A program made the position numbers and the translations under genes. A DNA stretch of 49,594 bases from Verrucomicrobiota bacterium (GTDB lineage: Bacteria > Verrucomicrobiota > Verrucomicrobiia > Verrucomicrobiales > DEV007): positions 1 through 49,594 of the forward strand of contig JAHDID010000044.1 of assembly GCA_020630975.1 (NCBI GenBank). The letters are read 5' to 3'. This document shows, one piece after another, positions 1 through 49,594 of the stretch. The notes below the pieces were generated by a model. It had not been told where the DNA came from. It did not search any database and saw nothing but the letters and a program-made list of their open reading frames with translations. Within the stretch, counting starts at the first letter, position 1. Every line of letters begins with the position of its first letter.

Positions 1-1
1 G

Positions 2-2131
2 ATTGGTGTTCATCCTCTGGCAAATGCGGGTGATCAGCTGCCTGGGCCAGTGGAGATTTGGGAGACGTTTGATCCTGATGCTGGTGACTTTGAGGAGGAG
101 ATCGTTTCGGAGACTACGAAGGATGGGATTTACCACCGAGAGAGCTACATCAGTGCGTATGTGAACTACGAGACGGTGCGCGTGTACTGCAAGTACTCGG
201 TGAAGGCCGGTGCTACGAATGCACCGGGGCTGATGGATGTCCACGGGTGGATGGGGTCGCCGCGCATCAGTCAGGACTATGTGGCCGATGGGTGGGCTGT
301 GATGGCGCATGACTATTGTGGTATCGCCAAGGGGCGCGAGCACTATACCAAGTACCCGCCTGAGCTAGTCCATGGCAATATGGATCGGGCCGAAGGTCCA
401 CCGGTGTGGTCGAGCGTGGGTAAAGACAGGGCAAGTATCCAGCACTACAATGAAACGTCTGACTACATGTGGTATGTCATCCAGCGACGAGTGCTTAGTT
501 ATCTGCTAGCACAGAAAGAGGTCGACCCGGACCGGATCGGTGCCAAGGGCTATTCGTATGGTGGGACGATTATGTGGAATTTGGGGATGGATCCTCGGGT
601 GAAAGCTATCGTGGCTTACTTTGGTATCGGCTGGAATGAATACTACCGCAGTAAGCGGGTGTGGATGTATAACAATCCCTATGTCGAGCCAGCGAAGACT
701 CCAGGTGAGGAGCTGTATCTAGCGAGTATGGCACCACAGGCGCATGCACCGCATATCCGGGCTGCTACTCTCTGGCTAAATGGCTCCAACGATCATCATG
801 GTGGGCATGAGCGCAGTGGGCAGACGTTTGCCATGTATCAGGCTGATGTGCCGTGGGACATGGCGGTGCAGGCGCGGGGTCATCACAATACCGAGAAACT
901 GGGCAATGACTGTAAGCTATGGCTGGAGAAACACGTGCTGGGCACGGATCACTTTTGGCCTGCTCGTCCTACGTCCGTTACGACTTTGACGAGTGCTGGT
1001 GTCCCGCTGCACACGGTCACTCCAGCGAGTCTTGAGAAGATCGAGAGCCTGCAGATACACTATTGTCTGAAGAGCGCCAACAATATCGAACGAGCCTGGC
1101 GCGATGCTGAGACGAGTCGTCAGGAGGATGCCTGGGTGGCTGAACTGCCGGTGATGAATGTCGACGACTATGTGTTTGCGTATGCGACCATTCGCTATAG
1201 CAACGACTGTGTGATCTCCTCCGACTTTGTCGCGACCATACCCTCGGAGCTTGGTGACGCGGTGGCTACCGATGAGCCATCGAACAATCTATCTGATGAG
1301 TCTGGGGCGTGGAAAGATTCCGCTCCTGTTGAGGGTGTCGGCGGGGTGGAGGGATTTCGGATCTTTCGTCCGCGCGGGACATCTAACAGCCAGTTCACCG
1401 ATCCCAAGTGGAAGGCTCCCAAGGGTGCTCAATTAGCTTTTCAATATTATTGTACCCAGCCGCAGACCATCGTGCTGGCGGTGAATGATCAATATCAAAC
1501 GACGATAGAGATCAATGCCAATGATGATGAATGGCAGCCTGTGCTATTGGCGGCTAATGAGCTGAAGAGTAAAAACAACCCTGCTCAGTCAATGTTGACT
1601 TGGGCGGAAACTAAAAAAATGGCGCTCACTCCAGCTCCCGGTTCCGACATCACCAAAGTGATTTTTTCGGGTTTTAAATGGGTGGAGGCCCCGCCGCGCC
1701 AGCTAGAGGTGGATGACTCGGGAAAGGCTTATTTATCACCAGATCTAGCTGAAAACGTAGATAGTTTCTGGCGGGTGATGGCAGATCAAGCTGTCGGAGG
1801 GACGCCGATTCGTATAGGGGGAACAGAATATTCTAGGGGATTGGGGGTTCATGCCAACTCGACAATCACCTTTCCACTGGATGGCAAGTTCGCTACTTTC
1901 CATGCCGTCCCGGGTCCGGACGATGCTCACAATGGCACGATCGAGATGAAGGTCTTAGTCGATGGTGAAGCTGTCTACAGCAGCGGAGTCGTGAGAAAGT
2001 CTAGTTTTCAGGCAAAGCCTATCGAACTATCTGTCGAAGGGGCTCAGGAGCTAACCCTAGTGGTGACTGACGCGGGAGATGGCAAAGGTGGCGATCACGC
2101 CAGTTGGGCGGAGGCTTATCTGTTGAAGTAG
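2..2131 (+). CDS. Alpha/beta hydrolase (acetyl xylan esterase / dienelactone hydrolase type) with C-terminal NPCBM module, 5' partial
   Basis: The frame is open from base 2 with no good start, so the N-terminus probably lies outside the window; GTG at 50 is the first possible internal start. Numbered from that GTG, the nucleophile elbow GYSYGG puts the catalytic serine near 169, the acid near Asp248 (NGSNDHH) and the histidine near 278 (RGHHN). This is a complete alpha/beta-hydrolase triad of the X-Pro dipeptidase / acetyl xylan esterase type. The last 120 residues or so (SFWRVMADQAVGGTPIRIGG, GLGVHANS, SWAEAYL) match the NPCBM carbohydrate-binding fold, as in secreted glycan-active enzymes. 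The next gene starts 22 bases downstream on the same strand, so an operon is likely. I infer a secreted esterase or peptidase acting on polysaccharide; the substrate cannot be read from sequence. Confidence 0.8.
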   Translation: MGVHPLANAGDQLPGPVEIWETFDPDAGDFEEEIVSETTKDGIYHRESYISAYVNYETVRVYCKYSVKAGATNAPGLMDVHGWMGSPRISQDYVADGWAVMAHDYCGIAKGREHYTKYPPELVHGNMDRAEGPPVWSSVGKDRASIQHYNETSDYMWYVIQRRVLSYLLAQKEVDPDRIGAKGYSYGGTIMWNLGMDPRVKAIVAYFGIGWNEYYRSKRVWMYNNPYVEPAKTPGEELYLASMAPQAHAPHIRAATLWLNGSNDHHGGHERSGQTFAMYQADVPWDMAVQARGHHNTEKLGNDCKLWLEKHVLGTDHFWPARPTSVTTLTSAGVPLHTVTPASLEKIESLQIHYCLKSANNIERAWRDAETSRQEDAWVAELPVMNVDDYVFAYATIRYSNDCVISSDFVATIPSELGDAVATDEPSNNLSDESGAWKDSAPVEGVGGVEGFRIFRPRGTSNSQFTDPKWKAPKGAQLAFQYYCTQPQTIVLAVNDQYQTTIEINANDDEWQPVLLAANELKSKNNPAQSMLTWAETKKMALTPAPGSDITKVIFSGFKWVEAPPRQLEVDDSGKAYLSPDLAENVDSFWRVMADQAVGGTPIRIGGTEYSRGLGVHANSTITFPLDGKFATFHAVPGPDDAHNGTIEMKVLVDGEAVYSSGVVRKSSFQAKPIELSVEGAQELTLVVTDAGDGKGGDHASWAEAYLLK

Positions 2132-2153
2132 TGATTCTTGGTTTACTGAGCTC

Positions 2154-5100
2154 ATGACATTGCGGTTTTTTATCTTGGTTTCGCTATTCGCGATTGGTTC
2201 GGGGTTTGGGCAGATATCGGTGGTGCCTGCGGTGCTGGTAGAGGATACGAAGTATCAGGTTTTTCAGGAAGGGCGGAGATCTACCGGGGCATTGGCAAAT
2301 TTTCGGCTGCATTTGGATTATTATTCGAAATCCGAGGCACAGATTAGCGTGGGTGAGCGGGATATTGCATTGCCGCTAGGTGAGCACAGGCTGGATCTGA
2401 GCTACGAGCATTTGCCCAGTCAGGAGGGCGTGATTCATGCGGTAGTCGGTAGTAAAGAACTTTTCAGAGAGAGTGTTCCTAGTTTGAACAGCAGTCCGGC
2501 TGATTTTGTCTCCGAGGAATCGGTCCTCGATTTGGGTGGGGATTTCACTGCCTGGGTACGCTTTAAGGCGGCGGAACAAGGCAGTGGCACTTTGCTCTCA
2601 AAGTGTCGGCCCGGTGCGGTGAAATGGGTGCCTGATGCTAAGGCTCTGTTTATCCGCAACGGTAGACTGGTTTATGATATCGGTTGGGTTGGGGCTTTGG
2701 CTGCTGGCCCAAAGGTAACGGACGGGCAATGGCACGAGGTGGTGCTGATCTGTGCTGAAGGGCAGGCGGAGCTATATCTGGATGGTAGGTCTATAGGAAA
2801 AAGAAAAAACTTTAGTCGTAAAGACAAAAAAGATTTTGTGTTTAAGATCGGTAAGGCTGCTAGTGACTTTGCCGGGGACCTGCAGGATTGCGAGATCTCA
2901 GGGCTGCGCTATTGGAGTCGGGCTGTGGCGGGGGGCGAGCTGTCATCACTCGTCGGTGGGGAGCTGGAGGCTGTGAATACTCCCGATCTAAACTGGAGCG
3001 GCCAAGCTAAAGACCCTGCTAGTGCACCGGTCGAGAGTTTTTCTGGTAGGGGGCAGGTGGGGATACCAGTCGCGGTGCGATTATCCTCTACTGATGGGTT
3101 TGAGATCAAGCAGGCATGGGTCCAGCCTCTGGAGATGGTCGATCACGCCGAGATGATTAGCAACTGGAGCGAAGACTCTCTGCATGAGGGTAGAAAGATA
3201 TACCAGATGTTATGCGTCACGTGTCATGGCGATCGCGAGCAAGAGGGGAGTATACCGATGGCGATGAAGTTTCACTCTGGAGTGTTTAAAAACGGTAGTG
3301 ATCCGTACCGGATCTATCAAACTTTGGATAAGGGCTATGGTATGATGGTAGCTCAGCCGCAATATTCACCCCAACAGAAGTACGCTCTGATTCATTACAT
3401 CCGCGAGGAGTTTCTGCGTAGTGATAATCGTGAGCAGTGCTTCGAGATAACAGATGAGTACCTGGCTTCTTTGCCCAAGGGCTTGAAGACAGTTAGCCAA
3501 GCTAAAGGAGTCGATCTTGAGTCTCTCAAGCCTTATGAGAAGATGGATTTTGGCCCGGCTTTGATGTGGACTTATCAGGTCGACGGAGAAGGAGGAAGAA
3601 AAGCGAATCCCAATATCGCTCAAAAAGGTATCAACATCCGTCTCGATGCAGGACCCGGTGGGGTATCTAAGGGTGATACCTGGATGATCTACGAAACGGA
3701 TACGATGCGTGTCGCCGCAGCCTATCATGGGGATTTCGTGGATTGGCGAGGTATCGCATTCGATGGATCTCATGGTAGTCATACCCGTATCGTAGGGGAA
3801 ACTCTTTTCACATCTGAGGATGCTCCTGCGTGGCAGAATCCGAAAACTGGGAGCTGGCAAGACGATCGCATTGTAGGTCGGGATGGTCGCCGCTATGGGC
3901 CTATGTCTGAGGGCTGGATTCGGTATCGAGGTATGTATTATCAGGGTGATGAGATACCGGTGCTGCACTACCAGGTAGGTGAAGTAGAAATTCTAGAACG
4001 GCCTGGGTTGATCGACTATGGCGATGCGAGTGTTTTTACTAGGACGCTGAATGTAGACGAGTCCGCGCACGATCTGGTGGCGAATTTAGCACCAAATCAA
4101 GACTCTCTTTCAGTGTTGCTAAACGCGCCTGACGGAGTACGGGTGGACCGGTCGGGGGCGACGATTCAATTACATATCCCTGCCGCTACGGCTCCGGCGA
4201 AAATACTATTAGGTTTTACCTCAGCTGCGGAAGAGTCGGTGGCTGGCCTGTTGGGTGAACCTGCTGATCTATTTGATTTGACTCAGGGTGGGGCGAGTCG
4301 TTTTGCCGAACAGGGGATCACGGTGACCGGTCAGCTCGGTGCTGAGGGAAAAGCTTTTGCCGTGGATACTATCCCAGTGCCTAATAAACAGCTAAACCGG
4401 TGGAATGCGTGGATGCGTTTGGGTGGATTCGATTTCTTTTCTTCGAATCCCGATCGAGCGGCTGTATGCACTTGGTTGGGAGACGTGTGGCTGGTCGATG
4501 GGGTATCGGGCGATCTGAGCAAGGTCACTTGGAGGAGAATCTGTACGGGGCTTTTTCAGCCTTTGGGTTTGAAGATCGTCGATGATCAGATCTATGTCAC
4601 TTGTCGTGATCAGATCGCCCGTCTACACGATCTCAATGGTGATGATGAGATTGATTATGTCGAGTGTTTCAATCATCACCCTCAGGTCACGGAGCACTTT
4701 CATGAGTTTGCTATGGGGCTACAGACCGATGAGGAGGGGAATTTTTATTACGCCAAGTCGGCTCGCCATGCTAAGAAGGCCGTGGTCCCTCATCATGGTA
4801 CCTTGTTGCGGGTGAGTCCTGATGGGAAGCGGACCGATATTGTCGCGACCGGCTTTCGCGCGGCAAATGGTGTTTGTGTGAATCCTGATGGCACTTGGAT
4901 CGTGACGGATCAAGAAGGTCATTGGAATCCTAAGAATCGCATCAACTATGTCCGTGAGGGTGGATTTTATGGTAATATGTTTGGCTACCATGATGTGACC
5001 GATGAGTCGGACGCGGCTATGGATCAGCCACTGTGTTGGATCACGAATGCGTTCGACCGTTCGCCAGCGGAATTGGTGTGGGTGCCAGAGGATGCAGCAT

Positions 5101-5654
5101 GGGGTAGCCTAAATGGTAGATTGCTGAATCTCAGCTATGGCTACGGTCAGATCTATACTGTCCCGCACGAGGTGCTGGCAGATGGTCAGGCTCAGGGCGG
5201 TATGTGTGCGCTACCGATCGATAGGCTGCCGACGGGGATTCATCGTGGTCGGTTTCATCCAGAGAATGGTCAGCTATATGGGGTAGGTATGTTTGCTTGG
5301 GCAGGCTCTCAAAAGGAGGATGGCGGCTTCTTTAGAGTCCGGGCTACTGGGAAATCGGCGTGGCAGCCGGTGAAGACTCAGGCGAGAGACGGAAAGTATG
5401 TGATTACATTTAGCGATGAGCTGCCGAAAAGTGGCAAGTTTACGATTAAGACATGGGATCTGAAGCGGACCGAGCGCTATGGATCGAAGCATTTTAATGA
5501 AAAAGAACTCACTTTAGCGAGCTATACGATCTTGGGGAATCAAGTGACTTTGGTTGTGCCTGATTTGAGGCCTACGATGGGAATGGAGATCCGGTGTGAG
5601 TTTTCCAATGGAATAGAGCGGGTGATCCATAGCTCGATTCACTCGGTTCAGTGA
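2154..5654 (+). CDS. Secreted LamG-like / c-type cytochrome / DUF6797 / beta-propeller multidomain protein
   Basis: This 1166-residue protein starts with a signal peptide (hydrophobic stretch 3-18, FGQ cleavage region). A concanavalin/LamG-like domain follows at about 115-260 (FTAWVRFKA, DGQWHEVVLICAEG, ELYLDGRSIG). A single-heme cytochrome c domain has CVTCH at 354-358 and a candidate axial Met near 397-398 (GYGMMVAQP). Next comes a region matching DUF6797 (GPALMWTYQV, DFVDWRGIAFDGSHGSHTRI). The C-terminal part resembles the six-bladed propeller of sorbosone/glucose-dehydrogenase-like proteins (ADGQAQGG, GFRAANGVCVNPDGTWIVTD). Such fusions are typical of Planctomycetes and Verrucomicrobia and are thought to be periplasmic oxidoreductases. 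It follows the hydrolase by 22 bases and ends 8 bases from the convergent DUF1552 gene. The substrate is unknown. Confidence 0.8.
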   Translation: MTLRFFILVSLFAIGSGFGQISVVPAVLVEDTKYQVFQEGRRSTGALANFRLHLDYYSKSEAQISVGERDIALPLGEHRLDLSYEHLPSQEGVIHAVVGSKELFRESVPSLNSSPADFVSEESVLDLGGDFTAWVRFKAAEQGSGTLLSKCRPGAVKWVPDAKALFIRNGRLVYDIGWVGALAAGPKVTDGQWHEVVLICAEGQAELYLDGRSIGKRKNFSRKDKKDFVFKIGKAASDFAGDLQDCEISGLRYWSRAVAGGELSSLVGGELEAVNTPDLNWSGQAKDPASAPVESFSGRGQVGIPVAVRLSSTDGFEIKQAWVQPLEMVDHAEMISNWSEDSLHEGRKIYQMLCVTCHGDREQEGSIPMAMKFHSGVFKNGSDPYRIYQTLDKGYGMMVAQPQYSPQQKYALIHYIREEFLRSDNREQCFEITDEYLASLPKGLKTVSQAKGVDLESLKPYEKMDFGPALMWTYQVDGEGGRKANPNIAQKGINIRLDAGPGGVSKGDTWMIYETDTMRVAAAYHGDFVDWRGIAFDGSHGSHTRIVGETLFTSEDAPAWQNPKTGSWQDDRIVGRDGRRYGPMSEGWIRYRGMYYQGDEIPVLHYQVGEVEILERPGLIDYGDASVFTRTLNVDESAHDLVANLAPNQDSLSVLLNAPDGVRVDRSGATIQLHIPAATAPAKILLGFTSAAEESVAGLLGEPADLFDLTQGGASRFAEQGITVTGQLGAEGKAFAVDTIPVPNKQLNRWNAWMRLGGFDFFSSNPDRAAVCTWLGDVWLVDGVSGDLSKVTWRRICTGLFQPLGLKIVDDQIYVTCRDQIARLHDLNGDDEIDYVECFNHHPQVTEHFHEFAMGLQTDEEGNFYYAKSARHAKKAVVPHHGTLLRVSPDGKRTDIVATGFRAANGVCVNPDGTWIVTDQEGHWNPKNRINYVREGGFYGNMFGYHDVTDESDAAMDQPLCWITNAFDRSPAELVWVPEDAAWGSLNGRLLNLSYGYGQIYTVPHEVLADGQAQGGMCALPIDRLPTGIHRGRFHPENGQLYGVGMFAWAGSQKEDGGFFRVRATGKSAWQPVKTQARDGKYVITFSDELPKSGKFTIKTWDLKRTERYGSKHFNEKELTLASYTILGNQVTLVVPDLRPTMGMEIRCEFSNGIERVIHSSIHSVQ

Positions 5655-5662
5655 GTGCTGGT

Positions 5663-6955
5663 TTAACCTACCAGTTCACTCAATGTCCCTGTGCTATGGC
5701 TAAACTGGTCCAGTGGCACGCCTGACTGCTGAGCTAGGGTGAGCCAGTAGTTGGCTAGAGGGGTGTCTTGCTCTGGTAGGATGATGTGCTCGCCTCGCTT
5801 TAGCTTTACGCCTGCGCCACCGGTGTAGAGGGAGGGGCAGCCTTTTAGGCCGTGTCCGGTTCTTAGGTTGGAGCCGTAGGTGATCAGGGTGGTATCGAAT
5901 AGGCTTTGACCGTGTATGTCTTTGGTCTCTTTAAAAAGGTCAAGCAAACCGGCGAATAACTCCATGAATCTGGCATCTTTTTGCTGGGATGCCTCGCGGC
6001 GGCGGGGATCTAGATTGTAGTGGGATAGAGAATGCGCACCTAGACTGAACTCCCAGCTTTTCAGAATCGAATTGATCGGCTGGCGGTAGGTGATCACTCG
6101 TGTCGAGTCGGTCTGGAAGGCGGCGACGATCAGTTTTTGAAAGGTCTTCAGCGCTGCGAGACCATCCATAGAGTCCTTAGGCTGCTTGATGAGGGGCTTC
6201 GGTTTGGGTGTGTTGGACCACTGGACTTCGCGGCTTATCGTCTCTTCGATCTGTCGGATCGACTGCAGGTATTCCTCTAGCTTATCTTGATCGGTTTTAC
6301 TCAGCTTCTTTCGAGATGACCGCAGGTCTGCCACGACTCCATCGAGCACGCTGCGGCGCTCAGCTAGACGGAATTCGCGCTCCTCGGCAGATTCTTTATC
6401 CTGGCCGAATAGCTGATGATAGAGGTCGACCGGATTGGTGATGCCAGGGATGGGGTGACCTTTGTCAGACCATGATAGAGAAAGTCCTGGACCGTGTCCG
6501 TCGTTGTTATCCTTATCGCTGAGAGTGATGGTGGGGTAGCGGGTATCTTGGCCGATCTCTCGGGCGATGACTTGATCCAGCGATATCGAATTGTGAAATC
6601 GCTTACCAGGTGTGCCGTTGACATTGGCCCCTGTGAGGTAGGAGGTGCTACCGCCATGAGCATTGGTCGCACCGAGGTTGGTTAGATTCGACACCATGGT
6701 GATGTCGTCGCGGTGGCGCTCTAGAGGTTTGAGGCCGGGCGTCATGCCGATGTCGGAGAAGCGACCTGACTCGGTGGGGAAAAAAGTTTCTTTAGTGAAG
6801 CCGTAGCCACAGCCGATCATCAGAAATCGTTTCGGTGGCACGGCAGCAGCTGCGGTCGCGGATTTGCCGAAGCAAAGTGATTCCATAAACGGTAAGGCCA
6901 GAGCGGTGGAGCCTGCCTTGAGGATAGATCGGCGGTTTTGTAGGTGTATACTCAT
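5663..6955 (-). CDS. DUF1552 family Tat-exported protein
   Basis: The 430-residue protein begins with a twin-arginine signal (NRRSILKAGSTALALPFMES, Arg8-Arg9), so it is probably exported folded. The body matches the DUF1552 family: PPKRFLMIGCGYG near the start, LTNLGATNAHGGSTSYLTG, SLDQVIAREIG, STRVITYRQP, and the C-terminal SNLRTGHGLKGCPSLYTGG plus TPLANYWLTL segments. DUF1552 proteins resemble the sulfatase/DUF1501 superfamily and nearly always pair with DUF1592-type cytochromes. Here the gene follows that partner on the same strand with only 4 bases between stop and start, so the two are very likely co-transcribed. The molecular function is unknown. A decayed paralogue lies at 9641-9993. 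Confidence 0.88.
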   Translation of the reverse strand: MSIHLQNRRSILKAGSTALALPFMESLCFGKSATAAAAVPPKRFLMIGCGYGFTKETFFPTESGRFSDIGMTPGLKPLERHRDDITMVSNLTNLGATNAHGGSTSYLTGANVNGTPGKRFHNSISLDQVIAREIGQDTRYPTITLSDKDNNDGHGPGLSLSWSDKGHPIPGITNPVDLYHQLFGQDKESAEEREFRLAERRSVLDGVVADLRSSRKKLSKTDQDKLEEYLQSIRQIEETISREVQWSNTPKPKPLIKQPKDSMDGLAALKTFQKLIVAAFQTDSTRVITYRQPINSILKSWEFSLGAHSLSHYNLDPRRREASQQKDARFMELFAGLLDLFKETKDIHGQSLFDTTLITYGSNLRTGHGLKGCPSLYTGGAGVKLKRGEHIILPEQDTPLANYWLTLAQQSGVPLDQFSHSTGTLSELVG

Positions 6956-6959
6956 GGTC

Positions 6960-9518
6960 TTATTCTGGTGTATCGGCTCTACGGAAAATAGGGTGGTTTA
7001 CGATGGCAAAAATCAGGTCGCCTATCTTTTCATGATTGGCGGCGGCGCCTTCGCACAGTTGGTCGATGGCTTGTTGGTCGGCGAATTCGATATGTCGCCC
7101 TAACCCGTAGGATAGTAGACCTTCGGTGATGGAGCGGGTCAGCAGATGCTTGTGCTCGAGTAGGCCGGTTCGGAATTCGTCGAGATTGTGGAAGGTGCGA
7201 TCGGTATGAGGAAAGGTCCCTTCGGCACGTATAGCTATCTGAGTGGATTGTTTTTTCGATTTTGAGTTCTTTTTGCCGACATCGCCGATGGTCTCTTTAT
7301 CTCGCCACTGGCCGAGTAGGTCAAAGTTTTCCAAGCCAAAGCCGAGTGGGTCGAAGCTACTATGACAGGACGCACACTGCGTCTTTTCGCGGTGGAGATC
7401 GATGATCTCGCGCACGGATAGTGGTGTGTCGCTAGCTAGGGCGAGCTCGGGTACATTCGGTGGTGGTGGCGAGGGTTCGCGATGGAGGAATTTTTCCATC
7501 AATAGAGCGCCGCGAATGATGGGCGAGGAGCGCTCGCCATTGGAACCCATGGTGAGAAAGGCTGTGGTGCCGATGAAACCGCCGCGAGGCGACTCGGGGG
7601 GAAGTGACATCTGGATGAAATCGCTACCCTGGCCTGGGGGCTCCATATCGTAATGAAATGCGAGTAGGTCATTGATGACCGTGTAGTCAGAATCGATCAG
7701 ATCGGTGAGGCTACGGTTGTCCTTGACCATGGTGTGGAATAGATGCTGAGCCTCCAGTCGAGCCGACTCACGGATGCCGTTATTCCAGCCGATGTGATCG
7801 GCTTCATTGATAGCGATTTCATCGAAGCGCTTCAGATCTGCCCAGTGGCTAAAGAACCCCTCTGCGAGTGCCCAGCTGTGCGGGGACTTTAGCATGGTAT
7901 CCACGGTGTGGCGGAGCTGCTTGGGGTTTGCGAGCTTCCCCTGAGCGGCAGCTCGCAGTAGTCTACCATTGGCCGGTCGGCTCCAGAGAAAGTAGGAGAT
8001 CCGATTGGCGTACTCGGCATCGCTCACGCTCTGGTTATCATCGGTGGGGGAGTCTTCCATGATGTAGAGGAAGCTCGGAGAGCTGAGGATCATCGCCAGT
8101 GGGGTGACGAGCGATTCTTTGACTGAGCGGCCGTGGTCGCGGTTCATCTGGTAGATCTTGAGCACGCGATCCACATAGTCGGTATCTGGATTGCGATAGC
8201 GAAAAGCAGCTCGCATGAAGTTGACTAGGAAGCGCTTGGCTTCCTGGCTTTCGTCTTGGTAATCCGGCTTGCCTAGGGTCTTTAGATAAGAGGCTTCGAA
8301 AAACGACGATCTCCTGTCGTAGAAAGGCCCCTCCACTTCTAGGCTGTCCACCCAGATGGATGAGGACCACTCGGCTTTGTGATTTACCTTTTTCAGGTAG
8401 GCGCCGAGGCTGATATTACCTCTGTTTTCGGATAGGTTAAATCCTGCTCGATCATCGCTGAGGTGGGCGCGATACTCCATCTCATGGATGCTGGGTTTTT
8501 CTAAACTGCCGTCGACTCGAAAGTATCCAACGGTCCTTTCACCGACTCGACATTTGAGAAAGTGGCGAATCGGTGGCGTGTCCTGAGCCAGAGCAGCAGT
8601 GAATCGAAATCGATAGGTACCTCGTGGATCAATATTTGGCCGTGGAGATCCGACTGAATAAGAGCTGCTACCCGCGTCGAAAAGAAACAGCCCTCGATCG
8701 GCGTACGGGCGCTGTAGGTAGCGCTGCCGACTGCCTGCACGGCCATCGTAGCGGCGCACAAATAGCTGCAGTTGTTTTTCATCCTCGATACCTATTTCAT
8801 CGTGTGTGGCACCGGCTTTGATTTTTGCCATCTTAGCATCATAGTCTGCGATATAGTTTTTTAGGTGCGCATTGGTTCGTGTCTCTGGTTCGCTTATGTG
8901 GTGTTTGGCATCGACTCTGGGCTGATCCACCCACTGCAGAGCTATCTCTACGATCGATTTGGCGGTTTTCTGATAATCACTGAAGTGGTAGCTGGAGAAC
9001 TGTTGATCCTGGCCCACCGTGTCATACCCCTCAGCGATGTCATCGGGCGGTAGTAGCTCTACCGGGACCCGCAGGCCAAACAGCTCGTCGATAGTGTTTC
9101 GGTACTCGCGACTATTGATACGACGCAGTGCGGTGTCGCCACCGGACTCGGAGAGGCGTTCTTTCGACTCGGCTAGCGCCTCGGTGAGATGGGTGAGCAC
9201 TTGCTGGAGGTCTACTGGGGTAGGGGCAGGCTCATCCTCGGGGGGCATTTCGCCGAGATTCAGTACATCTAGGACTTCCTGCCAGTGCAGGGCAGTGTCG
9301 CTATTGGAGATGGCCAAGCTGAGCGTGTCTAGTCGTGTCTCGCCCTTCTGTTTCTTTGGGCCATGACATCGGGTACAATGCTCCTCGATGAATCCATCCA
9401 AAATCTCAGGATCAAGCTGAACTCCCAACGATTCAGCATGGACTGATGGCAAGAGGGTGGCTCCTATCACAGCAAAGACGAAAAGGCGGCTGGTAGATGA
9501 GATAAGCGTACGGATCAT
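6960..9518 (-). CDS. Planctomycete-type cytochrome protein with DUF1587/DUF1592/DUF1588/DUF1585 domains
   Basis: This 852-residue exported protein has a Sec signal (cleavage near SVHA-ES, residue 28). A PSD1-type heme motif CTRCH lies at 48-52, followed by GPKKQKGETRLDTL. The middle carries RRINSREYRNTIDELFGL (DUF1587-like), then EAKRFLVNFMRAAFRYRNP and NRISYFLWSRPANGRLL (DUF1595/DUF1592-like). DUF1588-like sequence includes a second CASCH at 715-719 (CHSSFDPLGFGLENFD), and the C-terminal LLTRSITEGLLSYGLGR is DUF1585-like. The two CxxCH motifs suggest covalently bound heme and an electron-transfer or oxidase role in the periplasm; this is inference. A purine-rich RBS (AAGTAAGGA) sits just before the ATG. 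It is the first gene of a two-gene operon with DUF1552. Confidence 0.88.
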   Translation of the reverse strand: MIRTLISSTSRLFVFAVIGATLLPSVHAESLGVQLDPEILDGFIEEHCTRCHGPKKQKGETRLDTLSLAISNSDTALHWQEVLDVLNLGEMPPEDEPAPTPVDLQQVLTHLTEALAESKERLSESGGDTALRRINSREYRNTIDELFGLRVPVELLPPDDIAEGYDTVGQDQQFSSYHFSDYQKTAKSIVEIALQWVDQPRVDAKHHISEPETRTNAHLKNYIADYDAKMAKIKAGATHDEIGIEDEKQLQLFVRRYDGRAGSRQRYLQRPYADRGLFLFDAGSSSYSVGSPRPNIDPRGTYRFRFTAALAQDTPPIRHFLKCRVGERTVGYFRVDGSLEKPSIHEMEYRAHLSDDRAGFNLSENRGNISLGAYLKKVNHKAEWSSSIWVDSLEVEGPFYDRRSSFFEASYLKTLGKPDYQDESQEAKRFLVNFMRAAFRYRNPDTDYVDRVLKIYQMNRDHGRSVKESLVTPLAMILSSPSFLYIMEDSPTDDNQSVSDAEYANRISYFLWSRPANGRLLRAAAQGKLANPKQLRHTVDTMLKSPHSWALAEGFFSHWADLKRFDEIAINEADHIGWNNGIRESARLEAQHLFHTMVKDNRSLTDLIDSDYTVINDLLAFHYDMEPPGQGSDFIQMSLPPESPRGGFIGTTAFLTMGSNGERSSPIIRGALLMEKFLHREPSPPPPNVPELALASDTPLSVREIIDLHREKTQCASCHSSFDPLGFGLENFDLLGQWRDKETIGDVGKKNSKSKKQSTQIAIRAEGTFPHTDRTFHNLDEFRTGLLEHKHLLTRSITEGLLSYGLGRHIEFADQQAIDQLCEGAAANHEKIGDLIFAIVNHPIFRRADTPE

Positions 9519-9640
9519 TTTCCTTACTTTAAATAAGGCAGGAAATTCAGGTATTGGACAGTTTATTTTGTCTAAACAGTCGGCGTTGTGGCATCTAGTT
9601 TAGGGATGTCAGTGGGTGGATATCCTTGAGTGACACGTGA

Positions 9641-9993
9641 ATGAGTCTTCAACCGCCAGCGGAGCTACAGGGTGAGCCGGAAAATAAGGCAATGTTTAAA
9701 ATGCTCATCGCGGCATGGCAAAACGATGCTACTCGAGTCGTCACTTATCGTATGCCTGATGCAGGGCTACTCCAAAGTATGGCGGTGGGCTGCGCACAGC
9801 GCATCGCAATACTAATGTGCCGTGCCTGCTTACAGGAGGTGGTTTTCAAGGGCTCACCCATGGGCAGCACCGCACCGCCACAAAGGAGAACACGCCGTTG
9901 GCTAATCTGTGGACGATAGTGCTACAGGATGCAGGCGTCGAGATTGATCGATTTACCGATGCGAACGGGACTGCGGGATCGATTGGGGGCTGA
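9641..9993 (+). pseudogene. Remnant of a DUF1552 gene (internal deletion and frameshift)
   Basis: The reading frame from 9641 encodes KMLIAAWQNDATRVVTYRMP, which aligns with KLIVAAFQTDSTRVITYRQP of the intact DUF1552 protein at 5663-6955. The similarity then stops and resumes in another frame from about 9790: LRTAHRNTNVPCLLTGGGF matches LRTGHGLKGCPSLYTGGAG, and TPLANLWTIVLQDAGVEIDR matches TPLANYWLTLAQQSGVPLDQ. It ends at a TGA at 9991-9993 with a DUF1552-like C-terminus. The whole N-terminal half and roughly 70 residues in the middle are missing. No DUF1592 partner is present beside it. This is best read as a dead paralogue; bases 9519-9640 between it and the DUF1592 gene show no other gene. 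Confidence 0.8.
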
Positions 9994-10059
9994 TCGATTC
10001 TTTCGGTGGCTGAGGTCCACTTGCCACCGGTGATTTATGCGACTATGCGCTGAGCGCGC

Positions 10060-11016
10060 TTAGGCAGCGGCGGCTTCTTCGGTATCGTTGAGTGCGTCGG
10101 CCACCTTTTCGAGTGTCTCTACGTCGAATGCCTTGGCGATAGTGGCTTTTCGATCGATGCGGCGCATTAGGCCTGTCAGGACCCCGCCTGGACCGAGCTC
10201 TAGGAAATTGGATTGGCCGTCGGCGATGAATTTGGAGACACTCTCGTTCCAGCGGACAGAGCCGCTTACCTGTCCAGCTAGTGTGGCGCGGATCTCGTTT
10301 GGAGTGCTCACGTAGTCAGCGTGTACATTGCAGATCACTGGCACCTGAGGGGTGAGGATCTCGGTGGTGGCTAGTTCTGGAGACAGCTTGTCTTGGGCGG
10401 GGACCATCTGGCGCGAGTGGTAGGCACCAGCTACTTCCAGCTCTTTGGCGATGCGTATACCGTATTCCTCAGCCTTCTCGATGGCTTGGGAGACGCCTTC
10501 TTTGCTACCAGAGACGACGACTTGTCCTGGTGCATTGTAGTTGGCCACGTCGATATTGCAGAGCGTGGCTAGCTCGGAGACTTTGTCATCGTCGCCACCG
10601 ATCATGGCGGCCATGGTGCCTTCGGTGGCATCAGTGGCTTCTTCCATGAAGTTGCCGCGCTTGGCGACTAGGCGGAGGCCAGTTTCGAAATCGAATGTGC
10701 CAGCGGCAGCGTGGGCAGTGAACTCGCCGAGTGAAAGTCCTGCAGCACCGACTACCTCGATGTCTGGGACTAGTTCGCGGAGCACTGCGAGACACATGAG
10801 GCCATGCACATAGAGAGCAGGCTGGCAGCGGGATGTGCGAGTCAGCTCGCTCATCGGGCCTTTAAACATCACTTCGCTCAAAGAGAAGCCGAGGATTTCA
10901 TCGGCTTGTTCCATTAGCTTGGCTGCTACTGGGTATTTTTCGACCAGATCTTGGCCCATACCTACGGTCTGGGCTCCTTGGCCTGCGAAGAGAAGTGTCA
11001 CTGTGTTTTGTGCCAT
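10060..11016 (-). CDS. fabD: Malonyl-CoA:ACP transacylase
   Basis: The 318-residue protein transfers the malonyl group from CoA to acyl carrier protein in cytosolic fatty acid synthesis. It carries the GQGAQ motif (12-16), the nucleophile elbow GLSLGE with catalytic Ser95, the CQPALYVH segment and the catalytic His near 200 (AGAYHSRQM). The late NFLELGPGGVLTGL segment is also typical. Length fits the FabD family. No other fab gene lies beside it. Shikimate kinase is 118 bases upstream on the same strand, so co-transcription is possible but not clear. The C-terminus ends in a short alanine-rich tail. Confidence 0.96.
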   Translation of the reverse strand: MAQNTVTLLFAGQGAQTVGMGQDLVEKYPVAAKLMEQADEILGFSLSEVMFKGPMSELTRTSRCQPALYVHGLMCLAVLRELVPDIEVVGAAGLSLGEFTAHAAAGTFDFETGLRLVAKRGNFMEEATDATEGTMAAMIGGDDDKVSELATLCNIDVANYNAPGQVVVSGSKEGVSQAIEKAEEYGIRIAKELEVAGAYHSRQMVPAQDKLSPELATTEILTPQVPVICNVHADYVSTPNEIRATLAGQVSGSVRWNESVSKFIADGQSNFLELGPGGVLTGLMRRIDRKATIAKAFDVETLEKVADALNDTEEAAAA

Positions 11017-11134
11017 AGCTTGTATTTGCGTGGTTTAGCGGGAAAGCAGGGGAATACAGCGCTTTTGGGGGCGCGGTGCAACGTTTTTTATGCCACAACC
11101 GTAAGATTGGGGTTCTGCTAATCCTGGGGTGTTA

Positions 11135-11692
11135 TCATCCTAGCTGGCCATCGCTCTGCCAAAATCGGGCTGTCTCGGTGATGCCGTAGATGGTTTCTTC
11201 GAGGGAGAGCTCGTCTGTCCAGATCTTGAAGTCGGCGCAGCTAGCGTACAGGTCCTCACGGGTGGCTAGTAGATCTCTTATGGTTTTCTTTGGATCTTTT
11301 GTCTCGAGTAGTGGGCGGTCGTGGTTGCGGTGGACTCGTTCGTAGATCACATCGGGAGAGGCGCGCAGCCAGATGACTTGGCCGCCAGCGGCGAGGATGG
11401 CATGATTGGCCTCGGTGACGACGATGCCGCCTCCTGTGGACAGTACGCAGGGCTCCTGGCTATGGCAGCACTCGGTCAGCACGGTGGTCTCGAGTGCGCG
11501 AAAGTAAGCCTCGCCCTCGGTAGCGAAGATATCTGAGATCGGTTTGCCAGCTTGTTGTTCGATGGCATCATCGGTGTCTACGAAGGTATAGCCGAGGCTG
11601 TCGGCGACTCGGCGACCGACAGTCGATTTACCAGTTCCCATGAATCCGATCAATATCAGATGATTGGCGGCTTTATTTGCGAGATCACTCAC
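11135..11692 (-). CDS. aroK: Shikimate kinase
   Basis: The enzyme phosphorylates shikimate with ATP in the chorismate pathway. Visible motifs are the P-loop GFMGTGKST, the shikimate-binding aspartate region FVDTDDAIEQ, the FRALE segment, the substrate glycines in STGGGIV and the lid arginine in RNHDRPLL. I place the start at GTG 11692, which gives 185 residues and about 10 residues before the first strand, matching the usual 170-190. The frame stays open to ATG 11737 and beyond, but that would overlap the divergent Sua5 gene. The start is therefore uncertain by about 45 bases; the identification is not. Confidence 0.93.
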   Translation of the reverse strand: MSDLANKAANHLILIGFMGTGKSTVGRRVADSLGYTFVDTDDAIEQQAGKPISDIFATEGEAYFRALETTVLTECCHSQEPCVLSTGGGIVVTEANHAILAAGGQVIWLRASPDVIYERVHRNHDRPLLETKDPKKTIRDLLATREDLYASCADFKIWTDELSLEETIYGITETARFWQSDGQLG

Positions 11693-11735
11693 GATGGTCG
11701 ACCATACGCCTAACAAACCCACTTTGACAAATATC

Positions 11736-12773
11736 ATGGTAACCGAACTGCTCCGAACCGACAATGAAGTCTCCACTCGAGAGGCTATCAACCGCGCTGT
11801 AGCCACCCTCCAGAGTGGTGAAGTGGTTGCTCTGCCTACCGAGACAGTCTATGGTCTAGGGGCCGATGCGATGGATCCGACAGCGGTAGAAAAGATCTTT
11901 GCAGCCAAAGAGCGCCCGCATTTTGATCCACTGATCGTGCATGTGCCGCATAAAAACGCCTATCTGGACATCTGTGAGGTGCCGGCAGAGATCAAACATA
12001 CCATCGTGCAGCTGGTGGAGACCTTTTGGCCAGGGCCGCTGACGATACTGCTGCCAAAGAAGGGGATCGTGCCTGATCTGGTGACGGCTGGGCTGCCAAC
12101 GGTGGGGGTGCGGATGTCGGATCACCCTGTGTTTAAAAAGGTAGTGAAGCAACTGGGGCACCCTATCGCAGCGCCGAGTGCGAATCGCTTCGGCGGGCTG
12201 AGCCCGACATCTGCAGATGCCGTGCTGGATCAGCTGGAGGGAGCGATACCGCTGATCATTGATGGCGGCGCCTGTGGGCGCGGACTGGAGTCGACTATCG
12301 TTCGAGTGCTACCACCAGAGGCTGGGCCCAAGCCAATTATCGAGATCGTACGCCCAGGTCCGATCACAGAAGACGATTTGAAAAAATGGGGCAAAGTGCG
12401 CTTTGCTAAAAGTAATGTGGATGTGGAGAGCAATGCACCGGAGGCCCCTGGGCAGTTGGCATCTCACTACGCGCCGAGGACGCCGTTGAGAGTGTTGTCC
12501 GACCCGAAAGATTTTTCCCCTGAGCCTGGGAAAAAGTATGGTCTACTCAGCTATCGCGGCCAGTCAAAGGATGGCTATGTCGACTTGCACGAGTGGGATG
12601 AGGTCCGCGTGCTCAGTCCGGGGTCGGGTCGGATAGCCGAGGCTGGGATCCGGTTTTTCAGCGCCATCCGCGAGATGGATCAGCTAGCTCTAGACGAGCT
12701 CGTCTCCGAGCCTCTGCCAGAGCGGGGAGTCGGTATCGCGATGATGGATAAGCTGCGCCGGGCTTCTGCGTAG
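11736..12773 (+). CDS. sua5: L-threonylcarbamoyladenylate synthase (Sua5/YwlC type)
   Basis: The protein makes threonylcarbamoyl-AMP from threonine, bicarbonate and ATP, the first step of t6A formation at tRNA position 37. The YrdC domain shows PTETVYGLGADA from residue 34, KERPHFDPLIVHV, WPGPLTILL, VGVRMSDHPV and SAPSANRFGGLSPT. A C-terminal Sua5 domain follows (PGQLASHYAPRTPL), making the long Sua5 form rather than the short TsaC form. ATG 11736 gives the usual leader length; ATG 11694 and TTG 11664 are in-frame alternatives that would abut or overlap aroK. The 3' end overlaps the convergent AbrB-like gene by 116 bases. Essential housekeeping role. Confidence 0.92.
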   Translation: MVTELLRTDNEVSTREAINRAVATLQSGEVVALPTETVYGLGADAMDPTAVEKIFAAKERPHFDPLIVHVPHKNAYLDICEVPAEIKHTIVQLVETFWPGPLTILLPKKGIVPDLVTAGLPTVGVRMSDHPVFKKVVKQLGHPIAAPSANRFGGLSPTSADAVLDQLEGAIPLIIDGGACGRGLESTIVRVLPPEAGPKPIIEIVRPGPITEDDLKKWGKVRFAKSNVDVESNAPEAPGQLASHYAPRTPLRVLSDPKDFSPEPGKKYGLLSYRGQSKDGYVDLHEWDEVRVLSPGSGRIAEAGIRFFSAIREMDQLALDELVSEPLPERGVGIAMMDKLRRASA

Positions 12774-12963
12774 GCGCAGCGAGGACTGCTTTGCCTTGGG
12801 CTGGAGTGAACTGGCTGGCTGAGACTGTCTTCAGCTCGATGGAGTCATTATCCTCATCGATCCAGAGTTCCAGTTGGCTGCCTTCGCTTAGCTTTAGGCG
12901 GTCTCTGACTTGTTCTGGGAGAATGAGACGCCCCGCATGATCGATAGATAGATAAACGCCCAT
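12658..12963 (-). CDS. AbrB/SpoVT/MazE-type DNA-binding protein
   Basis: The first 45 or so residues have the swapped-hairpin AbrB pattern: MGVYLSIDHAGRLILPEQVR, then DRLKLSEGSQLELWIDEDND and SIELKTV. Proteins of this kind are dimeric transcription factors or antitoxins. The C-terminal half (RYRLPALAEARRRARLELAD) is basic and overlaps the 3' end of the Sua5 gene on the opposite strand by 116 bases, so its sequence is constrained by two frames. No toxin gene (MazF or PIN) lies next to it, so a solo regulator is more likely than a toxin-antitoxin pair. A perfect 21-bp palindrome ends exactly at its start codon and is a likely autoregulatory operator. Confidence 0.78.
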   Translation of the reverse strand: MGVYLSIDHAGRLILPEQVRDRLKLSEGSQLELWIDEDNDSIELKTVSASQFTPAQGKAVLAAPTQKPGAAYPSSRYRLPALAEARRRARLELADPSRGWR

Positions 12964-12981
12964 GGTTATTTAATAACCATG
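12961..12981. promoter_or_regulatory. 21-bp perfect palindrome spanning the AbrB-like gene start codon
   Basis: The arms CATGGTTATT and AATAACCATG are exact reverse complements around a single central T. On the minus strand the last three bases of the palindrome are the ATG of the AbrB-like gene. AbrB-fold dimers commonly bind symmetric sites in their own promoters, so an autoregulatory operator is the natural reading; a start-codon-masking RNA hairpin is the alternative. Confidence 0.6.
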
Positions 12982-12995
12982 ATGTTGCCTACTAT

Positions 12996-13022
12996 CAACT
13001 ACTGTCTGCCCGGCAGTAGTTG
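12996..13022. terminator. Hairpin between metG and the AbrB-like gene
   Basis: Arms CAACTACTG and CAGTAGTTG (9 bp, perfect) flank a 9-base loop, with an internal CTGCC/GGCAG pairing as an alternative fold. It lies 21 bases past the metG stop on the minus strand. It has no T-run, so it may be a factor-dependent end of metG or a second operator for the AbrB-like gene. Confidence 0.4.
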
Positions 13023-13043
13023 GTCGAATAGCCCCGGTATCTT

Positions 13044-15083
13044 TTAGCTCACCCGCTGGCCGGGCACGGCACCGGAGTCAGGACTGAGCAGATAGATCTC
13101 GTCTTTGCCTGGGCCGGCGGCGATGACCATGCCTTCGCTGACGCCGAATTTCATCTTTCTCGGAGCGAGATTGGCGACCATGACGACTAGCTTGCCCTCT
13201 AGATCCTCTGGCTTGTAGGCGGCTTTGATTCCGGCGAAGACATTGCGGGTCTCATCGCCTCCTAGAGAGAGAGTTAGCTGGACGAGCTTGTTGGCTTTGG
13301 GAACCTCGTTGGCCTCCACTACGCGAGCGACGCGGAGGTCGAGTTTGGCGAAATCGTCGAAAGAGATCTCTGGCTGAATCGGCTCGGCATCGAGAGCATC
13401 GCTGCTGTCATCCCAGCTGCCTGCAGCGGCATTGAGCTTGGCCTCTGCTGCTGCGGCTTCTTTGCCAGCCTCGATCATGGCTTCGATCTTGGCGGGATCG
13501 ACTCGCTGCACGAGGTGCTTGAATTTGTTAAGCGTCTTGCCTGTTACAGGTGTCTTGGCCTGATCCCAGCTGGTGAGAGGCTCGTCAAAGAGGGTGCTGA
13601 CTTTCTCGGTGATACCGGGGATGACTGGGCCGAGGTAGATGGCTAGTTGGCGGAAGAGATTGAGCGCTACAGTGCAGACATCTTGCAGCTCTTGAGCTTT
13701 GGTCTCGTCTTTCTTCAGTTCCCATGGGGCATTCTCCTCCACATAGGGATTGGCCAGGTCGGCGAGTTCGATGATGGCGCGGGTGGCTTTGCTGAAGTCT
13801 CCTGCCTCGTAGTGGGCAGCGATGTCATCTCCTGCCTTGGCGAATTTTTCGAATAGTCCTCCATCGTCTGGGTAGGTGTCGGATAGGCCGGTCTTGGCCA
13901 CGAATTTGGCCGAGCGGCTGGCTATATTCACCACTTTGCCGACCAGTTCGCTATTCACGCGAGTGGCGAATTCCTCCAGATTCAGATCGATGTCTTCGAT
14001 CCTGGAGTTCAGCTTGGTCGCGTAGTAGTAGCGGAGGTAGGTCGGATCGAGGTGATCCAGGTAGCTGGTCGCGCGGACGAAGGTGCCCTTGGATTTGGAC
14101 ATCTTTTCTCCATCCACGGTCAGAAAGCCGTGGATACGCACTTTCGCCGGTAGCTGGAAGTCTCCAGCCTCGAGCATGGCTGGCCAGAGGATGGTGTGAA
14201 AGTAGGTGATGTCCTTGCCGATGAAGTGGTGGATCTCGCAGTCCTCATTGCGCCACCAGGCGTCGAGTTCTTCGCCGTTGGCTTTGCACCACTGGTGGGT
14301 GGTGGCGATGTAGCCGATCGGGGCATCGTACCAGACATACCAGTAGTTGCCTTCGAAGTCTGGGATCTCAAAGCCGAAGTAGGGGCCCGGACGCGATAAG
14401 TCTTTCTGCTTGAGAGGCTCGTGTAGGTAGGAGCCTTTCAGCTGGTTGACGGTCTGCTCAGGGAGCGTGTCGTCGTCGATCCAGTTGGCGATGGTGTCGC
14501 GAGCTTTCTCCACGTCGATGAATTTGTGTGGCGTCCTACGCAGCTCAGGTGTGGAGTTGGAAATTTGACTGATAGGATCGATCAGCTCGGTGGCCTCGTA
14601 GACGGCATCGCACTTTGAGCAATTGTCGCCTGGCTGGTCTTTGCTGCCACAGTTGGGGCAGGTGCCGCGGATGAAGCGATCGGCGAGGTAGACGCCCTTT
14701 TCTGTATCGAAAAACTGCTCCACATCCTCGGTGACGATCAGCCCAGCTTTGTTGAGCCCCTCCCAGATGTCTGCGCACAGTGCGCGGTTTTCATCGCTGT
14801 GGGTGCTGCCGTATTGGTCAAACTCGATGCCAAAGCCGGCAAAGTCGGCCTGATGCGCCTGGCTCATCTCGGTGATCACATCGATCTCGCTGCGCTTTTC
14901 GGCCTGCGCTCGGAGTGTGATGGCTGCACCATGGGTGTCATCTGCGCAGATGTAGATGCAGCGATTGCCGCGCATCTTTTGAAAGCGCACCCAGATATCG
15001 GTCTGGATGTACTCCACGAGGTGACCGATGTGGATATGCCCATTGGCGTAGGGGAGAGCGGATGTCACTAAAATCTGTCGCAT
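13044..15083 (-). CDS. metG: Methionyl-tRNA synthetase with C-terminal tRNA-binding domain
   Basis: This 679-residue cytosolic enzyme charges tRNA-Met. It shows the class I signature [11 protein letters not shown] (HIGH at 18-21), a zinc-binding insertion with Cys142, Cys145, Cys155 and Cys158, the methionine-pocket segment [10 protein letters not shown] and the KMSKS loop at 327-331. The anticodon-binding helical domain follows. The last 110 residues or so ([20 protein letters not shown] to the end) form an EMAP/Trbp111-type tRNA-binding and dimerisation domain. Length and order fit the E. coli-like long form. The ATG at 15083 sits directly before the core fold. Confidence 0.96.
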
Positions 15084-15254
15084 TGGCTGGAAACGTAAAA
15101 CCGTAGTGCAGAGTTAGGCCTGAATACTTTTTTTTCAACAGCCACCTTATGAGGCTTGTATTTTCCCCCAAGATCGGCTTACATGATTTGACGCGAGAGA
15201 GAAGAGTACACCACCTATTGCGCCTATGAAGGCGTGACTCTGAATTCAAGCAGC

Positions 15255-17783
15255 ATGAGTAAATCCGATACCGATCGATCCCCCGGAGGTGCCGAGCCAG
15301 AGGACTCTGGAGCTAAGAGCGAGGGGTCTCGACCAGTTCGGCAGCCTGCGGGCTACGCCTATCAGGTGAAGCGATATAACGCCATGTCCATCGACCGCGA
15401 TGTACTCGGCGTCATCGCCAGCCGTTATTTGGCCATGCCTGAGCACCCCGGTGTGGTGACCTTGCGCGATTATCAGTTCGCGGAGAGTCCGTACCAGATC
15501 GTGTTCGACTACCATCGTGCGCAGCGCATGGATGCGATCAGTCTGCCAGTGGAGGAGAGCGAGGCATGGGCATTGATTTTGAGCCTAGCGGAAAGCATGG
15601 GCCATGCGCACAAGCATGGTGTGGTCCACTGCAGTATCCATCCGGGAAATCTGATCCTCGAAGATGCACCGAAGGAGGATGCAGATGCGGATAGCCAGCG
15701 GCAGAGGATCGTTTGTGTTGAGGGATTTTGTAACGGGCTAATCGGTGATTTTCACCATTTTGAGCTGAATGAGAGCTGCTACTTTGGGGCGCCAGAGCAG
15801 CTATCGTGTATGGGGGGGATCTATGGAGATGGTCGCGCTGAGCGATGGGATGTTTACAGCTTTGGTGTGGTGGCATTTTGGCTGCTCCATGGCAGATTAC
15901 CGCGTGGAGGAGCCTATCATCGCCAGTACCACGAACAGGTGCAGGCTGCCGAGGGGCGTCCTGTAGCGATCGATGCTGGGGCGCTAGCCAGTACCATGGC
16001 AGAGGAAAGGGAAGTCGAATGGGATCCCGCAATCGGGACTGGTAGGAATGAAAAAGCCTACCGTGAGCTGATCGAGTCTTGCCTGCAGCTAGATCCGCTG
16101 AAGCGCCCGATTGATATGCGCGAGGTGCATCAGATGTTCTGCGATCTGGTGAAGGAATTTCAAATCTTAGATACCGTCGACCGTGCGGCGGAGGCGATAC
16201 AGGATGCTGAGAGTCGCGTGACGACTGAGAAAAAGAGGCAGAAAGGCAAGCTGATCACAGCTAGAGCGTCGGCTACGATCTTGGCGGCTTCCTTCTTCGT
16301 GGCTTGTTATTTTCTATACGATTACTTCGAGAAGACTCGTGAGACGCGATCTAAGCTGGTCGAGCTAGATCAGGAGATCGCCAACCATAAAGCTCACATC
16401 AGTATCCTAGGTGAGCGTGTGCGGTCTACGGAGGGGGAGCTGGCAGAGTCTCGCAGAGCTGCGGATGAGTCGTTTTACACGATGACTCAGTCGGTAGCAG
16501 GGACGAAGGATGCGAAGGCTCTGAATAAGCGTTTGGAAAAGTCCAAGGCCTATTACCTCGATATCCTGAAAGAAGTTAGCGAGACCACCGGGGCAGATGA
16601 TGAGACTGGGCGTGCGCTACATAGTTTGGCTCATATCGAGCAGAGACTGGGGCAGCACGATATAGCCAAAGGGCATTTCCAAGATGCGACCAATGCGTTG
16701 GAGCGTGCGCTGGAAGACGATAAGTTTGCTGGAGATACTGAGGTGTATCAGGATGCACTGCTGCGCCTAGCTGATAGCTATGAGAGTATGGCTGATCTGT
16801 GTGCGATCCCCGATGGTGTCGAGGCTATTGCATCCCTGAAGCGAGCGGCAGATTATTTCAAAACCGTCCTCAAATCGGAGCCGGAGGATGTCGTGTCGGC
16901 CAGTCGCCTGTCGGGCATAGGGTTTCGTCTGGGGTTGGCTCTGGTGCAGCATGAGCGCTACGAGGATGCGCTGGACTCCTATACCGAGGCTGCTACACAG
17001 CTGGTCGGACTACGAGCGCAGGCACCCAGCACGGATAGCAATGAGTCGCTTCGCTACTGTAGGGAGATTGCTCAGCTACAGTATTACGCCGGACTGGCTT
17101 TGGAGAAGTTGGACCGAGGTCCAGAGGCGACTAGGTCCTATCTAGCGGCTATCGAGTCCGTAGAGGATCTAAAGGGGCACGATGTGGAGTCGCCGGCGCT
17201 GACATTGCTGTTGGCGAGGTGTTTCCTGCACATTGGCCACAATTTCGATGACCTAGAGGGAGTCGATGGAGGTGATCGAGGGCAGGTCTACAATGAAGCT
17301 CTCCGTCTGATCTCACCCTTGCAGGAAGAGATTCCAGGGAGTGTGGAGATAGCCGAGGTGCATAGCCGAGTACTGGCCGAGCTGGCGCTGATGGAAGCGC
17401 CTCGTATCCTAGGGAGCAAGGGCAGTTATCATCTCTCGAAAGAAAGTGTGCTGACACTGGTGACTGCTCTCGATGAGAATAAAGACCACCTCGAGGGGCA
17501 TTTGTTTTTGGCTGAGGCTCGACTGAAGCATTTACGCAATCTAGATGGCAAGGATACCGATGCTCGCTACGTGTCGCTGAAAGGCGTGGAAGTAGCTGCT
17601 CATGCGAGAAAGTTGTTCTTAGACTCTGCTGACGGGATGTGTGCACCTAAGCGTAAACGGATTCATTTGCAGTTGCGCGATATCTTCCTTGCCTATGGAG
17701 AGATATGCACCGAGCTGGGGCAGGAGGATGCGGCTTCTGATTGTGCTGAGTTTGCCTCTTTTACTCTGACATCCAATGAGTAA
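15255..17783 (+). CDS. Membrane-anchored protein pseudokinase with C-terminal TPR-like repeat domain
   Basis: I start at ATG 15255; an in-frame GTG at 15234 is the alternative. Residues 30-290 or so have a protein-kinase fold: a possible beta-3 lysine (YQVKRY, Lys39), HPGVVTLRDY, the catalytic-loop equivalent HCSIHPGN (125-132), GAPE (178-181) and the alpha-F segment RWDVYSFGVVAFWLLHGRLP (Asp199). The catalytic Asp of HRD is Ser127 and the loop Lys is His129. The DFG position appears to read EGF (156-158), and no glycine-rich loop is visible. A single membrane segment lies near 334-358. A coiled coil and about 420 residues of helical TPR-like repeats follow (IEQRLGQHDIAKGHFQDATN, LALVQHERYEDALDSYTEAA). 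Catalysis is unlikely; a scaffold or sensor across the inner membrane is inferred. It lies upstream of the coiled-coil and type I secretion genes. Confidence 0.8.
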   Translation: MSKSDTDRSPGGAEPEDSGAKSEGSRPVRQPAGYAYQVKRYNAMSIDRDVLGVIASRYLAMPEHPGVVTLRDYQFAESPYQIVFDYHRAQRMDAISLPVEESEAWALILSLAESMGHAHKHGVVHCSIHPGNLILEDAPKEDADADSQRQRIVCVEGFCNGLIGDFHHFELNESCYFGAPEQLSCMGGIYGDGRAERWDVYSFGVVAFWLLHGRLPRGGAYHRQYHEQVQAAEGRPVAIDAGALASTMAEEREVEWDPAIGTGRNEKAYRELIESCLQLDPLKRPIDMREVHQMFCDLVKEFQILDTVDRAAEAIQDAESRVTTEKKRQKGKLITARASATILAASFFVACYFLYDYFEKTRETRSKLVELDQEIANHKAHISILGERVRSTEGELAESRRAADESFYTMTQSVAGTKDAKALNKRLEKSKAYYLDILKEVSETTGADDETGRALHSLAHIEQRLGQHDIAKGHFQDATNALERALEDDKFAGDTEVYQDALLRLADSYESMADLCAIPDGVEAIASLKRAADYFKTVLKSEPEDVVSASRLSGIGFRLGLALVQHERYEDALDSYTEAATQLVGLRAQAPSTDSNESLRYCREIAQLQYYAGLALEKLDRGPEATRSYLAAIESVEDLKGHDVESPALTLLLARCFLHIGHNFDDLEGVDGGDRGQVYNEALRLISPLQEEIPGSVEIAEVHSRVLAELALMEAPRILGSKGSYHLSKESVLTLVTALDENKDHLEGHLFLAEARLKHLRNLDGKDTDARYVSLKGVEVAAHARKLFLDSADGMCAPKRKRIHLQLRDIFLAYGEICTELGQEDAASDCAEFASFTLTSNE

Positions 17784-17809
17784 ACGGCTTGGCATCTTGC
17801 TGAGATATT

Positions 17810-17838
17810 TTGACAAAGTTAGAGGATTAGATAGTCTA
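17810..17838 (+). promoter_or_regulatory. Possible sigma-70-type promoter before the coiled-coil gene
   Basis: TTGACA at 17810-17815 is followed 16 bases later by TAGTCT, a weak -10. It lies in the 169-base gap between the pseudokinase stop and the ATG at 17953. The -35 is perfect but the -10 is poor, so this is a suggestion only. Nothing else is visible in the gap. Confidence 0.25.
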
Positions 17839-17952
17839 AATATCTGAAGGTGTTTGTAAGATCGTAACTGATTCTCATGTATATCTCGATCTGAGGATCG
17901 TTGTACGGAGTGGGTTGTCAGTAATAGTCGATCGTAAATTAGTCGTTTCACC

Positions 17953-18975
17953 ATGAGCCAACTGGACAAAGTCGAACAAGCTCTCGAAGAGTATGGGTAC
18001 TCTCAAAAAGGCAAAGGCGGGCGTGTCGCATTGATTGTTATGTCGCTCCTATTAGTCCTGATAGTGGGGGCGGCCGGTTGGTTGGGGCTGCAGTGGAGCT
18101 CTACCAAGGCAAGGGCTCTGCAAGCTGAGCAGTCACTGCTCAGTGTCGGGCAGCGGTTGAGTGAGATGGAGATTCAGAATTCGGAGCTGTCCGCACAGCT
18201 GGCTGATAAGCAGACCGAAATCGAGCGACTCCGACAGGAGTGGACTAGTCAGGTGGCCCAGCTGGAGACTGAGCATAAGGAGCAGATGCAGCGTACCTAC
18301 GCGCGGATGAATCAAATCGTGTATGATAGTAAAGAGACCCTCACCTACATCGAGGATATCGAGTCGCGCCTGCGCAGCGGCGAGCAGATCAGCCGCGAGC
18401 AGGCTGCTGAGCTGGCTAGTGTGGCCAATGGCTTGGCGCTGCTAAAAGAGAAGTACAAGAAGCCTATGGCAGAGTTCCGCGAGCTGGATCAGTACTTTAA
18501 AAGACAGCTGTCGACTCTCTCTACCTCGAGTAGCCCGACTTCTTATGCTGTGGCGACGCCGGTGCGGACAGGGGGAGAAGATCCTAGGGAGACGGCAGGT
18601 TTGTTCAAAAAGATCTTCCAGAATAAGAAGTTTCAAGCCGAGCGAGATGCTTACTTAGAAGAAAAGGGTAAGGAGCGAGGGATTGCTCAGGGGGTAGCCG
18701 AGGGGCGTGCTCAGGGGATCGAGGTGGGGAAGCGGGAAGCGCTAACTCAGGCCCAGCAAGTGGTGCGCAATGCCTATGCCAGAGCTCAGCGCCAGATGGG
18801 CGAGCTGTCGATCGATATGGACCGCTATGTCGTTCAGTTAGAGAGACTATCCCAGCAAGAAGGCGCAAACGCTGCTGAGATCGAGGCTTTCTTCGAGACC
18901 TCTAAGCAGATTCTCCAAATCCATACTGAAGTGATGGGGACGGAGCCGACCCGAGTGGAGGCTGTTCGTCCATAG
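17953..18975 (+). CDS. Single-pass membrane coiled-coil protein, unknown function
   Basis: I do not recognise this 340-residue protein. A short acidic N-terminus is followed by one membrane helix at about 25-45 and a long coiled coil at about 50-180 (SEMEIQNSELSAQLADKQTE, QEWTSQVAQLETEHKEQMQR). A Ser/Thr-rich linker and a second helical region complete it. Residues 243-262 form a striking tetrad repeat with glycine every fourth position (GIAQ GVAE GRAQ GIEV GKRE). It sits between the pseudokinase gene and the type I secretion ABC/adaptor genes on the same strand, with 169- and 189-base gaps, so it may be a structural partner of either. No catalytic motif is visible. Confidence 0.7.
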   Translation: MSQLDKVEQALEEYGYSQKGKGGRVALIVMSLLLVLIVGAAGWLGLQWSSTKARALQAEQSLLSVGQRLSEMEIQNSELSAQLADKQTEIERLRQEWTSQVAQLETEHKEQMQRTYARMNQIVYDSKETLTYIEDIESRLRSGEQISREQAAELASVANGLALLKEKYKKPMAEFRELDQYFKRQLSTLSTSSSPTSYAVATPVRTGGEDPRETAGLFKKIFQNKKFQAERDAYLEEKGKERGIAQGVAEGRAQGIEVGKREALTQAQQVVRNAYARAQRQMGELSIDMDRYVVQLERLSQQEGANAAEIEAFFETSKQILQIHTEVMGTEPTRVEAVRP

Positions 18976-19164
18976 GTAAAGGGTTGAATTGCTTGATTCT
19001 TCATCTTCATATCCGAATAAGACACAAGCTACTGGGTTTGGGTCATCAAGCCGTCTGGATATAAAAGCCTAAAAGTCCTGAATAAGCAGGGAGTTATTAG
19101 TTAATATTTATAAAAATTATGAAAAGTTAATTGAATACTTTTCTGGTTATTATAAATTTTTAGC

Positions 19165-21471
19165 ATGTCCCGCCAAACAGACGACCCCCTTTTGAACGCC
19201 TTGGTGTTCTTCGGCAAGCTACATTCTCAGGCTGTGAATCCACACGGTGCTGTGCAGGGCCTGCCGTTGACAGATGGCCGGCTGACGCCTGAGCTTTTCC
19301 CTAGAGCGGCGGCTCGCAGTGGTTTTGACTCGCGTATGGTGAAACGGTCTCTGAGCGAGCTGCATAGCGCGACTCTACCTGCGATCCTCATCCTAAAGAG
19401 TAACGATGCGGTGATCGCTACCCAGATTGGCAAAGGCCGCAAAGCGACAGCAGAAATCATAGTCCTGTCGGTCGGGACTGGCGCTCAGGTTGTCGATTTG
19501 AAGAAGCTTGAGGAATCGTACTCGGGCTATGCGATCCTCATCAAGCCTACGTTTAAGTTCGAAAAGCGTTCGGACTTTCAGGGCAAGACCATGGGCAAGA
19601 ACTGGTTTTGGGGTACCCTTTGGCGATTTAGAAGTTTTTACGCACGGGTGGCATTGGCCACTTTGATGATCAACATCTTAGCTCTTTCGTCATCGATCTT
19701 TATCATGACGGTCTATGACCGAGTGGTACCGAATAAGGCGGTCGACACTTTGATGGTACTAGCTCTAGGTGTCGGTATCGCTTACCTCTTTGAGTTCACT
19801 CTGAAGATGCTGCGTAGCTACTTCGTCGATCGAGCAGGGCATCGTATCGATATGCATCTGGGTAGTGAGCTGTTTGCTCGTATGCTGGGGATGCAGTTTG
19901 GCAAGCGACCTGCCTCTGCGGGATCGTTAGCGAGCCAGGCGCGAGCTTATGATTCTCTGCGCGAGTTTTTTACGAGTGCGACCTTGGCGGCGTTGGTAGA
20001 TTTGCCGTTTATCCTTTTGTTTGCGGTGGTGATATTCATGCTCGGTGGAGCGATGGTCACGGTGCCGCTTTTGGTCGGTGTGTTTATGGTCTTGGCGATT
20101 GGAGCGCTTATGCAGTTCCCCATCGCTAGAGCGGTAAACGCGAGTTATAATGCGGCCAACCAGCGCCAAGCTCTCGTCGTGGAGGGTATCCAAGCTCTGG
20201 AGACGATCAAGACCACTCGCTCAGAGAGCGAACTGCAGTCTCGCATGGAAGAGGCTGTGCGTGTGACGGCCAAAGCCGATGGCGCATCTAGAGGATTCTC
20301 TCAGTTTGCTCTAAACTCGACAGGATTGATCAATCACATGGTGCAGATGTTTATGGTGATCATGGCATTCTATCAAGTGATCGAGGGCAATATGACGATG
20401 GGCGCGATGATCGCCTGTGTGATGCTGACGGGGCGTGCCATGGCTCCTATGGCGATGGTCGCGTCTCTGATCTCGCGTCTGCAGCAGTCTCGCCGGTCTC
20501 TAAAAGGTCTAAATCAGATCATGTCGACTCCGGTCGAGCGTGGCGACCGCGACGCTCAGTACATCACAGTCGAAGACTTTTCACCCACTATCGTAGCTCA
20601 TGAGGCATCCTTTGCCTACAGTGAGGAAGCGGAGCCAGTGGTGAAGGAGTTGGAATTTTCCATCAATCCTGGTGAGCGCGTAGCCATATTGGGCAGCATC
20701 GGTTCGGGTAAAAGTACGCTTCTGCGCATGCTCATGGGACTGTATCACCCCACTGGTGGGCGTATCGATATCTCGGGTATCGATCTGCGTCAGCTGGATC
20801 CTACCGATCTGCGGATGAGCACTGGCTATGTGCCGCAGAATCCCACTTTACTATACGGTACGATTCGCTCGAACCTGAAGGCAGGTTGTCCGTGGCTGAG
20901 CGACGATGCCATCGTGAAGGCTCTTGATCGAGCTGGGCTAGGCGAGTTCATCAATAGTCTGCCTAACGGTGTCGAATATGAGATCAGTGAAGGCGGTAAT
21001 ACCCTTTCTGGTGGGCAGCGTCAGGCACTGTCGGTGGCTCGCGCTCTAGTGGAGGAGCCCACTATGCTGATCATGGATGAGCCCACTAGTGCTATGGATC
21101 TATCCAGCGAGCGCAGACTGCTGGCCTCTCTGAAGCAATATATGGAGGATGATCCTCAGCGGACCATGGTGATCGCGACTCACAAGCGTTCTGTCCTGGG
21201 GCTGGTCGACCGTATCATCGTGATGGATAAAGGCCGCATCATCGCAGATGGCCCTCGGGACAAGGTTTTGAAAAAGACAGGAGACTCCTCGTCTCAGCAG
21301 GCTAAGTCCGCTCCACAGCCAGCGCTGCCCAAGCAAATGGCTGCTGGTGCAGCAGGTGATGCTGCGGCCCAGTCATCTGCGGGCAGCCCCTTTCAGCAGA
21401 TGACGAACGCCGATCTGCCTGCGGTAAGACAGAGGCAGGATACCCCTGCCGAGACCGCGCTGCCACGATGA
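19165..21471 (+). CDS. Type I secretion ABC transporter (LapB-like, degenerate C39 domain)
   Basis: This 768-residue protein is an inner-membrane export ATPase of the HlyB/LapB class. Residues 1-130 or so resemble the C39-peptidase-like domain (LNALVFFGKLHSQAVNP, AILILKSNDAVIAT) but show no catalytic cysteine in the usual place. The permease helices lie at about 160-430 (SSIFIMTVYDRVVPNKAVDT is a family hallmark). The nucleotide-binding domain has a Walker A with Lys516 (GSIGSGKST), LSGGQ at 614-618, and Walker B MLIMDEPTSA with Asp638 and Glu639. The tail after about 715 is Ala/Gln/Pro-rich. The HlyD-type adaptor follows 58 bases later. The type is known to export large RTX adhesins; the substrate here is not in the window. 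Confidence 0.9.
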   Translation: MSRQTDDPLLNALVFFGKLHSQAVNPHGAVQGLPLTDGRLTPELFPRAAARSGFDSRMVKRSLSELHSATLPAILILKSNDAVIATQIGKGRKATAEIIVLSVGTGAQVVDLKKLEESYSGYAILIKPTFKFEKRSDFQGKTMGKNWFWGTLWRFRSFYARVALATLMINILALSSSIFIMTVYDRVVPNKAVDTLMVLALGVGIAYLFEFTLKMLRSYFVDRAGHRIDMHLGSELFARMLGMQFGKRPASAGSLASQARAYDSLREFFTSATLAALVDLPFILLFAVVIFMLGGAMVTVPLLVGVFMVLAIGALMQFPIARAVNASYNAANQRQALVVEGIQALETIKTTRSESELQSRMEEAVRVTAKADGASRGFSQFALNSTGLINHMVQMFMVIMAFYQVIEGNMTMGAMIACVMLTGRAMAPMAMVASLISRLQQSRRSLKGLNQIMSTPVERGDRDAQYITVEDFSPTIVAHEASFAYSEEAEPVVKELEFSINPGERVAILGSIGSGKSTLLRMLMGLYHPTGGRIDISGIDLRQLDPTDLRMSTGYVPQNPTLLYGTIRSNLKAGCPWLSDDAIVKALDRAGLGEFINSLPNGVEYEISEGGNTLSGGQRQALSVARALVEEPTMLIMDEPTSAMDLSSERRLLASLKQYMEDDPQRTMVIATHKRSVLGLVDRIIVMDKGRIIADGPRDKVLKKTGDSSSQQAKSAPQPALPKQMAAGAAGDAAAQSSAGSPFQQMTNADLPAVRQRQDTPAETALPR

Positions 21472-21529
21472 TAGGCTAGAAACTGATAAGTCTGAAACTT
21501 TACCTGAGATCCCCCCAACAATTTGACTG

Positions 21530-22795
21530 ATGAATCCAAGCAATGAAATGATGCCGCCCCCTGAGCAGCCTAGTCCAAAAGACAAGCCTGATAAAAGGGC
21601 TCTAAAGGCTGAGGAGCTGGACTTTGTGCGCGACTCACGCAAGGCGCTGCATGGTGATAAGATCCGCGGTGCCAATCTGCTGTTATTTTTGATCACAGCT
21701 ATTTTGATCGGCTTTGTCGTATGGGCTGCTTATGCCGATATCGACGAGGTCACCAAAGGAGAGGGAAAAGTGATCCCATCGACTTCTATCAAAACGATCC
21801 AAAACCTCGAGGGTGGTATCGTAGCCGACATCGTGATCCGTGAGGGTCAGAAGGTGACGAAGAATGATGTGCTGATCCGTATCGATGATACCAAGCGGGC
21901 ATCCAATTACCGGGAGATGCTCGCTCGCCAGGAAGCTCTGCGTGCGACTCTAGCTCGTCTCGATGCTGAGGCGACAGATAAAGGAGCGGTCACCTTTCCT
22001 AAGGACATTTTGGATAAGCGCCCAGACCTGGTAGAGCGCGAGCAGGCTCTCTTCGCAAAGCGTGTCGGTGAGCGAGATAAGCAGATGAATGTGCTGGTCC
22101 GGAGCCGTAGCTTGGCGAAAGAAGAGCTGGCGATGACTATCCCTCTCGTACAAAAGCGGATCGTCTCAAAGGTAGAGCAGATTCGCCTCGATCGTGATCT
22201 GAACGAGATCGAAGGAAAGATAGAGGAGCTCGTGGGTGGTTTTCAGCAGGCTGCTATGGAGCTGCGGAATGAAGCTCAGAATGAGCTGGAAGGAATCAAC
22301 GAGACGATCAAAGGTGGTGAAGATGAGGTGAAGCGTGCTGTGGTGCGCTCGCCGGTGACTGGTATCGTGAACAAAATCTATGTTTCCACGATCGGTGGTG
22401 TGATCGGTCCTGGTGAGCCTATCGTCGACATCGTGCCAGAGGATGACACGCTCGTCGTGGAGGCAAAGATCAGCCCATCTGACATCGCATTTCTACGCCC
22501 ACAGCAGGAGGCGGTGCTGAAGTTCACGGCTTATGATTTCTCCATCTACGGAGGACTGAAGGGCGAGGTGATGCACATCAGTGCTGACACCATCCAAGAC
22601 GAGGTGGACCAGCAGCACTACTATATGATCAAAGTGCGGAATACCGGTGGTAAGCTGATGAAGGATGGCAAAGAGCTACCCATCATCCCTGGTATGATCG
22701 CATCGGTCGACGTGCTGACCGGTCGCAGGACGGTGCTGCAGTATATTACCAAGCCATTCCACCGGATGCGCTTTAATGCGCTACGCGAGCGCTAA
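21530..22795 (+). CDS. HlyD/LapC-family type I secretion membrane fusion protein
   Basis: The 421-residue adaptor has a Pro/Lys-rich cytosolic N-terminus, one membrane helix at 50-67 (LLLFLITAILIGFVVWAAYA), and the start of a lipoyl domain (GKVIPSTSIKTIQNLEGGIV). A long periplasmic hairpin coiled coil follows (about 120-270), then the second lipoyl half (KRAVVRSPVTGIVNKIYVST) and a beta-barrel ending in GMIASVDVLTGRRTVLQYIT, a family signature. It would link the ABC protein encoded 58 bases upstream to an outer-membrane TolC-like channel that must be encoded elsewhere. It ends 18 bases from the convergent MBL gene. Confidence 0.92.
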   Translation: MNPSNEMMPPPEQPSPKDKPDKRALKAEELDFVRDSRKALHGDKIRGANLLLFLITAILIGFVVWAAYADIDEVTKGEGKVIPSTSIKTIQNLEGGIVADIVIREGQKVTKNDVLIRIDDTKRASNYREMLARQEALRATLARLDAEATDKGAVTFPKDILDKRPDLVEREQALFAKRVGERDKQMNVLVRSRSLAKEELAMTIPLVQKRIVSKVEQIRLDRDLNEIEGKIEELVGGFQQAAMELRNEAQNELEGINETIKGGEDEVKRAVVRSPVTGIVNKIYVSTIGGVIGPGEPIVDIVPEDDTLVVEAKISPSDIAFLRPQQEAVLKFTAYDFSIYGGLKGEVMHISADTIQDEVDQQHYYMIKVRNTGGKLMKDGKELPIIPGMIASVDVLTGRRTVLQYITKPFHRMRFNALRER

Positions 22796-22813
22796 GCTGA
22801 ATCGGTGCGCTGT

Positions 22814-23782
22814 CTAGTAGCCGAGACCCCAGTCTTCTGTCTGGGCCTCGGTAGGTAGCGCTTTACCAGAGCTAGGGTCGATCATCGGTCCCATCGTCAG
22901 CCGGATACCGGGTTGTAGCACCCGATATTTTTGGTCGAGACGCTCGCAGCAGTAGATAAACTCCTCTGAGGAGACTGTATCTGCCTGAAACATATCAAAG
23001 TGACCAGGGACGACTAGGCCTGCACTGACGGCCTTGGCCAAGGCTGCAGCCTCGAAACCATTGAGATTGTTGCTGATATTCGGGCCAGACTCAGGGTCGT
23101 AGCCGCTGATCGGTAGGATGGCTAGGTTGAGATTCCAGCGGCGCACCTCTTTCACTAGAGTCGGGTGCCAAAGCGTGTCACCACTATGATAAATCGCAAA
23201 TGGTCCCATTGTGACCACATAACCGAGATCGTGAGAATTTCCCTCATCATCCCGGAGGATCTCGGGATTGGCGGCATTGATGCCGTGCACAGCCATATCA
23301 TCGATCTCGACGAAGCTACCAGCGCTCAGTGGCATGATGTGTGGTCCAGCGCTGCCTAGCTGAGCGGTGACTCGATCTTTCTCCCCGGCTGGGACTACGA
23401 GTTTTGCATTGGGGCTGGCTGAGCGGATGGCCAAAATCGTCTCGGGATCGAGGTGGGTCAGGTGATTGTTGGTCGCTAGGATCAGATCGATGCCGGATAG
23501 CATCAGTGGATCGATGACCCGCTCGGTGAGGCGAGGCCAGCCTTTGGTCGTGCCTCCGGTGAACTGGATCGCCATCGAGTCCGACAGGTAGGGATCGATC
23601 AGGATGCCCTTGCCATTCCACTTCATCAAGAATCCAGCATGACCTAGCCACCACACGTGTAGTGCGCCAGTCACATCATCAGCAGCCTGGAAGTCCTCGA
23701 CCAACTCCAGGTCTTTTAGCACGGGGATGATCATCGACTCTTCGAAAATTTGTGGGTCCAGTTTCGTGTACGGAGAGAGCAT
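22814..23782 (-). CDS. UlaG-like metallo-beta-lactamase-fold protein with altered metal motif
   Basis: The fold is clear: WWLGHAGFLMKWNGKGILID near the start, PYLSD, then the metal-loop position, later AIYHSGDTLWHPTL and VPGHFDMF. These are hallmarks of the UlaG / NAPE-PLD-like branch of MBL hydrolases. The usual HxHxDH signature instead reads NNHLTHLD: the first His is Asn and the Asp is Thr, while the second and third His remain. The later histidines and GDT Asp are kept. Metal site 1 or catalysis may therefore be altered. I use ATG 23782; an in-frame GTG at 23797 is possible. The natural substrate is unknown. Confidence 0.8.
   Translation of the reverse strand: MLSPYTKLDPQIFEESMIIPVLKDLELVEDFQAADDVTGALHVWWLGHAGFLMKWNGKGILIDPYLSDSMAIQFTGGTTKGWPRLTERVIDPLMLSGIDLILATNNHLTHLDPETILAIRSASPNAKLVVPAGEKDRVTAQLGSAGPHIMPLSAGSFVEIDDMAVHGINAANPEILRDDEGNSHDLGYVVTMGPFAIYHSGDTLWHPTLVKEVRRWNLNLAILPISGYDPESGPNISNNLNGFEAAALAKAVSAGLVVPGHFDMFQADTVSSEEFIYCCERLDQKYRVLQPGIRLTMGPMIDPSSGKALPTEAQTEDWGLGY
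22821..22851. terminator. Imperfect hairpin at the convergent adaptor / MBL gene ends
   Basis: CCGAG-ACC-CCAG pairs with CTGG-GC-CTCGG around an 8-base loop. It lies 26 bases after the adaptor stop and inside the last codons of the convergent MBL gene. It could end adaptor transcripts, but there is no T-run. Confidence 0.3.
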
Positions 23783-24006
23783 ACATTCATTAGACACAAT
23801 TTTGAATAAATTTCAAGTATGCGAAATATCTTAATTTTGAAAATATTGAGATTTGATTAACGAATAATGACCACCATTACAAATGTGTCCACAATTGAGA
23901 ATTGGCCAGCCTGTCTAATTTGTGTTTAAGTTTTTCTTAGACTAACCGTCGGTGTCTGGCGTAACCTCCGCGAAATCACCGAATTAAACCAAGCAACACA
24001 CTAAAA

Positions 24007-25194
24007 ATGTCAGTTTTATCACTAGACCTAGAGACGATCCAAAACCCGGAACAGCGAGTGTTTCCAGAATTTTCATTAGAGCGACTGCTCAGCACAGTTT
24101 TCGAGCCCACTGAGGGCTGCAAGGTATGTATCCTCATCGATCTCGAAGATATGAGCCTGATGAAGGGCTATCAGTTTTTACAGGCCGAGGGCCACGAGGT
24201 GCAGAAGAAAGCCTACGAAGAATTTTATCTCGGTCTAAAGGACGGTGGTATGGCGAATCTAGGCATGACTGGAGGCGATATTTTCGCTTTTCCGATGACC
24301 TATGGGTCAAATCTCGACTTGCGAGATGAGTGCTACGATGTCGACGGCAATGAGCTAAGTCTCGACAAGGATATCTACACTAACTATGACCTGATTCTCT
24401 GCATATCGACATTTTCCGCGACAGCTCCGCTCACGGCGAAAGCCAAGGAGTTCGGTTTCCGCGGTGCGACCATGCACGGTCTGAACGATGTCATCCTCAA
24501 CTCTGGCCTCGCAGTCGATTACAACGAGGTGAGCGCCGATGCTGAGAAGATGCGCCGAGCGTTGACCAATGCGGATTCGATCGAAATCGATTTCGCTCTC
24601 GAGGATGGCCGGGTACTTACGGCTTGGTTAGGGCTAGATGCTCAGGATGCCCAGAAATCTCATGGTCTTTGCAAAGGCAAGACGCCAGATATCGCCAACT
24701 TGCCAGCGGGGGAGGTCTACTTTGTGCCAGTCGATGCGCGTGGTCAGTTCCCGATGAAGTATGAGGATGGTACGCTGGGAGTACTTGAAGTGGTGGATAG
24801 AAACATCATCAGTTCGACTTTGATCGAGGGTGATCAAGCGACGATCGATGCACACAATGATCGACTGGCTGATGACCCGATGACCGGTACCCTAGGTGAA
24901 TTGGGCTTTGGTACCCAGGTGCTGCCCGTGTCTGGCGCCGACATTCAGGATGAGAAGGTGCTAGGTACCTGTCACTTGGCGACTGGTCGCGATGATCATC
25001 TGGGTGGTGATATCGTTCCGGATATGTTCAAAGTGCACGAAAACTCCACGCACGATGACATTCTCTTTGCACCGCACAAGACGCCGAACTTCAACATCAG
25101 CCAGGTGCGGATGAATCGAGGTGATGAGCAGGAGGTATTGATCGAGGACTTCCGTGCGAGCCAGTATCTGCTAGATGCGCTGATGGTTAGCTAA
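24007..25194 (+). CDS. M29 (aminopeptidase T)-like metallopeptidase family protein
   Basis: The 395-residue soluble protein lacks a signal peptide. The C-terminal half has the layout of M29 aminopeptidases: GELGFGTQ (Glu298), GTCHLATG (His323) and STHDDILF (His349-x-Asp351), separated by a Gly-rich DDHLGGDIVPDM segment. These match the Glu, His and HxD pattern that binds two metals in that family. The N-terminal half (GMTGGDIFAFPMTY, YDLILCISTFSATAPLTAKA, GFRGATMHGLND) fits the alpha/beta domain of the same fold. It could be an active aminopeptidase or a relative with another amide substrate. The 5' gap of about 210 bases is AT-rich and contains short inverted repeats (CAATT-GAG-AATTG). Confidence 0.65.
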   Translation: MSVLSLDLETIQNPEQRVFPEFSLERLLSTVFEPTEGCKVCILIDLEDMSLMKGYQFLQAEGHEVQKKAYEEFYLGLKDGGMANLGMTGGDIFAFPMTYGSNLDLRDECYDVDGNELSLDKDIYTNYDLILCISTFSATAPLTAKAKEFGFRGATMHGLNDVILNSGLAVDYNEVSADAEKMRRALTNADSIEIDFALEDGRVLTAWLGLDAQDAQKSHGLCKGKTPDIANLPAGEVYFVPVDARGQFPMKYEDGTLGVLEVVDRNIISSTLIEGDQATIDAHNDRLADDPMTGTLGELGFGTQVLPVSGADIQDEKVLGTCHLATGRDDHLGGDIVPDMFKVHENSTHDDILFAPHKTPNFNISQVRMNRGDEQEVLIEDFRASQYLLDALMVS

Positions 25195-25214
25195 TCAAAT
25201 CGTAGAAATGGAAT

Positions 25215-25246
25215 GCGGCCAGTGGGGACGTATCCCCACCAGCCGC
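25215..25246. terminator. Strong hairpin between convergent genes
   Basis: A perfect core TGGGGA-CGTA-TCCCCA is extended by flanking GCGGC / GCCGC pairs. It lies in the 80-base gap between the stops of the M29-like gene and the convergent ATPase gene. It probably ends transcription in both directions, although neither side has a long T-run. Confidence 0.5.
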
Positions 25247-25274
25247 TACCGTTCCGTTTCCACTAAAGAATTGT

Positions 25275-27431
25275 TTAGTTTTGTTCTGCGTGGTGCTGCT
25301 GCGGTGGCTGGCACAGTCTGCGCCATAGTGGAGCCATACGCTTTAGCACTAGCTTGAGTGCGATGCCTTTGCAGCCGTTGCGGGCGGCATCGCTCATGAT
25401 TTGAGCTCCAGTGTAGATGAGAGCGAGCTCATCGGGCTGTAGCTCGACAAAGTCGAAATGCTTCTGGACGACCCCGCATCCCATGCCTTCATCCAGAAAC
25501 TCATTGGGGTCGAAAGGTGAGTCAGGATTTGTGAAGCAGATGATCTTTCCGTGCCCGCCTTGCGGCTGGCGCAGCATCTTTTTCATCGCAGTCGCATAGT
25601 ATTCGGCGTGGCTGGCAGGCTCGAGGCCGATGTAGATGGTGTGAGTTGGGAGTTGCCACTTCAGCAATCTTCCAGGCTGTACCCCGTAGTCTATCTCTGT
25701 CTGGTGTAGGCAGGGGTAGTCTAGTCCTACAGTTTTGATGAATTTTGCGATCGTGGGGAAGTCGATACCGAGGCGGTCTTTTTTCGCTAGGTAGTGGTCG
25801 AGCACCTTGTCGAAGTAGCCTTGGATCGGGGTGGTGCTCCCTTCACCATGAGTGATCGGGATCTGAGGATTGGGGCCGAGGGCTCCAGTAGAGAAGTGCC
25901 CCGCAGATGGACGTACCGATGGGGCGTCCGGGTTTTCAAAGGGCTTTTTGGGGTGAGTGGTAACTCCATTGCCTTTTGGCGATGGCGCCCCACCAGTGTG
26001 TTCCATCTGCGGGTCACTGTTAGTGTTTTGTCGCGGAGGCTGAGGTCCGCCAGCCTTGGGCTGTTTTTTATCAGCCGATGTTGAGGTTGGCTGGCGGTAG
26101 TGTGTCACTTCTTCCACGGTGGCTGAGAGGCCACTATTGCGGTCAGGGTAAACATTGGACTGCCCGTTGAAAGCATCGGGCAAATCCAGCGCAGAGCGAT
26201 AGTTGCTCATGCGGTCGGTGTCGTAGGGGGAGAAAGTCTTAGCAGGGGGCTCTGGAAAGGTTTGGCTTGGATTTTTTGCAAAGCTCTGCTCTAGCAAATA
26301 CTCTTTGCGATGTTGGCGCCAAAATTCGGCAGCCTGGCGTAGCACCTTGCGGGGATGAAGCTGTAGGTCCCTAGACCAGTCGCATACCGCCTCGACGCGG
26401 GAGGCGAATTTATTCGCTAGAGCATTCTCGATACCGAGCTGCTCCAGACGGCCGCTGACTAGTGCGCGGGCTTCAGGAGGGGTGAGGGCCGAGAGCTGCA
26501 GTCTCTCATTATTGATCCGATCGGCGAAAGCGGAAGGCACCTTCGAAGCGAAAATAGACCTCCAAAGATCGTAGTTTAGGCTGAGGATCAGCACACTGTT
26601 GGAGACATTCTCCGAGATATCAACAGAGATACGGGCAATGTCTAATCCCGCCTCTGCCTGGCCGTAGCAGGCATCCATGTGGTCGATCACCATCAATACC
26701 GGGCGCTCGACACTGCAGATCTGAAGCAGCTGCAGCAGGGTGCGACGGGCTGACTCATCGTCCAGCTGGGCAAAGCCGCTGGCATCACCACGCTTGGCAC
26801 GAAGAGCGGCGCTGAAATAGTGCATCCAGCTGACGAGGTCGCCGTAGGGGATGTTTGTCAGCGCCCGGTGAGCTGGCTTTACTGTTTCCAGATCATCTAG
26901 GTGATCGTTTAGCCAATCGAGTGTCGCATGGCGCTCTATCGGTGAGAGGATCGATTCCGAGAATTCTTCGCGGATAGCCTCCTGCTCGGGGCCAGGCTTT
27001 AGCATCGCCTGGGCAGCTCCTGTCACGATATCGGCTAGAAAGTGGGCAGCGACTCTGTCTAGGGTCCTGCGATTAATCCACAGCTGATCGACGACTTCTG
27101 CTAGGAGAGAGGGCCAAGAGGGTTTTTGCGCACAAGTCAGCGAAAGCACGATCAGGGAATTTTGGCGGGCATCGATGACACGACCGATCAGGTGAGATTT
27201 GCCGTAGCCAGCTGAGGGCGCGGTAATGGAGAGCACCTCGCCTCGGACAGTGCTTTTGTCTCGGTGGGCGACCAGAGTTTGCTCGATACCGATCAGGCAC
27301 TCGGTGAGCTCATCACGGTGTATCTCAGCCACACTAGGTGTGGAAGTGCCGAGACTGAAGAGATCCTCCCCGAAGGGATTGCTCTCCAGTATCTGAGCGT
27401 TGCTGAAATAGTTCCGTGTTAAATCCTGCAT
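25275..27431 (-). CDS. Orphan STAND/AAA-like ATPase, unknown function
   Basis: I do not recognise a named family. The 718-residue protein has a P-loop-like APSAGYGKSH (GKS at 77-79; the position usually held by Gly/Ala is Pro72). A Walker B strand VLMVIDHMDA has Asp250 followed by His251 instead of Glu. Helical sequence (PPEARALVSGRLEQLGIENA, RKVLRQAAEFWRQHRKEYLL) completes an AAA/STAND-type module to about 380. A low-complexity Pro/Asn/Gly/Thr-rich linker covers roughly 390-530. A separate globular C-terminal domain (about 545-718) ends in a basic and His/Gln-rich tail. No membrane helix is visible. It stands alone between an M29-like gene and an MFS gene. STAND ATPases are often signalling or defence switches; that role here is only a possibility. 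Confidence 0.65.
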   Translation of the reverse strand: MQDLTRNYFSNAQILESNPFGEDLFSLGTSTPSVAEIHRDELTECLIGIEQTLVAHRDKSTVRGEVLSITAPSAGYGKSHLIGRVIDARQNSLIVLSLTCAQKPSWPSLLAEVVDQLWINRRTLDRVAAHFLADIVTGAAQAMLKPGPEQEAIREEFSESILSPIERHATLDWLNDHLDDLETVKPAHRALTNIPYGDLVSWMHYFSAALRAKRGDASGFAQLDDESARRTLLQLLQICSVERPVLMVIDHMDACYGQAEAGLDIARISVDISENVSNSVLILSLNYDLWRSIFASKVPSAFADRINNERLQLSALTPPEARALVSGRLEQLGIENALANKFASRVEAVCDWSRDLQLHPRKVLRQAAEFWRQHRKEYLLEQSFAKNPSQTFPEPPAKTFSPYDTDRMSNYRSALDLPDAFNGQSNVYPDRNSGLSATVEEVTHYRQPTSTSADKKQPKAGGPQPPRQNTNSDPQMEHTGGAPSPKGNGVTTHPKKPFENPDAPSVRPSAGHFSTGALGPNPQIPITHGEGSTTPIQGYFDKVLDHYLAKKDRLGIDFPTIAKFIKTVGLDYPCLHQTEIDYGVQPGRLLKWQLPTHTIYIGLEPASHAEYYATAMKKMLRQPQGGHGKIICFTNPDSPFDPNEFLDEGMGCGVVQKHFDFVELQPDELALIYTGAQIMSDAARNGCKGIALKLVLKRMAPLWRRLCQPPQQHHAEQN

Positions 27432-27744
27432 TACTGCGGTCGTGTTTGTGTGCGAATAGTATCACGATAAAACCACAATTTTGCAAATTTATTATAAAAA
27501 TAATACAAAAATAGAATCCCGATTATGATAAATATAATAAAAACAGGCTGATGGAGGGGATTGTTTTTGGTGTAACCTGTTGGTTATAAGTGGTTTTTGA
27601 TTATTTTGTGAGGAAAGTGGAGTATTCATCCCATAATCTCTCTTTTGAGGTGGGCATGTACCAAAAAAGGGACTGGGTTCACCCCAGTCCCTCAAAAGTG
27701 ATATTTTTGCTAAGTCGCATGTAGCGACTTAGATATGGACAATC
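27432..27744. other. 313-base AT-rich intergenic region
   Basis: No gene is visible. Bases 27470-27545 are very AT-rich and probably hold the promoter of the ATPase gene on the minus strand. The region also contains an AACAGG...CCTGTT inverted pair near 27551-27586 and the intrinsic terminator of the MFS gene at 27663-27692. Confidence 0.6.
27663..27692 (-). terminator. Rho-independent terminator of the MFS gene
   Basis: Perfect 10-bp arms AGGGACTGGG / CCCAGTCCCT around loop TTCAC are followed on the minus strand by six T. It lies 53 bases past the MFS stop and is the clearest intrinsic terminator in the window. Confidence 0.85.
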
Positions 27745-29358
27745 TTAGTGTCCGTCGCCAATCACGATTGGCTTGTAGCCGCCTTTAGACTTGAACCAAA
27801 GGAACAAGCCAATGTAGCAGACTAGCATGAAAACTGGGAATATCGCGATCTTGGATAGTGACCACTTTGGAGACTCGCCAGCGATGTGAGCAACTTCCTT
27901 TTTAACTTCATCAGCTTTACCGCTGTCTTTCAGCTTGCCGATAGAAGCATCGATCCAGTCACCATCGACAGTGGTGTACTTACCGAAAAGGCCGTCGTTC
28001 TCTTTAACAGCTGCAAGTTGACCGTCCTTGACGACCCCTGGCACTGACTGCACTAGGGCGCTTTCAGCTAGCTTGGTCTTGTGAGTGTCGATCTGGAAAA
28101 GGCCAAGAAGTGGGAATCCAATGGCACCACAGGCAAGCATACCGATACCTGAGATAGCGTTTAATGTGAGAGCGCCACCCTTTGGAGTCTGCTCGGAAAC
28201 GATACCCAAAGTAGTCGGCCAGAAGAAAGTCTTACCAAGACCGTAGAGCGTCGCTGCTACGATAAGGATCGCTGCTTCTGCTACACTCAGCCAGATCAGA
28301 CCGCCGATAGCGAGCACTGCTGAGACAATCAGTAGACCGAGTGGTGTGAGAGCTTTCACGATAGGTCCAGCAAAGAAACGCAGGACCAGCATGATGAGAG
28401 ATGTGTAGATAAGGACTGCCACAGGAGGGAAGCCATTACTCTTTGCGAAAGAGCTCATTGCCTCAGTAATCCAACCATCTGTGCCAATCTCAGTGATAGC
28501 AAGAGGAGCCATGATGATGACCATGATGCACATCAGTGGGCTACCAATGGACTTGGTGTAGAGGCCCATAGCCACTGCGGAAATGATGCCTACGACAACA
28601 CCGATGATCCATGCTGTAGGATAAGTGATTGGAGCACCAGCCTGCATGCTAAAGATAGCGATCTGCAGGGCAGCAAGGGTACCCGCAACGAGAGCACCAA
28701 ACGCACCAAACTCGGAGAGCATCTCCTTGTAGGTGACTCCAGAAGACACACGCTCACTGACAGGGAATTTCTGTCCGATGAGCATAGCGCCATAGATAAG
28801 AGCAGGAACGGCGATAATACCAACATTCAGCGCCCATGGTGCTGCGTGCATAGCCTTGTCGAGAATGATGACGATGATGCCCATGAGCACCAGACCGCCT
28901 GGCCATGCCGCGTGAAGGATGTTGAGCCACTTGGTCTTCTCCTTGTTGAAAATTGTAGCTACCACAGGGTTAATGAACGCCTCCACAGCACCATTACCCA
29001 AAGCTGCGATCAAACTACCAACCACGAGGAGCTGGTAAGCGGCGTCAGTGTTGCCTCCCTTTGACACGAAGTAGGCAGCCACACCCATGATCGCCCAGAT
29101 CATGTGGCCTGCGAATGCGAAAAGCATCGCGGCTTTGTATCCAACCTTATCAATGAAAAGGCTGAAGATGATGATACTGAAGGCGAATGGCCAAATACCA
29201 ATGCCTGCCAAGATACCGAGCTGCTGCTGATCGAGGCTGAACTCCTCTCCCCAGACACCTAGTAGCTCCAGTCGCCCTACGAAGGCGAATCCAGTGGTAA
29301 TCAGGGCGATAAAACATCCCCAAAACAGGACGCCCGATTTTTCTTTAGTTTCACTCAT
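27745..29358 (-). CDS. MFS transporter, FHS/sugar-like
   Basis: The 537-residue protein has about 12 membrane helices from the start (VLFWGCFIALITTGFAFVGR) to the end (KIAIFPVFMLVCYIGLFLWF). The segment GNGAVEAFINPVVATIFNKE followed by KTKWLNILHAAWPGGLV resembles the fucose/galactose/glucose (FHS) MFS branch, so a sugar or related organic substrate is plausible. An insertion of about 75 residues between helices 11 and 12 (KTKLAESALVQSVPGVVKDG, KGEVKKEVAHIAG-like charged sequence) looks soluble and is unusual in MFS. The promoter should lie in the 195-base gap upstream. A strong terminator follows. Confidence 0.85.
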   Translation of the reverse strand: MSETKEKSGVLFWGCFIALITTGFAFVGRLELLGVWGEEFSLDQQQLGILAGIGIWPFAFSIIIFSLFIDKVGYKAAMLFAFAGHMIWAIMGVAAYFVSKGGNTDAAYQLLVVGSLIAALGNGAVEAFINPVVATIFNKEKTKWLNILHAAWPGGLVLMGIIVIILDKAMHAAPWALNVGIIAVPALIYGAMLIGQKFPVSERVSSGVTYKEMLSEFGAFGALVAGTLAALQIAIFSMQAGAPITYPTAWIIGVVVGIISAVAMGLYTKSIGSPLMCIMVIIMAPLAITEIGTDGWITEAMSSFAKSNGFPPVAVLIYTSLIMLVLRFFAGPIVKALTPLGLLIVSAVLAIGGLIWLSVAEAAILIVAATLYGLGKTFFWPTTLGIVSEQTPKGGALTLNAISGIGMLACGAIGFPLLGLFQIDTHKTKLAESALVQSVPGVVKDGQLAAVKENDGLFGKYTTVDGDWIDASIGKLKDSGKADEVKKEVAHIAGESPKWSLSKIAIFPVFMLVCYIGLFLWFKSKGGYKPIVIGDGH

Positions 29359-29553
29359 AAATAGTAGTAGTTGTGGTCCAGGCCCAGCATTTGTGTGTGT
29401 GCCCGAAAGAAGACTGTATTAACAAACCCCTCACTAACCACAAGCACAAAAGTGTGCCGAAATGGGCTATAAACCGTGAGTAGGCTTGGTTTTTCTGGTA
29501 ATTATCTAATCCCGTAGAGTGACACCCTGCCGATTTTAGATAGGTTAATTATT

Positions 29554-30531
29554 ATGAACTGGCACTCTCCCTTCGCTCTACTCGCCGGATTTCTTCTTTC
29601 CATGCCGGTAGCCCACTCGCAAATCCGCGTTAAAAGGGAGATCGATGTCAGTTTTGCGCAGATGGATCAGGTCAGGCCTATTCTGAAAAAGGCGCTGTCC
29701 CCGACGGGGAAGTTTGTGATGCTGCCCAGCAAGGGGGCTGTGCTGGTGATCGATGATGCCGCGAATATCGCCGCAGCAGAACGGGCTCTAGCAGGGGCAT
29801 TGCCAAAGCCCAATGTGCAGTTGGCTTTTGCCTTTCAGACAGGATTGCCATCGAGGCGGACGCGGATTGAGTTTGGGCGAGAGGTGTTTTTCCCCACAGC
29901 ATGGGAGCCTGGGCAGATCCCGAATGTGGTGCGAGGGCCAGGTCCCTATCCTGTGACGCCGGCGCATCCCACTGGCTTTCAAAAGCGTCTGATCGGTACG
30001 ACTAGCGATACTATCACCACTGACAATGGGGACGGCACTGTGACCTTGAGTGTGAATATGGAGAACACCAGCTTCGATGGATTCATCAACTACGGCTCTC
30101 CAATCAATCTTGTTGGTGGTCAGATAGGCACAGTTCCAGTAGCGGGGCAGGTGGGCGATCCGACTTTCTTTCAGCCATTTATCGAGAATCGCATCCTGAT
30201 GCCGATCATCAGCACCACACGCATCAGCACCACGGTAGTCATCCGACCAAGGGTGAAACAGGGCGTCGTAAATCTCGATATGATGCCACGTCTCAGCGTC
30301 TACACAGGAGAGGGGGCGGAGGTCGACATCGATTTGAACCAGTTTTCCACCATCGTACCGGTTGGGAATAATGGGGTTGGGCGTATTTTTGGGTTTCAGA
30401 ATGCTAGCGAAGACTTCAATCGACACTTTCTGAATGCCGAGCATCCCAAGCAAGGCAGTGTGGCGATCTCGGTAAAAGCGAACATCTCGGCCGGCGCTCC
30501 AGTACCTGCGCCCATCGTTGACGCTCAGTAA
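29554..30531 (+). CDS. Secreted secretin-like protein (short GspD/PilQ relative)
   Basis: A signal peptide ends near VAHSQ (residue 23). The next region (VRPILKKALS, KGAVLVIDDAANIAAAERAL) resembles the N-domain fold of secretins, where paired residues track a beta-alpha-beta ring subunit. The C-terminal half (RISTTVVIRPRVKQGVVNLD, MMPRLSVYTG) resembles the secretin core strand VTPRV...V.LDI.P..S. At 325 residues it is much shorter than functional secretins and lacks other type II or IV system genes nearby. It may be a diverged periplasmic protein or a minimal pore; I am not sure. A membrane protein gene follows 40 bases downstream and may be co-transcribed. Confidence 0.55.
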   Translation: MNWHSPFALLAGFLLSMPVAHSQIRVKREIDVSFAQMDQVRPILKKALSPTGKFVMLPSKGAVLVIDDAANIAAAERALAGALPKPNVQLAFAFQTGLPSRRTRIEFGREVFFPTAWEPGQIPNVVRGPGPYPVTPAHPTGFQKRLIGTTSDTITTDNGDGTVTLSVNMENTSFDGFINYGSPINLVGGQIGTVPVAGQVGDPTFFQPFIENRILMPIISTTRISTTVVIRPRVKQGVVNLDMMPRLSVYTGEGAEVDIDLNQFSTIVPVGNNGVGRIFGFQNASEDFNRHFLNAEHPKQGSVAISVKANISAGAPVPAPIVDAQ

Positions 30532-30571
30532 CGAAGGTTGACCTGCTAGGTCCTACCTGTAGTTTGCAGCT

Positions 30572-31414
30572 ATGGCAAAGAAGAAATCCAATCCGGACGA
30601 CGTGATCATCATTCGGCTTTGGCCGATGACGCCGATTTTCTACCCGATGGCTATCCTAGCGCTGATCTGCGGGATCGTCAGTCACTTCGCTGGTGTGCCA
30701 GCGGAGCTCATGCAGGTAGAGGGGGCGAATACGGCGACAGTGGTGGGAGAGGCGACTTCCGCCTACCTAGCGCCCGATGTGGTCAGTGACGATGCTGTCG
30801 ATGATGGAGTGAGCCCAGTGCCAGATGCGGGTACAGCACCTGCCGAGGGCAAAAGCCAGTCTGGGCTGATCAATACGATCCTGGCCATGGCGTTCTTGTT
30901 CAGTTTTGCCTTTTCGATGTTTGTCGTGTGTATCGACTTCGAGGTACGTTGGTCTCTGGTCGCATTTCTCCTAGTGCTGATGGCAGTGGTCGGAGTCTTG
31001 GTGGCAGATCGGATGGCTATCATCCAGCTGCCCAGTGCGATGTCTGTGCTGAGCAACTTCACCCTGTATGCCACGCCGCTGTTCTACTTCGCGGTCTTCG
31101 CAGTCTGGCTGATCCTGATGGCTATCTCGGCGGTGATCGCTCGCCTGCATTATGTGAAGATCGAGCACAATGAGATCGTCGAGCACGGCGGTGTCATGGA
31201 GACTCAAAAGCGCATGTCGACCTTCCGCATGCACTGGACCAAGAAGATCACCGATGTGTTTGAGTATTGGCTGCCCTTTGTGAACTCTGGGACACTCATT
31301 TTCGAGTTCCCCAATGATAAGCCTCTGATTCTGCGCAATGTGCTGAAGATCGACAAGGTGATCAAAAAGCTAGATGCCAAGAGTAGTAGCTTCCAAGTGA
31401 AGGGTGTGGAGTAA
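30572..31414 (+). CDS. Four-helix integral membrane protein, unknown function
   Basis: The 280-residue protein shows membrane segments near 25-42 (FYPMAILALICGIVSHFAG), 105-125, 128-145 (LVAFLLVLMAVVGVLVA) and 165-188. An acidic Pro/Ala-rich soluble loop lies between the first two (VSDDAVDDGVSPVPDAGTAP). The C-terminal 90 residues are cytosolic and mixed (KRMSTFRMHWTKKITDVFEY, LIFEFPNDKPLILRNVLKID), resembling a small PH-like module seen in bacterial membrane proteins; that resemblance is weak. It follows the secretin-like gene by 40 bases and ends 6 bases from the convergent MFS gene. Confidence 0.65.
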   Translation: MAKKKSNPDDVIIIRLWPMTPIFYPMAILALICGIVSHFAGVPAELMQVEGANTATVVGEATSAYLAPDVVSDDAVDDGVSPVPDAGTAPAEGKSQSGLINTILAMAFLFSFAFSMFVVCIDFEVRWSLVAFLLVLMAVVGVLVADRMAIIQLPSAMSVLSNFTLYATPLFYFAVFAVWLILMAISAVIARLHYVKIEHNEIVEHGGVMETQKRMSTFRMHWTKKITDVFEYWLPFVNSGTLIFEFPNDKPLILRNVLKIDKVIKKLDAKSSSFQVKGVE

Positions 31415-31420
31415 GTGGCT

Positions 31421-32671
31421 TTAGCCTGTGGTGTTTGCGTTGACACGGCAAAAACACCAAATCATCACTAGCAGTCCCAGCAGGGTGAGGCCGGCAGCGA
31501 AGAAAAATCCTGCTCCATACACTTTTGTCACGACCTGATCGGATATGTAGTAGCTGTAGGTCGCAGTGATCATGATCGGCCCGAGAAATCCGGCGACGCT
31601 CTGCAGACTGGTCAGCGAGCCTTGTATGCTGCCTTGTTCATCGTCGCCTACGGTCCGCGAGATCAGCCCTTGGATCGCAGGGGTGCAGATACCTCCCAGC
31701 GCACCTACCACTATCAGGGCGTAGAGCGTCATGGCATTGGTGGCTAGGCCAAAGGCCACCATCATCGCCACTTCTAGTGCTGTGCCGGCTATGGCTGAGA
31801 GGCGCTCGCCCAGCCAGGGTATCAAACGACGGGCCAGACCGCCCTGCACGATCAATGCCATGATGCCGACGGCAGCTAGTGAATAGCCGATATCCTTTTC
31901 GCTCCAGGCAAATTTTTCCTTAGTATATAGAGCCCATATAGCGGGGTAGACCTGATGCCCGAGAGCTAGGAGAAAGTAGGCAATGGCCAGGCCGAGTACC
32001 AGAGGGTAGCGGCGGAGCGCGACGATGGCGGAGAATGGGTTTGCCTGCGATAGTTTAAACACTCGGCGGTTTTCAGGCTTGAGTGACTCGGGGAGGATGC
32101 ATAGGCCGTAGAGCCAGTTCAATAAAGTCAATATACCCGCTACTATGAAGGGCAGTCGTATGCCTAGGTCCTCCCCCATGGTGCGGGTGCCAAATTCGCT
32201 GATCAAGCCACCTAGCGCAGGACCTATAGCAAAGCCGAGACCAAAGGCAGCGCCGACCAGCCCGAAATTCGCCGCGCGTTTCTCGGGAGGGCTGATGTCT
32301 GCGATGTAGGCAGTGGCAGCGGAGAAATTCGCTGCAGTGATTCCGGCGATGATTCTCCCAACGAAAAACCATGCCAATGTCGGTGCCCAGGCCATGATGA
32401 AATAGTCGATCCCGGCACCCAGTAGCGAGATGAGTATGACTGGGCGTCTACCATAGCGGTCGGATAGTGCTCCGATGATCGGGGCAAAAACGAACTGCAT
32501 GAGCGCGTAGATACCCAGCACCACTCCGTAGGTGAGCGCGCCCTCTGCGGCATCGCCACCGCTTAGTTGCCGCACTAGTTTGGGCAGGATGGGGACGATC
32601 AGCCCGATGCCCAGGATATCCAGCACCAGTAGTATGAAGATAAAGGCAAGTGCTGGCTTTCGGCGGCGCAT
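31421..32671 (-). CDS. MFS efflux transporter, TetA/TCR-like
   Basis: This 416-residue 12-helix transporter has the drug:H+ antiporter signature in loop 2-3 (GALSDRYGRRPVIL), GRIIAGITAANFSAATAYIA in helix 4-5 and GPALGGLISEFG in helix 5, all typical of the tetracycline-efflux TCR/Tet branch. It also matches closely related genes of unknown substrate found in many bacteria, so drug resistance should not be assumed. It follows the DUF2270 gene by 36 bases on the same strand and is probably co-transcribed with it. Confidence 0.88.
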   Translation of the reverse strand: MRRRKPALAFIFILLVLDILGIGLIVPILPKLVRQLSGGDAAEGALTYGVVLGIYALMQFVFAPIIGALSDRYGRRPVILISLLGAGIDYFIMAWAPTLAWFFVGRIIAGITAANFSAATAYIADISPPEKRAANFGLVGAAFGLGFAIGPALGGLISEFGTRTMGEDLGIRLPFIVAGILTLLNWLYGLCILPESLKPENRRVFKLSQANPFSAIVALRRYPLVLGLAIAYFLLALGHQVYPAIWALYTKEKFAWSEKDIGYSLAAVGIMALIVQGGLARRLIPWLGERLSAIAGTALEVAMMVAFGLATNAMTLYALIVVGALGGICTPAIQGLISRTVGDDEQGSIQGSLTSLQSVAGFLGPIMITATYSYYISDQVVTKVYGAGFFFAAGLTLLGLLVMIWCFCRVNANTTG

Positions 32672-32707
32672 CAGTCAGATGGATCAGGGAGGGGAGAGGC
32701 TGTGCGG

Positions 32708-33415
32708 CTACAGAGTCCAGTCGTCTCGATCCGATGGTGGTCTGCGTTGGAATTCGCCCGATGCGCGGCGTTTTCTCATCCCGTATATGCCGACACCGAT
32801 CAAGTATAGGTAAAAGGCCCCGACCATAGGCAGCAGCACCACGAGAGGTATCGCCTGATCGATACGAAAGCGCTCGAGTACCCCCTGATCAGGGCTGGAG
32901 TTCGATAAGATCAGCGTCACCCACGCGACGAGAGTGATCAGGAATAGCCACACATAGTTGCGCAGCAGTCGGCGGCTCAGAGCCTCAAAGAAAGATACCT
33001 TTAGCGATGGCATGATCAGATCACCGCCCAGTTGTCGGCGCCACTTCGAGCGCGGATTCTCCGGTGTAGCGGTGACTACGGGGAAGATGAAGTGCGACTC
33101 CAGTATCCGTACCCGACCGCGGTAGGCATCGTAGAAGCGGTAGCGACGAGCCTCGATGGTCAGCAGCAGATAGAGCATCACATTTGCCAGTAGGAAGAAA
33201 AAGTGGCTGGTCTCCTCGTGCGTCCACGCAAAGGTAACGATACCCGTGGTGGTGATGATGCCCCAGTGGGTAGTGCGGTCGAATCTCTCCCGCCACGCCG
33301 TCATCCTACCCAGCTCGCCACGGTAGAAGTGCGCCATCACCGTCGCATCGCTAGACGCCGATCGCTCTGGTGGTGTCGCTTTTTTGGTTTGTTTCGGCTC
33401 TTTCTTTTCCTCCAT
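32708..33415 (-). CDS. DUF2270 family membrane protein
   Basis: The family start MAHFYRGELGRMTAWRERFD, followed by RTTHWGIITTTGIVTFAWT, matches DUF2270. The 235-residue protein has about four membrane helices in two pairs (near 50-95 and 160-225). A conserved-looking loop ARRYRFYDAYRGRVRILESH separates the pairs. The N-terminal 25 residues are charged and Lys/Pro/Thr-rich. Function is unknown. A pair of AATAGGGTACA repeats with 21-bp spacing lies 100-130 bases upstream on the coding strand. Confidence 0.82.
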   Translation of the reverse strand: MEEKKEPKQTKKATPPERSASSDATVMAHFYRGELGRMTAWRERFDRTTHWGIITTTGIVTFAWTHEETSHFFFLLANVMLYLLLTIEARRYRFYDAYRGRVRILESHFIFPVVTATPENPRSKWRRQLGGDLIMPSLKVSFFEALSRRLLRNYVWLFLITLVAWVTLILSNSSPDQGVLERFRIDQAIPLVVLLPMVGAFYLYLIGVGIYGMRKRRASGEFQRRPPSDRDDWTL

Positions 33416-33511
33416 ATGCCTATCCGTCTACACCAAAGCACAAGACGGTGAAATCGCCTCTGATATGGTGCTGAAAAGCGGAGAAAAAGGGGCGCTTCTC
33501 AAGAATGGGGA

Positions 33512-33550
33512 TTGTACCCTATTCAGTCAAAATTGTACCCTATTGAATCG
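33512..33550 (-). promoter_or_regulatory. Direct-repeat pair AATAGGGTACA, 21-bp period
   Basis: On the minus strand two copies of AATAGGGTACAA (in 33533-33546 and 33512-33525) are spaced exactly 21 bp apart. The first is preceded by GCCGATTC. The same pair with the same spacing occurs at 41526-41565 before the helicase gene. Two helical turns of spacing suggests a dimeric or tandem protein-binding site upstream of the DUF2270 gene. Confidence 0.6.
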
Positions 33551-33557
33551 GCTCGAT

Positions 33558-34208
33558 TTAGTTCGCCGCGATGCTCATGGTGCCTAGTTTGGTAGGTAGA
33601 TTGAGCACTTGGCCGGGCTGGATGTGGGAGTATTGGATGTCGTTGGCTTTGCGTAGATCCCATGCGGATACATTGAATCGACGGCTGATGCTCCAGATCG
33701 TGTCGCCCTGCTGGACGGTGTAGGTGCTAGCCGCTAGCACTGCCTCTGGGCGCGAGCGACTTCTGCCCTGGATAGGTGGTAGATAGCTACCCTCTGCCTG
33801 ACCATACTGTGGGCGCACGTAGTAGCGGGTATCGCGCTCGACTTCCGGCTCGGCTGTGAGCATGGGCGGAGCTTCTGCACTGGCGACGACGATGGGTTTT
33901 TCCACAGGGCTAGGCACGACGACGGCAGGCATGGCTTTTCTCTGGGTGGCTGTAGCCGCCATATCACCTTCGGTGCGCTTGCCTGCGGAGGGAATTTTGA
34001 GAATCTGGTCGGGGTAAATTTTGCCATTTTTCAGGCCGTTGGCTTTCATGATCTCTTGGTAGGGCACTCCGAGGAGCTTGCCTATACCGTAGAGGGTGTC
34101 GCCTTTTTCCACCATGTATTCATTGTCTGCTGTCGCCGTGAGGCTCCAGCCGGTCATGGCGATACAGCCGATCGCCCACAGGTGGGATACGTAGTTGTTG
34201 TGCTTCAT
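33558..34208 (-). CDS. Secreted protein with two LysM domains
   Basis: The 216-residue protein has a signal peptide (cleavage near TATA-DN, residue 28). LysM 1 lies at about 31-73 (YMVEKGDTLYGIGKLLGVPY) and LysM 2 at about 163-205 (YTVQQGDTIWSISRRFNVSA, QPGQVLNLP). The linker of about 90 residues is Pro/Ala-rich. LysM binds N-acetylglucosamine in peptidoglycan, so it is probably held at the cell wall. No hydrolase domain is attached. It follows the TPM-domain membrane protein gene on the same strand; the 117-base gap holds a hairpin, so the link to that operon is uncertain. Confidence 0.88.
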   Translation of the reverse strand: MKHNNYVSHLWAIGCIAMTGWSLTATADNEYMVEKGDTLYGIGKLLGVPYQEIMKANGLKNGKIYPDQILKIPSAGKRTEGDMAATATQRKAMPAVVVPSPVEKPIVVASAEAPPMLTAEPEVERDTRYYVRPQYGQAEGSYLPPIQGRSRSRPEAVLAASTYTVQQGDTIWSISRRFNVSAWDLRKANDIQYSHIQPGQVLNLPTKLGTMSIAAN

Positions 34209-34257
34209 CGTGTTTCGGAGGGGAGTGCCTCGTCCTTATCTGGGACGTGCGACACGA

Positions 34258-34286
34258 GGGTTTATTCGAAAAAATCGAACAAACCC
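34258..34286. terminator. Hairpin between TPM and LysM genes
   Basis: GGGTTT-A-TTCGA pairs with TCGAA-C-AAACCC around a five-A loop (TTTTT on the minus strand). It lies 40 bases after the TPM gene stop and 50 bases before the LysM start, so it could be a terminator or a 5' leader structure. There is no T-run after the stem. Confidence 0.45.
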
Positions 34287-34325
34287 CTCCGAAAACATCG
34301 GCCGGTCGGCCTGCTTGAGAGTGGC

Positions 34326-35516
34326 CTAGGAGATGCGTACCTGGGGATTGTCGAGGTCGAAAGATACCCCGACAAAGCGGCCTCCAGAGCGCTGCCCGCC
34401 TAGTCTCGGCTGGCTCTCAAACTCTGGGAATACGGTCTCTGGCACATTCTCTAGAGTCGCTTCGCGACGGCGGCTGAATGGATCGCGACAGGTGAGTAGG
34501 CGAATCGCCAACGCGATGGAGACGATCAGTAGCAGACAGCTAGTGATGGCGATCCAGCGCCCTAGCTTTTGCTCTCTGAGGTGGAGAAGCTTCTCGTGTA
34601 GCGATGCGGTGGCTAGGGTGAGCTCCTCATCGACTGACTCGACTAGAGCAGGCATGGACTCGACATTGGCTAGCTCGAGATCGTCCTGGATGGTCGGCTC
34701 GACATCTGCGATGAGCGACTCGGGAGCGATAGGCTGCACCTCCTCTAGGATGGGTGCTTTTTCATATAGGCTCTGCAGGCGAAAGGTCTGTATACCTAGC
34801 TCGAGGGTGAATTTCTCTAGCTGATCGGCCACGTCGTAGACTCCCTCGACTTCGGCCATACATGCCTGGCCGATCTCCATGAAGACCTCTGTGGGTAGGC
34901 GATTGGCAAAGTCGGTATTGTATATCAGCTCGGTATTCGACAGCTGGTCAAAGCGGTAGATCATCGTCACAGCAGGACGATCGGTGAACCACTCCTGGTG
35001 GAGCTGTACCATATCCACATCGGCAGGTAGTTCCTGCAGGCCACCGAGTACGAATACAAAGATGTCGATATCGGCCGAGGCGGAGTGGTTTTCGAGAAAG
35101 CGTAGGATGTGGTTGGCTACCTTGGGGTCGATTAGTTGCTGGGGATCGATGAGGTGTTCGACAGGTTTCTGGCCGATGTAGTAGTCTGCCAGCTCGCCTT
35201 CGATCTCGGGTAGGTCGAGTACGAGGCGGCTCGGTAGTACGTCCAGCCCCTGTGGCTCGAGGTCGAGCATGTTTACCTTTGGTACCTTGGGCAGCTTTTC
35301 CTTCTCCATCTTGGCGATGTAGTCGGCGCCGCCTTTAGGGAGGCAGGCTTCGGGAAATAGGCCGCCACCGGGATAGTATCCCTTGGGGCCGTCGGCCATG
35401 TACCAGAATGGCAGGGTGAGCACCTCAAATTCCGATACGACTCGGAATGAGATGGCACCGAGCTGCATCGTGGTCAGCCACATCAAAGCTATCGTTGCCC
35501 AAAAGTGTTTCATCAT
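34326..35516 (-). CDS. TPM-domain-like membrane-anchored periplasmic protein
   Basis: A signal sequence at 1-21 is followed by an aromatic/glycine-rich stretch (PFWYMADGPKGYYPGGG). Residues 120-240 or so have the TPM (YgcG/TLP18.3) pattern: a start like HLIDPQQLIDPKVANHILRF, a strand DIDIFVFVLGGL, then LHQEWFTDRPAVTMIYRFD. A membrane helix lies near 325-347 (WIAITSCLLLIVSIALAIRL), with a basic cytosolic tail of about 50 residues. TPM proteins occur in phosphatase-like thylakoid proteins and bacterial envelope proteins of poorly known role. The zinc-ribbon TPM protein is encoded 47 bases upstream, so the pair probably works together. Confidence 0.6.
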   Translation of the reverse strand: MMKHFWATIALMWLTTMQLGAISFRVVSEFEVLTLPFWYMADGPKGYYPGGGLFPEACLPKGGADYIAKMEKEKLPKVPKVNMLDLEPQGLDVLPSRLVLDLPEIEGELADYYIGQKPVEHLIDPQQLIDPKVANHILRFLENHSASADIDIFVFVLGGLQELPADVDMVQLHQEWFTDRPAVTMIYRFDQLSNTELIYNTDFANRLPTEVFMEIGQACMAEVEGVYDVADQLEKFTLELGIQTFRLQSLYEKAPILEEVQPIAPESLIADVEPTIQDDLELANVESMPALVESVDEELTLATASLHEKLLHLREQKLGRWIAITSCLLLIVSIALAIRLLTCRDPFSRRREATLENVPETVFPEFESQPRLGGQRSGGRFVGVSFDLDNPQVRIS

Positions 35517-35563
35517 CGCTGTTTGGAAAAGTGTAGGTGTCGTCGTGTGCGTGGTGGTGATCG

Positions 35564-36238
35564 CTAGCGAGCCATAAAGGTCTCATCAGCGGTGCTGTCC
35601 TCGTGGTCGAGCTCGAATAGGCTGGCTCTCTGGTGTTCTGGTATGATCAGGCGATTTTCATTTTCGCGGGCGAGTAGGCGCACCGCCTGTGCCTCGCGAT
35701 CCATCCGGCTCAGCTGTGTGGCTTCGCGATTCAGGCTGCGCTCGATCTTGCGGAAAATCGTGGTGATCGCATTGCCGTACTCGCCGTTGATCAGTAGCGA
35801 GCGGGCCGAGAGGAGGGCGTTGAGAGTGACCTCTTCTGTGATCAGTAGCTCGGGGAGGTAGTCCATCGATAGGCCTGCCTGCTTTCTGGCAGTATCGAGG
35901 ATCAGGACGATGGCATTGCCTTTCGACTCAGGACGATCCGACTCGATCTCCGAGTGGTTGAGCAGCCAAAATCCAAACTCTCCCAGAGAAATAGCGGGTG
36001 GGAAGTCTGCCAGATAGACGGCGAAGCTCAGCTGTGGGTAGCGCCGCTCCAGCTCTGCGAAGAGATCACGGACCAAGTGGATCTCTGCGATGCGTAGGCA
36101 ATCGGCCGCATCGTGAATCTGCTCCAGCTTGACGATGCCGGTGCCGTAGACTGCCCGCGCCTTTTCGATGGAGTAGTCGCAGGTGTAGCAGCTGCGGGCC
36201 TCGATATCGACAGGACGATGGCAGGAAGGACAGTTCAT
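35564..36238 (-). CDS. Zinc-ribbon protein with TPM-like domain
   Basis: The N-terminus is a zinc ribbon with Cys3, Cys6, Cys17 and Cys20 (CPSC ... CYTC). The following 170 residues fit a TPM domain: LRIAEIHLVRDLFAELERRY, the strand LSFAVYLADF, then GNAIVLILDT and the late GEYGNAITTIFRKIERSL helix. There is no signal or membrane helix, so it is cytosolic, unlike the TPM protein encoded 47 bases downstream. A cytosolic/periplasmic TPM pair in one operon is unusual. An AT-rich promoter region precedes it (36245-36340). Confidence 0.65.
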   Translation of the reverse strand: MNCPSCHRPVDIEARSCYTCDYSIEKARAVYGTGIVKLEQIHDAADCLRIAEIHLVRDLFAELERRYPQLSFAVYLADFPPAISLGEFGFWLLNHSEIESDRPESKGNAIVLILDTARKQAGLSMDYLPELLITEEVTLNALLSARSLLINGEYGNAITTIFRKIERSLNREATQLSRMDREAQAVRLLARENENRLIIPEHQRASLFELDHEDSTADETFMAR

Positions 36239-36354
36239 GAGATAATGGGAGAATTTAGGAATTCTATTAAGTTTATAAAAATATTAACTTTTCTTAAATA
36301 ATTCAAGTTCAATTCTGATTTATTTTAAAAATTATTCCAATCGTAGTGGCAAAG

Positions 36355-36383
36355 AAAAAAGGGCGCCCGATCTGGGACGCCCT
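36355..36383 (-). terminator. Rho-independent terminator of the YlbF-like gene
   Basis: On the minus strand GGGCG-T-CCC pairs with GGG-CGCCC around a short loop and is followed by six T (bases 36355-36360). It lies 60 bases past the YlbF-like stop. Confidence 0.75.
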
Positions 36384-36442
36384 AAAGTTTTATGAAACTG
36401 TCTTAATTTGATCGTGGACCCACGATCAGTTTAGCAGCTGCC

Positions 36443-36850
36443 TCATCCACCGCTGCCGCAGCAGCCATTGATGTCATCTTCGGTGGGCATGCGGCCATTT
36501 TGCAGTGTTTTTTGCACGTACTTCATGACTAGGCCGAACATTTCATTGATCGAGTCCTCTGCTTCGCAGAAATCGGCGGCAGTGGAGTTGTCCAAAGCGG
36601 CCTCACGGAGACGCTCGACTTCCACAATGTCGGAATCGCTGGGGCGTCTGCCTTCGTGCTGCATCTGGTGGAGCTCGGCACCTTTGGCCTGCCAGGCTTG
36701 GTAGACTTCTTGAGCGGCTTTATCGTCTTGGAAAGCTTCGATCTGCCCCTGGGCTGCGACGAAAGCGGGATCGTCGAGTAGGAATTGGCAAAGATCTTGG
36801 ATCTTTTCCTCGAGGGTTGGGATAGTCTCCTCTGTAGTTGTTGTGGACAT
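36443..36850 (-). CDS. YlbF/YmcA-family protein with Cys-rich C-terminus
   Basis: The 135-residue acidic helical protein matches the Com_YlbF pattern (FLLDDPAFVAAQGQIEAFQD, AQEVYQAWQAKGAELHQMQH). It ends in NGCCGSGG, reminiscent of the cysteine tails that bind an Fe-S cluster in the Bacillus YlbF-YmcA-YaaT complex. No partner is visible nearby. I start at ATG 36850; ATG 36859 is three codons earlier. In Bacillus the complex affects RNA processing; the role here is unknown. Confidence 0.65.
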   Translation of the reverse strand: MSTTTTEETIPTLEEKIQDLCQFLLDDPAFVAAQGQIEAFQDDKAAQEVYQAWQAKGAELHQMQHEGRRPSDSDIVEVERLREAALDNSTAADFCEAEDSINEMFGLVMKYVQKTLQNGRMPTEDDINGCCGSGG

Positions 36851-36966
36851 AATGGCCATCCTTACACCCGATCGCGGTTAGGCGCAATTAACGGCTCCTG
36901 AGGAAAAGCCCGCTGTCTTCTCTAATGCGAGCTGAGAGATTTCGTTTATGTTCCCTAATCATCTAT

Positions 36967-37539
36967 ATGAGACAGTTTGGCTTCCTTGCTTTGTTATCGG
37001 TTCTTTGTTTGGTGTTGGTGGGCTGCGGCCAGAGTCGACGCGATCAGGTAGAGCTCGCTCGGATGAAGTCTATCTTGCTGCAAAGCCGTGCTTACGCGAC
37101 CGACCATGGTAATGACTACCCTGGCTCTCTGGCTGAGTTGCATCCCAAATACATCAATGAAGTCAGCACGCTCTACTCGCCACCGCAGCTCGAGAGCGAG
37201 ACCGAGCGGCAGCCCTACTATTACCGCCTCGGCCTGCGAGTCGGTACCAAGGTAGATGAGCCTATGGTGATCTCGCCCCATGTCATCAAGGGCAGGGTCA
37301 ATGTCGGCTATGTGGGAGGTTTCACACGCCAGCTTTCCTTTGAGGAGACTCAGCAGATCATCTCGGCTGGAGATATGAACTGGGTGCAGACGGCTCCTCC
37401 TTATGTCGAGCCAGGAGTCAGGGTCGAGCCAAAGCCAGTCAAGGCGCCCTCGCCCCCCTCGGGATCTGTGCCAATACCGCCGATACCTACCAATGATCCG
37501 GCAGAGACTAGTAGCGAGCCAGTTGCGTCTGGTCAGTAG
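36967..37539 (+). CDS. Lipoprotein with pseudopilin-like periplasmic domain
   Basis: The start ATG 36967 gives a lipoprotein signal whose hydrophobic core ends in a lipobox LVGC, with Cys20 as the lipidation site; an upstream in-frame ATG at 36925 would give an unsuitable leader. The mature part has VELARMKSILLQSRAYATDH, then GNDYPGSLAELHPKYINEVS. This resembles the C-terminal variable part of type II pseudopilin/DUF1559-like proteins without their N-terminal helix. The last 40 residues are Pro-rich. No secretion genes lie nearby. It is followed by the 120-bp repeat array. Confidence 0.7.
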   Translation: MRQFGFLALLSVLCLVLVGCGQSRRDQVELARMKSILLQSRAYATDHGNDYPGSLAELHPKYINEVSTLYSPPQLESETERQPYYYRLGLRVGTKVDEPMVISPHVIKGRVNVGYVGGFTRQLSFEETQQIISAGDMNWVQTAPPYVEPGVRVEPKPVKAPSPPSGSVPIPPIPTNDPAETSSEPVASGQ

Positions 37540-37575
37540 TTAGGCCCTTTGGTTTCTAAGTGGCTAAGTGGCTAA

Positions 37576-37673
37576 GTGGCTGCGATCGTGAGCGAGTGGA
37601 GTTTCATCAGGCGTGGGTCGGAGCCATGGGCGGATGGGCTCTGCAGTCCACTCGCCGGTAGGCTCGCTGCCAC
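37576..37673 (+). repeat. 120-bp repeat family, copy 1
   Basis: The unit runs from GTGGCTGCGATCG to GCTCGCTGCCAC. Its two ends are imperfect inverted repeats (GTGGC-T/A-GCGA ... GCGAGTGGA). The next unit begins 120 bp later. A short ctaagtggc triple precedes this copy. It lies in the 421-base gap between the lipoprotein and CPBP genes. Confidence 0.85.
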
Positions 37674-37695
37674 GGAGGGGTGATTCTAAGTCTAA

Positions 37696-37792
37696 GTGGC
37701 TGCGAGCGTAAGCGAGTGGAGATCATCAGGCATGGCTTGGAGCTATGGGCGGATGGGCTCTGCAGTCCACTCGCCAGTAGGCTCGCTGCCAC
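37696..37792 (+). repeat. 120-bp repeat family, copy 2
   Basis: The same unit as copy 1 with scattered substitutions (GCGAGCGTAAGCG, GGCTTGGAGCT). It starts 120 bases after copy 1 and 119 before copy 3, joined by a conserved linker GGAGGGGTGATTCTAAGTCT. Confidence 0.85.
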
Positions 37793-37814
37793 GGAGGGGT
37801 GATTCTAAGTCTAA

Positions 37815-37913
37815 GTGGCTGCGATCGTGAGCGAGTGGAGTTTCATCAGGCGTGGCTCGGAGCCATGGGCGGATGTGCTCTGCAGATCCACTCGCCGGTA
37901 GGCTCGCTGCCAC
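37815..37913 (+). repeat. 120-bp repeat family, copy 3
   Basis: The best-formed copy, with both ends intact and a central hairpin GGCTC-G-GAGCC at about 37855-37865. It is followed by the same linker as the other copies. Confidence 0.85.
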
Positions 37914-37921
37914 GGAGGAGC

Positions 37922-37957
37922 GATTCTAAGTCTAAGTGGAGTTTCATCAGGCTTGGA
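37922..37957 (+). repeat. 120-bp repeat family, truncated copy 4
   Basis: The linker GATTCTAAGTCTAAGTGG is followed directly by AGTTTCATCAGGC, with about 20 bases of the unit missing. Similarity ends just before the CPBP gene stop at 37961. Deletion between the two GTGG sequences is the likely cause. Confidence 0.7.
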
Positions 37958-37960
37958 GGC

Positions 37961-38938
37961 CTAGGCGCTTATCTTGCGCGCTTTGCGTTTTTCCAGCCAT
38001 ATACACAACAGCAGGCCGGTCAGCGTCACCACGATCGCCGAAGCCAGTCCGGTGCGTAGATTGCCGCCTAGCCAGGGCATCATTTCCGCAGGCTCAAAGG
38101 CACGCTTAGTCAGTGGACTAAAGGTTTTCACCCCAAATACCCAGCCCGCGTGTAGCCCGATCGCCAGCCACAGAGAGCCTGTGCGCAGGCGGCTGTAGCC
38201 CAGCACCATGCCTACGGCAAATAGCACGGCAAACTCGGCGGCTAGGAAATACCAATCGCCGAACTGGGAAAAGATCAGTCCCAGCATGGTGAAGCCAGAC
38301 CAGGCCTTCACTTCGCCAAACTGCACACCATCGGGTGGTTTCAGAAAGTGGACGATGGCAAAGAAAACAGCGATCGAGATGAGCAGTGGCCAGGGGCGCA
38401 GTAGCGAGGAAAAGATCGATGTGAGGGCACCGCGAAACACAAACTCCTCCAGCAGTGCGACCGCGATAGCGGTGCCCATAGCGCTGCCGAGCACCTCCAG
38501 TAGGGCTTTGCCCGCATCGCGAGGCTCATACCAGCCTTGATGCAGATATAGCCAGGCGAGCAGAAAAAACGGCACTGCAGCGAGGAAAAATCCCGCCAAG
38601 CTATGTGCCCACCAGTAGCGATTGGGCTGGAGCTGTAGCCTTTCCATCAGAGTGCGTTTTTCGGATTTACCCCGATTCAGCCAGCGTAGGGTGGGGAACA
38701 GCATGATCAATGCCCCTGCTAGGATGGCACGATTGAAATAGCGGGAGAATTTCGCCCGATCCATCGAGCCATGCAGGCTATCGAGCACTGGTTTATCGGC
38801 CAGCCAGCCATTTTCCACCGTGGTTTTACCGCCCCAGTATAGAGGTGGGGCGAGGAGTGCTCCGAGCAGGATCGTGCCCAGCACAAAGACTGCGACTTTT
38901 AGTCCGATAGATTGGTGCCAAGCGGTGCTCTCACTCAT
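37961..38938 (-). CDS. CPBP family intramembrane metalloprotease
   Basis: The 325-residue protein has about eight membrane segments. It carries the CPBP (CAAX protease / bacteriocin-processing) motifs: EEFVFRG with Glu164, Glu165 and Arg169, FAIVHFL with His197, and a third motif GLHAGWVFG with His263. The glutamates and histidines would bind the catalytic metal in the inner membrane. Roles in the family range from prenyl-protein processing to bacteriocin self-immunity; the substrate here is unknown. The stop lies directly after the 120-bp repeat array on the opposite strand. Confidence 0.88.
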   Translation of the reverse strand: MSESTAWHQSIGLKVAVFVLGTILLGALLAPPLYWGGKTTVENGWLADKPVLDSLHGSMDRAKFSRYFNRAILAGALIMLFPTLRWLNRGKSEKRTLMERLQLQPNRYWWAHSLAGFFLAAVPFFLLAWLYLHQGWYEPRDAGKALLEVLGSAMGTAIAVALLEEFVFRGALTSIFSSLLRPWPLLISIAVFFAIVHFLKPPDGVQFGEVKAWSGFTMLGLIFSQFGDWYFLAAEFAVLFAVGMVLGYSRLRTGSLWLAIGLHAGWVFGVKTFSPLTKRAFEPAEMMPWLGGNLRTGLASAIVVTLTGLLLCIWLEKRKARKISA

Positions 38939-39085
38939 AGGCCTCCCCGTTAGTCGAAAAAACCGGCAAATTCAAACGCAAGCACGCTCGGATAGTCGTA
39001 AACAGGGTATAAGAAAAAGCCTTTAACAGACGTCAATATCCGTGTAGCGTTAGTGTTAGCATATTCGACCAAAAAACTAGCCCCG

Positions 39086-39110
39086 AGCTTAGTTCTTTCT
39101 AACTAAGGCT
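39086..39110 (+). promoter_or_regulatory. Hairpin in the prc leader region
   Basis: AGC-TTAGTT pairs with AACTAA-G-GCT around a six-base loop, 28 bases before the prc ATG. It may shape the mRNA leader or act as an operator. The rest of the 199-base gap shows no gene. Confidence 0.35.
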
Positions 39111-39137
39111 ACGAACTACTGAGATTTCGCATTATTT

Positions 39138-41462
39138 ATGGCACCTCTAGCAAAAATCGACCGCGTGAGACGCATCACTCTTCTCACCCCCTTTCTACTG
39201 TTTTTCTTCAGCACGCTGCAGCCAGCCTGCGCTGATAGCTCCAAAGATCAATTTGGTGACGTCGCCTTTCGGGTGGCCAGTATCCTGGAGAGCGAGCACT
39301 ACAATCGCGAGCCCTTCCGCGATGATATGTCTGCCAAGGTGCTTGATACCTTTCTGGAGATTCTCGATTTCCGCCGTGTGTACTTCACGCAGTCAGACAT
39401 CGATGGCTTCAATGCCAAGTATCGCACCAGCATCGATGATAGCCTCAAGGATCAGGGTATCCCAGCTGCGACCGAGATCTATGGTATCTGTCTGGAGCGA
39501 GTGAAAGCCCGCCTCGAGTATGCTGAGAAAGTATTGGCGGAGGAAGATTTCACCTTCGACTCGGCGCGCACCGTGCGCATGACTCGCAAGGATGCTCCCT
39601 GGCCGAAGAATGAGGAAGAGCAGCGCCAGCTGTGGAGAAACCTGATCGAAGAAGAGCTGCTGCGCGACCAACTCGCGGCCGAGGCGGCTGCCGCAGCTGC
39701 GGCTGAAAAGGGCGAAGAGCCCAAAGAGCGCAAAGACCCTAAGGAGAAGATCCTCAAGCGTCTCACTGATTTTTACCAGGAGCTGGTCGACAATGATCGC
39801 GAGGATGTCGCGACTTTCTTCATCAAGTCGATCGCTCGTGCTTACGATCCACACTCCGAGTACTACAGCCGCAAGCAGTATGAGAATTTCAAGATCAGCA
39901 TGAACAAGAAGCTGCGTGGCATCGGTGCCATGCTGCAGCTCGACGACGAGGAGATCCCGACAGTGAAGGGTCTCGTGGTGGGCGGGCCTGCCTGGAAAGC
40001 TGGCGAGCTGAAGGATCTGGACAAGATCATCGGTGTCGGTCAGGGCGATGAGGAGATCGTCGACGTGATCGGTAAAAAACTCAGCGACACGGTCGATCTG
40101 ATTCGTGGCGATATCGGCACGACAGCTACACTTTTGGTTCGTCCTGCTAGTGCGACCGATCCGTCCGAGACCAAGGTCATCAAGATCGTCCGCGACCAGG
40201 TCGACCTGAAAGATAGCCTGGCCAATGCAGATCTGATCGAGACAACCGATCGTGATGGCAAAAAGCAGAAGATCGGTTGGATCCGTCTTTCATCTTTCTA
40301 CGCCGACATGGATGGTGGCGAGACATCGACTACCGAAGATGTGCGCCGTCTCGTCTCACGTCTGCGTCAGGAGGGCATGGATGGTCTAGCCATCGACCTG
40401 CGCGACAATGGTGGTGGCTCTCTCGAAGAAGCTGTCAATATGACAGGTTTGTTCATCAAGCGAGGTCCAGTGGTCCAGGCTCAGAAGTGGAATGGCCACC
40501 GTACCAAGAAAGAGTCCACTAGCCCGCGTCCGCTCTGGAGCGGCCCGATGGTGGTGCTGACCAACCGCGCCAGTGCTTCGGCCTCGGAGATTTTTGCAGC
40601 AGCGCTGCAGGACTACAACCGTGCGATCATCATCGGCGAGAAGTCGACTTTCGGCAAAGGTACCGTCCAGCAGCTGCGTCCGGTCCTCGGTCGTCGTCTG
40701 AATATCTTCAACCGCAATCCTGACCAGCGCGGTGCGCTGAAGCTGACGATCCAGACTTTCTTCCGCATCAATGGAGAGTCTACTCAGCTCACAGGTGTCA
40801 TTCCGGATCTCCAGTTGCCATCGATCTACGATGTCGAGGATTTCGGCGAGGCTTCTTTGAGCAATCCGCTGAAGGTCGATCCGATCCCACGTGCTCAGTA
40901 TGAGCTATTCTCCGATGATGAGCTACCGATCGACATCCTGCGCAAGGCCATGGAGCCGCGCGTCGCGAGCGACAAAGACTTTGGCTACATCATGGATGAC
41001 ATCGCCGAGGAGAAGCTACGTCTGAAGGAGAACAAGATTTCTCTGAACAAAGAGCAGCGCCAGAATGAGATGAAGCTCAACAAGGAAGAGGCCGAAGTGC
41101 GCAAGCAAGAGCGTATCGCACGCTACGAGCAGCAGCGCGGCGAGGAAGAAGGGCTCTTCGAGATCCGCACTATCACTCAGGACAACTGGAACAAATCTGG
41201 TCGTCCGCCGCTAAAGGCAGAGATCTCATCCGAGGCTCTCAGCGGTATGACCCGCAGCGAGGAAAAGGAAGATGACGAGGAGGAGAAAGAGCGCAAGAAG
41301 CTCGAGTACCCACATTTGCTCGATCCCTACGAGCGCGAGTCGATCCGCATCCTCCAGGATTTCATCTGGGTGCATGAGAAAAAGAAATCTCTCGATGTAT
41401 CGACCGCTACCCCGATCGCCGAGGCACGCAAAGTGACTCCGGTGCCTGTAGCAAACCCATAG
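39138..41462 (+). CDS. prc: Tail-specific (carboxy-terminal processing) protease, S41A
   Basis: The 774-residue periplasmic protease removes C-terminal tails from envelope proteins and tunes peptidoglycan hydrolases in other bacteria. It has a signal peptide (cleavage near ACA-DS), the Prc N-terminal domain (EILDFRRVYFTQSDIDGF), a PDZ domain (about 265-335, GIGAMLQLDDEEIPTVKGLV) and the S41 core (GLAIDLRDNGGGSLEEAVNM). The catalytic serine is near 481 in the SASASEIF segment and the lysine near 507 (STFGKGT). A charged C-terminal domain (about 610-774, Glu/Lys-rich) matches the DUF3340 region of Prc. A coiled-coil-like Arg/Glu stretch lies at about 635-680. Confidence 0.94.
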   Translation: MAPLAKIDRVRRITLLTPFLLFFFSTLQPACADSSKDQFGDVAFRVASILESEHYNREPFRDDMSAKVLDTFLEILDFRRVYFTQSDIDGFNAKYRTSIDDSLKDQGIPAATEIYGICLERVKARLEYAEKVLAEEDFTFDSARTVRMTRKDAPWPKNEEEQRQLWRNLIEEELLRDQLAAEAAAAAAAEKGEEPKERKDPKEKILKRLTDFYQELVDNDREDVATFFIKSIARAYDPHSEYYSRKQYENFKISMNKKLRGIGAMLQLDDEEIPTVKGLVVGGPAWKAGELKDLDKIIGVGQGDEEIVDVIGKKLSDTVDLIRGDIGTTATLLVRPASATDPSETKVIKIVRDQVDLKDSLANADLIETTDRDGKKQKIGWIRLSSFYADMDGGETSTTEDVRRLVSRLRQEGMDGLAIDLRDNGGGSLEEAVNMTGLFIKRGPVVQAQKWNGHRTKKESTSPRPLWSGPMVVLTNRASASASEIFAAALQDYNRAIIIGEKSTFGKGTVQQLRPVLGRRLNIFNRNPDQRGALKLTIQTFFRINGESTQLTGVIPDLQLPSIYDVEDFGEASLSNPLKVDPIPRAQYELFSDDELPIDILRKAMEPRVASDKDFGYIMDDIAEEKLRLKENKISLNKEQRQNEMKLNKEEAEVRKQERIARYEQQRGEEEGLFEIRTITQDNWNKSGRPPLKAEISSEALSGMTRSEEKEDDEEEKERKKLEYPHLLDPYERESIRILQDFIWVHEKKKSLDVSTATPIAEARKVTPVPVANP

Positions 41463-41525
41463 GAGTTGCCTTTGATTTTCGCAAGACACATCGCTGCCTG
41501 CTCCCGGCGGCGGTGTGTATTCTAC

Positions 41526-41565
41526 CCGATTCAATAGGGTACAGAAAAAACTCAATAGGGTACAA
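41526..41565 (+). promoter_or_regulatory. Direct-repeat pair AATAGGGTACA, 21-bp period
   Basis: TCAATAGGGTACA begins at 41531 and again at 41552, exactly 21 bp apart. The 18-base run CCGATTCAATAGGGTACA (41526-41543) is identical to the minus strand near 33534-33551. The pair ends 36 bases before the helicase ATG, on its coding strand. Confidence 0.6.
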
Positions 41566-41600
41566 TTGATCCTCGAGCCGTCCCTGTGTAGCGTTTCGCC

Positions 41601-44141
41601 ATGGATGGAGCTTTCGCCAATGCCTTTGATGGGCTGCAGGTCCAGCTACAGATCCCCGATCTGTGGCAGCAGAGCGCCATCCGCGCGCTAGGGCAGGGGC
41701 AGGATGTGATCGTCTCGGCACCGACAGGTGCGGGCAAGACATTCATCTTCGAGAGCCTGATCGATTCGGGCAAATTTCTGAAATCTGGCCAGCAGGCGGT
41801 CTATACCGTGCCTACCCGTGCTCTGGCTAATGATAAGTGGCGCGACTGGCAGGCCAAAGGCTGGGATGTCGGTATCGCCACTGGCGACATATCCGAGCGA
41901 CCAGATGCCTCGGTGCTGGTCGCCACACTGGAGACCCAGCGGGAAAAACTGATCTCCGGTGCGGGCCCACAGATACTGGTGATCGATGAGTATCAGATGA
42001 TCGGCGATCGCCAGCGCGGCCTGCACTACGAGCTATCCATAGCCCTCGCTCCATCCGATACCCAGCTACTCCTACTGAGTGGTAGCGTGCGCAATGCTAA
42101 GAAAGTCGGCGACTGGCTGGCATCGATCGGTCGCGATGTCGAGGTCGTCCACACCGCCGATCGCCCCGTGCCGCTAGATGAGCTACCCTACGAGGCGCTG
42201 CCGCGAATTGCTCCGGAAAAGGTGAAAGGCTACTTCCCGCGCCTGGCAGTCAGCACGCTGCTGTCGCACTACGGGCCACTGCTGATCTTTGCCCCACATC
42301 GCAAGTCTGCGGAAAAGATCGCGCATAAGGTGGCCGAGGCTCTGCCCGACGATCAGCCGATCGAGCTGCACGATCACCAGCTGCAGCAGATCTGTAGCAA
42401 AGACACCGCCAAGCTGCTGCGCAAGCGGGTGGCCGTCCACCATAGCGGCATCGGCTTTGGCGAGCGGGCGGCCATCATCGAGCCGCTAGCCAAGGCTGGG
42501 CAACTGCGAGTGATCGTGGCGACCATGGGGCTCGCGGCGGGTATCAATTTCTCGGTGCGCTCGGTCTACGTGTCGGATCGCACCTATCAGGATGGCCCAT
42601 TCGAGCGCGAGGTCTCGCCCGACGAGCTGCTACAGATGTTTGGCCGAGCAGGCCGCCGTGGGTTGGATGAGGTCGGTTACGTGATCTATGGGAATAAAAG
42701 CCCGCGCCTAGGCGATGCTCGTCCACTGGACTTGCGCCGGGCCAACGAGATAGATTGGCCGACTCTGCTGCGCCGCATGGAGCTGAGCGCCCAGCGTGGT
42801 GAGGACCCATTCGAGGCTGCGCGTGAGCTGTGCCAGAGACTATTCTCCGAGCAACGAGTGCGGCTGGGCTTTAGCTCCACTGGTGGGCCCGACGAGAGCG
42901 AGGCCGAGGAAGAGGCTGGCGGATTATTTGGGCTAAAGGCTGTTCGTAAAGAAGTACGCAATGGCCGCGGCGAGTGGGAGGCCCTGCAATCCGGACGAGA
43001 GGCGCAGCAGCCGCTGTCTGAGACACGCTGCTGGGCTAGGGGGAAATACCGTGCCGCCGAGTCGGCTAGCCGTCTGGTCGAGACGCTGGTGGCTCAGGCC
43101 GATCGACGCTGCCGCATCACTCGGCTCGATACCGTTAAAGGAGAGCGCCGCCGCTACGGGCTGGAGCTGATCATCGCTCAGCAGGTGGATGGCGATAGTA
43201 GTGATGCGTTTCGCCTGACCAAGGCTATCCAGAAAGTCGCCAAACTTTCCGCCGACAAAGCGCTACTCACCTACGAAGAGGCCGAGACACTCATGCCCGA
43301 TCTCCTGCAGAGCTACATCCAGCCTGCCAGCTACCTGCGCCTCGCCAAGCGGGGGCAGCAGCTCTATCTGCAGGGCCATTTCGCCGATGTGCACATCGAT
43401 GCCTATCAGGATTCACTGGGGCACTGGCTGGTCGATCCCGAGATCCGCAGTCAGGAGATCCAGAGCGAGACCCACTACCGCGATAGTGAGACCGGCGAGA
43501 CCTTTAGTCCCACAGCTGGCACACCTGCCCACGCCTGGCGCAAGCTAGGTCTGATCGATGATCAAGGGCGCCCGACCGCTCGCGGCACCATCTGTGGATT
43601 CTTCCAGCATGGCGAGGGGTTGGCCGTGGCCGCGGCTCTCGAGGATCCGCTCTATCCTATCGTAGAGATGGTCTACCACTTTGCCAATCTACGTGCTGGC
43701 TATCGATTCGAGGTAAATGAATCCGCAGGAGCGACCGATGGCGCCTCCGAGCGCCTAGCGACAGCCTGCCGCCAAGCCTACGGCCCAGTCGACTTCGAGG
43801 GGTATCTGCAGCTAGGTCTACCGACTACCTACGGCGAGGGCGCAGCCGAAGTCGTGCGTCTCTGGCTAGAGGGGCGCTCCCATCAGTTGTTTGCCAAAGG
43901 CCAAGCTTTAGAGTTTGGCCCCGGCGATGTCGAGCGTGCCTTTGTAGAGTGGCTCAGCTTTCTCCGCCACGTCCGCACCGCCCCCGATGCCGAGATTCCC
44001 CGCTGGCGAGAGCTGAAAAAGATCGCTAAAGAGCTACTACAGAAACACGATCGAACCAGTCCGCTGCAGAACATGCCCAAGGTGCCAGCGAGTATTTTGC
44101 AGCGGTCACCACAGCATGGGATTGCCTATGGGCGGCTGTAG
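41601..44141 (+). CDS. Ski2-like superfamily 2 DExH helicase
   Basis: This 846-residue ATP-dependent helicase has Walker A APTGAGKT (40-47, Lys46), motif Ia YTVPTRALANDKWRDW, Walker B as DEYQ (129-132), motif III LLLSGS, then the second RecA domain with VAVHHSGIGFGERAAI, VIVATMGLAAGINFSV and motif VI GRAGRRG (348-354). The spacing and the AAGINFP-like motif place it in the Ski2/Hel308 group. The C-terminal 400 residues are helical and without a known domain. Ski2-like enzymes act on RNA or DNA; the substrate is not evident. It stands alone with a short 138-base upstream gap that carries the AATAGGGTACA pair. Confidence 0.87.
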   Translation: MDGAFANAFDGLQVQLQIPDLWQQSAIRALGQGQDVIVSAPTGAGKTFIFESLIDSGKFLKSGQQAVYTVPTRALANDKWRDWQAKGWDVGIATGDISERPDASVLVATLETQREKLISGAGPQILVIDEYQMIGDRQRGLHYELSIALAPSDTQLLLLSGSVRNAKKVGDWLASIGRDVEVVHTADRPVPLDELPYEALPRIAPEKVKGYFPRLAVSTLLSHYGPLLIFAPHRKSAEKIAHKVAEALPDDQPIELHDHQLQQICSKDTAKLLRKRVAVHHSGIGFGERAAIIEPLAKAGQLRVIVATMGLAAGINFSVRSVYVSDRTYQDGPFEREVSPDELLQMFGRAGRRGLDEVGYVIYGNKSPRLGDARPLDLRRANEIDWPTLLRRMELSAQRGEDPFEAARELCQRLFSEQRVRLGFSSTGGPDESEAEEEAGGLFGLKAVRKEVRNGRGEWEALQSGREAQQPLSETRCWARGKYRAAESASRLVETLVAQADRRCRITRLDTVKGERRRYGLELIIAQQVDGDSSDAFRLTKAIQKVAKLSADKALLTYEEAETLMPDLLQSYIQPASYLRLAKRGQQLYLQGHFADVHIDAYQDSLGHWLVDPEIRSQEIQSETHYRDSETGETFSPTAGTPAHAWRKLGLIDDQGRPTARGTICGFFQHGEGLAVAAALEDPLYPIVEMVYHFANLRAGYRFEVNESAGATDGASERLATACRQAYGPVDFEGYLQLGLPTTYGEGAAEVVRLWLEGRSHQLFAKGQALEFGPGDVERAFVEWLSFLRHVRTAPDAEIPRWRELKKIAKELLQKHDRTSPLQNMPKVPASILQRSPQHGIAYGRL

Positions 44142-44186
44142 GGTGGAGCCGATAGTGGGCGTGTGAATTGATACTCTGGAAAGATG

Positions 44187-44214
44187 GCTCGGGTTGCCGA
44201 GCGACGAGACGTCG
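44187..44214. repeat. Two adjacent hairpins (REP-like) downstream of the helicase
   Basis: GCTCGG-GTTG-CCGAGC (44187-44202) abuts CGACG-AGA-CGTCG (44202-44214), followed by CCCCTCCTTGCCGGTAGG. The trailing words CGCCCCTCC and GCCGGTAGG also occur in the 120-bp repeat family, so this may be a decayed relative. It may also end helicase transcripts. Confidence 0.45.
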
Positions 44215-44237
44215 CCCCTCCTTGCCGGTAGGTTGTC

Positions 44238-44840
44238 TTATTTGGTGCTGATATCGTCGGCTGTTCCTTCGATGCCGTCAGGGCCTAGGCTCCAGACTGT
44301 CTTGTCCTTTACTCGGAAGTGATTGCCCCAAGGATCGAGCAAATCCACGGAGCCGCCTTCAGGGAGAGAGCCGTTGAAGTCGAAAAATATGATTCCACGA
44401 GGATTTGCTTTTGATGCTGCAGCGGTTTCAGCCCCCAATATTGCCTCCATGAAAGTGGCATCGGTTTTAGAGGTTTGGTTTTCTGTTCCAGGGTAGGGCC
44501 GACGATAGTCTGTGTAGAAGGTTATCAAGGCCGTTCTTAGGTTGAATGCTGTGTTTTTGCAATTTGCAATCTTGGCTGCATCTACAGCTGCGTTCGCACC
44601 AGGTATGACCAGTGCCAAAAGAGGTATGCTCAATAGACTGAGATAGCCGATCACCAGTCCTGCGATGGCGATACCTTTGCCTTTGGCCAACTGTTCCTTC
44701 TTGATCTTAGAAAGTGCAATATGTCCACAAATGATCGCCGGTATCCCTGTGATAAATGCGAAAACAAATGACAAACAACCCAACACCAGTGACGCCACCG
44801 AACTCGCTGGTGCGCTCTTTACTTTAGTTTTCTCTTCCAT
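44238..44840 (-). CDS. DUF4190-type membrane protein with pseudopilin-like C-terminal domain
   Basis: The N-terminal part (SVASLVLGCLSFVFAFITGI, then CGHIALSKIKKE and GKGIAIAGLVIGYLSLL) is a DUF4190 double-helix membrane module. After a third hydrophobic stretch and the NCKNTAFNLRTALITFYTDY helix, the C-terminal 110 residues match the GspG pseudopilin core: PRGIIFFDFN, LLDPWGNHFRV and WSLGPDGIEGTADDI with its calcium-loop-like ending. This fusion suggests an envelope protein derived from a pilin. The ATG overlaps a 43-bp palindrome. It lies 52 bases after the MMPL stop on the same strand. Confidence 0.75.
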   Translation of the reverse strand: MEEKTKVKSAPASSVASLVLGCLSFVFAFITGIPAIICGHIALSKIKKEQLAKGKGIAIAGLVIGYLSLLSIPLLALVIPGANAAVDAAKIANCKNTAFNLRTALITFYTDYRRPYPGTENQTSKTDATFMEAILGAETAAASKANPRGIIFFDFNGSLPEGGSVDLLDPWGNHFRVKDKTVWSLGPDGIEGTADDISTK

Positions 44841-44880
44841 TGCTATAGGTCATATAGGCCCTATACGACCTATGGCAATG
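44838..44880. promoter_or_regulatory. 43-bp near-perfect palindrome covering the DUF4190 gene start codon
   Basis: From the outside in, the arms pair CATTGC/GCAATG, ATAGGTC/GACCTAT and ATAGG/CCTAT around a central C. Only 2 of 21 base pairs are mismatched. On the minus strand the last three bases are the ATG of the DUF4190 gene, and the structure starts 12 bases after the MMPL stop. As RNA it would fold into a long stem that buries the AUG. Confidence 0.7.
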
Positions 44881-44892
44881 CCTTTTGCCTAG

Positions 44893-47289
44893 CTACTCTC
44901 GTACGCCATGTATCGCTCGATACCAGTAGGGCATTAGCCAGACGGCTACTATCATATTTACGAGTATGCCGGCGGCACAGATCTGTCCTAGGGTGGCTAG
45001 GCCGTGGGCGGAGGCGAAGCCCATGGAACCGAAACCTATCGCTGATGAGACACCACAGAAGAGTAGTGCTTTCGCGATACCTCGGCGGACTTCTGCTAGG
45101 CGGCCACCGGAGCGGCGTAGGGCAAAGATCATGTGTATACCGAAATCCAAGCCTGTCCCGAATAGTAGCGGGAGACCACAGATATTGAAACTATTCCAGC
45201 TGAGCGGCGTCCATAGCGTGAGGATGACCATGGCGCAGGCGGCGAAGGCTAGGCTAAACATCGCCAGCAGCCAGTCGCGCCAAGAGCGGAAGACGATCGC
45301 TAGCATGATGCTGAGGATACCGATCATCGGTAGAAAGACGCGCTTCATGTCCTGGTTGATCCGCTGGTTCAGCGAGCGCCCTAGGGAGCCCATGCTGGCT
45401 ACGGCACTGTGTTCATCGCAGATCGCAGAGATCCATTCCTGGCTCTTGGCGTCGGTGGGGCGTACGGAGCCTAGCGCAGCTAGATCGTTGTCGGCTTTTC
45501 TCTGAAATAGGCGAGCGACGGACCACTCGGCAAAGCGCCCGTGTGGCAGGCTATAGCTCTGGCCGGCGTCGAGATCGGCCAGAGAGGTGGACCAGATCTG
45601 TAGGACTTCCTCGGTGAGAGCCACGCCTTCATCAGAGAAGCCTGCAGCACGGATCTCGTCGAGCAGGCGATCACCATCTGCCACGATGGGGCGGAGTGTC
45701 TCGGCATTGGCCTGCTGATGACTGGGGATGGGTAAAAAGCCCTGCGGTAGCATGGTGCGGTGCAGTAGGCCGCTCTCTGTCGCCGTAGCGAGTCGCGTGC
45801 TGGCTGCATCTACGTGCTGGAGCAGACTCTCCATGGAATCGCCGGTGATGACCATCGGCACCGAGGTCTCTTCGCCGCGCAGGTGAGCCTGCATGGCCTG
45901 CCAGGCCTCCATGGAGGGGCTGCTGCGGATGCGGAATGGGTGAAACTCTGCCTCTAGGCGAGGAAAGGCTTTGGTGTAGATGGAATAGGCGGCTAGCACG
46001 GGGATGGTGAGGCCGCAGATGATAGCGATGATGAGCTGAGGCCTGCGACGGCGGGGGGCTACTGGTATCTCGATTTCCTTCAGAGGGCGGTGCTCGCCGG
46101 CGAATTTCGCAGCCACCCAAGCGTAGCCGTAGAGCATGATCAGCGCGCCGATGGCGATACCGATGGCGACCAGATTGCCCATCTCGGCGATGCCGGGTAG
46201 TGAGCTAAAATTCAGCGAGAGAAACACGGCTGCAGTAGTGACCGCTGCCCAGGCGATGGCGGAGCCGACTTTGGCTCGGAGCAGGCTGGGGCGCTGGATA
46301 CCATCATTGATCGCCTCGCGATAGAGGACGATGGCGTAGTCCACTGCCAGTCCCATGAGGATGGCGGCGAAGCCCGCGCTCATCACGCTGAGATCGCCGT
46401 AGAGTAGGCCGCCGATATTCAGCGCTACGATCAGCACTAGAAAAAGCGATGCGATCAGCCAGCCTAGGGGCTGGGTCTGGCGGTGCATGATCCAGAAGAG
46501 CAGCGAGATCAGCGCCATGGTCGCCATGACGGATATCGTCATATCGCGCTCCATCTCTTTGCCCACCTCGGCCATAAAAGCGGGAGTGCCAGTGAGACCG
46601 ATTTTCACATCCTCATTGATCGCCTCTCTACTGCGCCACTCGGCGATATGAGCTTTCATCTGGTCGAGCCACACTGCAGCGCTGCGGTAGTCGGAGAAAT
46701 CGACCCCGGCTCCCTCTAGGTAGAAAAGGCGGTAGGTGCCGGACTCATTCGACATGGCATCGGCCTCGGAGGCGCCTGAGTCGAGAAAGCCGGGGAGCTG
46801 CGAGATGCCGAGGGGATCGTAGCTACGGATCATAGTGGTCTCGTCGATCAGGCCATCTGCCAGAGCCTCTAGCGTCTGGCCGATCACTGCCTCGGATGCA
46901 CGTGGCTGCAGCCGGCCAGCTAGCTGTGCGACGTCCTGGGGTGGGGCATTCCACCACATCCAGGCGAGCAGACTGCCGCCCTCCAGAGCGAGGCGATCGA
47001 GTGGCATCTCCTCAAAGACTGCCGATACCAGCTGCTCCTGGGTGCGCAGGTCAGCCGCGAGTCGGCTAGAGATCTCCTCTGTCGCTAGCGGGTCGTCGGT
47101 CTCTACCGTCACGATCAGCTGGCCATCGCGGCTAAAGTAGCTATTCAGCCAGTCCATGCCTCGTACCTCCACCAGATCGGGTGGCAGCAGCTCGAAGACA
47201 TTGGCTGAGAATTTCACCCGCTTGAGGCTGAAGAAAGCCAGCGCCCCCAGAGCGATCATAAACAGGAAGAGTGGCAGCTGTCTTTTCAT
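44893..47289 (-). CDS. MMPL/RND family exporter
   Basis: I start at ATG 47289 (MKRQLPLFLFMIALG), giving 798 residues; an ATG at 47361 would add a leader overlapping the divergent gene. The protein has the duplicated RND plan: one N-terminal helix, a periplasmic loop (about 30-230), a five-helix block (KEMERDMTISVMATMALISL, GLAVDYAIVLYREA), then a second helix, a periplasmic loop and a C-terminal helix block (LLFGTGLDFGIHMIFALRRS, FASAHGLATLGQICAAGILV). The GLAVDY and GTGLDFG motifs are typical proton-relay positions of MMPL proteins. It probably exports a lipid or other hydrophobic molecule across the inner membrane; the substrate is unknown. Confidence 0.88.
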   Translation of the reverse strand: MKRQLPLFLFMIALGALAFFSLKRVKFSANVFELLPPDLVEVRGMDWLNSYFSRDGQLIVTVETDDPLATEEISSRLAADLRTQEQLVSAVFEEMPLDRLALEGGSLLAWMWWNAPPQDVAQLAGRLQPRASEAVIGQTLEALADGLIDETTMIRSYDPLGISQLPGFLDSGASEADAMSNESGTYRLFYLEGAGVDFSDYRSAAVWLDQMKAHIAEWRSREAINEDVKIGLTGTPAFMAEVGKEMERDMTISVMATMALISLLFWIMHRQTQPLGWLIASLFLVLIVALNIGGLLYGDLSVMSAGFAAILMGLAVDYAIVLYREAINDGIQRPSLLRAKVGSAIAWAAVTTAAVFLSLNFSSLPGIAEMGNLVAIGIAIGALIMLYGYAWVAAKFAGEHRPLKEIEIPVAPRRRRPQLIIAIICGLTIPVLAAYSIYTKAFPRLEAEFHPFRIRSSPSMEAWQAMQAHLRGEETSVPMVITGDSMESLLQHVDAASTRLATATESGLLHRTMLPQGFLPIPSHQQANAETLRPIVADGDRLLDEIRAAGFSDEGVALTEEVLQIWSTSLADLDAGQSYSLPHGRFAEWSVARLFQRKADNDLAALGSVRPTDAKSQEWISAICDEHSAVASMGSLGRSLNQRINQDMKRVFLPMIGILSIMLAIVFRSWRDWLLAMFSLAFAACAMVILTLWTPLSWNSFNICGLPLLFGTGLDFGIHMIFALRRSGGRLAEVRRGIAKALLFCGVSSAIGFGSMGFASAHGLATLGQICAAGILVNMIVAVWLMPYWYRAIHGVRE

Positions 47290-47394
47290 GGTGGCTAGGG
47301 CAGGCGGAAGCGCGCCACTGTGCTGTATGTTGGCCAACAAAACCACGGATTTTTGTTTCAACTAATCGGCAAAATGGTGTGTCATAGGCGGCGT

Positions 47395-48126
47395 ATGCCG
47401 TCTGATTTAGCGAATTCCATAGAAGCCTTTCCGATCGATCTCCCCAACACGGCACTGCCGTTTTCCACCCGCCTAGCACGGGAGAATGCCTGGTCGCAAA
47501 GCTTTGCCGAGCGGGTGATAATCGAGTACAAGCGCTTTTTGGTGCTCTGCGTCGAGGCGGGGCATCCTGTCACCCCATCCGACGAGGTCGATCAGGCGTG
47601 GCATCTGCACCTCTGCTACACGCAAAGCTACTGGGTCGATCTGTGCGAGCAGACCATCGGCCGACCGATCCACCATGGGCCGACTCGTGGGGGCAGCGAG
47701 GAGCAAGCCAAGTATCGCGACTGGTACCTCAAGACTCTGGCCAGCTACGAGAGGATCTTCGGCGAGCCTCCACCTCAGGATATCTGGCCGAGTGCGGTGA
47801 TTCGCTTTGGCGGGCAGGATTTTCGTCGCATTGACCGGACCAGCTACTTTGTGGTGCCGAAGAAGGGGATTTATCAGATCGGGTTGATCACCGTGGCGGG
47901 GCTGTTGCTGGCCGGGTGTTCGTCCGCATGGCTGGACATGGCGAATCCGTTTGTGTTTATCGTGCCCGGTTTTGTGCTGGTGGTTGTGTTGATAAGCAAA
48001 TTCGGTCGACCTGGTGGCGGAAAAGGGGGTGGTTGTTCATTTAGCGGCTGTGGCGCAGGCAAAGACTCCGGCGATAGTGGTGACGGCGGCTGTGGGAGTG
48101 GTTGTGGCGGCTGCGGTGGCGATTAA
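47395..48126 (+). CDS. Glycine-rich-domain (GRDP/DUF1399-like) membrane protein with Cys/Gly tail
   Basis: I choose ATG 47395 (243 residues); an upstream in-frame start at 47320 would overlap the divergent MMPL gene. The core signature DEVDQAWHLHLCYTQSYWVD matches glycine-rich-domain-containing proteins, followed by QAKYRDWYLKTLASYERIFG. A membrane segment with LLLAGC and another hydrophobic stretch lie near 160-205. The last 35 residues are almost entirely Gly, Cys, Ser and Asp (GGCSFSGCG, GSGCGGCGGD), as in TIGR04222-type membrane proteins. The role is unknown; a metal or envelope-assembly function is possible. Confidence 0.72.
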   Translation: MPSDLANSIEAFPIDLPNTALPFSTRLARENAWSQSFAERVIIEYKRFLVLCVEAGHPVTPSDEVDQAWHLHLCYTQSYWVDLCEQTIGRPIHHGPTRGGSEEQAKYRDWYLKTLASYERIFGEPPPQDIWPSAVIRFGGQDFRRIDRTSYFVVPKKGIYQIGLITVAGLLLAGCSSAWLDMANPFVFIVPGFVLVVVLISKFGRPGGGKGGGCSFSGCGAGKDSGDSGDGGCGSGCGGCGGD

Positions 48127-48156
48127 TTCTCGGATTTTCAGCAACCAATTCGAAAG

Positions 48157-48186
48157 AATGAAAGGAAATGGGTGTTTTCTTTCATT
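48157..48186 (+). promoter_or_regulatory. 30-bp inverted-repeat element before the Fic gene, copy 1
   Basis: Arms AATGAAAG and CTTTCATT (perfect, 8 bp) enclose GAAATGGGTGTTTT. It matches copy 2 in 28 of 30 positions, 72 bp apart. A lone CTTTCATT lies between them at 48210-48217. Together they look like operators for the Fic gene. Confidence 0.6.
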
Positions 48187-48228
48187 TGGCATTAAAGAAT
48201 GCAAGCCTGCTTTCATTTCGGATTATCA

Positions 48229-48258
48229 AATGAAAGGGAATGGGCGTTTTCTTTCATT
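48229..48258 (+). promoter_or_regulatory. 30-bp inverted-repeat element before the Fic gene, copy 2
   Basis: The same arms AATGAAAG and CTTTCATT enclose GGAATGGGCGTTTT. It ends 44 bases before the Fic start and overlaps the likely promoter (AT-rich, AATAAAAGTTAAAG downstream). Confidence 0.6.
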
Positions 48259-48302
48259 TTAATTGCTCAAATAAAAGTTAAAGCCTAATTCCTTTAATTC
48301 TT

Positions 48303-49448
48303 ATGAAGAGAGGCATCACAGGGCACTATGTTTCGATTTCCACTGTGGGAGATGAGTTAGCTCGTGCTTTCTTGCCAGATCCATTGCCACCGGTTCCGCC
48401 TATCGAGGTGGATGGTAGGATGGGAGCGCTTTTGGATCAGGCCTCGACTGCTTTGGGGAGGCTAGATGGTATCTCATCGTTGTTGCCGGAGCCTCATTTG
48501 TTCCTATACACCTATATCCGGAAGGAGGCGGTGCTGTCCTCGCAGATCGAGGGGACTCAGTCGTCTCTCTCAGATCTGCTCAGTCACGAGGTCGACCGGA
48601 CCCCATCCGGACTGCGCGATGATGTGATGGAGGTCTCATGCTATGTCGATGCTATGGAGCACGGCTTGAGCCTGCTGCGCGATGGTATGCCGATCTCGCT
48701 GCGCCTGATCCGAGAGATACATGGTCGTCTGCTAGCGCATGCCAGAGGCTCGGCTCTGCAGCCAGGAGAATTCAAGAGATCGCAGAACTGGATCGGTGGC
48801 ACTCGGCCTGGCAATGCTAAGTTTGTGCCTGCTCCACCGGAGGAGACCTTAGCTGCTATGGGGGCGCTAGAGAAGTTTTTGCATGATGACCCTATCATCA
48901 CCCGGCCGCTACTAAAGGCGGCGATGGCTCATGTACAGTTTGAGACGATTCATCCTTTCCTCGATGGGAATGGACGTCTGGGGCGATTGTTGATTACCTT
49001 TATCCTCTGTAGCGATGGGGTGCTCCAGCTGCCGATGCTTTACCTATCTCTCTACCTCAAACGCCACAAATCGACTTACTACGAGCTACTGCAAAGGGTT
49101 CGTACCGAGGGTGTCTGGGAAGAGTGGATCGAGTTTTTCTTGGATGGGGTCATCACCACTTCCGGCATAGCTGTGGAGACAGCTGGTCGTTTGCTGCAGC
49201 TTTTTCAAGCTGATCGAAATAGGCTAAATGGCGAGTCGGCATCGGTCCTGCGCATCCACGAGCACCTGCAAAAGCAACCTGTCCTCTCAGCGGCTAAGGT
49301 GAAGGAAATACTAGAAGTATCGACTCCCACAGCGGCGTTGGGCCTGAAGAAGCTGGAGCAGCTAGGAGTGGTGCACGAGATCACCGGTGGGAAGTATGGC
49401 AAGGTGTATGCCTATTCCGATTATCTAGCGATTTTGAATGAAGAGTAG
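48303..49448 (+). CDS. Fic family protein with inhibitory helix and C-terminal winged helix
   Basis: The Fic core HPFLDGNGRLGR (from His217) is the canonical AMPylation motif. The N-terminal SSQIEG (Ser79 to Glu83) fits the inhibitory (S/T)xxxE(G/N) helix of class II Fic proteins, so the enzyme is probably autoinhibited. The C-terminal 80 residues (KVKEILEVSTPTAALGLKKL, EQLGVVHEITGGKYGKVYAY) form a winged-helix DNA-binding domain. This class occurs widely as solo regulators or stress factors; the protein targets are unknown. Two 30-bp inverted-repeat elements precede it and a member of the 120-bp repeat family follows it. Confidence 0.9.
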   Translation: MKRGITGHYVSISTVGDELARAFLPDPLPPVPPIEVDGRMGALLDQASTALGRLDGISSLLPEPHLFLYTYIRKEAVLSSQIEGTQSSLSDLLSHEVDRTPSGLRDDVMEVSCYVDAMEHGLSLLRDGMPISLRLIREIHGRLLAHARGSALQPGEFKRSQNWIGGTRPGNAKFVPAPPEETLAAMGALEKFLHDDPIITRPLLKAAMAHVQFETIHPFLDGNGRLGRLLITFILCSDGVLQLPMLYLSLYLKRHKSTYYELLQRVRTEGVWEEWIEFFLDGVITTSGIAVETAGRLLQLFQADRNRLNGESASVLRIHEHLQKQPVLSAAKVKEILEVSTPTAALGLKKLEQLGVVHEITGGKYGKVYAYSDYLAILNEE

Positions 49449-49495
49449 GATCTTACGGATTGGGTGGACGGTGGGTGTTTAGACTTCGATAATCG

Positions 49496-49594
49496 ACTTA
49501 GACTAAGAATCGCCCCTCCGTGGCAGCGAGCCTACCGGCGAGTGGACTGCAGAGCCCATCCGCCCATGGCTCCGAGCCACGCCTGATGAAACTC
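49496..49594 (-). repeat. 120-bp repeat family, inverted copy cut by the window end
   Basis: Bases 49496-49594 are the reverse complement of the unit and linker seen at 37576-37957 (ACTTAGACTAAGAATCGCCC, then GTGGCAGCGAGCC and CATGGCTCCGAGCCACGCC). It sits 48 bases after the Fic stop and continues beyond the window. Confidence 0.85.

Follow-up and report, generated by a model that had tools for sequence, protein, structure and literature searches.

We propose that a gene in the 49,594-nucleotide stretch of Verrucomicrobiota DNA analysed here (the window; contig JAHDID010000044.1, forward strand) encodes a catalytically dead one-pass membrane receptor or scaffold. The protein would belong to a Verrucomicrobiales family with an N-terminal kinase domain, one transmembrane segment and a C-terminal tetratricopeptide repeat array (kinase-TM-TPR), and would act by binding without phosphorylation, a reading to which we assign a probability of roughly 0.6. 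The gene, its parts and its neighbours are located in Table 1. Residues are numbered from the ATG at 15255, which gives 842 residues from codons free of stops; relatives begin at the equivalent Met.

Table 1. Positions of the pseudokinase gene, its domains and motifs, and neighbouring genes in the window.
Feature	Position	Strand	Basis or remark
Whole gene, membrane pseudokinase-TPR protein	15234..17783	+	ORF intact; ATG 15255 preferred, GTG 15234 possible
Pseudokinase domain, about residues 8-305	15276..16169	+	Pfam, models, Z 24.4 to PknA
Glycine-loop remnant, residues 17-22; only Gly19 kept	15303..15320	+	Alignment
Beta3 Lys39, kept	15369..15371	+	Invariant 17/17 in alignment A1, 18/18 in wider set
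Catalytic loop HCSIHPGN, residues 125-132; Ser127 replaces Asp	15627..15650	+	Alignments
GFC replacing DFG, residues 157-159	15723..15731	+	Alignment
APE motif, residues 179-181, kept	15789..15797	+	Alignment
Single membrane helix, about residues 333-357, basic residues N-terminal to it	16251..16325	+	Modest hydropathy; low-confidence long helix in model
TPR array of helical repeats (residues 417-834), predicted to lie outside cytoplasm	16503..17756	+	Pfam, model, Pins alignment
Methionyl-tRNA synthetase-like gene (metG), divergent neighbour, outside system	13044..15083	-	Named from sequence alone
Coiled-coil membrane protein gene, neighbour, outside system	17953..18975	+	Independent gene elsewhere
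Neighbouring pair of LssB-type ABC exporter and HlyD adaptor, outside system and unlinked to the pseudokinase in other loci read	19165..22795	+	

The window protein is a member of the protein kinase superfamily, since its Pfam Pkinase match (PF00069; E 9.7e-13, 48.5 bits) scores above the cut-off of 31.7 and its model has a kinase fold. The kinase domain modelled alone (pLDDT 83.8) aligns with Mtb PknA [4ow8, Z 24.4, rmsd 3.1, 250 aligned, 20% identity], and the TPR half of the full-length model aligns with Pins [4a1s, Z 24.2, rmsd 5.8, 310 aligned, 12% identity], so that structure prediction bears out the two-domain architecture given in a preliminary description of this DNA; the TPR_12 match (E 7e-07, 29.8 bits) falls slightly below its cut-off of 30.1. 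In the full-length model (mean pLDDT 79.5) the kinase fold is followed by a long helix running from residue 288 through the membrane and by the helical repeats, with low confidence around residues 359-418 and in the membrane helix region. EssB is not among the matches listed for the fold comparisons of both models, which excludes nothing.

The kinase-TM-TPR order is present in the window protein, with the TM segment placed by hydropathy only. The sole hydrophobic stretch, near residues 333-351, has a modest mean hydropathy of 1.69, and the same measure gives 2.27 in the close relative L032 and 1.31 in L031, a second copy in the window's own genome. This modest hydrophobicity in the window protein and L031, and the low confidence with which the helix is modelled, weigh against the binding reading. 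Six Lys or Arg residues lie within the 15 residues preceding the stretch, which favours a topology with the kinase inside; from these basic residues and by analogy with Planctomycetota proteins, we infer that the TPR array lies outside the inner membrane.

The catalytic motifs of the window copy were compared with those of solved kinases and with A1, an alignment of the window copy and 16 other members of its lineage (clade A, described below). The loop HCSIHPGN, like the HGHLHPGN of the family, aligns over HRDLKPEN of the solved kinases, confirming the earlier proposal that Ser127 sits at the catalytic Asp in an altered HRD motif. The proposed lack of a clear DFG is likewise upheld, with Gly157 at the position of an Asp found in 16/16 other rows of A1, as is the retention of the APE motif and the alpha-F Asp199; Arg284 is also kept. 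The glycine loop, described as not visible, has lost two of its three glycines (Asp at position 17, Ser at 22) and keeps Gly19; all three are retained in the 16 other members of A1. The alpha-C Glu position is occupied by Ile54 in the window copy, by Asn in 10 of the 16 others and by Glu in none of them, and Glu is present in all 21 clade B rows that have a letter there. This change and the retention of Lys39 are both absent from the preliminary description. Of the residues expected in an active Hanks-type kinase, the window protein thus has the beta3 Lys and lacks the HRD Asp, the DFG Asp, the GxGxxG loop and the alpha-C Glu. Pseudokinases have been defined by the loss of at least one of the beta3 Lys, HRD Asp and DFG Asp (PMC12599244), and as aligned, with two of the three residues lost (HRD Asp and DFG Asp), the window protein is a pseudokinase by this definition.

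Loss of the catalytic Asp extends to entire lineages of the family. Relatives within the genus (33 genomes) form three lineages, A, B and C, that share one kinase-TM-TPR layout. Looser relatives (A') belong to different genera or families of the same order, except for one in a different order of the class. The catalytic Asp of HRD has been lost from 18/18 members of clade A (window included), 20/20 of A' and 21/21 of clade C, and is kept as HCD in 22/22 members of clade B that were read. Homologues with an intact HRD and without linkage to the secretion genes had been named beforehand as one possible refutation; the first part does not hold, the Asp being absent from all 59 sequences read in A, A' and C, and the second does hold (see below). 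Clade A carries HGH, HGN or HCS (18/18) with the beta3 Lys in 18/18, the DFG Asp in 17/18 and the loop Asn in 16/18; the window copy is its only member without the DFG Asp, and the other 17 retain both Lys and Asp. A' carries HGN, HCN, HAN, HAS, HGQ or HGA (20/20), with the DFG Asp and loop Asn in 20/20 and the beta3 Lys in 19/20. Clade C, of 911-1075 residues, carries HGG, HAG or HGA (21/21) with the beta3 Lys and the DFG Asp each in 12/21, and clade B has DFG in all sequences read, with open frames of 719-933 residues once two frames cut by contig ends are excluded. Three sequences were dropped from the structure alignments (one a different protein, one with unread bases, one short), two partial sequences entered alignment A2 only, one broken copy was left unaligned, two sequences were kept outside the kinase alignments and trees, and six second readings of A' copies were counted once.

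The family is concentrated in one order. Among 286 genomes drawn from the class, 17 contain a match to A1 at E 1e-40 or better, and 16 of these, the window's own genome included, belong to its order; the 19 named records found with A1 comprise 15 from Verrucomicrobiales, one from Akkermansiaceae, two labelled Verrucomicrobia or Verrucomicrobiia and one labelled 'bacterium'. Clade A is present in 19/33 genomes of the genus and in 14/23 of those at least 90% complete [set compiled by hand at E under 1e-45, with one broken copy (in G023) and two partial copies counted as present], and B and C are each present in 23/23 of the latter. The window gene is a paralogue, as its own genome also holds L031 (clade A) and one member each of B and C. 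That genome has 16 Pfam kinase domains at E 1e-6, and 11 of the 14 that the motif pattern could read, two being unread, keep HRD or HCD.

We consider two sets of kinase-domain trees. In an unrooted tree of 71 domains longer than 200 residues, A, A', B and C each occupy one side of a branch (support for A' 95/78). In rooted trees of 46 rows that we selected, with ten Asp-intact kinases of the window's own genome as the root, the entire family is one clade (100/99), A' is not monophyletic, and the best tree unites A, A' and C to the exclusion of B with support of 90/84, or 90/74 once the catalytic-loop and DFG columns are removed. A single loss of the HRD Asp fits the best rooted tree but is not strongly supported, as these values lie below the usual mark, and there may have been two losses. 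The support for this branch and the long branches of the window copy (0.95) and L031 (0.91) in the unrooted tree are points against the binding reading, and the branch lengths may reflect relaxed constraint rather than a new function. The sequence itself, its conservation in the family, the predicted structures and the trees together sustain the earlier description of a pseudokinase fused through one membrane helix to a TPR array.

The pattern of lineages bears on an alternative that we consider unlikely though worth weighing, in which each dead protein would form a heterodimer with an active kinase, either the sister B or some other, and turn its activity on or off. The shared layout of the three lineages would suit such pairing, as would the presence of both B and C in every genus genome at least 90% complete (clade A in 14/23) and the fact that 11 of the 16 Pkinase matches in the window's own genome keep the HxD loop intact. 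Against it, in six genomes that carry A' a search with B has the A' gene as its top match, and families with A' and no close B imply that B is not an obligate partner, so that obligate pairing with B is weakened as a candidate. Clade A is also no commoner with B or C than without them (p 1.0, a value that arises because nearly all genomes have both), and of the 18 genus genomes with both A and B, three have the two genes on one contig, 20-37 kb apart, many contigs being short.

The persistence of the pocket in most relatives raises the question of nucleotide chemistry without the HRD Asp, and the kinase pocket has been repurposed in this way by SelO (AMPylation) and SidJ (glutamylation) (PMC12599244). 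The beta3 Lys, DFG Asp and loop Asn have indeed stayed at the frequencies given above for A and A' while the HRD Asp has gone. The alpha-C Glu is absent too, however, and because the DFG Asp and two of the loop glycines are gone from the window copy, at best its relatives would be enzymes. Pfam includes a SelO model, and none of the nine Pfam matches obtained for the window protein up to E 0.1 is to the SelO family. We regard an unconventional enzyme as improbable.

The window copy has lost more of the pocket than the other clade A members. Among the kinase positions of A1 that are invariant in the other 16 members, the window copy breaks 5/8 in catalytic motifs (G17, G22, G126, L128 and D157) and 1/33 elsewhere [Fisher, P = 4e-4; the set of motif positions was our choice]. 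In a leave-one-out control, a weak one in that only three or four motif positions were breakable with the window copy among the rows, none of the other 16 rows shows such a concentration (lowest P 0.11). The overall divergence of the window copy hardly exceeds that of L031, with mean identities to the other members of 25% against 28% in the N-lobe, 42% for both in the C-lobe and 36% against 37% in the TPR array; the nearest relative available is 43% identical. The concentration of breaks in catalytic motifs indicates that the loss of the pocket exceeds chance, and, with divergence otherwise like that of L031, suggests that the nucleotide pocket was given up while the fold and the TPR array were kept. 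The same data make it quite unlikely that the gene is a relic, meaning a decaying duplicate with a drifting kinase half. A relic would accord with the pocket retained in the second copy L031, with the long window branch and with a related copy, in genome G023, that is broken by stops, but it accords poorly with a frame of 842 codons, with changes concentrated in motifs while APE, the alpha-F Asp and Arg284 stay, and with a TPR array as conserved as that of L031, whose branch is nearly as long. For the window copy, then, the loss of the loop glycines and the DFG Asp makes it most likely that the protein works without nucleotide.

The preliminary description had also suggested that the pseudokinase controls the type I secretion pair downstream, and comparison gives this suggestion no support. 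We compared 33 homologue loci (30 around A or A', two B and one C; several on short contigs), and linkage to the secretion genes across relatives is absent: 0/33 contain anything that matches HlyD or the coiled-coil protein, and 2/33 have distant ABC ATPases and nothing closer. In the genome of the closest relative the pseudokinase, the coiled-coil gene and the ABC-HlyD pair lie on three different contigs. The four other ABC-HlyD loci read have neither the coiled-coil gene nor the pseudokinase beside the pair (0/4), and the three coiled-coil loci read have neither the pair nor the pseudokinase. The coiled-coil gene occurs in 29/33 genus genomes and HlyD (E 1e-20) in 12/33; clade A and HlyD occur together in 9 genomes, clade A alone in 10, HlyD alone in 3 and neither in 11 [P = 0.16], and the corresponding counts in the 23 genomes at least 90% complete are 7, 7, 1 and 8 [P = 0.086], so that co-occurrence leans positive without significance. 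This leaning, and a position adjacent to and on the same strand as the secretion genes in the window, are what favour control of the pair, which we consider extremely unlikely given the 0/33 loci, the three contigs of the closest relative, the 10/19 clade A genomes without a HlyD match and a terminator-like hairpin (17788-17804) between the pseudokinase and the downstream genes, although in a scan for terminators and promoters such sites were not clearly more frequent than in shuffled sequences. A role as a type I secretion accessory protein is rejected by the same absence of conserved ABC-HlyD linkage, and the pair is an example of how gene adjacency on a single contig can mislead.

No other neighbour is common to the family in the 33 loci and the A' loci read, and an operon partner is rejected because no gene adjoins the pseudokinase across the family; this is consistent with a receptor that stands alone. 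Gene order does recur locally in close relatives, where a single divergent gene family flanks 9 clade A loci and others recur in 5-7. In one genus, the A' genes of three loci are each abutted downstream by a gene on the same strand, which leaves room for a local partner in some lineages. The genes of the window match no recurring block except for metG, which among the 33 loci is beside the pseudokinase only in the closest relative, L032. Judged by eye from their first residues, the A' neighbours resemble housekeeping genes (Leu-tRNA synthetase, RecQ-like and others).

Planctomycetota and Chlamydia belong to the same superphylum as Verrucomicrobiota. In Planctomycetota and the PVC group, Ser/Thr kinases likewise have a kinase domain inside, one membrane helix and TPRs that are predicted to lie outside the inner membrane (PMC11032199). 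In that survey, functional kinases are those with the K, D and D sites present and the domain and tree analyses cover only these, unlike the present family, in which entire lineages are without the HRD Asp. Chlamydial Pkn5, also named a pseudokinase, is cited as a type III secretion effector (PMC8242063). A cytosolic pseudokinase, one membrane helix and an outer helical domain are also combined in EssB/YukC of type VII and TraF of type IV secretion (PMC9600267, PMC13037476); YukC is reported to be unable to bind ATP and TraF is thought unlikely to do so (PMC9600267, PMC13037476), and EssB/YukC shows that such a layout can serve as a non-catalytic hub (PMC9600267, PMC13037476, PMC12599244). The window protein differs from EssB, YukC and TraF in keeping APE and the alpha-F Asp, in its much longer TPR array and in a family without shared secretion genes across the compared loci, and the YukC family (PF10140) has no match at E 0.001 in the window's own genome, with a positive Bacillus subtilis control. 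Loss of catalytic residues throughout a family is a trait of seven bacterial pseudokinase families, ActPs1-3, GLW, CP1, DYD and DLHK (PMC12599244). Of these, ActPs2 is similar in that Asn replaces the HRD Asp and a membrane helix often follows the kinase domain, but it has Arg at beta3, where Lys is kept here, and mostly a deletion of DFG (PMC12599244). Kinases of phage defence were considered and rejected, as the scores are far below the NCBIfam cut-offs and concern the kinase part only (MAD6 37.5 of 460 bits, PglW 27.3 of 990); PADLOC matches to MkoA, mad6, PD-T4-6 and PglW lie mostly in the kinase region, with the MkoA stretch reaching residue 495.

Dead kinases that are membrane- or receptor-bound and regulate by contact are familiar from eukaryotes in HER3 and JAK JH2, with which we claim no common ancestry. 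The TPR array of the window protein would bind a protein or peptide outside the inner membrane, and binding would alter the pairing or posture of the membrane-spanning helix. The inner kinase-fold domain might then change its shape or its partner, and so switch or tether another protein without phosphorylating it; in family members with an intact pocket, bound nucleotide could gate this step. The observations in favour of acting by binding are the pattern of the Asp across the clades, the single-clade tree, the concentrated pocket loss, the intact frame, the TPR identity and both folds.

Little experimental work has been done on bacterial pseudokinases (PMC12599244). A literature search covering few subscription papers found no description of a Verrucomicrobiales pseudokinase-TPR family, which is weak evidence of absence, and nothing that combines pseudokinase, tetratricopeptide and Planctomycet. 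The terms 'verrucomicrobi', 'planctomycet', 'TPR' and 'tetratricopeptide' do not appear in the text of a review of bacterial pseudokinase families (PMC12599244), and the family is likewise undescribed in the accessible portions of papers on inactive kinase domains in conflict systems (PMC7159879) and on Pkn5 (PMC8242063). The kinase-TM-TPR layout is already known, and the lineage-wide loss of the HRD Asp in a Verrucomicrobiales family appears, on this weak evidence, to be undescribed.

A wider history is possible, and we put it forward tentatively as something that we do not expect to hold in full: the kinase may have died once in an old Verrucomicrobiales receptor family, from which at least three dead groups (A, A' and C) then diversified, all keeping the membrane segment and the TPR array. 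Most A and A' members, which keep the pocket, would perhaps use bound nucleotide as a switch, and others that lost it, including the window protein, would be pure allosteric scaffolds. If true, bacteria would have a receptor system made of dead kinases, in which every good genome of the genus carries the core dead lineage C beside the active sister B. One genus holds the active sister lineage, dead members with an intact pocket and a dead member that has lost it, so that the steps from enzyme to scaffold may be compared directly.

In the window, the coiled-coil membrane protein encoded between the pseudokinase gene and the secretion pair (the ABC exporter and HlyD adaptor genes) bears a weak FliH-like similarity, with every score below the cut-off. 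Its gene is kept in 29 of the 33 genomes of the genus, and lies apart from the secretion pair in all three other loci read. Two large protein genes are also found in the window.

Coordinates of genes in the window and in related loci
Gene	Location	Feature
Large protein, first of two	window 2154-5654	the two carry cytochrome c and DUF6797 or Planctomycete-type PSD domains
Large protein, second of two	window 6960-9518	as above
Coiled-coil membrane protein	window 17953-18975	
FHA-domain protein	L031:2623-4005 (G000:C64)	E 2.4e-18
Second clade A copy of G024	L063:2201-3331	377 residues
Small protein beside clade C pseudokinase	L059:7512-7883	124 residues; upstream

Two further copies belong to clade A, the dead-kinase lineage of the window gene. 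The second copy in G024, the genome of the closest relative, stops past the kinase domain and is without the TPR part, and the copy in G023 (L057, on G023:C121) has its frame broken by two stops and remains in pieces, an interruption that is possibly an assembly error because the G023 genome is only 63% complete. In the window's own genome, the FHA-domain gene and the second clade A copy are on opposite strands, the former some 4 kb upstream of the latter.

For clade C, the second dead lineage, a small protein gene adjoins the pseudokinase gene; a homologue was found in 18 of 20 loci (L103-L122), and the two members scanned gave no Pfam match. One protein family is encoded upstream of the active kinase-TM-TPR gene, on the same strand, at 15 of the 20 loci of clade B (L083-L102), and the single member scanned, the neighbour of L086, contains a guanylate/adenylate cyclase domain (E 2.3e-08). 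Of the 18 genomes of the genus with both a clade A and an active clade B gene, three have the two on a shared contig (G012:C9, G026:C50 and G027:C115), at a distance of 20-37 kb.
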